Of a stretch of 45,833 bases of DNA, positions 1 to 45,833 are shown piece by piece. The stretch spans positions 1 through 45,833 of the forward strand of contig MPMU01000009.1 in the NCBI GenBank assembly GCA_002238665.1, in the 5' to 3' direction. A model generated the notes under the pieces. The model did not search any database. It saw nothing but the letters and a program-made list of their open reading frames with translations, and was not told where the DNA came from. The DNA comes from Gammaproteobacteria bacterium bin55 (GTDB lineage Bacteria; Pseudomonadota; Gammaproteobacteria; Pseudomonadales; Azotimanducaceae). Position numbers and translations under genes: made by a program. Position 1 is the stretch's first letter. Every line of letters starts with the position of its first letter.

Positions 1-173
1 GATAAATCGTTCTCTTTCGGTGCTTTGGGTGCCCACGAAGACCGGTGTTCGATCATTAACCACACATCTACGTGAGGCGCTGTACCTGCAATAGGTTGCT
101 GTTCTGCCAGACATATTTCTGAGCAACGATCCAATGCAACGTTCAACTCAGGCGTTCCTTGATTTGAGCTCAC
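1..173 (-). CDS. Sucrase/ferredoxin-like protein, N-terminal part (runs off the window)
   Basis: A GTG start at 173-171 lies one base after the ptsO stop, with an AGGGGAG ribosome site inside the end of ptsO, so it looks like the next gene of the same operon. The first 57 codons are open to the window edge. The peptide has an early CSEIC cysteine pair, then GTAPHVDVWLMIEH followed by SSWAPKA. This resembles the N-terminus of sucrase/ferredoxin-like (thioredoxin-fold, Fe-S) proteins, where a Cys-containing segment is followed by G-T-A and W-L-L-x-E-x-PGPWG. Only a third or less of a usual protein is visible, so the family call is tentative; that it is a real translated gene is more certain. 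Confidence 0.5.
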   Translation of the reverse strand, partial: MSSNQGTPELNVALDRCSEICLAEQQPIAGTAPHVDVWLMIEHRSSWAPKAPKENDL

Positions 174-174
174 T

Positions 175-450
175 TTACTCCCCTTCACCGAAGTAATCAT
201 TGATCAAGGCTAGAAGCTCTTCCATCGCCTGTTGTTCATCCTCACCTTCTATAGTCAAGTTGAGGGTATCGCCTTGTTCAGCACCAAGCGTCATGACCTG
301 CATGATGCTCTTGCCATTCACCATATCTTGGCCGGGGAATCCAATTTCAACTTTTGAAATGTGGTGTTTGGCCACCGCGATGAACTTTGAAGCCGCACGT
401 GCGTGCATCCCCAGCTTATTGATGATCCTTACGTCCTGACTTAGCATCAC
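175..450 (-). CDS. ptsO: Nitrogen-related PTS phosphocarrier NPr (HPr family)
   Basis: HPr-family phosphocarrier of the nitrogen-related phosphotransferase system. It passes phosphate from EI-Ntr to EIIA-Ntr (ptsN, two genes upstream) and acts in regulation rather than sugar uptake. The 91 residues match the family length. The phosphorylated histidine is H16 in GMHARA, and the conserved serine lies in NGKSIMQ (S48). The GTG start at 450 overlaps the end of rapZ; an in-frame ATG three bases later (447) gives TGATG stop-start coupling and is an equally good start. The gene is the fourth of hpf-ptsN-rapZ-ptsO, the usual gammaproteobacterial order. Confidence 0.93.
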   Translation of the reverse strand: MMLSQDVRIINKLGMHARAASKFIAVAKHHISKVEIGFPGQDMVNGKSIMQVMTLGAEQGDTLNLTIEGEDEQQAMEELLALINDYFGEGE

Positions 451-1304
451 TCTTTTATCGGTTCACGATGTCTGACTAAAAGACCTGGATACTGTGCATT
501 AAACGCTCTACCTAACCGTTCTGCGAGGTAGACAGACCTGTGTTTGCCACCTGTACAACCGATTGCGACCGTGAAATATACGCGGTGTTGAGCGCTAAAT
601 ATAGGAATCCATTTTTGCAGAAAGTCACTCACATCTGTGAAAAACTCATTAACAAGAGGTTGCGAATCAAGATACTCTACAACGGGTTGATCCCGACCTG
701 TGAGTGGTCGTAAATGTTCTTCCCAGTGTGGATTTGGGAGACAACGCGCATCGAACACTAAGTCCGCATCGACAGGAACACCGTACCTAAATCCAAACGA
801 TCGAAAAAGCAGGGAAATACCTGGGTCCGCTTTCTCAACTAATCTCTCTTTCGTCTGAAGAACGAGGTCATGAGTGGAGAGATTGGTGGAGTCGATTTTT
901 AGATCTGCCATCGACGCGATGTTTTCAAGAACCTTGGTTTCCTCGTCCATCGCCTGACGGAGGTCCATGCCTGTCTTATCCAGAGGGTGTCGTCTTCTAG
1001 TATCACTGAATCGTTTTACCAACACAGCACTCAACGCGTCCATGTAAATCAGACTTATTTCTATACCTTGTTTTTTCAGTTGCTGATATACAGATGGAAA
1101 CTGCTCCAATTCTGGAAGCGAGTTACGAATGTCAATACAAACAGCTATGTGCTGAATCGGCACTGCATTCGATGCGTGTTGGACCAGCGATGGCAACATG
1201 CTGGTCGGGAGATTATCGACACAATTAAAGCCAAAGTCCTCCAACGACCGAAGCATGGTGCTCTTGCCTGAACCAGAGCGACCACTTATCACGTAACACT
1301 TCAT
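447..1304 (-). CDS. rapZ: RNase adapter protein RapZ (YvcJ family)
   Basis: RapZ is a nucleotide- and RNA-binding adaptor. In Escherichia coli it delivers the small RNA GlmZ to RNase E and so tunes glucosamine-6-phosphate synthase; whether that circuit exists here is inference. The 285 residues match the family length. A Walker A motif GRSGSGKS is at residues 8-15. The conserved C-terminal block GCTGGKHRSVYLAERL is at about 249-264, the region tied to RNA binding. Its ATG overlaps the ptsN stop as ATGA, and its own stop touches the ptsO start, so the three genes are translationally coupled. Confidence 0.95.
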   Translation of the reverse strand: MKCYVISGRSGSGKSTMLRSLEDFGFNCVDNLPTSMLPSLVQHASNAVPIQHIAVCIDIRNSLPELEQFPSVYQQLKKQGIEISLIYMDALSAVLVKRFSDTRRRHPLDKTGMDLRQAMDEETKVLENIASMADLKIDSTNLSTHDLVLQTKERLVEKADPGISLLFRSFGFRYGVPVDADLVFDARCLPNPHWEEHLRPLTGRDQPVVEYLDSQPLVNEFFTDVSDFLQKWIPIFSAQHRVYFTVAIGCTGGKHRSVYLAERLGRAFNAQYPGLLVRHREPIKE

Positions 1305-1777
1305 TTAGCTAGCGTTTGGTTCATGAGTTTCTGAAAACTGGAATGGAGTGAGAGATCATCCTCACTCTGACGCAGTTCTTCCAAATTATGTTCATTTAAA
1401 AACATCTTGGCACATGCTTGCAGAATTTTCAAGTGCTCGCGCTGAGATTCGTTGGAAGTCACTAATGCAAACACTAAATCCACAGATTCACCAGCAAATT
1501 TAACCGGATGGCTCATGCGAAACAAGCAACCAATGGGTGTGGTACAACCGTTAAGTCGACAATGGGGTACTGCAACACCACTAGAATCCAGCGCAGTGCT
1601 ACCCTCCTGCTCTCGTTTCAGCAGAGCTCCAATGACTTCGTGCGAATTCAGCTCTTGAGGAGAATCGGCCAACAATTTTCCAGCTGTGCGAAGAACCGCC
1701 GCACGTGAGTTCACCTTGTCGAGTACTCGGACTCTCTCAGGGATAACGATTTCCGAGAAATTTGGCTCGTCAGACAA
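1301..1777 (-). CDS. ptsN: Nitrogen regulatory PTS protein EIIA-Ntr
   Basis: Terminal acceptor of the nitrogen PTS, a regulator of potassium transport, phosphate signalling and other targets in proteobacteria. The 158-residue protein is one EIIA-fructose-type domain. The active-site histidine is H72 in SSGVAVPHCRL, equivalent to the GVAIPH motif of E. coli PtsN. The stop overlaps the rapZ start by four bases (ATGA). It follows hpf after 53 bases, so it is probably cotranscribed from a promoter upstream of hpf. Confidence 0.93.
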   Translation of the reverse strand: MSDEPNFSEIVIPERVRVLDKVNSRAAVLRTAGKLLADSPQELNSHEVIGALLKREQEGSTALDSSGVAVPHCRLNGCTTPIGCLFRMSHPVKFAGESVDLVFALVTSNESQREHLKILQACAKMFLNEHNLEELRQSEDDLSLHSSFQKLMNQTLAK

Positions 1778-1830
1778 GGATTAGAAATCCGCTTCTTAGT
1801 CTGCGGTAACTCCGAGCAATAATTCTGGAG

Positions 1831-2124
1831 CTATCGATGATTCTTAAGTTTTTCTTTGTGTTTAAGGATTTGTCGATCAAGTTTTTGCGCTAGGTTATTT
1901 ATCGCGCTCTCGTACGTTGAAGACGTAGATTCCGCATACAGCTGTTCCGAAGCATTGGCATGTACGGTGGCCTCTACATGATGGTCTTGACCTTTGAGTC
2001 GGTAGAACACATGAACATCGGTGATGTGTTCGAAGTGCTTTTCAAGTCGGCTAAGTTTCTTAGCCGCAAAATCTTTGTACTCAGGACTGAATGAAACGTG
2101 CTGTCCGCTGAATTCTAAGTGCAT
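1831..2124 (-). CDS. hpf: Short ribosome hibernation-promoting factor HPF
   Basis: HPF/YfiA (ribosomal subunit interface) family. It binds the 30S decoding region and promotes 100S dimers in stationary phase. At 97 residues it is the short form without the C-terminal dimerisation domain. The N-terminus MHLEFSGQHVSFSPEYKDF and the YESAINNLAQKLDRQI segment followed by a basic tail are typical. An AAGGAG ribosome site precedes the ATG by about eight bases. In most relatives hpf directly follows rpoN; here a gene on the opposite strand lies between them, so hpf needs its own promoter in 2125-2300. Confidence 0.92.
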   Translation of the reverse strand: MHLEFSGQHVSFSPEYKDFAAKKLSRLEKHFEHITDVHVFYRLKGQDHHVEATVHANASEQLYAESTSSTYESAINNLAQKLDRQILKHKEKLKNHR

Positions 2125-2458
2125 AAGCTAACTCCTTATGCCTATAAGTATGGCAAACACACGAGCGCTTGTCTCACAAAATTTGAATATATCTCGGTAG
2201 ATCAACACATAAAGCATCCTGTAGTTGTGCGAGATTCTGACCATCACAAGCAACAGTAAACTGGAACACCCGAATAGCTCTGGTAACTAACAGAGTCCAT
2301 AGAACTCTTTACAAGTCTGAAATTCCTCTCGACAAAGCAATCTCTTTCTTGTACTCCACCCTAACAGTACTCGCTCTGCGGCACACTCAGAGGACCTGTG
2401 CTAGCTGAAATTGGTATTACCTCAACAATCGATAACCCTTGGACAAAGCGAGAGAAAA
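2125..2458. promoter_or_regulatory. Divergent intergenic region between hpf and the DUF547 gene
   Basis: 334 bases without a gene. It must hold promoters for hpf (leftward) and for the DUF547 gene (rightward). A small hairpin CTCTG...CAGAG lies near 2277-2294. I found no convincing sigma-70 pair and no sigma-54 GG-N10-GC site. Confidence 0.35.
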
Positions 2459-3328
2459 ATGAAACTACGTAAGAACTCAATGGCGGTCCCCCGCCATCGA
2501 TTCAGTCTTAACCTAGCCGTGTTCGTGCTCATTCTGGGAGGATATTCGCTATTTTCTGAGGTTAAAGCAACAGAAGGTCCCGAAGTGGACTCATTTTGGG
2601 ATGTTAAGGACGACTCGTCTTCAGAAGAACTTGATCACACCGTATGGAACAATCTGCTCACACAGTTTGTCGATGACGAACATGATAGTGGCGTCAATCG
2701 ATTTGACTATGGCGCACTAAAGGCATCCTCTGACCATTTAAACCAGCTTAGGAATTACGTTCTAGGTCTTGCCGAAATGGACCCACGCACGCTAACCAAA
2801 GACGTACAAATGGCCTATTGGATTAATCTCTACAACGCATTGACGGTATGGGTGGTTACCAGCGACTACCCAGTCGAATCGATAAGAGACATAAATAGCA
2901 GTGTATTTAGACCTGGACCATGGAAACGCAAGCTTTTGACGATTGCGGAGAAATCGATCACGCTGGACAACATTGAACACAACATTTTGCGACCAATTTG
3001 GAAGGATCCCAGAATCCACTACGCCGTTAATTGTGCGAGCATTGGATGTCCTAATTTGATCAAGCAGGCGTTCCGCGCTGACAATTTGGAGGAACTCCTA
3101 GACAAAGGTGCTAGAGAGTACATCAATCATTCACGAGCGGCAAGAGTTGAAGACGGCAAACTGATCGTGTCGAGTATTTACGAGTGGTTCCAAGTTGATT
3201 TTGGTGGCAGTGAGCACGGCGTCATTGAACACTTAAGAACCTATGCTGAAGCTGATCTTCTCAGTAAGCTCGAGCAGTTCGATGAATACGACAATGACGA
3301 TTACAACTGGAAGCTGAATGCGCCTTAA
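2459..3328 (+). CDS. Secreted DUF547-family protein
   Basis: DUF547 protein of unknown biochemical function, likely exported. From the ATG at 2459 (GAGAGA just upstream) the 289 residues begin with a basic segment and a hydrophobic stretch LNLAVFVLILGGYSLFS, a signal peptide or anchor. The family core follows: YWINLYNALTVWVV, then IHYAVNCASIGCPNL with the conserved cysteine pair, and IYEWFQVDF near the end. An upstream in-frame TTG at 2411 would put extra residues before the signal and is less likely. It is convergent with rpoN and their stop codons share the palindrome TTAA (3325-3328), so the ends overlap by four bases. The gene splits the usual rpoN-hpf linkage. Confidence 0.85.
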   Translation: MKLRKNSMAVPRHRFSLNLAVFVLILGGYSLFSEVKATEGPEVDSFWDVKDDSSSEELDHTVWNNLLTQFVDDEHDSGVNRFDYGALKASSDHLNQLRNYVLGLAEMDPRTLTKDVQMAYWINLYNALTVWVVTSDYPVESIRDINSSVFRPGPWKRKLLTIAEKSITLDNIEHNILRPIWKDPRIHYAVNCASIGCPNLIKQAFRADNLEELLDKGAREYINHSRAARVEDGKLIVSSIYEWFQVDFGGSEHGVIEHLRTYAEADLLSKLEQFDEYDNDDYNWKLNAP

Positions 3329-4809
3329 AGAACCTCAGAGGCCTTCCGAGTTCTGATCGTAGAAGAAGGTATATCCATTGACTCTCGATATTTAGCCACA
3401 GTCCGACGCGCAACCCGTATGTTTCTCCCGTGCAACATATCCATGAGTTTCTGATCCGATAACGGTTTTTTACGGTCCTCCCCCTCAATGAATTCTCTCA
3501 GCATCGCACGTATTGCAACCGCCGAGACTTCTCCACCAGATTTTGTGTGGACTTTACTGCTGAAAAAGAAACTCAGTTCAAAAGTCCCTCTGGGAGTAGC
3601 AATGTACTTATTGGTGGTAACCCTAGAAATCGTAGACTCGTGAACCCCAACAGCTTGAGCTATATCTGCTCGTATCAACGGACGCATGGCCTCTTCACCT
3701 TGCTCCAGGAAAGCTTGTTGTTCTGCAACAATTGCCTGCGCCGTATGCAGAATTGTCCTAGTTCTGTATGCCAGGCCATCTATCAGCATTTTTGCTTCTA
3801 GTTCTTTTTGCTTGACAAATTTACGATCACTTTTATTCATCGAGCTTGCCAAATACCGTTGGCGATTAGGCGAAATTCGGATGCTTGGCAGGTTCGAGCC
3901 AATCATCTCTACTACCCATTGACCAGCTTGTCTGAAGACAATCACGTCTGGCTCTATGTACTCCGCGACTGTATCGTTGAATGGTTGTGCTGGACGAGGA
4001 TTAAGCGTTCTGATTAAAGCGATGGTCTCTCGCACTTCCTCAAGGGAAAGGTTCATTTCCACGCTTAATTGAGTCATTCTTTGGTTGGCAAGAAGCTCGA
4101 ACTGGTTTTCAAGCAAATCCAATGCATGTTCGCGCATGTCTACAGATTCGGGCAAGTCTCTAGTCTGTATCAATAGCGATTCACGGAGGTCACGCGCAGC
4201 AATACCTGAAGGTGTAAAGTTCTGAACTCTCTTTAGTACTTCCTCATATAGCAGAACATCGGGTTCTGTTACGTCCGCATTTTCATCCGCGAGACGACGC
4301 AAATCCGTCTCCAGGAAACCAGACTCATTGAGTGCGAAAAAAATCACTCGAGCAATCTGCTTCTCCTGTTCGGACCACAGCGTACCTTTCAATTGGTACT
4401 CTAAATGGTCGAGAAGCGACTCTTTTGAAGCATTGTCCTCTACGGTCAATTGGTTTTCAAGTTTCGCCTGTGACCCTTCTACTGAGGGTGGTAACTCAGT
4501 CCAATCTATTGCGGCATCAAGATCACTGAATGGATCTAAAGGTTGGTCGTCGATTGCTTCCAGCAACTCATCGGGTGCGTTTTCACTATCGATATCGACG
4601 TCATACACAATGTCGGGTTCATCCTCTAGTGGCACGGATTCGATATGCTCCGCGTCCTCAGACAACTCCAGCAATGGATTCTCGTCGAGCATCTCATGCA
4701 CACGATCTGATAACTCAATATTGGAAAGTGTGAGGAGCTGGATGAGATTGTGGACTCCAGTCGTCAGCCTTTGTTGCTGTTTGGTCCGAAGTTCGAGTCG
4801 AGATTTCAT
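3325..4809 (-). CDS. rpoN: RNA polymerase sigma-54 factor
   Basis: Sigma-54 recognises -24/-12 promoters and needs AAA+ activators. From the ATG at 4809 the protein has 494 residues. Region I starts MKSRLELRTKQQQRL followed by the leucine-rich IQLLTLSNIEL. An acidic region II covers about residues 45-120. The core-binding and HTH regions follow, and the RpoN box ARRTVAKYR is near residue 467. An in-frame TTG at 4833 would add eight residues (ISSHSTS) and overlap lptB; the ATG start fits the family N-terminus better, although no strong ribosome site precedes it. It is directly downstream of lptB as in other gammaproteobacteria. Confidence 0.95.
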   Translation of the reverse strand: MKSRLELRTKQQQRLTTGVHNLIQLLTLSNIELSDRVHEMLDENPLLELSEDAEHIESVPLEDEPDIVYDVDIDSENAPDELLEAIDDQPLDPFSDLDAAIDWTELPPSVEGSQAKLENQLTVEDNASKESLLDHLEYQLKGTLWSEQEKQIARVIFFALNESGFLETDLRRLADENADVTEPDVLLYEEVLKRVQNFTPSGIAARDLRESLLIQTRDLPESVDMREHALDLLENQFELLANQRMTQLSVEMNLSLEEVRETIALIRTLNPRPAQPFNDTVAEYIEPDVIVFRQAGQWVVEMIGSNLPSIRISPNRQRYLASSMNKSDRKFVKQKELEAKMLIDGLAYRTRTILHTAQAIVAEQQAFLEQGEEAMRPLIRADIAQAVGVHESTISRVTTNKYIATPRGTFELSFFFSSKVHTKSGGEVSAVAIRAMLREFIEGEDRKKPLSDQKLMDMLHGRNIRVARRTVAKYRESMDIPSSTIRTRKASEVL

Positions 4810-4816
4810 AGATGTG

Positions 4817-5539
4817 CTATGGGATGAAATCAACCCCTAGATAAACTTCCCTTACCTTGTCGTTGCTCAGAATAGCTTCTGAGGTTCCTTCTGCAATAAT
4901 CCGGCCATCGTGCACGATATAGGCTCGGTCGGTAAGATCCAGAGTTTCTCGAACGTTGTGATCAGTGAGCAATACACCCAGATCACGATCAGCCAAGTGA
5001 CGTATGTTTTTCTTGATTTCTTGCACCGAAATCGGATCTACCCCAGCAAACGGTTCATCGAACAGCATAAATTTCGGCTCCGTCGCCAATGCTCTCGCAA
5101 TTTCCAAGCGGCGGCGTTCTCCACCAGATAACTGTTCGCCTTTTGAATCAGCTAATTGAGTGAGTCCAAATTCTTCAAGGAGCTGAACGACCTTTGCTTG
5201 TCGTTGGGCCTTGTTCAAGTCCTTTCTAAGTTCAACGATCGCAGCGATATTCTGGTAGGCGGTTAATCTACGGAACACACTAGAGTCCTGAGGCAGATAG
5301 CCTAACCCGGCGCGTGCTCGTTTATGCATCGCGGCTCTCGTTATGTCTGTCCCATGAATCAGAATCCGTCCTCGATCGGCTCTCGTAAGCCCTACGATAC
5401 AGTAAAAACTTGTGGTCTTGCCCGCCCCATTCGGTCCCAGCAGTCCAACGATTTCTCCTTGATTAACTTCCAAAGAGACATCTGCGACAGCTAATTTGCG
5501 TCCATACGACTTTGAGATACTATCGACGAGTAAAGGCAA
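4817..5539 (-). CDS. lptB: LPS export ABC transporter ATP-binding protein
   Basis: Cytoplasmic ATPase of the LptB2FGC complex, which extracts lipopolysaccharide from the inner membrane. The 240 residues match the family. Walker [10 protein letters not shown] is at about 34-42, signature [15 protein letters not shown], Walker [14 protein letters not shown] and the switch histidine in [10 protein letters not shown]. It follows lptA after 36 bases and precedes rpoN, so export, sigma-54 and LPS-bridge genes share a transcript. Confidence 0.96.
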
Positions 5540-5575
5540 CTTAGAAGCTCACAATGATGACTAGCAAATGTCGCT

Positions 5576-6100
5576 CTAAGGCTCAGAAGCAGGGAGTTCC
5601 AAAGATGTGATTACCTGATCGCCGTCAGACGACCCTTCCGCAAGAATCTCACCTGATTGTGTATTAATTCTGACTTTATCTGCTTCCATGTGGTACCCAC
5701 CCTCAATCACTTTAACGCTACCTTCAAGTATTAGCAAGCCTTTTTCATTCGAATAGCTCAGCTCGTCTGCCTGAGCTTTCAACCCATTCGGAAAATTCTC
5801 TCCAGTAAAGATAAAACGCACACTATCCACCTCCCCACGCTCCGCACGAAAAGAAACCTCGTCCCCATCGCCGCGTTTTAGTTCAACGGTTTCGGCGTGG
5901 ATCTCGAGGGAGTCGTTTTTGAAAGAAACGTTGCCACGGAAGATCATTCCTTCCGTCAGCGAGCCAGTTTGTTCATCGCTCTTTATCTGAACCTTCTGTT
6001 GTGCATGTACGCTACAAAACAAGATGGCGGTCAGCAATCCCAACACCAGGATTCTTAGTTGGTTAGCTGGCGCAATCAATTTCAAGGAGGCTCTAGTCAT
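5576..6100 (-). CDS. lptA: Periplasmic LPS-transport bridge protein
   Basis: OstA/LptA-fold protein that polymerises into the periplasmic bridge carrying LPS to the outer membrane. 174 residues. A signal peptide ends around LLTAILFCSVHA (residue ~33). It is followed by the beta-jellyroll sequence with GMIFRGNVSFKNDSLEIHAE and a second repeat LLILEGSVKVIEGGYHMEAD. Eight bases separate it from lptC. No missing elements were seen. Confidence 0.92.
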   Translation of the reverse strand: MTRASLKLIAPANQLRILVLGLLTAILFCSVHAQQKVQIKSDEQTGSLTEGMIFRGNVSFKNDSLEIHAETVELKRGDGDEVSFRAERGEVDSVRFIFTGENFPNGLKAQADELSYSNEKGLLILEGSVKVIEGGYHMEADKVRINTQSGEILAEGSSDGDQVITSLELPASEP

Positions 6101-6108
6101 TTACTAGG

Positions 6109-6675
6109 TCAATTAATCGATGTTTGTATTTCCGGTGATGTGATCTGGTACAAACCAGTCGCCAAATCTATCTCCAATCCTTTGGCTTCAGACCAACCAT
6201 ACTCATTCTCCGCCTTCCAGGAGTCTTCAGTTTTCACGATTTGTGCAACGGGGTAGTAGGAGATTGATTCCGTCGTGAAAGTCTCTCGCGGACCTGCAAA
6301 TTTCACATCGCCAGTCAGGTGAATAACTGTGTCTTCGTTAGATTCTCCGTTGGAAGATTTGTTTTGCATGGTCGCAGACTCTGCGCCTAATACCCAGACC
6401 TGGTTATCTGCCGTAATGTGTTGGATTACTGGGCGAGTGATCTGATACTTCCCTGTGTTCTTTTCCCAAGACATAGTTTCCGCATAAACCTCATATTGCA
6501 ATCGACCGTCCTGGTCAAAAGTCTTCATCGATACACCGCGCATTAGGGTGTCAGGTCCTTGAACTGGCAACTCAGGTTGTACAGATATGTCTTCGCCATA
6601 TTCATTCCACAACACCCATATTACGGCGAGTAAAAGAACCATGCAGCAACCGAGGACCAAAATTCGTTGCTTCAC
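6109..6675 (-). CDS. lptC: LPS-transport inner-membrane protein LptC
   Basis: Bitopic inner-membrane component of the LPS transporter that hands LPS to LptA. From the GTG at 6675, three bases past the kdsC stop (TGATGTG), the protein is 188 residues, the usual length. It has one N-terminal membrane segment (VLGCCMVLLLAVIWVLW) and a periplasmic OstA-like domain with DTLMRGVSMKTFDQDGRLQYEVYAE. A longer reading from 6735 lies entirely within kdsC and adds a non-conserved tail, so I reject it. Confidence 0.88.
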   Translation of the reverse strand: MKQRILVLGCCMVLLLAVIWVLWNEYGEDISVQPELPVQGPDTLMRGVSMKTFDQDGRLQYEVYAETMSWEKNTGKYQITRPVIQHITADNQVWVLGAESATMQNKSSNGESNEDTVIHLTGDVKFAGPRETFTTESISYYPVAQIVKTEDSWKAENEYGWSEAKGLEIDLATGLYQITSPEIQTSIN

Positions 6676-6676
6676 A

Positions 6677-7237
6677 TCAATATCCGCGAGCGTCCAGTAG
6701 CAAGTCACAGAACTCTCTAACTGCTCCTTGTCCACCGGGTGTATTCAGCACAATATCAGCCACATCCCTTACCTTAGAGACTGCATTAGGTACAGCGACT
6801 GACACGCCAACCTCTTTGAACAGTGGTAGGTCATTTAAGTCGTCTCCAACGTGAGCCACCTCATGTAGTTGGAGATTTAGATTGTCAATCAGTTCACGAA
6901 CTGTTTGTGGTTTATTTTCGACTCTTTGAAACACGTACTTGATACCCAGCTCATCCGCTCTCCTCTTAACTGTGGACGACTGTCGTCCGGTGACGATCGC
7001 AACTTCGAGACCTGCATTCAGCGTGTCCTTAATGCCTTGCCCATCATGGACATGGAACGACATTGTGGTTGAATGGACTCTTTCTACCTCATTCTCATCT
7101 TCGCTTCCCAGTCTACGAGTAGTTTCGGTATAAACGATTCGGCCATCGGTAAGCACCCCATCCACGTCAAGTGAAATCAGTCGAACCGCGCGTAGCCGAG
7201 AACGAAGTTCGGGACTAAGATCCGTTAAGGTCACCAC
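6677..7237 (-). CDS. kdsC: 3-deoxy-D-manno-octulosonate 8-phosphate phosphatase
   Basis: HAD-superfamily C0-type phosphatase that dephosphorylates KDO-8-phosphate in the LPS inner-core sugar pathway. 186 residues. Catalytic loop LDVDGVLTDG at about residues 23-32, VTGRQSS motif II region, and GDDLNDLP motif IV near residue 120-127. It starts with tandem GTG codons overlapping the yrbG stop. The arabinose-5-phosphate isomerase gene kdsD, normally between yrbG and kdsC, is absent here. Confidence 0.93.
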   Translation of the reverse strand: MVTLTDLSPELRSRLRAVRLISLDVDGVLTDGRIVYTETTRRLGSEDENEVERVHSTTMSFHVHDGQGIKDTLNAGLEVAIVTGRQSSTVKRRADELGIKYVFQRVENKPQTVRELIDNLNLQLHEVAHVGDDLNDLPLFKEVGVSVAVPNAVSKVRDVADIVLNTPGGQGAVREFCDLLLDARGY

Positions 7238-8199
7238 AAGCTTTGTTTCACCAGTAGTGTGAGATATCCCAAATATCCTAAGAAGAATATAAGCCCTTCC
7301 ATACGAGTGATGATCTTTTGAGATCGAAACCCATAGGCAAACAGAGCAAGTAATATCGTGAAGACCACCATCACACCTACGTCTCGATAGTAATGGACGA
7401 AGTGAATCGTTGAAGGGAGCATTAGCGCGGGTACAGGCAGAACTGCCAGTAGGTTCAGAATATTTGAACCAACTACGTTTCCAATCGCAATTTCTGGATG
7501 TTTTTTAACCGCTGCTGTGATCGTCGCTGCAAGCTCCGGCAGGCTCGTACCAATAGCAATTACGGTTAGGCTGATCACCATCGGTGCGACACCCATGATT
7601 GTCGCTATTTCAATGGCGGAGACAACGACAACCTGTGCTGAGAGAAGCAGAAACAGAAGACCTAACAACAGCCAGAACCATGCTTTTTTGAGGCTCATGT
7701 GAGTCAAATCCGAGACTTCCTCTGCAATAGCCTCTCCTAATGCCGGATCGTTTTTCGTCCGAACAACCAAGCGGTACATCCCAACTCCCAATAAGATCAG
7801 AAGGAAAATACCGTCAATCAAGCCCAGATGAAAATTGAACAGACAGATGCCCGTCAGCAGAGTCGCAAGTAGCAACCACGGCATCTCTTCCCTGAGAACG
7901 GATTTTTCAAATGGCAGAGGTACCAGCAGAGCGGTCAGTCCCAACACCAATCCGATGTTTGCGATATTGGAACCAATCGCGTTACCAATCGCTATTGTGG
8001 GTGCACCATCCAGTGAAGCCAGTACGGCCACTAAAATTTCTGGCGCTGACGTACCAATTGAAACAACCGTCAATCCGATCACGAGTTTCGGGACTTGAAG
8101 GCTGTTTGCTACCGCGGCCGCGCCTGCCACAAGTTTGTCCGCACTCCAGATGAGCACAACAAAACCCACTAGCATGACGGCTAGCCAAAGCCATATCAC
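7231..8199 (-). CDS. yrbG: Inner-membrane Ca2+/Na+ exchanger family protein YrbG
   Basis: CaCA-superfamily antiporter with 322 residues and about ten hydrophobic segments. The two inverted alpha-repeats are clear: TSAPEILVAVLASLDG plus GNAIGSNIANIGLVLG in the first half, and GTSLPELAATITAAVKK plus GNVVGSNILNLLAV in the second. It heads the kdsC-lptCAB-rpoN operon and overlaps kdsC by seven bases. In E. coli the mla phospholipid-transport genes lie on its other side; here the next gene is the divergent ibaG. Confidence 0.92.
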   Translation of the reverse strand: MIWLWLAVMLVGFVVLIWSADKLVAGAAAVANSLQVPKLVIGLTVVSIGTSAPEILVAVLASLDGAPTIAIGNAIGSNIANIGLVLGLTALLVPLPFEKSVLREEMPWLLLATLLTGICLFNFHLGLIDGIFLLILLGVGMYRLVVRTKNDPALGEAIAEEVSDLTHMSLKKAWFWLLLGLLFLLLSAQVVVVSAIEIATIMGVAPMVISLTVIAIGTSLPELAATITAAVKKHPEIAIGNVVGSNILNLLAVLPVPALMLPSTIHFVHYYRDVGVMVVFTILLALFAYGFRSQKIITRMEGLIFFLGYLGYLTLLVKQSLW

Positions 8200-8605
8200 A
8201 GGAAAATTAAAACCTTGGGGAGAGTTGTAGTAGTGATTTTAGAGGCTTATATATTTGACTACCCACTCTTTGTGTTTCAGTATATAAGTATAAAATTGTA
8301 CAGGTTTGGACTAAAGTGACGCGATCCACCACGTTTAGACTTCTTCCTCGTCAGAGGGAGAAGGCACTGGCGCAACTGGATGTGGCGATTGCAAGGCAAC
8401 CAAGTCCATGAAACGTCAAAACTCTATCCTGAACGGCTCAGCAAGTATCTCGCTGGGTAGTCAGGTATATAGGTCCATGATTTTATTGTTTGCGACGGAA
8501 TCATCCTAATCCAGCTTATTAGTACTGGTCTATTCAGGCATCTGACTAAGTCAATGTGTTGGCAAAGAAAAAACAAGAAATACCCAGCTGAAGGAACATA
8601 AACAA
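8200..8605. promoter_or_regulatory. Divergent intergenic region between yrbG and ibaG
   Basis: 406 bases with no coding sequence that I can support. An AT-rich patch at 8246-8300 includes TTGACT (8255-8260) and TATATAAGTATAAAAT (8281-8296). It may hold promoter elements for one or both directions, but the spacing is about 20 bases, longer than ideal. The rest shows no tRNA, CRISPR or strong hairpin. Confidence 0.35.
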
Positions 8606-8836
8606 GTGCAAGAAGACATCAAACAAAGACTAGAACAGAGCTTTCCGAACGGGCAGATCGCCTTGCAATTTGACGGTAATCGGCTTACGGTACAGATTAT
8701 CTCCGATAAGTTTGAAGGAATGTCTCGAGTTAAACGACAACAAAGCGTTTACGTATGTCTAAACGAGTACATTCAATCTGGCGAACTACACGCGGTGTCT
8801 ATCACCGCCAAGACTTTCGCCGAACACGAGAGCTGA
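8606..8836 (+). CDS. ibaG: BolA/IbaG-family protein
   Basis: BolA-family protein (IbaG/YrbA branch), which partners monothiol glutaredoxins in Fe-S and iron homeostasis and sits next to murA in many proteobacteria. 76 residues from a GTG start, with GAAGGA upstream at a somewhat long distance. The family signature is clear: VQIISDKFEGMSRVKRQQSV followed by the LHAVSITAKTF motif containing the conserved histidine. murA begins six bases after its stop, so the two are cotranscribed. Confidence 0.9.
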   Translation: MQEDIKQRLEQSFPNGQIALQFDGNRLTVQIISDKFEGMSRVKRQQSVYVCLNEYIQSGELHAVSITAKTFAEHES

Positions 8837-8842
8837 TTTCCG

Positions 8843-10105
8843 ATGGACAAAATGTTGATAACCGGGGGTACTCCCCTCTACGGTGAAATAGTAGCCTCTG
8901 GCTCAAAAAATGCTTCACTGCCAATGATGGCGGCAAGCCTATTAACTAGCGAACCCGTTATGTTGCATCGAGTACCCAAGCTCCAGGATGTGAACACCAT
9001 GTGTGATTTGCTCAAACACCTAGGAGTGACGGTTAGTGATCTGAAATCAGGAAATCTGCAATTCCAAGCAAGCTCATTGAAGACGGATACTGCACCATAC
9101 GATTTAGTAAGAAAAATGCGAGCTTCGTTCTTGGTCTTAGGTCCCTTGGTTACGAGATTTGGGCACGCAAAAGTTTCCCTTCCTGGCGGTTGCGCCATAG
9201 GTACCCGACCTGTCGATCAACACTTAAAAGCACTTTCGCAATTGGGCGCGGAAATTACGGTAGATGAAGGCTACGTCGTGGCAACGGCTTCTAATGGTTT
9301 AACTGGTTCCAACATCTGTATGGATGTTGTAACCGTGACTGGCACTCAAAACACGCTACTGGCAGCAGTTCTAGCTCGTGGGTCTACCAGAATCGAAAAT
9401 GCGGCGTGTGAACCAGAGGTTGTATCACTCGCAACTATGTTGAACGACATGGGTGCAAGAATTCGAGGTGCTGGAACTCGTACGATTGAGATTGAAGGCG
9501 TAGATAAGTTAGGCGGAATTTCGACTCAAGTTCCTACGGACCGCATTGAAGTTGGGACATATTTAGTCGCCGCATTCGCCACCCAAGGCAAGATCGTGAT
9601 CAAAGATGCTCCATCGGGTGAACTGCAAACAGTCATTGAGAAGCTTGAGGAAGCAGGTGCATCCATTGACGTATCAGGAGATGCCATCCAAATAGATGGG
9701 ACAAAGAGAAGACCCCAGTCAATCAATGTAGAAACTGAGGTTTATCCCGGAGTGCCAACAGATCTACAAGCTCAATTTATGGTACTCAACACCATATCGG
9801 CGGGCGAGTCTCGAATTACTGAGAACATTTTTGAAAATCGATTCATGCACGTTCAGGAGCTAGTTCGACTAGGTGCGAAAGTTAGATTGAACGGACCCTC
9901 CGAAGCAATCATAGAAGGTGTCGACAAACTACGAAGTGCGCCTGTCATGGCTACTGATTTAAGGGCTTCGTCGAGTCTAGTAATTGCAGGGTTAATTGCG
10001 GAAGGGCAGACCACAATCAACAGGATTTACCACCTAGATCGAGGTTACGAAGACCTCGACCAAAAACTGACAAGCTTAGGGGCTACTCTTTCCCGAGTAA
10101 GCTAA
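8843..10105 (+). CDS. murA: UDP-N-acetylglucosamine 1-carboxyvinyltransferase
   Basis: First committed step of peptidoglycan synthesis: enolpyruvyl transfer from PEP to UDP-GlcNAc, in the cytoplasm. 420 residues, as expected. K22 lies in GSKNASLPMM. The catalytic loop reads PGGCAIGTRPVDQH with C117, so the enzyme is of the cysteine type that fosfomycin alkylates. The C-terminal repeat has ENIFENRFMHVQEL and TDLRASSSLVIAGLIAEG. hisD follows after two bases. Confidence 0.96.
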   Translation: MDKMLITGGTPLYGEIVASGSKNASLPMMAASLLTSEPVMLHRVPKLQDVNTMCDLLKHLGVTVSDLKSGNLQFQASSLKTDTAPYDLVRKMRASFLVLGPLVTRFGHAKVSLPGGCAIGTRPVDQHLKALSQLGAEITVDEGYVVATASNGLTGSNICMDVVTVTGTQNTLLAAVLARGSTRIENAACEPEVVSLATMLNDMGARIRGAGTRTIEIEGVDKLGGISTQVPTDRIEVGTYLVAAFATQGKIVIKDAPSGELQTVIEKLEEAGASIDVSGDAIQIDGTKRRPQSINVETEVYPGVPTDLQAQFMVLNTISAGESRITENIFENRFMHVQELVRLGAKVRLNGPSEAIIEGVDKLRSAPVMATDLRASSSLVIAGLIAEGQTTINRIYHLDRGYEDLDQKLTSLGATLSRVS

Positions 10106-10107
10106 AA

Positions 10108-11442
10108 ATGCCTGGTATTTCCATACGAAGATTGGACACTCGCTCTGGACACTTTAAGTCGGAGTTAGACGATCACCTACGGAAGGATCGAAGCACAGAT
10201 ATTGAGATTCGAAGTCGTGTTGAAGAAATTATTCGAGAGATTGTTGAGCACCGCGATTTAGCTCTACTCAGGTACACCGCCCAATATGATCAGCTAGCAA
10301 CGGATTCCGTAGCAGATCTGGAAGTCTCAAATGCCAACTTGAAGAAGTACTGGGACGAGCTACCCAAAGAACAACAAGATTTACTCGAAATCAGTAAGGA
10401 ACGAGTCCGTACATACCACTTCAATCAACTAACTGAAATCGCGCAAAAATCCAGAGTCAATATTCTGCATACGGACGATCTAGGTAATCGCCTAGCGCAA
10501 TTAGAGCAACCACTAAACCGAGTCGGTTTGTACATTCCAGGAGGCACTGCCACGTATCCGTCCACGGTAATCATGACGGCGACCTTAGCAAAGGTTGCAG
10601 GTGTCTCTGAATTGATTGCAACGGTACCGACCCCGAATAATCAAAGAAATCCATTGATCTTCGCCGCGCTCTATTTGTGCGACGTAGATCGGGTTTTTAC
10701 TGTCGGCGGTGCACAGGCGATTGCTGCCTTGGCCTATGGAACTGAGTCCATTCCGCCAGTCGATAAAATCGTGGGTCCTGGGAATGCCTATGTCACGGAA
10801 GCCAAAGCTCAAGTGGTACGAGACGTAGGAATCGACGGAATCGCTGGTCCCAGTGAAATACTCGTTATTGCAGATAGCTCTGCTAATCCAAAGCTAGTCG
10901 CTCTAGATTTACTTTCTCAGGCTGAACACGATCCATCTTCCCAAGCAGTTTTAATCACGAACTCCCAAGCCACACTTGATAACGTTGAGAAAGCACTCAA
11001 CCTGTTACTTTCAAATCTTCCAAGAGTGGAAATAGCGTCAGCTTCCCTTAGGAAACGGGGATTGTTAATCAAGGTAGAAAACTTGGAAGAGGCATCCGAG
11101 ATTAGCAATCAAATAGCTCCTGAGCATCTTGAAATTGTCACTGAAAATCCGGGTTCTTTGCTACCGAATATTCGTAGCGCCGGTGCGATTTTTCTTGGTC
11201 AGCACAGTAGTGAAGTTCTTGGTGACTATATCGCGGGACCTAGCCACGTACTGCCTACAGCAGGCACCGCAAGATTCTCGTCACCTTTAAGCGTACATGA
11301 CTTCCTGAAACGAAGTTCAGTCATCGATATGAGCAAGGAAGGTGCGTCAGTGTTAGGAAAAAAAGCAGCAAATTTCGCCGATTTAGAAGGATTACACGCT
11401 CACGCGTTAGCGGCAGCCGCGCGAATATCCAGCTCAGAATGA
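10108..11442 (+). CDS. hisD: Histidinol dehydrogenase
   Basis: Catalyses the last two oxidations of histidine synthesis (L-histidinol to L-histidine, NAD- and Zn-dependent). 444 residues. Family motifs in order: VGLYIPGGTATYPST, GGAQAIAALAYGT, KIVGPGNAYVTEAK, GPSEILVIAD, QAEHDPSSQAVL, and GPSHVLPTAGTARFSSPLSV. It begins two bases after murA. In many relatives hisG lies between murA and hisD; here it is missing. hisC does not follow either. Confidence 0.96.
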   Translation: MPGISIRRLDTRSGHFKSELDDHLRKDRSTDIEIRSRVEEIIREIVEHRDLALLRYTAQYDQLATDSVADLEVSNANLKKYWDELPKEQQDLLEISKERVRTYHFNQLTEIAQKSRVNILHTDDLGNRLAQLEQPLNRVGLYIPGGTATYPSTVIMTATLAKVAGVSELIATVPTPNNQRNPLIFAALYLCDVDRVFTVGGAQAIAALAYGTESIPPVDKIVGPGNAYVTEAKAQVVRDVGIDGIAGPSEILVIADSSANPKLVALDLLSQAEHDPSSQAVLITNSQATLDNVEKALNLLLSNLPRVEIASASLRKRGLLIKVENLEEASEISNQIAPEHLEIVTENPGSLLPNIRSAGAIFLGQHSSEVLGDYIAGPSHVLPTAGTARFSSPLSVHDFLKRSSVIDMSKEGASVLGKKAANFADLEGLHAHALAAAARISSSE

Positions 11443-11512
11443 ATCTGACCAAATCTAATTTTCTTGCACAAGATACAATCGCATTACTTCCTCTTGCCTA
11501 CTACGTGAATCC

Positions 11513-12412
11513 ATGACTTTCTCAAACTTTCAATTCATCCTCCGTATTGTTTTTCCATTGGCATTAGCGCTGAGTGCACTTTTTGTCAATGCCGAGGAAG
11601 AAACACTCAAACTCATGGCGTACAACGTCGAACACTTAAATGAAGACGATGAAGCAGGTTGTGTTCCTCGGACTGATGACGACTACCTAGAAATAGCTCA
11701 GAACATCGAAAAAGCCGGACCAGACATCGTCGGGTTTCAGGAAGTTGAGACCGCGGCAGCTGCTGCTCGCATTTTCCCCGCTGACAAATGGGTCATCGAA
11801 TTTTCGGGTCGACCCAACACTGGCAAAGGCAATGAATGTAGACAGCTACCAGGAAAACACCTACGACACTTAGGCACTGGATTCGCAATTCGCAAAGGTC
11901 TCGATTACGAACGAAATCCTGATTTTTCAGCGTTAGGCCTAGATGACAACTTTCAAAGGTGGGGTACTGACATAACACTCATGCATGAAGATAAACCTGC
12001 ACTCCGTCTTCTCTCAGTACATCTCAAATCAGGATGTTGGGGACCCCCGCAAGACGAACGCGCCGCGGACGCGTGCCCACAGTTGCACGAACAGTCTGCC
12101 GTGCTGACTGAATGGGTTAAAGTAAGTTCAGCAGAGCCCATCCCGTTTGTCGTACTTGGGGATTTCAACAGAAGATTAGCATTGGAAAATGACTGGATGT
12201 GGGCACAACTCAATGCCGATTTACCAATTTCCTTAGAGCTTCTTGATGAAGGTGTAGGAGCTAAGTGTGATCCTAGATACAAGGATTTCATTGACCACTT
12301 CGTTCTTGATCACCGAGCGTTTAAGTACTACGTTCAAGATTCGTTTGTTGAGATTCCACGTACTAGTGACCATCCGGATCACTGTGCATTGACCGCTGAA
12401 CTGATGCTCTAA
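11513..12412 (+). CDS. Secreted endonuclease/exonuclease/phosphatase-fold protein
   Basis: EEP-superfamily (DNase I-like) metal-dependent phosphoesterase fold, 299 residues. The N-terminus has a clear signal peptide (ILRIVFPLALALSALFVNAEE), so it acts outside the cytoplasm. Active-site blocks: MAYNVEHL near the start of the mature protein, FQEVE, LSVHLKSGCWG, GDFNRR, and the closing TSDHPDHCAL. Several cysteines could form disulfides. The substrate (nucleic acid, phospholipid or sugar phosphate) cannot be told from motifs. It stands 70 bases after hisD and may have its own promoter. Confidence 0.82.
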   Translation: MTFSNFQFILRIVFPLALALSALFVNAEEETLKLMAYNVEHLNEDDEAGCVPRTDDDYLEIAQNIEKAGPDIVGFQEVETAAAAARIFPADKWVIEFSGRPNTGKGNECRQLPGKHLRHLGTGFAIRKGLDYERNPDFSALGLDDNFQRWGTDITLMHEDKPALRLLSVHLKSGCWGPPQDERAADACPQLHEQSAVLTEWVKVSSAEPIPFVVLGDFNRRLALENDWMWAQLNADLPISLELLDEGVGAKCDPRYKDFIDHFVLDHRAFKYYVQDSFVEIPRTSDHPDHCALTAELML

Positions 12413-12480
12413 TTATTGTTAGCCTCATAGCGTCACCCAATCGCCAATCGGTCTAGATCTACAAGGATAGAGTTCCGCTC

Positions 12481-13575
12481 GTGGATCGAACCACTCTCAC
12501 TCACATCTATCGCACAAAACTGAGTGGTGGATTAACAGAAGACCAAGATCAGCTCAAAGTGCTGTTGCTTTTAGAGGAGTTAGGTCAACGGCTCATTTCA
12601 CAAGAGCAGTCCCGGAATCGGTTCCAACAATTCCTCTCGAAATTCAAGAAATCCCCCTCGAAACCCAAAGGTCTCTACATCTGGGGAGGCGTTGGAAGAG
12701 GTAAAACGTTCATGATGGATTTGTTCTTCGAGTGGCTTCCCGTGGAAGCTAAGAGCAGAGTGCATTTTCACCGATTTATGTCGAGCGTTCATCGTGAACT
12801 CCATGAATTGAAAGGAACGAAAGACCCTCTTCGACAGGTTGCATCTAATCTTGCGAAGAACACCCGAGTCTTGTGCTTCGATGAGTTTTTTGTCGCCGAT
12901 ATTGGCGATGCCATGATATTGGCGGAAATATTGGGTGCACTCTTCGAGCTCGGTGTGGTTCTCGTTGCTACTTCAAATGTTGAACCCAAAAACCTTTACG
13001 AAAACGGCTTACAAAGGAGTAGATTCCTCCCAGCCATTGACTTGCTTGAAACTCACACACGAGTCGTGGAGATTAACCATGGGACTGATTACCGGCTTCA
13101 GGTTCTAAAGAAGCACGAGGTCTATCGAGTCATTGAGACAGTCAGTCCCAAGGATATCGATTCAGACATTAACCAGTTGGTGAGAGATGAAGTTCACAGA
13201 GACTCAGCATTGGAAATTAACGACCGTGAAATTGAATGTGTTTTCCAGGCTGAGGGGATTGCCGGGTTTACCTTTGCCAGCCTGTGTGAGTCTGCCCGAA
13301 GTACCGAAGACTATATCGAGCTAAGTCGCTTATTCCACACTGTGGTTCTCTACAACATACCTGTCTTAACGGCTTTCAGTGATAGTGCCGTCCGGCGATT
13401 TATCAATTTGATCGACGAGTTCTACGATCGAAATGTAAACATGCTGTTTTATGCCGCTGAGCACATCTCTAATCTATACAACGGTCATCTGCTCTCGATG
13501 GAATTTGAGCGTACAAAGAGTCGGATATTGGAAATGCAGTCAGACACTTACTTGACCAAGGCTCACAAGAATTAG
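12481..13575 (+). CDS. zapE: Cell division protein ZapE / AFG1-like ATPase
   Basis: AFG1/ZapE-family P-loop ATPase; the E. coli protein associates with the division ring. 364 residues from a GTG start. Walker A GGVGRGKTFMMDLF, the HFHRFM motif, Walker B VLCFDEFFVADIGDAMIL, sensor region LVATSNVEPKNLYENGLQR, and the C-terminal block FHTVVLYNIP with RRFINLIDEFYD all match the family. The protein is complete and has no signal peptide. Confidence 0.92.
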   Translation: MDRTTLTHIYRTKLSGGLTEDQDQLKVLLLLEELGQRLISQEQSRNRFQQFLSKFKKSPSKPKGLYIWGGVGRGKTFMMDLFFEWLPVEAKSRVHFHRFMSSVHRELHELKGTKDPLRQVASNLAKNTRVLCFDEFFVADIGDAMILAEILGALFELGVVLVATSNVEPKNLYENGLQRSRFLPAIDLLETHTRVVEINHGTDYRLQVLKKHEVYRVIETVSPKDIDSDINQLVRDEVHRDSALEINDREIECVFQAEGIAGFTFASLCESARSTEDYIELSRLFHTVVLYNIPVLTAFSDSAVRRFINLIDEFYDRNVNMLFYAAEHISNLYNGHLLSMEFERTKSRILEMQSDTYLTKAHKN

Positions 13576-13647
13576 CTCACAGCTTCACTAGTAGGCGATA
13601 ATGGCACACCCAACTGAGGCACTTATGTGCACAGGAGAAACACCGGG

Positions 13648-15864
13648 ATGCGTCGAATATGGCTTACCTTTTGTCTCTCAGTATTAGTTTTTGAAGTAGT
13701 TTCCGCAAAACCGGAATTCCTACCCGCGGCAATGACCTTTGGTGCGAAGGACTGTAGTTTCTGTCATACCACTCCAAGTGGTGGAGAAGCTCTCAATGAC
13801 CGCGGAACCTGGTTGGTTGAATTCAAAATTCGGCGCGATGTACCAGAAATCAACGTAGATTGGCTGACTAGACGAGAAAGACGGAATCGCGCGGCTCCAC
13901 TAGATGTTGAGGGACGAAACCTCACGAAATATCAAACGGCTAAACAAGCTGAAAAATTGAACGATCTGCCTATACGTGAGGTTGATTACACAACCAAGCA
14001 TGGTGAGTGGCCAGCCTACAGTGGTGATCTAGGTGCTCAAAAGTACTCTCCACTTAACCAAATCAAGCGATCTAATGTGCAACACTTGGAAGTCGCATGG
14101 ACATGGGCCTCTAACCTAGATCCAGGAACTCGACAGGTAGACGGACAAAACAAAGGCCCAGACATGTTCAAGGGCACACCATTGATGGTGAATAACAAGC
14201 TATATATTCGTACGCGATTCTCAGGTGTTGTCGCTATCGATCCTCTCACCGGGACCACCATTTGGGAGTACGAACCAGATACCGTAAAAGGACGTCCGCC
14301 GATCATGTTTGGCTTTACCACCCGCGGCGTGAGTTTTCATCAGGGTGGTGAGGACAAACGAATCATCTATACCTCTAGCGACGGCTTGCTCATCGCTCTG
14401 GATGCGGATACCGGACACCTAGTCGATGAATTTGGCGAAGGCGGCATCGTGGACCTGAAAACCGGATTGCGGAGAAATCTGACAGACCGACAAGCTTCCT
14501 GGAGCAATGTACCATCCGTGTGCAATGACGTGATCATTGTCGGTAGCCAAACCCATGATGGGTCTCACTTTCAAAATTTCAGGAATACACAAGCCAAATC
14601 CTGGAAAGAAAATCTACCCGTCGGTGACGTTCGAGGTTTCGACGTAAAAACAGGAAAACAAATTTGGACGTTTCGTACGGTACCGCAGAAAGGCGAGTAC
14701 GGAAACGATACGTGGCTTGAAAATTCCTGGGAATGGGTAGGGAATGTGAACGTTTGGTCGCAAACCAGTTGTGACACAACCCTTGGGCATGTATATCTGC
14801 CACTGACAGCACCTACTCATCACCTATACGGTGGTGACCGTCCAGGTCATAACCTTTTCTCCACCTCGACTGTGGCACTGGATATCAAGACCGGTAAGCG
14901 AATCTGGCACTTTCAGATCGTCCATCACGATATTTGGGACTATGACCTTCCCACACCGCCGGTGGTTATGGACTTCAGAAAAGACGATGGCACGGCAGTC
15001 AAGGCTGTTGCACAACCTACAAAAATGGGATACCTGTTTGTCTTTGACCGCGTTTCAGGTAAGCCCGTATGGGAAGTTGTGGAGCGAGAAGCTCCGAAGA
15101 GCGATCTACCGGGTGAAAAACCTGCTACGACTCAACCTCACCCCACCAAACCACCTGCCTTCACAACTCAAGGATTTTCAAAGGATGATGTGATTGACCT
15201 CACACCCGAGCTGAAGGAAACGGCTCTGGCTGAAATTTCCAAGTATCGATTAGGTCCTTTGTATACGCCAAGCTCGAAACAAGGTACGATCATCAATCCC
15301 GGTGTAGGCGGAGGAGCGAACTGGGGTGGTGCTTCTTACGATCCCGCAACATCGACTTTATTTGTGCCAGCACGTCAAGAGCCGATGGTGTTGCAAGCGA
15401 TGGCAATAGAAGAAGGCGGCGAAAGATTTCCGCCCTACCGGGTCTCCTTCCAAGGAATTCGTGTGCATGATCTACCGATCACTAAGCCACCATGGTCGAG
15501 TATCTCGGCCTACGATATGAGCAAAGGCACCATCAAGTGGCAGGTACCAAATGGTGCAGGACCTACTAATCATGGCAAGTTACGGCATCTTGATTTACCT
15601 GATTTAGGTGAACCCGGAAGAGCGCCAGGTCTTTTGGTAACGCCCGAACTCATTTTCCTCATAGGTCGTACCGGATTTAACAGCATGTTCAGAGCGCTGG
15701 ACATATCCAATGGAGAGAAAGTCTGGGAAGCTAGATTACCTGGGTTTGCCTGGGAATCCGCGCCTATAACATATAGCATAGGTTCGGACCAGTATGTGGT
15801 AGCAGGTTTAGGTGGTGCCTGGGAAGCTACTCGATTGGTCGCATATCGGTTAAAACGTTCCTAG
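13648..15864 (+). CDS. Periplasmic PQQ-dependent dehydrogenase with an N-terminal cytochrome c motif
   Basis: Quinoprotein of the eight-bladed propeller class that oxidises alcohols or sugars in the periplasm and feeds electrons to the respiratory chain. From the ATG at 13648 (AGGAG ten bases upstream) it has 738 residues; an in-frame GTG at 13627 is an alternative. A signal peptide ends near residue 20. A single haem-binding CSFCH (residues 36-40) follows. Then come propeller repeats beginning EWPAYSGDLGAQKYSPL, DYDLPTPPVVMDF and GGGANWGGASYDPATSTLFV, typical of quinoprotein glucose/alcohol dehydrogenases. The haem lies before the propeller, unlike the C-terminal haem of quinohaemoprotein alcohol dehydrogenases. 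Substrate unknown. No PQQ biosynthesis genes are in the window. Confidence 0.85.
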   Translation: MRRIWLTFCLSVLVFEVVSAKPEFLPAAMTFGAKDCSFCHTTPSGGEALNDRGTWLVEFKIRRDVPEINVDWLTRRERRNRAAPLDVEGRNLTKYQTAKQAEKLNDLPIREVDYTTKHGEWPAYSGDLGAQKYSPLNQIKRSNVQHLEVAWTWASNLDPGTRQVDGQNKGPDMFKGTPLMVNNKLYIRTRFSGVVAIDPLTGTTIWEYEPDTVKGRPPIMFGFTTRGVSFHQGGEDKRIIYTSSDGLLIALDADTGHLVDEFGEGGIVDLKTGLRRNLTDRQASWSNVPSVCNDVIIVGSQTHDGSHFQNFRNTQAKSWKENLPVGDVRGFDVKTGKQIWTFRTVPQKGEYGNDTWLENSWEWVGNVNVWSQTSCDTTLGHVYLPLTAPTHHLYGGDRPGHNLFSTSTVALDIKTGKRIWHFQIVHHDIWDYDLPTPPVVMDFRKDDGTAVKAVAQPTKMGYLFVFDRVSGKPVWEVVEREAPKSDLPGEKPATTQPHPTKPPAFTTQGFSKDDVIDLTPELKETALAEISKYRLGPLYTPSSKQGTIINPGVGGGANWGGASYDPATSTLFVPARQEPMVLQAMAIEEGGERFPPYRVSFQGIRVHDLPITKPPWSSISAYDMSKGTIKWQVPNGAGPTNHGKLRHLDLPDLGEPGRAPGLLVTPELIFLIGRTGFNSMFRALDISNGEKVWEARLPGFAWESAPITYSIGSDQYVVAGLGGAWEATRLVAYRLKRS

Positions 15865-15886
15865 TAGAGACTGTTCGGTAGGTGCC

Positions 15887-16297
15887 TCAGTCCTTTAGCT
15901 TACGCACGTACAGGACGAGTTCATGATCGACGAGCTCAAAGCCTTCTTTGGCAACTATTTCACGTTGTAATTCCTCGATCTCTTCATTGATGAACTCAAG
16001 GACTTCACCGGAGTCAACATCCACCATATGGTCGTGATGCTCTTCGCCTAATAATTCGTACACTGCGTGACCTTCTTCAAAGTTATGTCTTTGAATGATC
16101 TTCGCGCGTTCAAGTTGAACCAACACTCGGTAGACTGTCGCATGTCCGATAGACCAATCCACCATCAGGAGTTTCTTGTAGATTTCCTCCGCAGAGAGAT
16201 GGTGAGGATCAGCTTCTTCAAGTACCTGCAAGACTTTCAGCCGTGGCAGGGTGATTTTGAGGCCAGCGCGTTTGAGTTGTTGGTCTTGGCTTACCAT
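15887..16297 (-). CDS. fur: Fur-family ferric uptake regulator lacking structural zinc cysteines
   Basis: Metal-responsive repressor with an N-terminal winged helix (LKITLPRLKVLQVLEE, HLSAEEIYKKL, IGHATVYRVL) and a C-terminal metal/dimerisation domain. The N-terminal half is very close to E. coli Fur. The metal site histidines HHDH are present. However, the CxxC of E. coli Fur, which normally follows HHDH, reads MVDVDSGEVLEF here, and the whole 136-residue protein contains no cysteine. It also lacks the Cys/His-rich tail. It is convergent with the PQQ gene and divergent from the hydrolase gene. Confidence 0.88.
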   Translation of the reverse strand: MVSQDQQLKRAGLKITLPRLKVLQVLEEADPHHLSAEEIYKKLLMVDWSIGHATVYRVLVQLERAKIIQRHNFEEGHAVYELLGEEHHDHMVDVDSGEVLEFINEEIEELQREIVAKEGFELVDHELVLYVRKLKD

Positions 16298-16375
16298 AGT
16301 ACTTTCTTAGGAAGTTTAGGTAGTGGCGAAATAGGTGCTCTGTTATTCACACATCTATGCTTCAATATTAACCCT

Positions 16376-16398
16376 TTGACCAACGCCAAGTCGGTCAA
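16376..16398. promoter_or_regulatory. Inverted repeat TTGACC-N11-GGTCAA between fur and the hydrolase gene
   Basis: Perfect 6-bp inverted arms with an 11-base spacer, 26 bases before the hydrolase ATG. The form fits a dimeric regulator's operator overlapping the leader; this is inference. It does not match a Fur box. Confidence 0.3.
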
Positions 16399-16423
16399 TC
16401 AGCTCAAAAATAAGAGGTCGTAA

Positions 16424-17149
16424 ATGATTGAAGAACATATTGACATTCCAACTAGCGACGGGTCGATGAATACGTTCATCACACATCCCGAAGAAGATGG
16501 TCCTTTTCCAGTCGTCCTGTTCTATATGGATGCCCCCGGAAAGCGAGAAGAACTCCATGACATGGCGAGAAGGATTGGGACGGCTGGTTATTACGTTGTC
16601 TTACCAAATCTCTACTATCGTGACGTGCGTGAGTTTAACTTGGGTATGCCTGGTGCAACAAGGGAGCGCATGTTTGAACTGATGGGTCATCTGAGCAACC
16701 AGATGGTTTGTGAAGACACGCAAGCTATGTTTGACTTTATTGAATCACAGTCCAGTGCACGATCAGGAAACACCGGCTGTGTTGGTTATTGCATGAGCGG
16801 TCCGTTTGTTTTTGCAGCCGCCGCTGCATTCCCAGACCGAATCACTGCATCTGCTTCCTTTCACGGCGTGAAGCTGTACTCGGACGACCCTGAGTCGCCG
16901 CATCACGATGCACACAAGATCAAAGGCGAAATGTACTTCGGTTGTGCGGAACACGACTCACTCGCACCACCTTCCATGATCGACCCGTTGACCGAGCACC
17001 TTACGCAAACCGGAATCAATGCCCGTGTCGAATGGTACCCGGAGTGTGATCACGGCTTCGTCTTTCCTCAACGCGAAGGACTGTACAACAAGGCTGCGTC
17101 AGAACGACACTATGAGCGACTATTCGCCATGTTTAAACGCAATTTATGA
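16424..17149 (+). CDS. Dienelactone hydrolase family protein
   Basis: Alpha/beta-hydrolase of the dienelactone hydrolase family, 241 residues, cytoplasmic. The nucleophile elbow is GYCMSGP with a cysteine nucleophile, as in true dienelactone hydrolases. The acid is in GCAEHDSLAPP and the histidine in CDHGFVFPQR. Such enzymes open lactones in aromatic degradation, but many family members have other ester substrates. It starts 126 bases from the divergent fur gene, and an inverted repeat lies just upstream. Confidence 0.85.
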   Translation: MIEEHIDIPTSDGSMNTFITHPEEDGPFPVVLFYMDAPGKREELHDMARRIGTAGYYVVLPNLYYRDVREFNLGMPGATRERMFELMGHLSNQMVCEDTQAMFDFIESQSSARSGNTGCVGYCMSGPFVFAAAAAFPDRITASASFHGVKLYSDDPESPHHDAHKIKGEMYFGCAEHDSLAPPSMIDPLTEHLTQTGINARVEWYPECDHGFVFPQREGLYNKAASERHYERLFAMFKRNL

Positions 17150-17248
17150 CTTATGGTGTAGTTTTCAGGGTTTGAGTTGGATTGCTGTGTCACGAAAACA
17201 CTAACATTGATTTCTGCCTGTTTGCTATTTAGTCTATCGGAGTAGTTC

Positions 17249-18856
17249 TTGCCACCGTTTCTTGAAGTAAAGGATCTAAAAGTCAATTTCGGTAATACCG
17301 AAGCAGTGAGGGGAGTTTCATTCGAAATTGAAGAGGGTGAAACAGTTGCGTTAGTCGGTGAATCTGGATCAGGGAAGTCCGTGACCGCACTCTCCGTGCT
17401 TCAGCTACTCCCCTATCCTTTGGCAAGCCACCCTGCCGGGAGCATTAAGGTAGGAGGCATTGAGGTTATGGCAGCGTCGAAACAGACGTTGCTGGATATT
17501 CGTGGTGGTCAGGTTAGCATGATCTTCCAGGAGCCGATGACCTCCCTGAATCCTTTACACAAGATTTACAAGCAAGTCAGTGAAGCGCTAATCATCCACA
17601 AGGGAATGAATCGAGCGGAAGCCACCGAACGAACCCTTGATTTACTTCAGTTAGTGGGTTTGCAGAACGCCGAAGAGCGACTGGGTGCCTACCCCCATGA
17701 ACTTTCAGGCGGCCAACGTCAGCGTGTCATGATCGCCATGGCATTGGCGAATGAACCAAGGCTTCTTATCGCAGACGAACCAACAACTGCGCTGGATGTG
17801 ACCATTCAGGCACAGATTCTCAAGCTCTTAAAAGATTTACAAGCCCAACTGGGTATGGCGATTCTGCTGATCACCCACGATCTTGGCATCGTCCGAAACG
17901 TTGCTAACCGTGTTTGTGTCATGACCGATGGGCTAATCGTGGAAAGAGGGTCCAATGAGCAAATCTTTGGATCTCCTCAGCACGAGTACACGAAGCACCT
18001 GCTCGCTGCTGAACCGAAAGGCGAACCACTATCGACTAAAAAATCTTCACATGTGACTGCCGAAGCAGGCAAACTGAACGTGAAGTACACGATTGGCAAA
18101 GGTTGGTTAGGAAAATCTAAGTTCTTACACGCAGTTAAAGATGTGGATGTTACCGTCAGAGCTGGCGAAACGGTCGGTGTCGTGGGAGAGTCTGGATCGG
18201 GTAAAACCACTTTGGGTTTGGCGATGCTACGACTATTGCCTAGCGAAGGCGAACTGACCTTTGAAAGTAAAGACATCGGCACAATAAAAAGTAAGCAAGT
18301 CACTCCGCTTCGGAAAGACATGCAAATTGTGTTTCAAGATCCTTATGGAAGCTTGTCACCAAGAATGTCAGTACGACACATCATCGAAGAAGGTTTGAAA
18401 GTACACCAACCCGAGTTAACCTCTAAAGACAGAGAGGGGTTAGTCGCGGACATCATGACCGAAGTAGGTCTCGACCCTGCGATGATGGTACGGTATCCTC
18501 ACGAATTTTCAGGTGGGCAGCGTCAGCGGATATCGATTGCACGAGCCATGGTATTGCGCCCCAAATTTGTGGTATTGGACGAACCTACTTCAGCTCTCGA
18601 CATGTCTGTTCAGGCACAAATCGTCGACCTCTTGCGCAAACTGCAGGACGATCATAATCTCGCGTATTTATTCGTGAGTCACGACCTGAAAGTTGTACGC
18701 GCGCTTGCTAATTGGCTACTTGTGATGAAAGATGGCGTGGTCGTCGAACAGGGCAAAGCACACGATGTATTCACCAATCCAAGAACGCCCTACGCTAGGA
18801 CGTTGTTTGATGCTGCTCTGGATATGAAAGTCGACGAGGCTGTAGTCAGCCAGTAA
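17249..18856 (+). CDS. ABC transporter ATP-binding protein, two fused ATPase domains (peptide/nickel type)
   Basis: Tandem DppD-DppF-like fusion (YejF type), 535 residues, TTG start. First domain: GESGSGKSV, QEPMTSLNPLH, LSGGQRQRV, LLIADEPTTALDVTIQAQ. Second domain from about residue 275: GESGSGKTTLG, QDPYGSLSPRMSV, FSGGQRQRIS, VVLDEPTSALDMSVQAQ. Both sites look catalytically intact. No binding-protein or permease gene lies beside it. It sits between the hydrolase and a convergent dehydrogenase, so its membrane partners must be elsewhere. Confidence 0.9.
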   Translation: MPPFLEVKDLKVNFGNTEAVRGVSFEIEEGETVALVGESGSGKSVTALSVLQLLPYPLASHPAGSIKVGGIEVMAASKQTLLDIRGGQVSMIFQEPMTSLNPLHKIYKQVSEALIIHKGMNRAEATERTLDLLQLVGLQNAEERLGAYPHELSGGQRQRVMIAMALANEPRLLIADEPTTALDVTIQAQILKLLKDLQAQLGMAILLITHDLGIVRNVANRVCVMTDGLIVERGSNEQIFGSPQHEYTKHLLAAEPKGEPLSTKKSSHVTAEAGKLNVKYTIGKGWLGKSKFLHAVKDVDVTVRAGETVGVVGESGSGKTTLGLAMLRLLPSEGELTFESKDIGTIKSKQVTPLRKDMQIVFQDPYGSLSPRMSVRHIIEEGLKVHQPELTSKDREGLVADIMTEVGLDPAMMVRYPHEFSGGQRQRISIARAMVLRPKFVVLDEPTSALDMSVQAQIVDLLRKLQDDHNLAYLFVSHDLKVVRALANWLLVMKDGVVVEQGKAHDVFTNPRTPYARTLFDAALDMKVDEAVVSQ

Positions 18857-18924
18857 ACACTGGAATTGCTGGATTCCCGGATACACAGACCGGGGGCGTA
18901 CATCTACCTCAAATTTAAGAGCTT

Positions 18925-19989
18925 CTAGCTGGCTTCCGTCGGAATCTGCTCTACAGCCAACCCCACCGCTTTCGCAGAGTTCATCAGTTCTTTCCAGGTA
19001 GTGTCATCAATTGGGATCCCATCCCTTGATCGTTCTTCCATCCGTTGCTGTTCTGGTTCTCCTGCGATTAGCACAGGCAGTGATTCATCTATTGGGGAAG
19101 TGTCGTGCATATATTCAACCATTGCTTCCACTTCTGACGCAAATCGATCGGTCCCGCCAAAAACAACGGGGTCAATCGTGACTGAAAACATGTTGTTGAT
19201 TGAAACACCAGGTCGCTCATTTCCAGGTTGCATCGTTTTGTGTGCTACCAATGCACCACCGAGTAGTTCGCACATAAATGCCAATCCAAATCCCTTATAT
19301 GAACCAAATGGCAGTAATGCACCTCGAGGCGCTTCGAATAGAGTTTTGGCCGCATTGGTCGGAGTACCTTCGTGATCGATGAGAGAACCTTCGCGAACAT
19401 CGTGTCCAGCGTTGTAAGCCACACGAACTTTTCCAGCTGCAATAAAACTGGTTGCCATATCGAGCACTATCGGTAACTTTCCTTCCCTCGGGACTGCACA
19501 GCAGAAAGGATTGGTTTGTAAACGAGCTTCTTTCCCTCCGAACGGAGCTACGATCGGTCCATGACCAACCACATTCACAAAGTGAATACTCACCAAACCA
19601 GCCTCAGCACACTGCTCACCGTAGGTACCAATTCGGCCGATGTGGTGCGCGTTATGAAGACCGACACTTGCAAGTCCATGTTCCTTGGTCTTTTCTATAG
19701 CGATATCCATCGCTTCCTTGGCAACCACTTGACCGAGTCCACACTGTCCGTCGACTAAAGTAACCGCTCCGTGTTCTGACTCAATTTTTGCATGTGCGCT
19801 TACCTGGAGATTTCCTCGTAAAAGGCTGTGTACGTACGACGGAATCATGCCAACCCCGTGCGAATCATGTCCTTTCAAGTTCGCAAGCACCAGATGATCA
19901 GCGGTCGTACGGGCATCTGCTTCTGTCGCACCACCGGCCACAAAAATCTCAGTGGAAAACTTAGTAAGAGGTTCTGCGTGTATTTTCAA
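18925..19989 (-). CDS. Malate/L-lactate (Ldh2-type) NAD(P)-dependent dehydrogenase
   Basis: Member of the Ldh2/MdhII/YlbC oxidoreductase family, which reduces or oxidises 2-oxo/2-hydroxy acids (malate, lactate, ureidoglycolate, sulfolactate, delta1-piperideine-2-carboxylate). 354 residues. Conserved blocks: LKGHDSHGVGM with the catalytic histidine, NAHHIGRIG, TNPFCCAVP, VLDMATSFIAAGKV and GSYKGFGLAF. The exact substrate is not resolved. It is divergent from the ABC importer operon at 20178, with 188 bases between, so the two may share control. Confidence 0.85.
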   Translation of the reverse strand: MKIHAEPLTKFSTEIFVAGGATEADARTTADHLVLANLKGHDSHGVGMIPSYVHSLLRGNLQVSAHAKIESEHGAVTLVDGQCGLGQVVAKEAMDIAIEKTKEHGLASVGLHNAHHIGRIGTYGEQCAEAGLVSIHFVNVVGHGPIVAPFGGKEARLQTNPFCCAVPREGKLPIVLDMATSFIAAGKVRVAYNAGHDVREGSLIDHEGTPTNAAKTLFEAPRGALLPFGSYKGFGLAFMCELLGGALVAHKTMQPGNERPGVSINNMFSVTIDPVVFGGTDRFASEVEAMVEYMHDTSPIDESLPVLIAGEPEQQRMEERSRDGIPIDDTTWKELMNSAKAVGLAVEQIPTEAS

Positions 19990-20177
19990 ATCAGGAAACC
20001 AAAGTGCATGAGTAATGGGGTGGAGAATTATGGACTTAGTAACCGGACGGATGTGAATACCACGGAATATCCCATACAGACTTTGAATTTCAATAAGACT
20101 TCCGTTTCAGGTAGCATAATAACCACACAATCTAAGGTAGCTGTGATTTGGTTGCCTTAATCAAGTTTTGGAAGTAG

Positions 20178-22172
20178 ATGTCTCACCTGACGACTAAATT
20201 CATCATTTTTCTTCTAGGTGTCCTTTGGACATTCTCGACGAATGCTGAAGAAGAAAAGGAACAATGGCCAATTGAGTGGTACGAACCATTTAAGACAGCT
20301 TCTGAAATTGGTCTAACAGAGTTTCAACAAAGTCCCTATCTGGTCGATCAAGATTTACCACCAATAGAAGAGCGTCTTCCCGTCGATCCCATCGTCGTAT
20401 ACCCGTTGAAGGAAACTGGTAAGTACGGCGGAACAGCGCATATCGTGAATAACGATCTTTGGCAATTCTTTAATTGGGAAGCCGCTCTAACAATCTCTGC
20501 CGACATGAGCTCCTTTTTCCCAAATCTTGCAGAGTGGTATGAACTCTCCGAAGACGGGCGGAGCTTGACTATCAAACTCAGAGAAGGCATCCGCTGGTCA
20601 GACGGCGAACCATTGAAAAGCGATGACTTTATCTTCACGTTCATGCATTTGTGGCACAACAAAGAGTATCAGTCTGAAACATATCGACTAATAAGGGGAG
20701 TCAGAGCCATCAAGATAGATGAGCTGACCTTCCGATATGACTTTCCAAGACCTAGACCACTGTTCGTGAACTTCGTCGCGCAGTACGGTGATTTCATGAT
20801 TGATCCTTCGCATTACATGAAGCAGTTCCACCCGGACTTTACCACCAAAGAGGAATTGGAGGCAAGAGTCAAAGAATATGACATGTTTAACTGGACCCAG
20901 TTGGTCAACGATATTCGGCGAGAAGGTAGTGAACAGAGCGTGCATGTACCTACACTACGGGCCTATAAGCTGGTCGAAGCGTCACCATCCAGGCGTAAAT
21001 ACGTCCGAAACCCCTACTACTACAAAGTCGATCCCGAGGGTCGGCAACTCCCATACATTGATGCGTTTAGTAGCGAGGTTGTCCAAGAACATGAGATCAT
21101 GGCAGCAATGGCTTCCGCTGGCCAATTGGATTTTGCGGCCTTTCAAATGCGTACGCAAGATATCCCTCTATTGAAGCTTGGCGAACGAAACGACATCATC
21201 AAGGTTCATATATGGAAGCGGCTGCATTCGAGCGATGTTGCGATCCAGCCCAATTACAACCACGAGGACGAACGTCTCCAGGAACTGTACTTCGACCTTC
21301 GTTTTCGCCGAGCGCTGTCACATGCGATAAATCGAGATGAAATCAATGACATCGTGTATTTCGGTGAAGGTACACCACGACAGGTCACGGTTCACCCGAC
21401 GAGCCGATTTTTTAAACCTCATTACGCGACACCCTTCCTAGAGTATGATCCAGAAAAGTCACGCGCCTTGTTAGACGAAATTGGACTTGTTGATGTCGAT
21501 GGGGACGGTTACCGGGAACACAAGGATGGCTCACCGCTCACGATCACCCTAGAGTTCTACGACTTCGAGACACCGAAAGGGATCACGATGGAACTGGTGC
21601 TCGAATATTGGCGGGAGGTCGGAATCTCGCTCAACCTCAAGAATGTGAACGGTGATCTACAACGAGAACGTGCGATAGCTGGAAAAATGGAAATGACCCT
21701 TTGGCATGCAGATCGTGTCACCGATATCCTGTTTCCTCTGTTTCCCGATTGGTGGGTAGCTAGATCCATCAGTTGGGATCGCGGTATGTGGAATGATTGG
21801 TCCCGCTGGTACATGAAACGCGGACAGAAGACACCATCGGTCGGGTTTCAACCAAATCCGATTTGGCATCTCAAAGGTGAAAGAATCAAAGGCCTAGGCA
21901 CCGAACCCCCTCCCGCGATGCGTCAACTCCAAGATTGGACCGATCAAATGTGGGAAACCATGGACGAGGCAGAACGCCTCAGAATCGGTCAACAAATTCT
22001 CGAAGGAGGAGTAGAGAACCTCTGGGTGATTGGTACGGTCGGTTTAGCGCCGCATCCAGTCGTCGTTTCTAAACGCTTGAAGGGCGTACCTCTTGAAGGA
22101 ATCTGGGGATGGGACAACCGATGGACGCTAGCGAATCATCCGCACACTTGGTATATCGACGAAGGTCAGTAG
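20178..22172 (+). CDS. ABC transporter substrate-binding protein, family 5, long form
   Basis: Periplasmic solute-binding protein of the peptide/nickel/opine family (SBP_bac_5). 664 residues, longer than DppA/OppA (about 535). A signal peptide ends at about residue 23 (FLLGVLWTFSTNA). The start of the ligand domain reads GKYGGTAHIV, followed by LAEWYELSEDGRSLTIKLREG and IRWSDGEPLKSDDF. DLRFRRALSHAINRDEIN is the usual second signature. The long subtype with an N-terminal pre-domain (TEFQQSPYLV...LPPIEERLP) also occurs among binding proteins for oligosaccharides or opines, so peptide specificity should not be assumed. First gene of a seven-gene operon. Confidence 0.88.
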   Translation: MSHLTTKFIIFLLGVLWTFSTNAEEEKEQWPIEWYEPFKTASEIGLTEFQQSPYLVDQDLPPIEERLPVDPIVVYPLKETGKYGGTAHIVNNDLWQFFNWEAALTISADMSSFFPNLAEWYELSEDGRSLTIKLREGIRWSDGEPLKSDDFIFTFMHLWHNKEYQSETYRLIRGVRAIKIDELTFRYDFPRPRPLFVNFVAQYGDFMIDPSHYMKQFHPDFTTKEELEARVKEYDMFNWTQLVNDIRREGSEQSVHVPTLRAYKLVEASPSRRKYVRNPYYYKVDPEGRQLPYIDAFSSEVVQEHEIMAAMASAGQLDFAAFQMRTQDIPLLKLGERNDIIKVHIWKRLHSSDVAIQPNYNHEDERLQELYFDLRFRRALSHAINRDEINDIVYFGEGTPRQVTVHPTSRFFKPHYATPFLEYDPEKSRALLDEIGLVDVDGDGYREHKDGSPLTITLEFYDFETPKGITMELVLEYWREVGISLNLKNVNGDLQRERAIAGKMEMTLWHADRVTDILFPLFPDWWVARSISWDRGMWNDWSRWYMKRGQKTPSVGFQPNPIWHLKGERIKGLGTEPPPAMRQLQDWTDQMWETMDEAERLRIGQQILEGGVENLWVIGTVGLAPHPVVVSKRLKGVPLEGIWGWDNRWTLANHPHTWYIDEGQ

Positions 22173-22176
22173 AGTA

Positions 22177-23211
22177 GTGTTGCGTTCGATCCTGAAACCC
22201 TTTCAAGTAGTCAGTGCGCGCGTGCGCTCAATGAACTATGTCACGCGTCGGATTCTTGGAATGTTTCCGACGTTGTTTTTTATCTCAATCATCGTGTTTG
22301 TCATCATCGACTTGCCGCCGGGCGACATCGTCACATCCAGACTGGATCGCATGGAAGCGCAGGGAGTCGAGGCTTCTCCTGAATACGTTCGTAATCTGAG
22401 AGCACGTTATGATTTAGATAAACCTTTGTATTTGCAGTATTTATTTTGGATTGGAAAATTTGTTACAGGAGATTTAGGATACTCGTTCTTTTACTCCAAA
22501 CCGGTCAATGAACTGGTTTGGGAAAGACTCGGGTATACGCTACTTATCACAGTAGCAGCGCTCTTCTTTACATGGATCGTTGCTCTACCGTTCGGTATCT
22601 ATTCGGCGGTAAAGCAGTATTCAATTGGTGATTATTTCATCACCGTAGTAGCCCTTGTGGGCCTAGCTACGCCCAATTTCCTTCTCGCGCTCTTAGTCAT
22701 GTATTTCTCGTCGGAGTACTTTGGCGTGAGTATTGGTGGATTATTCTCGGTTGAATATCGAGACGAAGTCTGGTCACTCGACAAAGTCATGGACATGCTG
22801 TTCAGACTCTGGATTCCAGCTAGTGTGGTAGGTATGGGTGGAACCGCCGTTACCATGCGACTGCTTCGGGCCAATCTTTTGGATGAGCTGAATAAACCTT
22901 ATGTGGTAACCGCACGAGCCAAAGGCGTAAAACCGTTGAAGCTCATTCTGAAGTATCCCTTGCGAATTGCCATCAATCCTTTCATAAGTACTGTCGGACT
23001 GTTGCTCCCTACGTTAATTTCCGGGGAAGCGATCGTGTCGGTAGTGCTCAACTTACCGACAACAGGTCGTATGTTGTTGGACGCATTGCTCGCACAGGAT
23101 ATGTACCTTGCAGGTAGTTTCTTGATGCTATTGGCAATTTTGACTGTCGTTGGAATGTTGATTTCTGATCTCATACTAGCTTGGTCGGACCCAAGGATTC
23201 GTTATGAGTGA
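22177..23211 (+). CDS. ABC transporter permease, DppB type
   Basis: First inner-membrane permease of the importer. It begins with tandem GTG-TTG codons four bases after the binding-protein stop; an internal ATG at 22231 (MNYVTRRILGMFPTLFFI) matches the common family N-terminus and could be the true start. Six hydrophobic segments. The EAA-type loop contacting the ATPases is RLLRANLLDELNKPYVVTAR followed by AKGVKPLKLILKYPLR, then GLLLPTLISGEAIVS. It overlaps the next permease by eight bases. Confidence 0.9.
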   Translation: MLRSILKPFQVVSARVRSMNYVTRRILGMFPTLFFISIIVFVIIDLPPGDIVTSRLDRMEAQGVEASPEYVRNLRARYDLDKPLYLQYLFWIGKFVTGDLGYSFFYSKPVNELVWERLGYTLLITVAALFFTWIVALPFGIYSAVKQYSIGDYFITVVALVGLATPNFLLALLVMYFSSEYFGVSIGGLFSVEYRDEVWSLDKVMDMLFRLWIPASVVGMGGTAVTMRLLRANLLDELNKPYVVTARAKGVKPLKLILKYPLRIAINPFISTVGLLLPTLISGEAIVSVVLNLPTTGRMLLDALLAQDMYLAGSFLMLLAILTVVGMLISDLILAWSDPRIRYE

Positions 23212-24355
23212 CGTAGCACAAGCAACCATCGCCCCAGAGTCTCCGGCTCAACAAGCCTTACTTACACCGAGTCAGCTTGCGTGGAAACGATTTAAGCGAC
23301 ATCGACTCGCGTTAATCAGTGGGCTTTTTCTAGTGATTCTTTACTTAATCACTGGTTTCGCGGAGTTCTTTGCGCCGTATGAGAAAACTACTCGCAATAT
23401 CAAGGCGATTTATGCTCCACCGATGTCCATAGATTTTTTTGATACAGAAGGCAATTTTCAGTTCCGACCCTTTACCTATGGCTACACACTCACGATCGAT
23501 GAGGTCACTTGGGCACGAAAATACATAGAGGATCCTAAGCAAAAGTTTGACTTTTATTTCTTCTCCCGCGGAGAGTCATACGAGTTCTGGAATCTCTTCA
23601 AGGCCGATTTCCACTTTTTCGTTGTCAAGGATGAAGACGGTAGACTTGGCTACTTCCATCTACTTGGTACTGATCAGCTCGGACGCGACGTACTGTCCCG
23701 CGTGCTTTATGGAGGTAGGGTCTCCCTGTCGATTGGTTTAATAGGGATCGGTCTTACCCTTTTCCTCGGTGTTTTATTGGGTGGTTTTGCAGGCTATATT
23801 GGTGGATTTGTCGATCGAGTCGTTCAGAGGATCATCGAAGTCATTCAGTCGCTACCGACGCTACCGCTCTGGATGTCCTTGACAGCTGCGCTTCCCGCAC
23901 ACTGGTCTTCAATACGGGTCTATTTCGGGGTCACCTTGATACTTTCCTTTTTCGGTTGGACAGCTCTTGCGAGGCAAGTCCGGGGACGTTTTTTAGCGCT
24001 TCGAGATGAAGATTTCATAGTCGCAGCAAGGCTGATCGGCGGTGGTAATACACGCGTCATTTTCAAACATATGATGCCGAACTTTATGAGTCATACCATC
24101 ACTACGGCGACGTTGGCAGTACCCGGCATGATCCTGGGAGAAACCGCGCTGAGCTTTTTAGGCATTGGATTACGACCTCCTATCGTAAGTTGGGGAGTCC
24201 TTATGAAAGAAGCCCAGAACTATCAAGTCATCGTTATGACTCCCTGGATTCTGTTCCCAGGGTTGTTTGTTGTCTTGGCTGTCATGGCATACAACCTACT
24301 TGGCGACGGTTTACGTGATGCCGCAGACCCCCATAACATCGGTGGACTCAAGTGA
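23204..24355 (+). CDS. ABC transporter permease, DppC type
   Basis: Second permease, 383 residues, longer than typical DppC (about 300) because of an extra stretch of roughly 90 residues between the first membrane helix and the conserved LLGTDQLGRDVLSRVLYGGR motif. That stretch is rich in Phe/Tyr and lies in the periplasm by topology. The EAA loop is RDEDFIVAARLIGGGNTRVIFKH, followed by LGETALSFLGIGLRPP. The stop overlaps the next gene's GTG (GTGA). The insert probably faces the long-form binding protein. Confidence 0.9.
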   Translation: MSDVAQATIAPESPAQQALLTPSQLAWKRFKRHRLALISGLFLVILYLITGFAEFFAPYEKTTRNIKAIYAPPMSIDFFDTEGNFQFRPFTYGYTLTIDEVTWARKYIEDPKQKFDFYFFSRGESYEFWNLFKADFHFFVVKDEDGRLGYFHLLGTDQLGRDVLSRVLYGGRVSLSIGLIGIGLTLFLGVLLGGFAGYIGGFVDRVVQRIIEVIQSLPTLPLWMSLTAALPAHWSSIRVYFGVTLILSFFGWTALARQVRGRFLALRDEDFIVAARLIGGGNTRVIFKHMMPNFMSHTITTATLAVPGMILGETALSFLGIGLRPPIVSWGVLMKEAQNYQVIVMTPWILFPGLFVVLAVMAYNLLGDGLRDAADPHNIGGLK

Positions 24356-25320
24356 CAGATAACGTACTCGAAATCCGCGATCTGGGTGTCGAGTTTAAAA
24401 CCGATACAGGAACCACTAACGCTCTTCGTGGAGTGAATTTTGACGTGCCTCGTGGGAAGGTCACTGCAATCGTAGGCGAGTCTGGGTCCGGGAAGTCTGT
24501 AACCGCAAATTGCATCATGCGCCTGATCCAACGACCTGGTCGTATTACCTCCGGGTCAATATTGTTTAATCCGACCTCAACTGAGAGTTTTGACATCGTT
24601 GCACTACCCGATAAAGATTCTCTGATCTACGAGTTGCGCGGTGGTTTAATCAGCATGGTCTTCCAGGAACCTATGACTGCTTTATCTCCAGTTCATAAGG
24701 TAGGTGATCAGGTCAGCGAGGCAATTCTCTGTCATCGAAATGTGTCCAAGGCGGAGGCGTGGGAAGAAGCCGCTGAGATGCTAAATCATGTCGGGATTGA
24801 GGATGTATCGCGCAGAATCAATATGTACCCGTTCGAGTTCTCAGGTGGCATGCGACAACGAGTCGTCATTGCTACTGCGCTTGTTTGCCATCCAGAAGTG
24901 TTGATCTGTGACGAACCTACAACTGCGTTGGATGTCACTATTCAAGCAGAGATTTTGACATTGATCAAGCGATTGCAGACTGAGCTCAATAACTCCATAC
25001 TGTTTATCACGCACGATATTGGCGTAGTCGCGCAGATCTCTGATTATGTGGTGGTCATGTACCAGGGCCGCGTACTCGAAATCGGCTCAACCCACCAAGT
25101 CTTAAAAGACCCGAAACATCCCTATACTCAAGGATTGCTAGCTGCAATTCCTGGGATCGCACCACCCGACCAACGACTTTCCACTATATCGGATGTGGTC
25201 GGAGACATTGACATCACCACCGCTTATCCGTTGACCACTTTAAGCGATGGTCGTAAGGTTAGTTTGCCCCAAGAAGCACTGAGAAAGTTCAGTATTCGCC
25301 GTACAAGTGAAACGTTGTGA
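24352..25320 (+). CDS. ABC transporter ATP-binding protein, DppD type
   Basis: 322 residues, GTG start overlapping the permease stop. Walker A GESGSGKSVTA, Q-loop QEPMTALSPVHK, signature FSGGMRQRVV, Walker B VLICDEPTTALDVTIQ, switch histidine ITHDIGVV. The C-terminal extension HPYTQGLLAAIPG is the oligopeptide-type tail; the Fe-S-type cysteine motif of some DppD proteins is not seen. It overlaps the second ATPase gene by four bases. Confidence 0.92.
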   Translation: MTDNVLEIRDLGVEFKTDTGTTNALRGVNFDVPRGKVTAIVGESGSGKSVTANCIMRLIQRPGRITSGSILFNPTSTESFDIVALPDKDSLIYELRGGLISMVFQEPMTALSPVHKVGDQVSEAILCHRNVSKAEAWEEAAEMLNHVGIEDVSRRINMYPFEFSGGMRQRVVIATALVCHPEVLICDEPTTALDVTIQAEILTLIKRLQTELNNSILFITHDIGVVAQISDYVVVMYQGRVLEIGSTHQVLKDPKHPYTQGLLAAIPGIAPPDQRLSTISDVVGDIDITTAYPLTTLSDGRKVSLPQEALRKFSIRRTSETL

Positions 25321-26132
25321 ACGACGTTGTCCTAAAAGTTAGAGACCTCAACAAGTCTTTCGATGGCGTGCCCGCTATTCAAGACATCTCGTTTGATCTA
25401 TTCAGAGCAGAGACCCTGGGAATCGTCGGTGAGTCTGGCTCAGGTAAAACCACGCTTGCACGCTGCATACTACGAGCGATTGAACCAGATTCTGGTCATG
25501 TTGAATTTCTAAGTGACGATGGCAAGGTGGATCTTCTCAAGCTAAGACACAAAGCGATGCTCCCACTGCGCCGCGAAATGCAAATGGTTTTTCAGGATCC
25601 CTATGCATCTCTAAATCCTCGCATGACAGTTCGAGAAATCATTGAAGAGCCGCTGGTTATTCATGGAGTTAAGAGCAAAGCAAAACGGTTAGAAAGGATT
25701 CGCGAGATTCTGGACTTGGTGCAGTTGGACCATGACTCACTTTACCGTTTTCCACACGCATTCTCGGGCGGACAACGACAGCGAATTGGCATCGCAAGAG
25801 CTTTAATTCTTCGACCTAAGATGGTAGTCTGCGACGAGACTGTGTCCGCTTTGGATGTTTCGGTTCAGGCGCAAATCATTAACCTCCTTGAGGACCTACA
25901 GAGGGAATTACACCTCACGTATATGTTCGTTGCACACGATCTAGCAGTGGTTCGACACATCTGTGACCGAGTCCTTGTGATGCATCGTGGTAAAGTCGTC
26001 GAAAGCGGAACCATTGATCAAGTATTCGATCATCCACAACAGAATTACACCAAGCTGCTACTTTCTGCCATACCTTCTCCTGACCCTGATGTGCGCTTGA
26101 ACCCACTTGATCGAAGGACGCTAGGTTTGTAA
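25317..26132 (+). CDS. ABC transporter ATP-binding protein, DppF type
   Basis: Second ATPase of the importer, 271 residues, GTG start overlapping the DppD-type stop. Walker A GESGSGKTTLA, QDPYASLNPRMTV, FSGGQRQRIG, Walker B MVVCDETVSALDVSVQ and AHDLAVV are present. Walker B has DET rather than the usual DEP, which leaves the catalytic glutamate in place. The stop codon shares a base with the ATG of the lactonase gene (TAATG). Confidence 0.92.
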   Translation: MNDVVLKVRDLNKSFDGVPAIQDISFDLFRAETLGIVGESGSGKTTLARCILRAIEPDSGHVEFLSDDGKVDLLKLRHKAMLPLRREMQMVFQDPYASLNPRMTVREIIEEPLVIHGVKSKAKRLERIREILDLVQLDHDSLYRFPHAFSGGQRQRIGIARALILRPKMVVCDETVSALDVSVQAQIINLLEDLQRELHLTYMFVAHDLAVVRHICDRVLVMHRGKVVESGTIDQVFDHPQQNYTKLLLSAIPSPDPDVRLNPLDRRTLGL

Positions 26133-26992
26133 TGACCGTAAACACTATCACCGAAGGTTATGGACTCGTAGAAGGGCCTGTTTGGCACGAAAAACTGGGG
26201 CTCCTGTTCAGCGACGTTCTGTTTGGAGGAGTTTATTCGACCTCTGACAGTGGCGAGGTGGAGACCATATTCTCACATCGACGTGGGATTGGTGGTATGT
26301 CCATTCATGTATCGGAAGGTCTGGTAGTCAGTGGTAGGAATATCAGCTTTAAACCATTTGACTCTGATACGTCAATCGTGCTTCTAGATCGTGATGAAGA
26401 GAACGGTAACGTTGGATACAACGATATCACAACAGACTCTAAGGGCAGAATCTATGCTGGATCATTAGGGTCCAGTCCAGTGTTTGACGACGGACGTGAA
26501 CCGCAAGCCGGAAATCTTTATTTGATTGATCTAGACGGAACATCTAGAGTTGTGGCAGAAGACATACAACTAACCAACGGCTTAGGATTTTCGCCGGACA
26601 ACAAAATTCTCTACCACGCGGATTCAAGAAGACAGGCGGTTTGTTGCTATGACGTTCTTGAAAACGGTGACTTGGGTCCCAAGCAGACATTCGCGGAATT
26701 TGATCAAGGGGCACCTGACGGGCTAGTGGTTGCTACAGATGGCACCGTGTGGGTAGCTAATGCCAGTGCGGGTCGAGTCGACGTATTTTCCAATTCAGGT
26801 GCTTTCAGTCACAGTATCCAAATTCCGTTACCGATGTGCACCAGCGTATGCTTTGGTGGCTCGGACTTAAGCACGTTGTACATCGTTTCTGGATCTAATG
26901 GCGTGGAGGGTGATCGAAGAGGAGGAGTGTATTCCGTAAGTACGGAAGTCAGCGGCATCCCCGTACCACTGGCAAAGGTGGCATTACCTTAG
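26132..26992 (+). CDS. SMP-30/gluconolactonase family lactonase
   Basis: Six-bladed propeller lactonase of the SMP-30/gluconolactonase/regucalcin family, 286 residues, no signal peptide. The metal-ligand regions are visible: EGPVWH near residue 14 (Glu), NDITTDSKGRIYAGS, LTNGLGFSPDNKILY (Asn) and GAPDGLVVATDGTVWVAN (Asp). Members open sugar lactones or related esters. Coupling to the importer (TAATG) suggests that the imported compound, or its first oxidation product, is a lactone, so sugar-like substrates are plausible alternatives to peptides. Confidence 0.85.
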   Translation: MTVNTITEGYGLVEGPVWHEKLGLLFSDVLFGGVYSTSDSGEVETIFSHRRGIGGMSIHVSEGLVVSGRNISFKPFDSDTSIVLLDRDEENGNVGYNDITTDSKGRIYAGSLGSSPVFDDGREPQAGNLYLIDLDGTSRVVAEDIQLTNGLGFSPDNKILYHADSRRQAVCCYDVLENGDLGPKQTFAEFDQGAPDGLVVATDGTVWVANASAGRVDVFSNSGAFSHSIQIPLPMCTSVCFGGSDLSTLYIVSGSNGVEGDRRGGVYSVSTEVSGIPVPLAKVALP

Positions 26993-27076
26993 TTCATTCA
27001 TGGCACTCTTAGGTTGTCTCAGACTGCCTCGTCCGTAAAATGTTTTTTCTCATTCAATTTTCAATCTGGTAAATAT

Positions 27077-27913
27077 ATGGCTATTAACCCCGATGCTGTC
27101 GGAACCACCGGTGGACCTCACACACGATCCTGGACTTCAAAAGACGCTCTTCTCTATGCAGTAGGAGTTGGCGCTGGTAACGATGAACTCCAGTTCACCA
27201 CTGAAAACACACACGGTGTGAATCAGCAAGTACTACCGACCTTTGCGGTCATTATTGGCGGCGGCGGTGCCCCTATGGGCGCAATCGGTGCATTTAACCC
27301 AGCGATGTTGGTTCACGGCGAGCAGGCCATTGAGTTGTTCGATGAAATACCGCCCGATGGTGAAATCGAAAGTTCCGGCAAAATTGTGAATATTTGGGAT
27401 AAAGGTGGTGCGGCAGTCGTTGAGCTCGAATCAGAGTCAGTGAACAAAGCCACTGGTAAAACTCTTCTCAAAACTCAGTCGTCCATGTTCATTCGTGGCG
27501 AAGGCGGATGGGGTGGAGACCGAGGTCCGAGTGAAAAAGTCACGTTTCCTGAGGAAGAACCAACTCACAAGGTCACTTACCAGACGCGAATAGATCAAGC
27601 ATTGACCTATCGATTGTCCGGTGACCGTAATCCCTTACATTCAGATCCTGCATTTGCAGCCCGCGGAGGATTTAAAGAGCCCATTTTGCATGGATTGTGT
27701 ACATATGGATTTACTGGTCGAGCTCTCTTGCACACACTCTGCGGTGGCGATCCCACAAATTTTCGTTCAATGAAAGGCAGATTTTCAAGACCCGTTATCC
27801 CTGGTGATGCGTTGACCGTGTCTATGTGGGTTGACGGCAATACTGCGTTATTCCGAACCACCAACCAAGACGATGTGGTTGTACTAGATCAAGGTATTTG
27901 CACGTTTAACTGA
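27077..27913 (+). CDS. MaoC-type (R)-enoyl-CoA hydratase, double hot-dog
   Basis: Acyl-CoA hydratase resembling hydratase 2 / the 17-beta-HSD4 hydratase region. From the ATG at 27077 it has 278 residues, enough for two hot-dog folds. The catalytic hydratase-2 motif is in the C-terminal half: YRLSGDRNPLHSDPAFA followed by GGFKEPILHGLCTYGF, with the Asp and His of SGDxNPLH. A longer reading from TTG 27014 adds 21 residues of low similarity and is less likely. Last gene of the importer operon, followed by a hairpin at 27918-27966. Confidence 0.85.
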   Translation: MAINPDAVGTTGGPHTRSWTSKDALLYAVGVGAGNDELQFTTENTHGVNQQVLPTFAVIIGGGGAPMGAIGAFNPAMLVHGEQAIELFDEIPPDGEIESSGKIVNIWDKGGAAVVELESESVNKATGKTLLKTQSSMFIRGEGGWGGDRGPSEKVTFPEEEPTHKVTYQTRIDQALTYRLSGDRNPLHSDPAFAARGGFKEPILHGLCTYGFTGRALLHTLCGGDPTNFRSMKGRFSRPVIPGDALTVSMWVDGNTALFRTTNQDDVVVLDQGICTFN

Positions 27914-27917
27914 CATC

Positions 27918-27966
27918 TAGAGTAGAGCGCGATGAGTCGCTAGCTGATCACGCGCTCTCAACTCTA
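27918..27966 (+). terminator. Hairpin at the end of the ABC importer operon
   Basis: Arms TAGAGT plus AGAGCGCG (918-931 of this kb) pair with CGCGCTCT plus ACTCTA (951-966), with a 2-base bulge and a 19-base loop. The stem is GC-rich but no T-run follows, so termination strength is uncertain. Confidence 0.45.
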
Positions 27967-28095
27967 TCCCAGCGAGCCTACTATAAAGATGGGTTAATAC
28001 GGTAGGCTTAACTAGATACGGGAAGCCACTGATTCGGACTATGTGCAGCGTAGACGCTTGCCTTTTAGGTATCCACTCTCACAGTGGCGTCAAAT

Positions 28096-28971
28096 TCATA
28101 TCAACCCCCTCAAATGGGACAAGGGTGGTGCGTAATAATACGCGCCTGTCAACGGGCTTGTGTACTGTAGAAGATTATCAGAAATTCGTTCTTCGGATAG
28201 TCCGTACATGGACCTCAACAATTCACCGAATCGTTGTTGTTCTGCACTAAAAGCAATGAACTGTAAGCCAGCTTCCGACGGATTACCAGCTGGTACACTA
28301 CGTCGATAGATCTTTACTGCTTTGTCTTCACGTTTAATATCAGTTCGACTTACGTGACTATTGTCCGGCATTGCGTCGCCTGTCAGTTCTATGCTGTCCG
28401 GCTTAGTGCGACCTATCACGCGTTCCTGTTCCGAAACAGAGAGTGTGTGAAATTGCGCCAGTTTGTGCTTCCATCTCTGTAGAAAGACAAAACTTCCTCC
28501 CTGACAAGAACCTTCAGGGATAAGTGCTACTTCCATCCTCGCATCGTCCTTGGGATTCGCGGAGCCGTCTACAAACCCAGTCAAATCCCTACTGTCACGA
28601 AACTTAAATCCCTGCGTTTCTCGAGCTAAGCGTGCTACAGGTTGGAGAGTTTGAACCCACTCAATACTGCGTAAGAAAATCTCATCCCGTTGAGTACCGT
28701 GTAGCCAGACGAATAGATCACCTTGCGTCGCTGGAGTTTCATGACCAGCAATTCCCCGCAAGGGCTTAAATTCCTCAAATGATGGAGGTTTCGATAGACC
28801 CGAGTGATCCATTGCAGTAGCAGAAAGTGCGACTACCTGATGACCAGCGACAATCTCTTCAGAAATGGGTGTCGCACTCGGTAATGGAGTCATCTCATCG
28901 TGGAACTCAAACTCCAGAAACAGGTGATGATTACTAGCTTCATCGAAAATTCCAGACTGATAGTCTTGCAT
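28096..28971 (-). CDS. Dyp-type haem peroxidase (YfeX-like)
   Basis: Dye-decolourising peroxidase family, b-type haem, 291 residues with no signal peptide, so probably cytoplasmic. The hallmark GxxDG reads GFVDG (residues 132-136, catalytic D135) followed by SANP. The proximal haem ligand is H206 in DNSHVSR, and the distal region YRRSVPAG follows. GLQFIAFSAEQQRFGELLRSM is the C-terminal family block. It faces the importer operon convergently and stands alone. Confidence 0.9.
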   Translation of the reverse strand: MQDYQSGIFDEASNHHLFLEFEFHDEMTPLPSATPISEEIVAGHQVVALSATAMDHSGLSKPPSFEEFKPLRGIAGHETPATQGDLFVWLHGTQRDEIFLRSIEWVQTLQPVARLARETQGFKFRDSRDLTGFVDGSANPKDDARMEVALIPEGSCQGGSFVFLQRWKHKLAQFHTLSVSEQERVIGRTKPDSIELTGDAMPDNSHVSRTDIKREDKAVKIYRRSVPAGNPSEAGLQFIAFSAEQQRFGELLRSMYGLSEERISDNLLQYTSPLTGAYYYAPPLSHLRGLI

Positions 28972-29201
28972 CTAATACTGAATCAATTGTGAATGGATTA
29001 AGGTCAAGTTTTTTTGAGTGTGCAATTGCCCTACTCGGTCATTATCTTAATGATTTTGAGTATCCACTGCTTGTAGGAAACCAGTCAGTCCCTGAACGGT
29101 GTTTAGGAAAATCTTGGGAAGTTGTACCACAACACATTGCGTGAGTATCGACGAGTGTAGTCTGTGTAAACTCTTACGCAACGGCAATTACTTTTTCAAT
29201 T

Positions 29202-29606
29202 TTGAACTCCATAGTCCGCGTCCCGCCAAAAGGCAAAGGATTGCACGATATCACCGATCTCGTACGCAAGACGGTTCAATCAATGGCTTTCACCGACGGT
29301 CTCGCAACGATCTTTGTACAACACACTTCCGCAAGCTTGATCATTCAAGAGAACGCTGACCCGGCAGTGCTACGAGATCTGGAACATTGGCTAGACAAAT
29401 CTGTGCCTGAATCTTCTAATTACGAACACAGTGAAGAGGGTCCCGACGATATGCCGGCGCATATTAAAGGTGCAATCACTTCCACGCATGTAGCTATCCC
29501 CGTGATTGAAGGTGACCTAGGCCTTGGCATATGGCAAGGTATCTTTCTTTGGGAACACCGCTACCAAGCAAGGGAAAGAACTCTAGTAGTACACGTTTCA
29601 CCGTAA
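29202..29606 (+). CDS. YjbQ family protein (UPF0047)
   Basis: Secondary thiamine-phosphate synthase / YjbQ family, about 134 residues. Family motifs: GLHDITDLVRKTV, FVQHTSASLIIQENADPAVLRDLEHWLDK split over residues 40-70, HIKGAITSTHVAIPV and LGIWQGIFLWEHR. The N-terminus is uncertain: TTG at 29202 is used here, while an ATT at 29187 in the same frame would give a start closer to the family consensus. Physiological role is poorly defined in the family. Confidence 0.85.
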   Translation: MNSIVRVPPKGKGLHDITDLVRKTVQSMAFTDGLATIFVQHTSASLIIQENADPAVLRDLEHWLDKSVPESSNYEHSEEGPDDMPAHIKGAITSTHVAIPVIEGDLGLGIWQGIFLWEHRYQARERTLVVHVSP

Positions 29607-29752
29607 GATCACAAGCTCGACTTAAATACGGTTTTACTCCCTCGCGTGCACGCTTCACCTAAAGGTGCGATAATTCAAAACGAAGGATTGGGCTTAGGGG
29701 AATACCCTTGCGACCAATAATCAATAGCAATCAGTAAGTCATAGGAGAAGGA

Positions 29753-30979
29753 ATGCCCGCATTAGACGGTCTGAGAATCTTGGACATGACCCAGTATGAG
29801 GCAGGTACGTCCTGTACACAAGCCCTTGCATGGATGGGTGCGGAGGTCGTCAAGATTGAACCACCGCAATTCGGTGACCCGGGCAGGGGAGTTCGAGGTG
29901 CAGCTGGAATGGACTATTCGCCGTACTTTTGTGCCTGGAATGCGAACAAGAAAAGCCTTGCTCTAAATCTGAGAAGTGAAGAAGGGCGTGACCTACTCCT
30001 AAAGCTCGTACCGAAATTTGACGTTTTCGTTGAAAACTATGGTCCTGGCGTCATCGAAAAGCTTGATATTGACTACGACGTGCTTAGTGAAGTCCACCCT
30101 GGCGTTATCTATGCTCGGATCAAAGGTTTTGGGACGACGGGACCTTACTCCGGCTATCGCTGTATGGATATGGTAGCCCAAGCCGCAGCCGGCGCATTTT
30201 CGATCACAGGCGAGGCTGACGGTCCACCTATGATGCCTGGACCAACAACGGGTGATTCGGGAACTGGTGTACAGACTGCGATGGCGATTTTAGCAGCTTA
30301 CATACAACGACAACGTACTGGTAAAGGCCAAGTTATCGAACTCTCCATGCAGGAAGCCATGGCTTACTATGTTCGAACTCGAGCTTTTATCGGCTCTAGA
30401 TGGGGAACTCAAGCAACGCCTAGAAGTGGTAACGCGGGTGGATTACCGCCTGTAAACATCTATCCCTGTAAACCGTTTGGTCCAAACGATTACATCTATT
30501 TAATGCCCGTGAATAACGACCACTGGGATGGACTGTGTACAGCCTTGGATCGTCCTGATTTATTGGTTGATCCTCGTTTTGAGGATATGGGGAATCGAAT
30601 GGCTAATGGTGCAGCACTCTACAAGGAAATCAGCGATTGGTGTAGCGAACGGACAAAGTACGAAGCTATGGAAGCGATTGCTGAACTGGGTGTACCCTGT
30701 TCAGCCTGTCTGGATACGGCTGAGCTCCATCACGATAAACACCTTCGCTCTAGAGGATTTGTGAAAGACATGGAGATCCCCATTCATGGCGAAGTACCTA
30801 TGCTCGGGTTTGCTCCTCGAATGTCCGAATCCGTCGTAGATATCACCCCTCCTCCGCGACTTGGGCAACATACTGACGACGTACTTCGGAATGAACTCGA
30901 GTTAACAGATGAAAACTTAAATGCGCTCCGTAACTCAGGCGCGATTGGAGACGCTACAAGATTTGTAGCCGACGGCTGA
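29753..30979 (+). CDS. CaiB/BaiF family III CoA-transferase
   Basis: Family III acyl-CoA:carboxylate CoA-transferase, 408 residues. An AGGAGAAGG ribosome site precedes the ATG. Family blocks: LDGLRILDMTQYEAG at the start, GAEVVKIEPP, ENYGPGVIEKLDID, YARIKGFGTTGPYSG, and GPTTGDSGTGVQTAMAI, where the Asp of GDSGTG is the expected acyl-anhydride residue. C-terminal GQHTDDVLRNEL is typical. The substrate acid cannot be named. Nearby dioxygenase and hydratase genes suggest carboxylate activation for degradation. Confidence 0.9.
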   Translation: MPALDGLRILDMTQYEAGTSCTQALAWMGAEVVKIEPPQFGDPGRGVRGAAGMDYSPYFCAWNANKKSLALNLRSEEGRDLLLKLVPKFDVFVENYGPGVIEKLDIDYDVLSEVHPGVIYARIKGFGTTGPYSGYRCMDMVAQAAAGAFSITGEADGPPMMPGPTTGDSGTGVQTAMAILAAYIQRQRTGKGQVIELSMQEAMAYYVRTRAFIGSRWGTQATPRSGNAGGLPPVNIYPCKPFGPNDYIYLMPVNNDHWDGLCTALDRPDLLVDPRFEDMGNRMANGAALYKEISDWCSERTKYEAMEAIAELGVPCSACLDTAELHHDKHLRSRGFVKDMEIPIHGEVPMLGFAPRMSESVVDITPPPRLGQHTDDVLRNELELTDENLNALRNSGAIGDATRFVADG

Positions 30980-31061
30980 ATTTAAGACAAATTCAAGCTC
31001 GCTGAGGACAGAGAGCTAGCTCCAGGTGATCGTGCCGGTACTCTGACCGAATCTCTCTGTA

Positions 31062-31087
31062 TCCACTCCCATCCATTGAAGAGTGGA
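31062..31087. terminator. Hairpin between convergent CoA-transferase and dioxygenase genes
   Basis: TCCACTC (31062-31068) pairs perfectly with GAGTGGA (31081-31087) around a 12-base loop, in the 174-base gap between two convergent genes. No T-run. A bidirectional terminator is plausible but weakly supported. Confidence 0.3.
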
Positions 31088-31153
31088 CAACAATAGATTG
31101 TTCAATGGTTGGTTGTCATCACCTTCAAACTGGATATGTTGGCCAGGACGAGA

Positions 31154-32248
31154 CTAAATTCCGATAAATCGTTTGTGGTAGTGTTTGAGAATTTTCTCTT
31201 TGCTAATTTCATCCCAACCGATAGCATCAGAGTCTAGTAGAGGCTGATACGTGTATGGTGTCTCACGCGGATACTTTGCAGCGCGCGCTGCAATAGCAAG
31301 TGGAATGAGTTGACTAGTCTGGTTCAGGTACTGCTCAGAAAAGGGCTGTTGTGCCCAACCTTGAACACCGGCGACTGAGGCTCGGCGATGGAATCCAAAA
31401 ACGAACGTGTATCGAGGTTGCTCAGACTGGTTAGGAAAAGAACCGTGCACGATCTGTCGGTTGACTATCGCAACATCCCCAGGTTTGCACAGTAACGGTA
31501 CGGCACCTTCAAGGTGTTCAGAAGAACTATCGGCTAGCATCGATTTGATGTCCGCTTTACCTTGTTTATGTGTACCCGGAACGACCCAAAGACTATTTTC
31601 CGCAATGGTCTCGTACAGATTGAGCATGAAATTGAAACCGTGAGTACCTTCGTCCAACTCAGGATTGTCCCAATGTGTCGTACCATCCTGGTGCCAAGAC
31701 ACGGCAGCACCTACGCGCGGTTGCTTTAACCAAATAACTTCCGTGAATGGAGTGAAATCCTCGCCATTCACAGCTTCAGCAAGTGCCAATAATTCGGGAT
31801 GGCCGTAGACTCGAAGCGAGGAGGTCATAAATTGCATGATTCCACCAATCTGTAGAAGCACTTCCTTCGGTGCATCTTCGGGCAAGGGTGGCTCTTTGAT
31901 CTTAACTTGGTATCGGCTGTTGGATGTGTCGGTCCCACCATACGGATCACTCAATGGCTTCACAAAGCGGAATAGTTTTCTCTCTTCCTCATCAAATGGT
32001 AAAGGCCTGCCTTGACAGTCCACATCTGACAATCGTCCACTTGGTGTGCGCGCCAATAGATCTTTAAATTCACGCTTCAGTTCTGCCATCTCATCGGGTT
32101 TAATGACATTCTCAAATACGTAGAAACCTAAGTCCCAGTACTTATCCAAAATTTCCTTGCGGACATTGGAGTCTCCATCAATTTCCAAAGGACCCCGATT
32201 CCCTAGCGAGAGTGCTTCTGCGGTTTTTTCTTCAAAAAAATGTGTCAT
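31154..32248 (-). CDS. Phytanoyl-CoA dioxygenase (PhyH) family Fe(II)/2-oxoglutarate oxygenase
   Basis: Non-haem iron hydroxylase of the PhyH family. From the ATG at 32248 it has 364 residues; an in-frame start at 32284 would add twelve. The iron triad is visible: H186 and D188 in VSWHQDGTTHW and H268 in NRQIVHGSFPN. The 2-oxoglutarate-binding arginine is probably in QPRYTFVFGFHRR. Family members hydroxylate CoA esters, quaternary amines, ectoine or small metabolites; which applies is open. It is transcribed away from the divergent GYD gene. Confidence 0.88.
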   Translation of the reverse strand: MTHFFEEKTAEALSLGNRGPLEIDGDSNVRKEILDKYWDLGFYVFENVIKPDEMAELKREFKDLLARTPSGRLSDVDCQGRPLPFDEEERKLFRFVKPLSDPYGGTDTSNSRYQVKIKEPPLPEDAPKEVLLQIGGIMQFMTSSLRVYGHPELLALAEAVNGEDFTPFTEVIWLKQPRVGAAVSWHQDGTTHWDNPELDEGTHGFNFMLNLYETIAENSLWVVPGTHKQGKADIKSMLADSSSEHLEGAVPLLCKPGDVAIVNRQIVHGSFPNQSEQPRYTFVFGFHRRASVAGVQGWAQQPFSEQYLNQTSQLIPLAIAARAAKYPRETPYTYQPLLDSDAIGWDEISKEKILKHYHKRFIGI

Positions 32249-32447
32249 ATGAATATCACTTTTGAATTGCGTGCTCACTATCAACGGAACAGTATCGACA
32301 ATGCTTCATTTTAAGTATTCGACATACTAGAAAAACCTATTTACACTTATCAGGGTAAAAACCGTACGATGAGTCGCTCTCAAGGCGCGGGTCGTCTGAA
32401 AAATCAGTTACTGACGAGATCACGTTTACCGATCCGAAAGAGGAAAA

Positions 32448-32768
32448 ATGAGTAAGTACCTAATCAGAGCAAGCTACACACAGTCCGGCTTACAAGGATT
32501 GCTTAAAGAAGGTGGTAGTAGTCGTAAAAAAGCCCTTTCAGCAACCATTGAAGGGTTAGGCGGCACCTTAGAGAGTTTTTACTACTCTTTCGGGTCAGAC
32601 GACTTGCTGATCATCGCCGACCTGCCAGACAATATCAGCGCAGCATCTGCTTCTCTACATATTGCCGCGGTAGGAGCACTTGATGTGGCCATCACGGTCT
32701 TACTGACCCCAGAAGAAATCGACGCAGCCGCGAACACGGAAGTAGCCTATCGAGCACCAGGCGAGTAA
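32448..32768 (+). CDS. GYD-domain protein
   Basis: Small ferredoxin-like alpha/beta protein, 106 residues, of the GYD family. Typical elements: MSKYLIRASYTQSGLQGLLKEG, IEGLGGTLESFYYSFGSDDLLIIADLPD and ALDVAITVLLTPEEID. No catalytic residues are defined for the family. A GAGGAAA ribosome site precedes the ATG. It is followed by a strong symmetrical hairpin and faces a DUF1993 gene. Confidence 0.85.
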   Translation: MSKYLIRASYTQSGLQGLLKEGGSSRKKALSATIEGLGGTLESFYYSFGSDDLLIIADLPDNISAASASLHIAAVGALDVAITVLLTPEEIDAAANTEVAYRAPGE

Positions 32769-32778
32769 TCGTCTATCC

Positions 32779-32813
32779 CTCTTGAGGTTCTTAAGAATTA
32801 GAAACCTCAAGAG
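32779..32813. terminator. Bidirectional terminator-like hairpin
   Basis: CTCTTGAGGTT (32779-32789) is perfectly complementary to AACCTCAAGAG (32803-32813), an 11-bp stem with a 13-base loop, placed between two convergent genes. Downstream bases are AATTTCA on the plus strand and AGGGATAG on the minus strand, so the U-tract is poor. Confidence 0.6.
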
Positions 32814-32878
32814 AATTTCACTCGCTTATACAGAGTAGTCTGTCGATTAGAAAGATTTAAGCATTAATTCGCTTAAAA

Positions 32879-33397
32879 CTAGCGCTTTACTCGCACTCGG
32901 CCCAGGAAGTCCTGTTTGCCGATTTGTACGCCTTTTTGCCGTAATAGATCGTAGGCCGTCGCGGCATGGAAGTAAAAATTCGGAAGCGAAAAGGACAGGA
33001 GGAAATTCTCAGCCGTGAACGGCATACTGAGTGAACCCATTCTGAACTCCATCTCTTTACCCACAAGAGCATTGACATCATCCGCCGAGTAAGCACTGAT
33101 ACTTTCCCTAGCTTCACTTAGAAGTTGCTGGAGTTGTCCATAATCTTCATTCGCCATTTTGGGGGGACCGAAGAGACCTTCTTGTGCTCCCTTGAGTGCA
33201 TTCATCGAATGGTGAGCAACCGAGACAACCTGGAACCGGAACGGTAGCATATCACCAATTAATTTAGATTCAACCACGTCGTCAAGCGCAATTCCCTGTT
33301 CCTCGCAGTGTGCCTTACCTTTTTCCAGAACGCCTTCTAACGCTGGGATAATCTGCTGATAAGTTCCTACTACTGCGTCGTACAACGATATAGACAT
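32879..33397 (-). CDS. DUF1993 family protein
   Basis: 172 residues from the ATG at 33397, which has a clean AGGAG site seven bases upstream; a longer reading to 33469 adds 24 unconserved residues. It matches the DUF1993 pattern: MSISLYDAVVGTYQQIIPAL, LPFRFQVVSVAHHSMNAL, and ENFLLSFSLPNFYFHAATAYDLLRQKG VQIGKQDFLG in the last third. The family is all-alpha with a DinB-like fold and unknown function. Complete, with no unusual features. Confidence 0.85.
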   Translation of the reverse strand: MSISLYDAVVGTYQQIIPALEGVLEKGKAHCEEQGIALDDVVESKLIGDMLPFRFQVVSVAHHSMNALKGAQEGLFGPPKMANEDYGQLQQLLSEARESISAYSADDVNALVGKEMEFRMGSLSMPFTAENFLLSFSLPNFYFHAATAYDLLRQKGVQIGKQDFLGRVRVKR

Positions 33398-33560
33398 GAT
33401 GATCTCCTGAAGGATGTTTAGAGGGAAAGGTGCACTCAGAATGTTTGTTGCGACTTGAGTGAGCGACAATTATAAGGGGTAAGCTATTGCAAGCCAGATA
33501 ACTGAATCTTCGCTAAGAACCCTAGGCAACCACCTAATTCAAGCTTCAATCTTCATGCTT

Positions 33561-33578
33561 AGACCTCAACCGAGGTCT
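33561..33578. promoter_or_regulatory. Perfect stem-loop upstream of the peroxiredoxin gene
   Basis: AGACCTC-AACC-GAGGTCT, a 7-bp perfect stem with a 4-base loop, 42 bases before the peroxiredoxin start and followed by TGGCTTTCT. It could be an operator, a leader hairpin or a terminator of an upstream leader transcript. Role not determined. Confidence 0.35.
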
Positions 33579-33620
33579 TGGCTTTCTACAATCCAACCTC
33601 AAACTTAGCGGAGAACAACA

Positions 33621-34184
33621 ATGTCACTGCAAAATTGGAAGAAATACAGCATCACAGGAGCACTTGTACTCATCATTGGTGTGTTTTTCACGGTGACGTT
33701 AACCGTGAATGCCGAAGGAATCAAAGTGGGCGATCAAGCACCCGATTGGACGCTCCCCGGTACAGATGGTAATGAGCATAGCCTTTCCGAATTATTACAG
33801 AACGGTCCTGTAGTCTTGGCATGGTTTCCTAAAGCATATACCAGCGGCTGTACGATGGAGTGTAAGAATCTTGCCGAGAAAGGCTCACTCATCCAGAAAT
33901 TCCAGGTGAGCTACTTCATGATCAGCGCAGATTCCGTCAAAGACAACAAGGGGTTCGGTGTCGAGAACGGCGCTGATTTTGTCCTGCTTTCTGATACAAC
34001 CACCGAGGTCGCGCAAGCGTATGGAGTCTGGAATCAAAGAGGATATCCGAATCGCCACAATATTTACATCGGTACCGACGGTACGATCCTCGAAATAGAT
34101 ACCGAAGTCGACGTAAGAACAGCAGCCGAAGATATAGCTGAAACTCTCGCTCGACTCAATGTTGCACACGTAACTGAAGACTAG
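33621..34184 (+). CDS. Secreted or membrane-anchored peroxiredoxin (AhpC/TSA, thioredoxin fold)
   Basis: Thiol peroxidase-like protein with 187 residues. An N-terminal hydrophobic segment (ITGALVLIIGVFFTVTLTVNA) exports it or anchors it in the inner membrane. The domain opens with IKVGDQAPDWTLPGTDG. The active-site region is WFPKAYTSGCTMECKNL, with C77 as likely peroxidatic cysteine and C81 four residues on as possible resolving cysteine, one residue closer than in classical PrxQ/BCP proteins. YGVWNQRGYPNRHNIYIGTDG follows. GGAGAA lies upstream of the ATG. A hairpin overlaps its stop. Confidence 0.85.
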   Translation: MSLQNWKKYSITGALVLIIGVFFTVTLTVNAEGIKVGDQAPDWTLPGTDGNEHSLSELLQNGPVVLAWFPKAYTSGCTMECKNLAEKGSLIQKFQVSYFMISADSVKDNKGFGVENGADFVLLSDTTTEVAQAYGVWNQRGYPNRHNIYIGTDGTILEIDTEVDVRTAAEDIAETLARLNVAHVTED

Positions 34185-34198
34185 CTTTTTCAGCTAGT
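34180..34198 (+). terminator. Hairpin overlapping the peroxiredoxin stop codon
   Basis: ACTAGCT-TTTTC-AGCTAGT, a 7-bp perfect stem with a 5-base loop that includes the TAG stop. It sits only 14 bases before the GTG of the next gene. It may attenuate read-through or hinder initiation; no T-run follows. Confidence 0.35.
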
Positions 34199-34212
34199 AA
34201 TCTACATATCTG

Positions 34213-35778
34213 GTGACTTCCCTTTCCTCTGTTGAAATCGCGAGATTTCTTGATGTCGGCTATCTGGTGTTGCAACTACCTGATGTCGCTGAGGAAATTC
34301 ATGATCGTATTTTTGACAAGTGCGAAAGTCTCTATCAAGGTGTTGCAAGCATTCAGGATTCAGATGTTGGTCTGAATCTCATAGCAGACAATATCAATAC
34401 AACTATCCCTGAGTTGAACCAAATTCTTGGTTCGGAGCAAGTCGACGGTGCACTAACTTCGCTACTAGGTAAAGAGTACTTCCGGTATAACCACTCATTT
34501 ATTCATCGAGCCGGTACAAATGACCAGAGTTATCACAAAGATTCTGGTCTACCCTGGGGAACGCGGAACGGCATTCGAAGTCACCGCTTGAACTGGGCAA
34601 TGATTTTCTACTACCCACAAGCTACCACCATGGAAATGGGTGCCACCGAAATATTACCTGGCACTCAGTATTGGTCCGTAGATCGGGAGGGCACTGGGGC
34701 AACGGAAGGTGAGGACAGGCTGGATTATTCGTTTGAATCAGACAAGATCAATGGTCATCCTGATCTAACAGTCAGAGATTCTCGTTTGCTTCGTAATGTC
34801 GAGGAATTTGATCACTCTATTCAGCCGCTGAAATTAGAAATCCCAAAGGGATCCGTGGTATTGGTCCACTTTGATTTGATTCATCGTGGTACGCGTCTGG
34901 CCGTACAAAAATCTCGCTATATGGCAAAGTTCTGGTTTCTAAGAACCACTGAACCGCGCGGCATTGAAATCCGCGCACAGGATACATATCAGTGCGAAGA
35001 TAGTAGGAGAGCGCTCGTACTAGATAGTTGCCTCAAGTGGCTCAAGGTACCAGCCCTCAACGTTCAAGCAGTCCGCGCATCTTGTAGCTCGGACCATACC
35101 GAGGGTGATTTGGTAGAACGAGCGTATAAGTTAGCTACGCAAAGGGACCGTATCTTGCTGGAAGAATTTGCGTCGACTCACGAAGCTAGGAGACGCGCCG
35201 CAACTCAAGCATTATGCACTCAAGGTACATTTGGATTAGACACCGCTTTGTCAAATACTCAAGCTACATCTCCAACCGTTCGCATGAGCGGAGCATTCTT
35301 GTTGGGCGAGGTAGCTGATCTAGAAGAAAGAACTGTTTCAATTCTCTTAGATCTTGCGAGTTCTGATCCCGAAAAAGATGTCAGAGTTACTTCGATCAAC
35401 GCCATTGGACGTATAGTGCGCAGATCATCCAACTTAAACGGGAACTTACTGAGCCGTGTTTTTGAAACGCTATATCGTGTGATAAAAAAATCTGATCTAA
35501 CCCCGACGAGGCGACGCATTCAGCAGGATGCAGAACGTCAGGTCGCATATATTGCACTGCTCACCAGTGTTTCGGTTCTAGACGCTAAACGGCACCAAAA
35601 GGAGTTACACGACCTTGGCGAATTTTTGAGCAGTGTCGTAAGCTCAGAGTCAGATCGTTATGCCAAAGGTACGGCCGTCGAAATAGTATGTCGACTAGCA
35701 AAACTAGGAATTAGACCAGCCGTAAATTGCGCGGTGGCGTTACTTCGCGATGAACGGGTAAATTCTTTTGTCCACTAG
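34213..35778 (+). CDS. PhyH-family oxygenase fused to C-terminal HEAT-like repeats
   Basis: 521 residues, GTG start. Residues ~1-250 are a phytanoyl-CoA dioxygenase-like Fe(II)/2-oxoglutarate domain: RYNHSFIHRAG, H108 and D110 in QSYHKDSGLPWG, H224 in VLVHFDLIHRGTR with R228 as likely 2-oxoglutarate ligand, and MGATEILPGTQYW between. Residues ~300-521 are alpha-helical repeats that look HEAT-like, for example ARRRAATQALCTQGTFGLD, TVRMSGAFLLGEVADLEER and DVRVTSINAIGRIVRRSS. The fusion implies docking to a large partner or substrate. It overlaps the TonB receptor gene by eleven bases, so the two are coexpressed. Confidence 0.82.
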   Translation: MTSLSSVEIARFLDVGYLVLQLPDVAEEIHDRIFDKCESLYQGVASIQDSDVGLNLIADNINTTIPELNQILGSEQVDGALTSLLGKEYFRYNHSFIHRAGTNDQSYHKDSGLPWGTRNGIRSHRLNWAMIFYYPQATTMEMGATEILPGTQYWSVDREGTGATEGEDRLDYSFESDKINGHPDLTVRDSRLLRNVEEFDHSIQPLKLEIPKGSVVLVHFDLIHRGTRLAVQKSRYMAKFWFLRTTEPRGIEIRAQDTYQCEDSRRALVLDSCLKWLKVPALNVQAVRASCSSDHTEGDLVERAYKLATQRDRILLEEFASTHEARRRAATQALCTQGTFGLDTALSNTQATSPTVRMSGAFLLGEVADLEERTVSILLDLASSDPEKDVRVTSINAIGRIVRRSSNLNGNLLSRVFETLYRVIKKSDLTPTRRRIQQDAERQVAYIALLTSVSVLDAKRHQKELHDLGEFLSSVVSSESDRYAKGTAVEIVCRLAKLGIRPAVNCAVALLRDERVNSFVH

Positions 35779-37828
35779 CACCAGTATTGCATTTAGATGT
35801 TTATTAGGCACATATGCACTATTCTTACTCAACCTTTCTTGTTTTGCAGAAGAAGAGGTAGAGGAGATTGTCGTTCAAGGTGTATCAGTCTCACAGAGCG
35901 TACTAGATAGTTCATCGATTAGTCTTGTGGATGAAGAGACTATTGAGCTAGTTGCAGCATTTCACCCAAGCGAAATTCTTGCCCGTGTACCAGGCGTGTG
36001 GGTTACGCGAAATTCTGGTCAAGAACATCTGACTGCCATACGATCGGGAGTTTTAACTGGCACTGGTGCTTGTGGCGCTTTTTTACTTCTAGAGAATGGG
36101 ATACCCGTCCGTCCGGCGGGATTTTGCAACGTCAATGGTCTTTTTGAGATCAATACGGAACAAGCCAGTCAATTAGAAGTGATCCGCGGACCAGCAAGCT
36201 CGAGGTATGGTGGCAATGCTCTTTACGGTGTAATCAACGCTGTCACGTTCGCGACGAATCCGAGCAACCAAATTGGTTTCCGGTTAGGTTCGGATCAATT
36301 TCGACAGGTTCGTCTAGAAACGGGAAATGAATCTGTGTCGTTTCGTGGCCATGCAACAAATGACGGGGGTTATCGCGACCAAACGGGATTGGAACAGTAC
36401 AAAGCCAACCTCGAACTATCGAAACAGGTTAGCAACTGGCAGGTGGATTCCATGTTCTCCGTGACACGGCTTGATCAAGAGACTGGCGGGTATGTTCGAG
36501 GATTTAGAGCATATCGAGATGCAAGTACTCGCTTCTCAAATCCTAATCCAGAGGCTTATCGTAATGCCTCTTCCATGCGGTTCACGAGTCTATGGCAGCA
36601 GACTGAATCCGAGAATCCATTGACGTTAACACCATATCTTCGATCTTCCTCCATGGAGTTTCTACAACATTTTCTGCCCGGACAGCCTTTAGAAGAAAAC
36701 AGCCAAACTAGTGCCGGAATCGTCGCAAGAAAGTCGTTGTCCTCCAATGACTTGATGTGGAACGTGGGTGGTCAAATCGAGTTTATGGATGGTGATCTAC
36801 GGCAATCACAAGCAAGTCCAACTACCGGGTCGGCATTTCTAGTCGCCACTCGTCCGCCCGGTACTCATTACGACTACTCTGTCCAAGCTCAGACGTTTGC
36901 GGCGTTCTACGATCTCATCTGGCAGATTCAAGAAAATACGCAAATTCACCATTTGGCGCGAATTGAGCTACTCAAGTACGACTACACAAATCACCACTTA
37001 GTGGGAAATACGAAAAACGACGGTACCGCATGCGGATTTGGTGGTTGCCTCTATTCTCGACCGGCCGATCGAACAGATTCATTCAGCAATATTGGATTCA
37101 ACATTGGCATTGAGCATAGCTTCGACGAAATGCACCAAGTGTATGGACTGATCGCAAACGGATTCCGTCCACCGCAGAGTACCGAACTCTATCGATTACA
37201 GAGTGGACAACAGATCGCGGATTTAAAAAGTGAAAACCTCTGGTCGATTGAGGTTGGATTTCGGCGGCAGGCCGACCGGCTTGCATACCAATTGTCTTTC
37301 TTTTCAACAAAGGCAAGAAACCTTGTGCTCAGAGACTCAGAAGGATTCAACGTAAGTCTGGGTAAAACCGTTGGTAGAGGTATCGAGTGGGACCTGCAGC
37401 TTTCGCTTTCAGACTCTCACTTATTGAGCATAGTCGGCACGAGGGTACAACACGAGTATGACTTCACTCGAATTATCGCTCGTGGCGAACAAATCACTGC
37501 AGGTAATGAGCTTGATTCAGCACCGTCCACTTTAGGTAGCGTTCATTGGATATGGGATGTATCAGATGCTGTTACGTCAGAATTGGAATTTTCTTACGTC
37601 GGGAAACATGTCTTAAATGCCGCCAATACTGCTATGTACGACGGACACTATGCACTAAATTGGTATGGGTCCTGGGAGACGACGAAGCGCTTTTCCGTCC
37701 AGTACAAAGTAACAAATCTCCTAGACAGGAAATATGCGGATCGCGGAGATTTTGCATTCGGTGGCTATCGCTATTTTCCTGCACCACCTAGACAATTTAT
37801 GGTCGGTGTCCAATACCATATGAACTAG
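35768..37828 (+). CDS. TonB-dependent outer-membrane receptor
   Basis: Active transporter in the outer membrane, 686 residues, TTG start inside the end of the PhyH-HEAT gene. A signal peptide ends near residue 27 (LFLLNLSCFA). A TonB-box-like stretch EEVEEIVVQGVSV follows. The plug domain is clear: HPSEILARVPGVWVTRNSGQ, GTGACGAFLLLENGIPVRPA with a cysteine paired to one in GFCNVNGLFEIN, and LEVIRGPASSRYGGNALYGV. The beta-barrel ends with YHMN after RYFPAPPRQFMVGVQ. Substrate (siderophore, cofactor, glycan or other) unknown. No Fur box was seen before the operon. Confidence 0.92.
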   Translation: MSTSTSIAFRCLLGTYALFLLNLSCFAEEEVEEIVVQGVSVSQSVLDSSSISLVDEETIELVAAFHPSEILARVPGVWVTRNSGQEHLTAIRSGVLTGTGACGAFLLLENGIPVRPAGFCNVNGLFEINTEQASQLEVIRGPASSRYGGNALYGVINAVTFATNPSNQIGFRLGSDQFRQVRLETGNESVSFRGHATNDGGYRDQTGLEQYKANLELSKQVSNWQVDSMFSVTRLDQETGGYVRGFRAYRDASTRFSNPNPEAYRNASSMRFTSLWQQTESENPLTLTPYLRSSSMEFLQHFLPGQPLEENSQTSAGIVARKSLSSNDLMWNVGGQIEFMDGDLRQSQASPTTGSAFLVATRPPGTHYDYSVQAQTFAAFYDLIWQIQENTQIHHLARIELLKYDYTNHHLVGNTKNDGTACGFGGCLYSRPADRTDSFSNIGFNIGIEHSFDEMHQVYGLIANGFRPPQSTELYRLQSGQQIADLKSENLWSIEVGFRRQADRLAYQLSFFSTKARNLVLRDSEGFNVSLGKTVGRGIEWDLQLSLSDSHLLSIVGTRVQHEYDFTRIIARGEQITAGNELDSAPSTLGSVHWIWDVSDAVTSELEFSYVGKHVLNAANTAMYDGHYALNWYGSWETTKRFSVQYKVTNLLDRKYADRGDFAFGGYRYFPAPPRQFMVGVQYHMN

Positions 37829-37849
37829 CTCGTAAAAAAAGGATTTCCC

Positions 37850-38872
37850 ATGTTGAAAGCAATGTTGGTCGGTTGTGGTGGTATGGGTACCAACTGGGCC
37901 AGAATTCTCGATGCTCGAAGTGATATCAAAATAATTGGCTTAGTTGATGTTGAAGCTTCAGCTTCAGCACGATTAAAAGAACGAACTGGCATCGACACAG
38001 CAAGCTATACCAACTTCGAACAAGGTCTCGAAGAGCTTAGGCCAGACGTAGTTCTGGATACCTCGATACCAGAAACAAGACGTTACATTGCTGGGACTGC
38101 AATGGAGCAAGGTTGTCATGTCCTATCCGAAAAACCTCTTGCATGCTCGGTACAGGAGGCGAAAGAGCTAGTTTCGATTGCAAATTCCACGGGCCGAACG
38201 CATGCGGTCATGCAAAACCGGCGTTACCTTCCAGGTTCTCAACAGGTTCGTGAGCTCATAGAGAGTGGTGAAATCGGCAAGTTAGGCATGGTTTGCGCAG
38301 ATTTCTTTATAGGTGCGCATTTCGAAGGATTTCGATTACTGATGGACAACGTTCTTCTGTTGGATATGGCTATCCATACCTTTGACCAAGCACGTTACAT
38401 GACAGGACTTGACTGCGACTCTGCATTTTGTCGAGAGTTCAACCTACCCAGCTCTTGGTACGAAGGAAATGCTTCGGCAATTTGCATCTTTGAAATGCAA
38501 GGAGGCGTTCCATTCTGTTACCGAGGATCGTGGACCGCAGAAGGAGCCAATACCACTTGGGAATCGAGTTGGCGTTTTGTGGGTGACAAAGGAACCGTGA
38601 TCTGGGATGGAGCCAATCCGCCGTATGCGGAAATAGTCGATTCAGCACAAGGGTTTATACGCCCGACACGCAGGGTTTTGTCAGACTCAAAAATGGACGG
38701 TCCATCTGGACATCCCGGATGTCTGAATGACATGATCAATGCGCTTGACTCAGGAGAGCAACCAATGACTAATTCGGTGGATAACGCCAAGAGCCTAGGC
38801 ATGGTCTTCGCCGCGATTGAAAGCGCAGCTTCAGGTAATACGGAACCCGTTCTATTGAACGGTCTACATTGA
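37850..38872 (+). CDS. Gfo/Idh/MocA family oxidoreductase
   Basis: NAD(P)-dependent oxidoreductase, 340 residues. N-terminal Rossmann motif VGCGGMGTNWA (residues 7-17), the family signature EKPLACS with K95, and a C-terminal alpha/beta domain with MAIHTFDQARYMTG, where the His is the usual catalytic residue. Substrates of the family are mainly sugars and inositols. It starts 21 bases after the TonB receptor stop (AAAAAAAGGA before the ATG), making a three-gene operon of oxygenase, receptor and dehydrogenase. Confidence 0.9.
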   Translation: MLKAMLVGCGGMGTNWARILDARSDIKIIGLVDVEASASARLKERTGIDTASYTNFEQGLEELRPDVVLDTSIPETRRYIAGTAMEQGCHVLSEKPLACSVQEAKELVSIANSTGRTHAVMQNRRYLPGSQQVRELIESGEIGKLGMVCADFFIGAHFEGFRLLMDNVLLLDMAIHTFDQARYMTGLDCDSAFCREFNLPSSWYEGNASAICIFEMQGGVPFCYRGSWTAEGANTTWESSWRFVGDKGTVIWDGANPPYAEIVDSAQGFIRPTRRVLSDSKMDGPSGHPGCLNDMINALDSGEQPMTNSVDNAKSLGMVFAAIESAASGNTEPVLLNGLH

Positions 38873-38888
38873 TCATATAGAGTAGCGC

Positions 38889-39719
38889 TCAAGCTGGAAA
38901 TAGTTGCGCCCCACCATCGACCCGAAGTATCTGACCTGAAACGTAAGAAGAATCAGCAGTCACAAAAAACTCCACTGCTTTAGCAACTTCAATTGGCCAA
39001 CCGTACCGGGTCAGTGATCCTTCAGTCACTTTGCGCTCATCAGTAGTGGGTCGACTCGCGACAAATCTAGGTGTAATGATTTCGCCTGGCGCAATGACGT
39101 TTGCATAGACACCATATGGTCTCATCTGTGCTGCGAGACACTTCGTGTATTCATGAACAGCAGCCTTTGCTGTGCCGTAAGCAACTTCCGATCGGTGCCC
39201 CGATAATCCCGCAATACTCCCAATAGTAACCACCCATCCTTGATTTCTCTCCATCATGCTTGGAACGGCTGCCTTGCACACTAATATACAGGTGGTGAGG
39301 TTTCTGTCAATAATCGTGCGAACATCTTCCAAGGACACTTCGATCGCATCATTGACGATTGGTTTACCGGCGTTTGGACCCGATGTCCCAGTGGAGCCAA
39401 TATCTCCCCCAGCGTTATTGATCAATATGTCTACTGGTCCGAGTTTCTCGACAATTTCTTGGTAATTCGCCGATACCACGGATTCGTCAGTCAAGTCGCC
39501 GTGCACAGCGATGATTTCAGATCCTGAACTTTCAGCGATTTCCTCAGCCACTGAAGCTAAAGAGGGTGCTTCATTAAACGCTTTGGTGGAAACTGGCGTA
39601 GTGCCATGCACTGCAACTCTCGCACCCAAATCTGCAAGGTGTTGCGCTACCACTCGTCCGATTCCACGCGATGATCCTGTCACCCACGCCACTTTACCTT
39701 CCAATTTCTTATCTGCCAT
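38889..39719 (-). CDS. Short-chain dehydrogenase/reductase (SDR)
   Basis: Classical SDR, 276 residues. Cofactor motif VTGSSRGIGR (residues 13-22), NNAG at 101-104, catalytic S168, Y181 and K185 in AYGTAKAAV, and the C-terminal SSYVSGQILRVDGGAQL. The proline-glycine loop reads IAPGEIITPRF. It converges with the Gfo/Idh/MocA gene and is divergent from the split hydratase pair, so it could provide a 3-hydroxyacyl-CoA dehydrogenase activity for them; this is inference. Confidence 0.9.
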   Translation of the reverse strand: MADKKLEGKVAWVTGSSRGIGRVVAQHLADLGARVAVHGTTPVSTKAFNEAPSLASVAEEIAESSGSEIIAVHGDLTDESVVSANYQEIVEKLGPVDILINNAGGDIGSTGTSGPNAGKPIVNDAIEVSLEDVRTIIDRNLTTCILVCKAAVPSMMERNQGWVVTIGSIAGLSGHRSEVAYGTAKAAVHEYTKCLAAQMRPYGVYANVIAPGEIITPRFVASRPTTDERKVTEGSLTRYGWPIEVAKAVEFFVTADSSYVSGQILRVDGGAQLFPA

Positions 39720-39926
39720 GATGTTCCTTATGTTTTTGTCTACGATCAGGAGATTGAAAGAGTAATCGAAATTGACACTTACTGAGGCATACTCACTGTG
39801 ACTTTCTTACAAAAAATCCAAATTGTCGACGATGTTGGAAATGCCCCTTCAATTCGAAATAACGGCTAAACTGTTTTCTAGCTTTTAACGTCTCTCTCGA
39901 CGAACCCTATTTCACAAGCCAAAAAA

Positions 39927-40421
39927 ATGGACGCTCTAACCTACGTCACCAACGAAATGCTCGAAGCAAAAGGTGTTTGGGTTTCCGGCCAAACCTCATA
40001 TCCAATCACGGAAACCGACATCCGAAGATGGGCTATGGCAACTTATTATCCTAAGAAACCTCCTCGTATTTACTGGGATGCTGAGTTTGCCAAAGGAACT
40101 CGCTGGGGAGACATAATTGCGCCACCTGATTTCAACCCCTTCGCCTGGAGTTTGGAAGCGCCAAGAGGAACTCCCAGACCCGGTCTAGTCGGACGAAAAC
40201 CTGATGGCAAACCTATGACTGGCATGAATGGTGGACAAACTGATCGCTACGGTGTCCCGATGCGCCCAGGGGACGTAATCACCGCCAGATCCAGATTATT
40301 AGATTGGCACGAAAAAGAAGGCCGCCTTGGGCTCACTCTATACGTACGATCGGAAATTGAGTGGAAGAATCAAAAACAAGAGTTGGTCCGAACCCGGATT
40401 TCAACAAGCATACGCTACTAG
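39927..40421 (+). CDS. MaoC N-terminal-type (FAS1-like) dehydratase subunit
   Basis: 164 residues with the FAS1-like / MaoC_dehydrat_N hot-dog pattern: TYPITETDIRRWAMATYY-like block (SYPITETDIRRWAMATYY here), RWGDIIAPPDFNPFAW, GMNGGQTDRYGVPMRPGDVI and RLGLTLYVRSEIEWKNQ. This domain normally lacks the catalytic Asp-His pair and works with the second hot-dog subunit, encoded eight bases downstream. Together they would form a heteromeric enoyl- or hydroxyacyl-CoA dehydratase. Complete, and divergent from the SDR. Confidence 0.82.
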   Translation: MDALTYVTNEMLEAKGVWVSGQTSYPITETDIRRWAMATYYPKKPPRIYWDAEFAKGTRWGDIIAPPDFNPFAWSLEAPRGTPRPGLVGRKPDGKPMTGMNGGQTDRYGVPMRPGDVITARSRLLDWHEKEGRLGLTLYVRSEIEWKNQKQELVRTRISTSIRY

Positions 40422-40429
40422 GAGAACTT

Positions 40430-40846
40430 ATGGCAGTTACTGCTAAGGATGTAAGAGTTGGAACAACGCTACCAGAATGGTCGCGAAAAACCAGCTTCGC
40501 GGAGTGGAATAGGTATGCTGCCGTAAACGAGGAATTTGTGCCATTCCACATGGACGATGAAGCTGGTCGTCGAGCAGGGAACGACGAAGGCGCGTTCGGA
40601 ATGGGAAATCTTCGTTACGCGTACATCGTCAATGCTCTACACGATTGGATAGGAGACGAAGGTGTCGTGCGAGAAGTAGGTTGCCAATATCGTGCCATCA
40701 ATCAGAAGGACGATGTGCTCACAGTCGTTGGTGAAGTGACCGAGCGAAGCGAAGAGGATGGAAGGACTGTCGTTACTCTTAGAGTCAATGTCCTCAATAC
40801 AAAGGGACAGCCTACTTGTCCGGGACACGCCGTTGTTGAACTCTAG
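40430..40846 (+). CDS. MaoC-like dehydratase, catalytic hot-dog subunit
   Basis: 138 residues from the ATG at 40430, which has a GGAG site six bases upstream; a longer reading from 40361 overlaps the previous gene and is less likely. The motif NRYAAVNEEFVPFHMDDEAGR is the hot-dog helix carrying the catalytic His-x-Asp, and FGMGNLRYAYIVNALHDW follows. It pairs with the preceding gene. The last ~100 bases recur, damaged, at 45117-45207 beyond the accessory island. Confidence 0.82.
   Translation: MAVTAKDVRVGTTLPEWSRKTSFAEWNRYAAVNEEFVPFHMDDEAGRRAGNDEGAFGMGNLRYAYIVNALHDWIGDEGVVREVGCQYRAINQKDDVLTVVGEVTERSEEDGRTVVTLRVNVLNTKGQPTCPGHAVVEL
40787..40843 (+). repeat. Duplicated maoC 3' segment, copy A (inside the intact gene)
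   Basis: 57 bases that match 45135-45191 at 54 positions in the same orientation. Similarity continues more weakly to about 40858. This copy is part of the intact gene's final codons. Confidence 0.85.
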
Positions 40847-41155
40847 TCCATCCTAGGATGAATCATCTTTCCTGCTACAGGAGTAGAGGTTTGAGTTCCC
40901 TATAGATTCTCAGTGATAGAGTTAGATTGACCTAGTCTCCATTTGTGACCTCACCAACCACTGTAGCTCGAAGGTCATCATTGCTTGGTTTTCTTTATGA
41001 CATAATCCTTGTTTCACAAACAAGCCCAGAAGTTCAGCCGAAGACCACAAAGACTACGTATCTTTGTCACCAGTTAACATGCCTCAACGAAGTCAATCGA
41101 GCATAGAAAGAAGCAAATACTCTTTAGGTAGAAACCAGAAGTAATGGAACTTTTT
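40847..41155. other. Intergenic stretch between maoC and the accessory island
   Basis: 309 bases with no supported gene. A small palindrome CTTGTTT-CAC-AAACAAG lies at 41108-41124, in the tail of the convergent ATPase gene's downstream region. The composition turns more AT-rich toward the island. No attachment site or tRNA seen. Confidence 0.4.
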
Positions 41156-43549
41156 TCAATCATCATCCATTGCGGCGACTGCAAACGGATTGACGATTTC
41201 TGGGATAGTCTTTGCAACGGATAGCACAACCGTCGCAGCGCCTCGCGCACTCAGCTTACGAATGTCGTCTTTATAGTCCATAAAGCTATTCTTCTTAGTG
41301 TTGTCGAGGCTCTCATATGCATGTTCAAATCCCATCATGAGAACCAACATACCCAATCGAAACTGTTCAGTTATAGCCTTTTTCTTTATAGAATCTTGCT
41401 CGACCCGAAGGAATCGTTGTAGATGAACGTTGTCGTAATTAATGTAGTAGATCACCCCTTCATTCAAATCAGTGATGTAACCACCGTCTAGTGCATTGAA
41501 ACCATCTGGCCATTTCTTAGTTTCCATATCCTCAATTCGTCGACCGTCTTCGGTTATCCACATATTCTTTGGAAGAGACTTATCATCAATGTCCTTAGGC
41601 GTCTTGGGTTTAGGCGGGCCGGGTGGTGGGCCCGGAGGTGTGGTTTGACGATCTGTCACGACTTCAAGAAGAAAGCTGGCACTAACCTCTTGTGGCATTG
41701 AGTTGTCGAATAGATGCACCAATATATCGAGTCTGTCATGCACTCTGACCTTATCAGGTACTACAGTGAAATTTACTGTTAGTCTTCCATTTTTCAACGT
41801 AGAAGACCATGATAATTTGCCATCCAGTCCATCGATGAAGACCTCTCCACGATTGTCTGCGCGGACAAGGTAATCATTGACAACATCAGTATCGAAAGAC
41901 ACCACTCGACGGCCCTCAATTGAGATTTTTGCACCCTCTTCTCTCATCTTTTTACCTCGTATCTCCAAAAACGAGGGGCTATATTTGCCAATCCATGGTT
42001 TTTCATCTGGAATTTTTGGCTTAGAAATTGAAATCTGCTCCCCACCAGGTAGCAATTGAGCGATACTAGGATCTTTTCTCACCATACTTTGGAATAAGTG
42101 AATGGGTTGCTTCTGAATGACATTTCTTGTTTCTTCTTCAGCTACTCGTAGTTGAAGTTCCTTCAAGGACTGGGAATCACTGATGACATCAGTGATCTTT
42201 GAGAGGTAGCGCTGGCCAAATTCAGTTCGCCTGATGTTCTCCCGGTCACCTTTCCACACTTCGTTGTGCGCTTCTTCAGTTAAATCGCTGGCATCCACAA
42301 TTAATACCAAAAGATCCTTCAATACAGGTAACTTGCAAGTCTGAGATAGGAAGCCGCGAGTCTGTTTGTACTGCACCTGACCGTTTACGCTGTGATAAAC
42401 CCTCTGAGTCTTTTGTTTAAGCCATCGTGGCATTCCTTTCATAAAGATCATCGCGTTAATCCTTACGGTTCCTAACAGGGGGTCATCTATATTTCCTATG
42501 TGTTCTAATTTACCAGATTCAACTGTTCCATCTTCCAACATGTCTAGACCACTCTCCCCCTCGTTCCGAAGTGAGAACTCCAATCCATTTAGAGGTTTTT
42601 CATCTATTCCGAGTGCTCTTCTTTTACCCTTCTTTCGTTCGGGCTTAACACGGTAATCAATAAATTTGATAGGTAAAATAGTAGATATCAAGTTTTCATT
42701 GAGTGAGTCTCTGATTTTACTAAATGTAGCGTTTGATTCCATATGATATTGATATAGCTTGATCACTGTACCTGTATTTAGGCTAACAAGCTCGTCTTTG
42801 GTTCCATTTTGCATTTTCAAGGGAAATAGATTTTCTTCCTTGAATGTGGGAATTTTCTTCATATACGTGAAATACTCTGCTACAGGTTTTCCTTCGTTAG
42901 GTCTTCGACGCATCAATGTCCATCCCCAATCACCTGTGTGGTCCCACCTCCTAGAGACTATTAACTTATACCAACAACGACCACAATATGACATAACTCC
43001 TGATGATCCCATATTGTATTTACCCTGTACAAATTTGATGTCAGACTTGTTGCCTGCACTTAATGAAAGAAAGGTGTCTTTGAAGTTATGGGCATGTTGA
43101 CCTTCTCCATTGTCCACAAATGTGAAGCAGAGTGCATCCGATCTTTTAGTACCACCTGTCACTCCGATTATTAGGTTCCTCTCGGCAAACTCCTTCAGGT
43201 ATTTCGGGTCATCTACTTCTGCCAATATGCCATTTCTAGCACCATTTAGTTGAACTAGATCCTTTACAGCTTCAATCATGGATGTCGGGGCATTTGGCCC
43301 TCTTGGGTTTATATCTCGTTCCCAAGCATGTTTCAATAACACTGCGTCAACCATGTTCGTGCATAGTTCAGTGAGAGCTTTGCTACCGACTGAGGCTTGG
43401 TTGGTTATTACGTTGAAATTCGAATCACGATCATCCACTGGAAACCAATTTTGTGTATCAGACAGCGCTTTGTCTCCATGGATAATTTCTGTAACCTCAA
43501 TCTCTGACTCTGAATAAATCAATCTACTACAGACGGATTTGCTATCCAT
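41156..43549 (-). CDS. GHKL (MutL/MORC/Hsp90-like) ATPase linked to a DNA methyltransferase
   Basis: 797 residues with a GHKL ATP-binding domain: N-box KALTELCTNMVDAVLLKH (E61, N65, D68), motif FVDNGEGQH (D146, G148, G150), lid/G2 region FVQGKYNMGSSGVMSYCG (176-190) and a later TGTVIKLYQY. A proline-rich linker (PPGPPPGPPKPKTP) at about residues 635-650 separates an immunoglobulin-like-sounding beta region from a C-terminal helical part. The ATG shares a base with the methyltransferase stop (TAATG) and its GAGGAG ribosome site lies in that gene, so the two evolved as an operon. MutL/MORC-type ATPases beside C5-methyltransferases are known as components of restriction-modification systems. AT-richer than its surroundings; likely acquired. 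Exact function not established. Confidence 0.78.
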   Translation of the reverse strand: MDSKSVCSRLIYSESEIEVTEIIHGDKALSDTQNWFPVDDRDSNFNVITNQASVGSKALTELCTNMVDAVLLKHAWERDINPRGPNAPTSMIEAVKDLVQLNGARNGILAEVDDPKYLKEFAERNLIIGVTGGTKRSDALCFTFVDNGEGQHAHNFKDTFLSLSAGNKSDIKFVQGKYNMGSSGVMSYCGRCWYKLIVSRRWDHTGDWGWTLMRRRPNEGKPVAEYFTYMKKIPTFKEENLFPLKMQNGTKDELVSLNTGTVIKLYQYHMESNATFSKIRDSLNENLISTILPIKFIDYRVKPERKKGKRRALGIDEKPLNGLEFSLRNEGESGLDMLEDGTVESGKLEHIGNIDDPLLGTVRINAMIFMKGMPRWLKQKTQRVYHSVNGQVQYKQTRGFLSQTCKLPVLKDLLVLIVDASDLTEEAHNEVWKGDRENIRRTEFGQRYLSKITDVISDSQSLKELQLRVAEEETRNVIQKQPIHLFQSMVRKDPSIAQLLPGGEQISISKPKIPDEKPWIGKYSPSFLEIRGKKMREEGAKISIEGRRVVSFDTDVVNDYLVRADNRGEVFIDGLDGKLSWSSTLKNGRLTVNFTVVPDKVRVHDRLDILVHLFDNSMPQEVSASFLLEVVTDRQTTPPGPPPGPPKPKTPKDIDDKSLPKNMWITEDGRRIEDMETKKWPDGFNALDGGYITDLNEGVIYYINYDNVHLQRFLRVEQDSIKKKAITEQFRLGMLVLMMGFEHAYESLDNTKKNSFMDYKDDIRKLSARGAATVVLSVAKTIPEIVNPFAVAAMDDD

Positions 43550-43830
43550 TAGAACTCCTCACGATATTGGTTTTCCCTTTGATTAGGTTTACCTTTACTC
43601 CATATATTCATTGATCTAGATGCCAAGTATTTGATGAGTTTTGGAGGTACTGCATTTCCAGTCATATTGACCAGTGCACCCATTCCTTCACCGTGAAACA
43701 CGTACTCTCGGCTGAACAACTGAATGGTTGCACCCTCTTGTGAACTCACGCCTCGAACTTGAGAATAATCAAAATGAACGAATCTCCCGTTAGATACGTT
43801 GAGGAACTTAGTGCTAATTGTCGGTGAAGG
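43549..43830 (-). pseudogene. C5-cytosine DNA methyltransferase, C-terminal remnant
   Basis: About 93 codons open from a stop at 43831-43833. The peptide reads NGRFVHFDYSQVRGVSSQEG, ATIQLFSREYVFHG and then MTGNAVPPKLIKYLASR. This aligns with the end of C5-methyltransferases: the R-G-x-S-x-x-E-x-A-x-x-Q-x-F segment (motif IX region) and motif X (GNAVPP). The catalytic PCQ and ENV motifs are absent upstream, where a 5' region with no recognisable methyltransferase sequence and then transposase fragments begin. The gene is therefore truncated and cannot methylate. A GTG at 43749 could still start a short peptide that feeds ribosomes into the ATPase gene. Confidence 0.75.
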
Positions 43831-44064
43831 TTACCTTGGCTACATACGAGTGTAAGTATCTCCAAATCCAGACATTCCACGCCTCGAAAGCCTTCGGTGA
43901 CATCGTAAAGATAAACCTCCAAATTTAGAACTCGATATAAAGGCATTCGATACGCCAGGGGAAGAGTGCGAAGACGAAGTTGATTGCCTGTTGATAAGTG
44001 TCGGCACATATGTAGTCTTGTATCGATTTTCGCGACACTTTCCGGATTCAAGAATAATGTCAGA
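43831..44064. other. Unassigned stretch between methyltransferase remnant and IS3 fragment
   Basis: 234 bases that probably contain the breakpoint between methyltransferase and insertion sequence. A 124-codon open frame crosses it on the minus strand (43746-44120) but shows no recognisable family and runs antisense into the transposase, so I do not call it. No clear terminal inverted repeat found. Confidence 0.3.
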
Positions 44065-44330
44065 TTGAAGAGAAAACAATATAGCGAAGACTTCCGAGCA
44101 ACGGTGCTTAGTGAAGCCAAAAACGAGCTACGGTCCGTGCGCTCCGTCAGGGAGCGTTACGGTATCAGTGCACTGTCGATCTATAAATGGCTTCGTCAGT
44201 ACGAGCCGATGGCTCAGTTCACCAAGGTATATTAGAACGTAAGGTGAGACTCCAAGCGAAACGCATTGAGCTCTTGGAGCAGAATTTAGCGTTCATGGAA
44301 AATGCCACGATCTGGTTTGTTCAATACACT
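44065..44330 (+). pseudogene. IS3-family transposase OrfA fragment (frameshifted)
   Basis: From a TTG at 44065 the frame reads LKRKQYSEDFRATVLSEAKN then the helix-turn-helix VRERYGISALSIYKWLRQYE and stops at 44235. The rest of OrfA, ERKVRLQAKRIELLEQNLAF, the leucine-zipper-like end, is in another frame that overlaps from about 44237. One frameshift therefore separates the DNA-binding and coiled-coil parts. Confidence 0.72.
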
Positions 44331-44456
44331 CTGGACTCAGTGAGTTGGCCAGCCTGTAAAAAGACAATCAAGATGAGAATCGGTGAGGCCGAAAACCCGC
44401 TACATGATCGTGACGGAATGGGCTTAGGTGTGACCTCCTCACTAGGAAGTACATCT

Positions 44457-44803
44457 ATGCCAGGCAAACACATTACCGATCAACAAGTGAGACTTTACAT
44501 GCAGTGCAGACAAAAAAGGCCGCCGTAAAGGCTGGCTTCTATAGCGCCACAGCCTATAGGATCGAGACCGATCCTAGACCTCCCTCCATCCGGACGAAGC
44601 CACGGGCCGACGCCGGCCCGATCCGCTGGCGGGAATCTTCAATGAGGAACTCGTTACCTTGCTGAAGGAGACACTGAGCATTCGCGCAGAAGCGCTGTTC
44701 GAGGAACTCATGCGAGAGATGAAGATGCAGGGTAGTCCAACGCGTCGGAAGACGAGTACCACGATCTCAGATGCGAATGCATGGCATAGCGAATTCCATT
44801 TAT
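44457..44803 (+). pseudogene. IS21-family transposase IstA fragment (multiple frameshifts)
   Basis: Begins at an ATG with AGGAAG upstream: MPGKHITDQQVRLYMQCRQ, the IstA N-terminus. It continues in a second frame as KAAVKAGFYSATAYRIETDP (the helix-turn-helix), then in a third as RRPDPLAGIFNEELVTLL and RAEALFEELMREM. The catalytic integrase core and IstB are missing. Confidence 0.72.
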
Positions 44804-44825
44804 TTCGTGCGTTTGTCCCTATGCT

Positions 44826-45116
44826 TCAGATCAAAATTAATACAGCGATGCGACCCAAATACGTATGAACTGCGGAGTGGTTTATCTAGAGGCCTACCAG
44901 GATGCCTATACCCTGCGAGTTCCTGACTGGAGTGTGGGAACGCGCATGCCAGCTGACCTATTCATTACCGCATTGAAATCAGATATCCAGCGTGGCTACT
45001 CGGACAAAGGGCGGACTGTTCACTCGGACCATGGTACCCAATACACGTCCCAAGAGTTTTGAGCTACCAGGGCAGAACACCGATTTGAGCAATCGATGGG
45101 TCAAGAGGGAAGTTGC
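44826..45116 (+). pseudogene. IS3-family transposase OrfB (integrase core) fragment
   Basis: The clear part from 44865 reads VVYLEAYQDAYTLRVPDWSV, then MPADLFITALKSDIQRGYSD, then VHSDHGTQYTSQEF, matching the rve catalytic core around the second aspartate (HSDxGxQYTS). An in-frame TGA follows at 45060, after which the frame continues ATRAEHRFEQSMGQEGSC, equivalent to the QSMSRxGNCWDN motif. The match ends there and maoC-like sequence takes over. Confidence 0.75.
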
Positions 45117-45207
45117 GTCGTAATCCTTAAAGTAAATGTCCTCAATACAAAGGGGTAGTCTACTTGTCCGGGACACGCCGTTGTTGAACTCCAGGTCATC
45201 CTATGAC
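45117..45207 (+). pseudogene. Damaged second copy of the maoC 3' end, fused to transposase sequence
   Basis: In the frame continuing from the transposase fragment: VVILKVNVLNTKG, a TAG stop, then STCPGHAVVEL. The intact gene at 40430-40846 ends VVTLRVNVLNTKGQPTCPGHAVVEL. The normal stop is lost (CTCCAG for CTCTAG). The first part of the gene is absent, so this is a remnant of a paralogue or of a duplication at the island's edge. Confidence 0.8.
45135..45191 (+). repeat. Duplicated maoC 3' segment, copy B
   Basis: Direct repeat of 40787-40843, differing at three of 57 positions, one of which turns CAG into a TAG stop. Together the copies flank the ~4.3-kb accessory island. Confidence 0.85.
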
Positions 45208-45280
45208 GATTTGGGTTTGGGACGTAGATACCTTAGTTTTTGCTAACGCAGAAGCAAGAGCTTTAAAGTTACGCAAGTTC

Positions 45281-45833
45281 TCAGTCAATGCACACTGGAG
45301 AAACCAAGTCTCCATTTCGAATCGGAGATTGATCGACAGCCTGTTCATAGCGTTTCCGTGTTATGTTAATGACCGCCTCGGTATATTCTGGTTTGTTCGC
45401 CACTACGAAATGATCAATCGTGAAAGGCGCAAGCCTCTTCTTATCTTCTGACGCACTCACTCGTTCAATCGTCACTAAGTAATTAGTAGCTTGAACATAT
45501 ACGTGTTTCAACGCCATGGCCTCGTGAGCCGCTTGCTTCCATCTATCACGAGCCTTAGTCTTACAAGAAATCGAAACAGGATGAGTCTCGTGGAATAGAA
45601 ACCAATCAAAAGTAGACAGTGGTACATGACGTACTTCAGCTTGATAGTACATACGCTCTACACCATTTTGAGCCAATGTCTCGCCAACCACATACTCAAA
45701 AAACCTACCATGAACAGATCTATCTGGCAAATTCTTCTGAGATTCGTACGCCGTCATCATCACTTCTACGAATTCATGAGGCAAAAGTTTCCTGTCATCT
45801 AGTAAATCAATGATTTCCAGATAAATGTTCCTA
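45281..45833 (-). CDS. Probable type II-like restriction endonuclease (N-terminus beyond the window)
   Basis: The frame is open from the window edge, so the start lies outside; 184 codons are visible, ending at 45281. A TTG at 45784 is possible but the upstream residues (LEIIDLLDDRKLLPHEF) look natural, so a longer protein is favoured. The core resembles PD-(D/E)xK nucleases: an early helix with HGRFFEYVVGETL, then TFDWFLFHE (Asp) and PVSISCKTKARDRWKQAA, the S-x-K-T-x-x-R-x-R-x-K-Q pattern seen in restriction endonucleases. A serine takes the place of the usual glutamate. Its strand and position suggest it belonged to the same cassette as the methyltransferase remnant and GHKL ATPase. Confidence 0.58.
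   Translation of the reverse strand, partial: RNIYLEIIDLLDDRKLLPHEFVEVMMTAYESQKNLPDRSVHGRFFEYVVGETLAQNGVERMYYQAEVRHVPLSTFDWFLFHETHPVSISCKTKARDRWKQAAHEAMALKHVYVQATNYLVTIERVSASEDKKRLAPFTIDHFVVANKPEYTEAVINITRKRYEQAVDQSPIRNGDLVSPVCID

Follow-up and report, generated by a model that had tools for sequence, protein, structure and literature searches.

The window analysed here, a stretch of 45,833 nucleotides of DNA from Gammaproteobacteria bacterium bin55, encodes a protein of 797 residues which, judging from its sequence, is intact and belongs to a widespread, as yet unnamed family of GHKL ATPases. The overall explanation that we slightly favor is a family of GHKL clamp proteins whose associated DNA mark is exchangeable, with the window copy being an orphan ATPase left behind after its methylase was destroyed.

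The GHKL ATPase of the window

The ATPase gene occupies 41156-43549 of the minus strand as an intact open reading frame without an internal stop, and its product retains 66 of the 68 columns conserved in at least 90% of 36 relatives. In the alignment of 37 sequences the N-box ExxxNxxD (E61, N65 and D68; 43346-43369, minus strand) is invariant, as are D146, G148 and G150 of the motif DNGEG (D146-G150; 43100-43114, minus strand) and F173, V174, Q175, G176, K177, M180 and G181 of the motif FVQGKYNMGS (F173-S182; 43004-43033, minus strand). Foldseek matched an AF2 model of the protein (pLDDT 80.9) to topoisomerase VI-B, Hsp90, the MutL 40-kDa fragment and DNA-bound MORC2, with E-values from 1e-9 to 2e-6; TM-scores of the whole model by query length are low, 0.16-0.28 among the first 40 matches. 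With regard to a possible S5-type transducer, the model aligns over long stretches with MutL 40-kDa fragments, at a TMt of at most 0.50. Pfam HATPase_c_3 is matched by 8 of the 37 family members at E <= 0.01, the window ATPase itself reaching only E 0.77. By sequence, no solved structure was matched by the window ATPase or its family profile, and no relative was found in the phage records searched. The N-box, the DxGxG and glycine-rich motifs and the predicted Bergerat fold place the family in the GHKL superfamily.

The GHKL motifs claimed in the earlier note therefore do align with the fold, as indicated by the invariant residues and the Foldseek matches. The proline-rich linker and the C-terminal helical part that it described are likewise present in the AF2 model, the former as a low-confidence segment at residues 636-657 (41579-41644, minus strand) and the latter at residues 708-785. 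A nuclease motif is not evident among the conserved acidic positions of the family; only positions 61, 68, 146, 149, 298, 437, 555 and 706 are acidic in at least 95% of its members.

The methyltransferase relic, the IS element and the nuclease

A C5-methyltransferase relic of about 137 C-terminal codons, with two in-frame stops (one TAG, one TAA), lies at 43549-43959 of the minus strand. Its terminal open reading frame (66 residues, 43549-43749, minus strand) matches Pfam DNA_methylase with 24.4 bits (cut-off 22; E 2.4e-5). The relic also matches the C-termini of methylases adjoining sister ATPases, the best at 52% over 122 residues (43594-43959, E 1e-38), so that the methyltransferase tail first recognized from the sequence is confirmed. 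The proposed stop-start coupling is real as well: the stop of the methylase tail and the start codon of the ATPase overlap in TAATG. A possible further piece of the methylase, weak and in another frame, is located at 43962-44042 (minus strand; tblastn E 0.054). The window methylase is, on this evidence, a pseudogene, and the intact methylase required for a type II restriction-modification system is absent from the locus.

Decayed IS3-like DNA sits between the relic and the nuclease, with matches to HTH_Tnp_1 at 43984-44235 (E 1.9e-6) and to rve at 44865-45062 (E 3e-8). The limits of the element, 44015-45114 on the plus strand, were taken from partial copies, many of which are present elsewhere in the genome. 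The relic, its two stops and the IS3-like domains bear out the suggested IS insertion with loss of most of the methylase. A direct repeat of 105 bp encloses the ATPase, the relic and the IS, and the nuclease falls outside it. Copy 1 (40757-40861, plus strand) consists of the 3' end of a MaoC-like reading frame (40361-40846; MaoC_dehydratas at E 5e-4, under the Pfam cut-off) plus 15 nt. Copy 2 (45105-45209, plus strand) is an orphan MaoC-like 3' end, 83% identical and with an in-frame stop; a first reading of this interval as an IS end was rejected because it duplicates the end of the MaoC-like frame.

The nuclease at 45281-45833 (minus strand) can be read for 183 residues, its 5' end lying beyond the contig. 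It has three plasmid relatives, two of which overlap a C5-methylase of 317-318 residues; compared with two ATPase-linked methylases, the plasmid methylases are only 24-27% alike, and over parts of their length. Profile matches to EcoRII-C, BsaWI and PspGI are weak and below cut-off, and a structure predicted from the single sequence (pLDDT 38.5) was set aside. Searches of the reading frames of 95 other ATPase loci and of 273 further genomes of the window's class found no homologue. The phage records contained no relative, and neither of two pattern hits in IMG/VR was one. The plasmid relatives and the sub-cut-off profiles agree with the earlier note in calling this protein restriction-like; a role as a component alongside the ATPase is unsupported, and it is probably a gene of a separate type II restriction-modification system.

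It is quite improbable that nuclease, methylase and ATPase once formed a single restriction-modification operon that was later broken by the IS, even though the three genes share strand and order, EcoRII-like nucleases are described from some MORC operons (PMC2292703, in its available portion) and EcoRII-C is reported near Response_reg_2 genes (PMC8011034). Such a cassette is not supported because the plasmid partners differ, the 95 other loci (like the 273 other genomes of the class) lack the nuclease and it lies outside the repeat; moreover, the nuclease side of the IS borders the repeat and no recognizable methylase. The methylase-ATPase pair is supported.

An IS3-like element together with a deletion would have destroyed the methylase, and the ATPase would have survived so far as an orphan. 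With its methylase destroyed and its ATPase orphaned, the window copy would thus not be a working restriction-modification pair. The ATPase contains no stop in 797 codons, compared to two in the relic of about 137 codons; about 12 would be expected at the rate of the relic, a figure that assumes an equal age of decay for both. The window ATPase could be either an orphan or a relic of recent origin. That it is itself dead weight, a relic still without stops, is a reading well below even confidence and far from negligible: its partner is destroyed, the genome is rich in partial IS copies, and the best relative, at 51%, is not close enough for a selection test. Set against this are 797 codons without a stop or frameshift and the retention of 66 of 68 conserved positions.

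Partner genes across the family

The ATPase loci were gathered through one peptide pattern and ranked by similarity, the best 80 of 397 being taken; since loci were chosen in this way, partner counts are not frequencies. The 94 loci counted omit the duplicates L014 and L015, a broken copy in G060 (three pieces), and L155 and L156. The partners were Ssp genes at 36 loci, a C5-methyltransferase at 27 (the window's own relic included), an N4/N6 amino-methyltransferase at 9 and a D12 adenine methyltransferase at 2, and none was recognized at 20, some of them at contig ends. Relatives of the ATPase thus do adjoin C5-methylases, as the earlier note had expected. The distance between the ATPase and the C5 gene is below 1 kb for 26 of 28 C5 genes; Ssp genes are often 1-6 kb from the ATPase, with other genes intervening.

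It can be seen that partner types track the groups of the ATPase tree, the window's group being that of the C5-methyltransferase. Over the labeled rows, the partner label requires 4 changes; with all five labels 17 changes are needed versus 48.4 after shuffling, and none of 200 shuffles was as low. ATPase and partner distances are correlated for C5-methylases (r 0.90, 24 loci), SspC (0.77, 32 loci) and SspD (0.76, 33 loci), the shuffle test giving 0 of 5000 for each, and weakly for amino-methylases (r 0.33, 9 loci, 153 of 5000 shuffles). Both ATPases from a sample not ranked by similarity (G540 and G684) adjoin an amino-methylase and a conserved small protein. The pairing of the family with phosphorothioation and amino-methylase genes had been overlooked by the earlier note.

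HEF_HK, Mza-like, DUF262 and SIR2 genes are among the genomic companions of the family, and PADLOC applied to 37 members gave a single hit, PDC-S06 at E 5e-4. Among 398 genomes of the window's phylum, SspD is present in 14, and this ATPase is present as well only in the window's own; therefore Ssp systems there manage without the ATPase. SspBCD is absent beside the window ATPase, as the SspABCD genes of this genome are on contig C152, apart from the ATPase contig.

Known systems and the proposed role

Comparative genomics ties such ATPases to restriction-modification (PMC2292703, in its available portion), as the earlier note had said. Going by the description there, the paraMORC families (Iyer, Abhiman and Aravind 2008), paraMORC1 above all, resemble the window family in their N-terminal GHKL motifs, a C-terminal extension and a setting that includes methylases, Vsr and further GHKL proteins, the window family being a candidate member; phosphorothioation partners go unmentioned in that portion. 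A BbrUII-like GHKL cluster in L020, L026, L032 and L096 (only L026 profile-scanned) also fits a paraMORC1 context. The pattern for the MORC S5 motif GhXhhpXXRhl was found in 0 of 94 family members; it also hit none of the 5 comparison sequences, which leaves it without a positive control. Unlike paraMORC3/Shedu, the family has neither the conserved residues of the E-D-ExK RE-fold nor a Pfam match to it, and, unlike in paraMORC4 with its C-terminal TIR domain, no TIR is among the Pfam families listed for 37 members. Shedu VcSduA/paraMORC3 is also a GHKL ATPase, known from defense, but it has a fused PD-(D/E)xK nuclease, none being evident in the window family (PMC12137116, accessible part).

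As in BbrUII/HgiDII (NF050001), the GHKL ATPase adjoins a C5-methylase; however, NF050001 is unmatched in the 4 family members scanned, the window ATPase has no NCBIfam match, and the family profile matches BbrUII/HgiDII with a probability of only 48%. Another GHKL protein of the same genome, beside a C5-methylase on contig C141, matches NCBIfam BbrUII/HgiDII at E 4e-148 (495 bits against a cut-off of 550, for a cut piece of 499 residues) and PADLOC REase_II at E 4e-81. HEF_HK/Response_reg_2 systems (PMC8011034) also have a GHKL protein near a C5-methylase and Vsr, and HEF_HK-like genes lie at most 9 kb from the ATPase in L018 and 5 Ssp loci. The HEF_HK-like protein of L018 bears a second, kinase-type HATPase_c domain that is absent in the window ATPase, and HATPase_c is not among the Pfam families listed for 37 members. 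MZA differs, as PADLOC matched none of the 37 members to an Mza model and hhalign gave a probability of 4% to an MzaB-like protein; an MzaB-like GHKL protein is encoded in the Ssp operon of the window genome.

SspABCD systems with SspE or SspFGH effectors (PMC8092258, in its available part) are matched by the Ssp genes near 36 of 94 members, whereas the window's group pairs with a C5-methylase. The CxC/DndE system, according to the accessible text of PMC10853773, follows the same idea of a fixed core with an exchangeable mark, cytosine methylase replacing phosphorothioation, but its core is an ABC ATPase with DndE instead of a GHKL ATPase. No report of a GHKL ATPase linked to Ssp genes, and no biochemical study or phage assay of the family, was found in the available portion of the open-licence literature. 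Term searches of the accessible texts gave no hit in PMC10853773 and PMC12839542 for GHKL, MORC or HATPase, in PMC8092258 for GHKL, or in PMC8011034 for phosphorothioate, DUF4007 or Dnd.

From the sequences and the model we infer that the ATPase may be a DNA clamp that works with interchangeable marking enzymes as their restriction or effector component. It would dimerize on ATP and close on DNA in the manner of MORC2, MutL and topoisomerase VI-B. Self DNA would be protected from the clamp by the mark that the partner sets, whereas DNA lacking the mark would be trapped or remodeled by the ATPase, or attacked by a nuclease that it recruits. The clamp would be common to the family and the mark swappable among 5-methylcytosine, amino-methylation and phosphorothioate. 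Tentatively, with confidence a little short of even, the family may be a mark-agnostic restriction engine, in which a clamp ATPase is coupled group by group to C5 methylation, N4/N6 methylation or phosphorothioation, partly with a conserved partner of about 75 residues, and can outlast the marking enzyme.

A role other than restriction is unlikely, whether as a helper or regulator of the marking enzyme or, like eukaryotic MORC, in silencing DNA that is marked or foreign. MORC2 among the nearest folds, the lack of an evident nuclease motif and the methylase-ATPase pair of L019, alongside which no further defense-type gene was recognized (its neighbors not being profile-scanned), would suit such a role. 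The restriction-enzyme models matched by the GHKL-C5-methylase pair of C141 and the HEF_HK, Mza-like, DUF262 and SIR2 companions of the family argue for restriction.

The wider question behind these loci is how MORC-like ATPases distinguish marked from unmarked DNA in both bacteria and eukaryotes. The small size of the ATPase-partner loci makes them testable. One family associated with chemically unrelated marks would, if true, separate the reading of the mark from the action on DNA.

The nuclease and the direct repeat

As the earlier note described, three features lie on the minus strand of 41156-45833: the 797-residue GHKL ATPase (41156-43549), the C5-methyltransferase remnant upstream of it, and the restriction-like nuclease ORF (45281-45833), within which the contig terminates (assembly of 2.93 Mb in 183 contigs, 87.8% complete). 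GC content is 41-44% across 41-44 kb, against 44-50% in the remainder of the window. The note joined all three into one IS-broken cassette, and the nuclease probably does not belong there: it was not matched in other ATPase loci, its context on two of three plasmids is different, and it lies outside a direct repeat. A profile built from four nuclease sequences, run on ORFs of at least 50 aa in 96 ATPase loci with flanks of differing length, matched only the window, and no homologues were found in 273 other genomes of the class. Plasmid tblastn yielded three homologues. Those on Desemzia and Bacillus plasmids overlap the end of a C5-methylase, and the one on a Priestia plasmid has a Vsr gene nearby, with no methylase among the genes listed in an incomplete gene table. 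Matches to BsaWI, EcoRII-C, and PspGI were weak and below cut-off. The nuclease is probably not a member of the methylase-ATPase pair.

The direct repeat (105 bp, 83% identical; 40757-40861 and 45105-45209) consists of the 3' end of a MaoC-like ORF (40361-40846) and its copy, which bracket the ATPase, the relic, and IS3-like DNA. It resembles the scar of an element integrated at the 3' end of a gene; a product of IS-driven duplication is also possible. The IS3-like DNA, at roughly 44015-45114 with limits set by incomplete copies at other sites of the genome, contains transposase-type HTH and rve pieces. As a genome query it gave 23 matches: itself, the repeat at 40769-40861, and 21 pieces of 68-96% identity.

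Marking genes beside the ATPase family

A profile of 9 sequences (A1), applied to genome contigs by way of a single peptide pattern, found 397 relatives; the best 80 were retained. Six relatives from IMG/VR, seven from plasmid records, the window, and two same-genus genomes (G010 and G011) brought the set to 96 loci, or 94 after removal of 2 duplicates; many phyla are represented. Partners were called from blastp clusters within 9 kb, with cluster representatives named by Pfam, PADLOC, or NCBIfam. Phosphorothioation (Ssp) genes were found at 36 of the 94 loci, C5-methylases at 27 (the window included by way of its relic), amino-methylases at 9, and D12 methylases at 2 (L044 and L103, assigned by eye and then confirmed by Pfam), leaving 20 with no recognised partner, several adjoining contig ends. 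ATPase homologues do lie near methyltransferases, in line with the note. The Ssp label of L089 and L053 is based on one gene each, and L019 was counted as C5, with an amino-methylase-like gene also 7 kb away.

In an ATPase tree of 94 rows (quick method, SH-aLRT support alone, root not inferred), partners follow the branches. The C5 group comprises 27 rows (25 C5, 2 without partner; support 100) and includes the window, which groups with L017, L018, and L019 (support 97); a separate haloarchaeal group has 3 rows (2 C5, 1 without). The Ssp group of 44 rows holds all 36 Ssp loci, 7 without partner, and 1 D12 (support 100), and the amino-methylase group of 15 holds 9 amino-methylase, 1 D12, and 5 without (support 99). 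The remaining five rows lack a recognised partner. ATPase distances correlate with those of the partner for C5 and Ssp, and weakly for amino-methylases; common descent of the hosts may contribute.

Just upstream of the ATPase, 18 of the 96 loci (14 C5, 1 Ssp, 3 without partner) encode a small conserved protein of roughly 75 aa, at spacings from a 151 nt overlap to a 75 nt gap; it also occurs in two loci outside the count, L155 (9246-9515) and L156 (7476-7739). The one copy scanned (L029) had no Pfam or NCBIfam match.

Several single loci may be recorded. On an IMG/VR contig (L103:5220-10424), a D12 methylase, a short ORF, a DndB-like gene, and the ATPase lie in a row, and a 597-kb IMG/VR contig carries a member with no recognised marking gene (L105:8001-10421). 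An MzaC-like gene (L030) and an MzaB-like gene (L032), both far below the models' cut-offs, lie near a C5-methylase and a member of this ATPase family. In a genome of the window's family, a relative of the ATPase split into three open frames (L016; G060:C2, about 48093-51459), left out of the count, is probably a decaying copy.

Ssp genes, related systems, and the ATPase fold

In G010 and G011, SspC, SspD, and a DndB-like gene precede the ATPase, all in the same orientation, and G011 has SspB there as well. Among 398 sampled Pseudomonadota genomes, SspD (E <= 1e-20) was found in 14 and the ATPase family (E <= 1e-10) in 3, namely the window's genome and two where it adjoins amino-methylases. 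Only the window's genome has both, on separate contigs. Seen from the Ssp side, the link with the ATPase is not general in this sample.

That genome also carries GHKL proteins of other families: BbrUII/HgiDII-like after a C5-methylase (contig C141), HEF_HK-like after a C5-methylase (C75, with a further ORF in the place of a response regulator), and an MzaB-like ATPase in an SspABCD-like operon with a DndB-like gene (C152). Small genes in these loci may be of the GIY-YIG type. Profile comparison of the ATPase family was weak with BbrUII-like (48%), HEF_HK (52%), and MzaB-like (4%) proteins.

The AlphaFold2 model of the ATPase (37 sequences, pLDDT 80.9, pTM 0.64) shows an ATPase region, further mixed alpha/beta structure, a beta-rich part (about 540-631), a linker, and C-terminal helices. 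Its PDB matches are topo VI-B, Hsp90, MutL, and MORC2 with DNA; MORC2 is reportedly a DNA clamp (PMC12216690). No nuclease motif was evident in the family. By our inference, the ATPase would act through clamp, mark-reading, and effector steps.

The methylase relic and the state of the ATPase

The stop-start coupling proposed in the note is present as a TAATG overlap between the end of a 66-codon methylase-tail ORF and the start of the 797-codon ORF. The methyltransferase is indeed reduced to a tail beside IS remnants: a C-terminal relic (about 43582-43959, minus strand) with two in-frame stops, one TAG and one TAA, followed by the IS3-like DNA. It aligns with the last 115-135 residues of ATPase-linked methylases; among 15 adjoining relatives of the ATPase, the best matches are L018 and L019 (52% over 122 residues, E about 1e-38). 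One more possible piece, at 43962-44042, matches weakly (E 0.054), and the N-terminal portion of about 270 residues was not found. Judged from its sequence, the methylase here is dead. Elsewhere the genome has four C5-methylase ORFs free of stops, none of which closely resembles the relic (at most 38% over 94 residues), and one more short C5-methylase fragment lies at C24:43040-43249 (L143).

Of 68 conserved columns the window's ATPase retains 66; in the rest of the family the figure ranges from 61 of 70 up to all. Assuming that ATPase and relic began to decay together, about 12 stops would be expected in 797 codons at the relic's rate (P about 1e-5), or 17 if the weak frameshifted piece is taken as a third lesion (P 3e-8). 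Because of these figures and the conserved columns, the ATPase was probably retained after the loss of the methylase, or until shortly before it.
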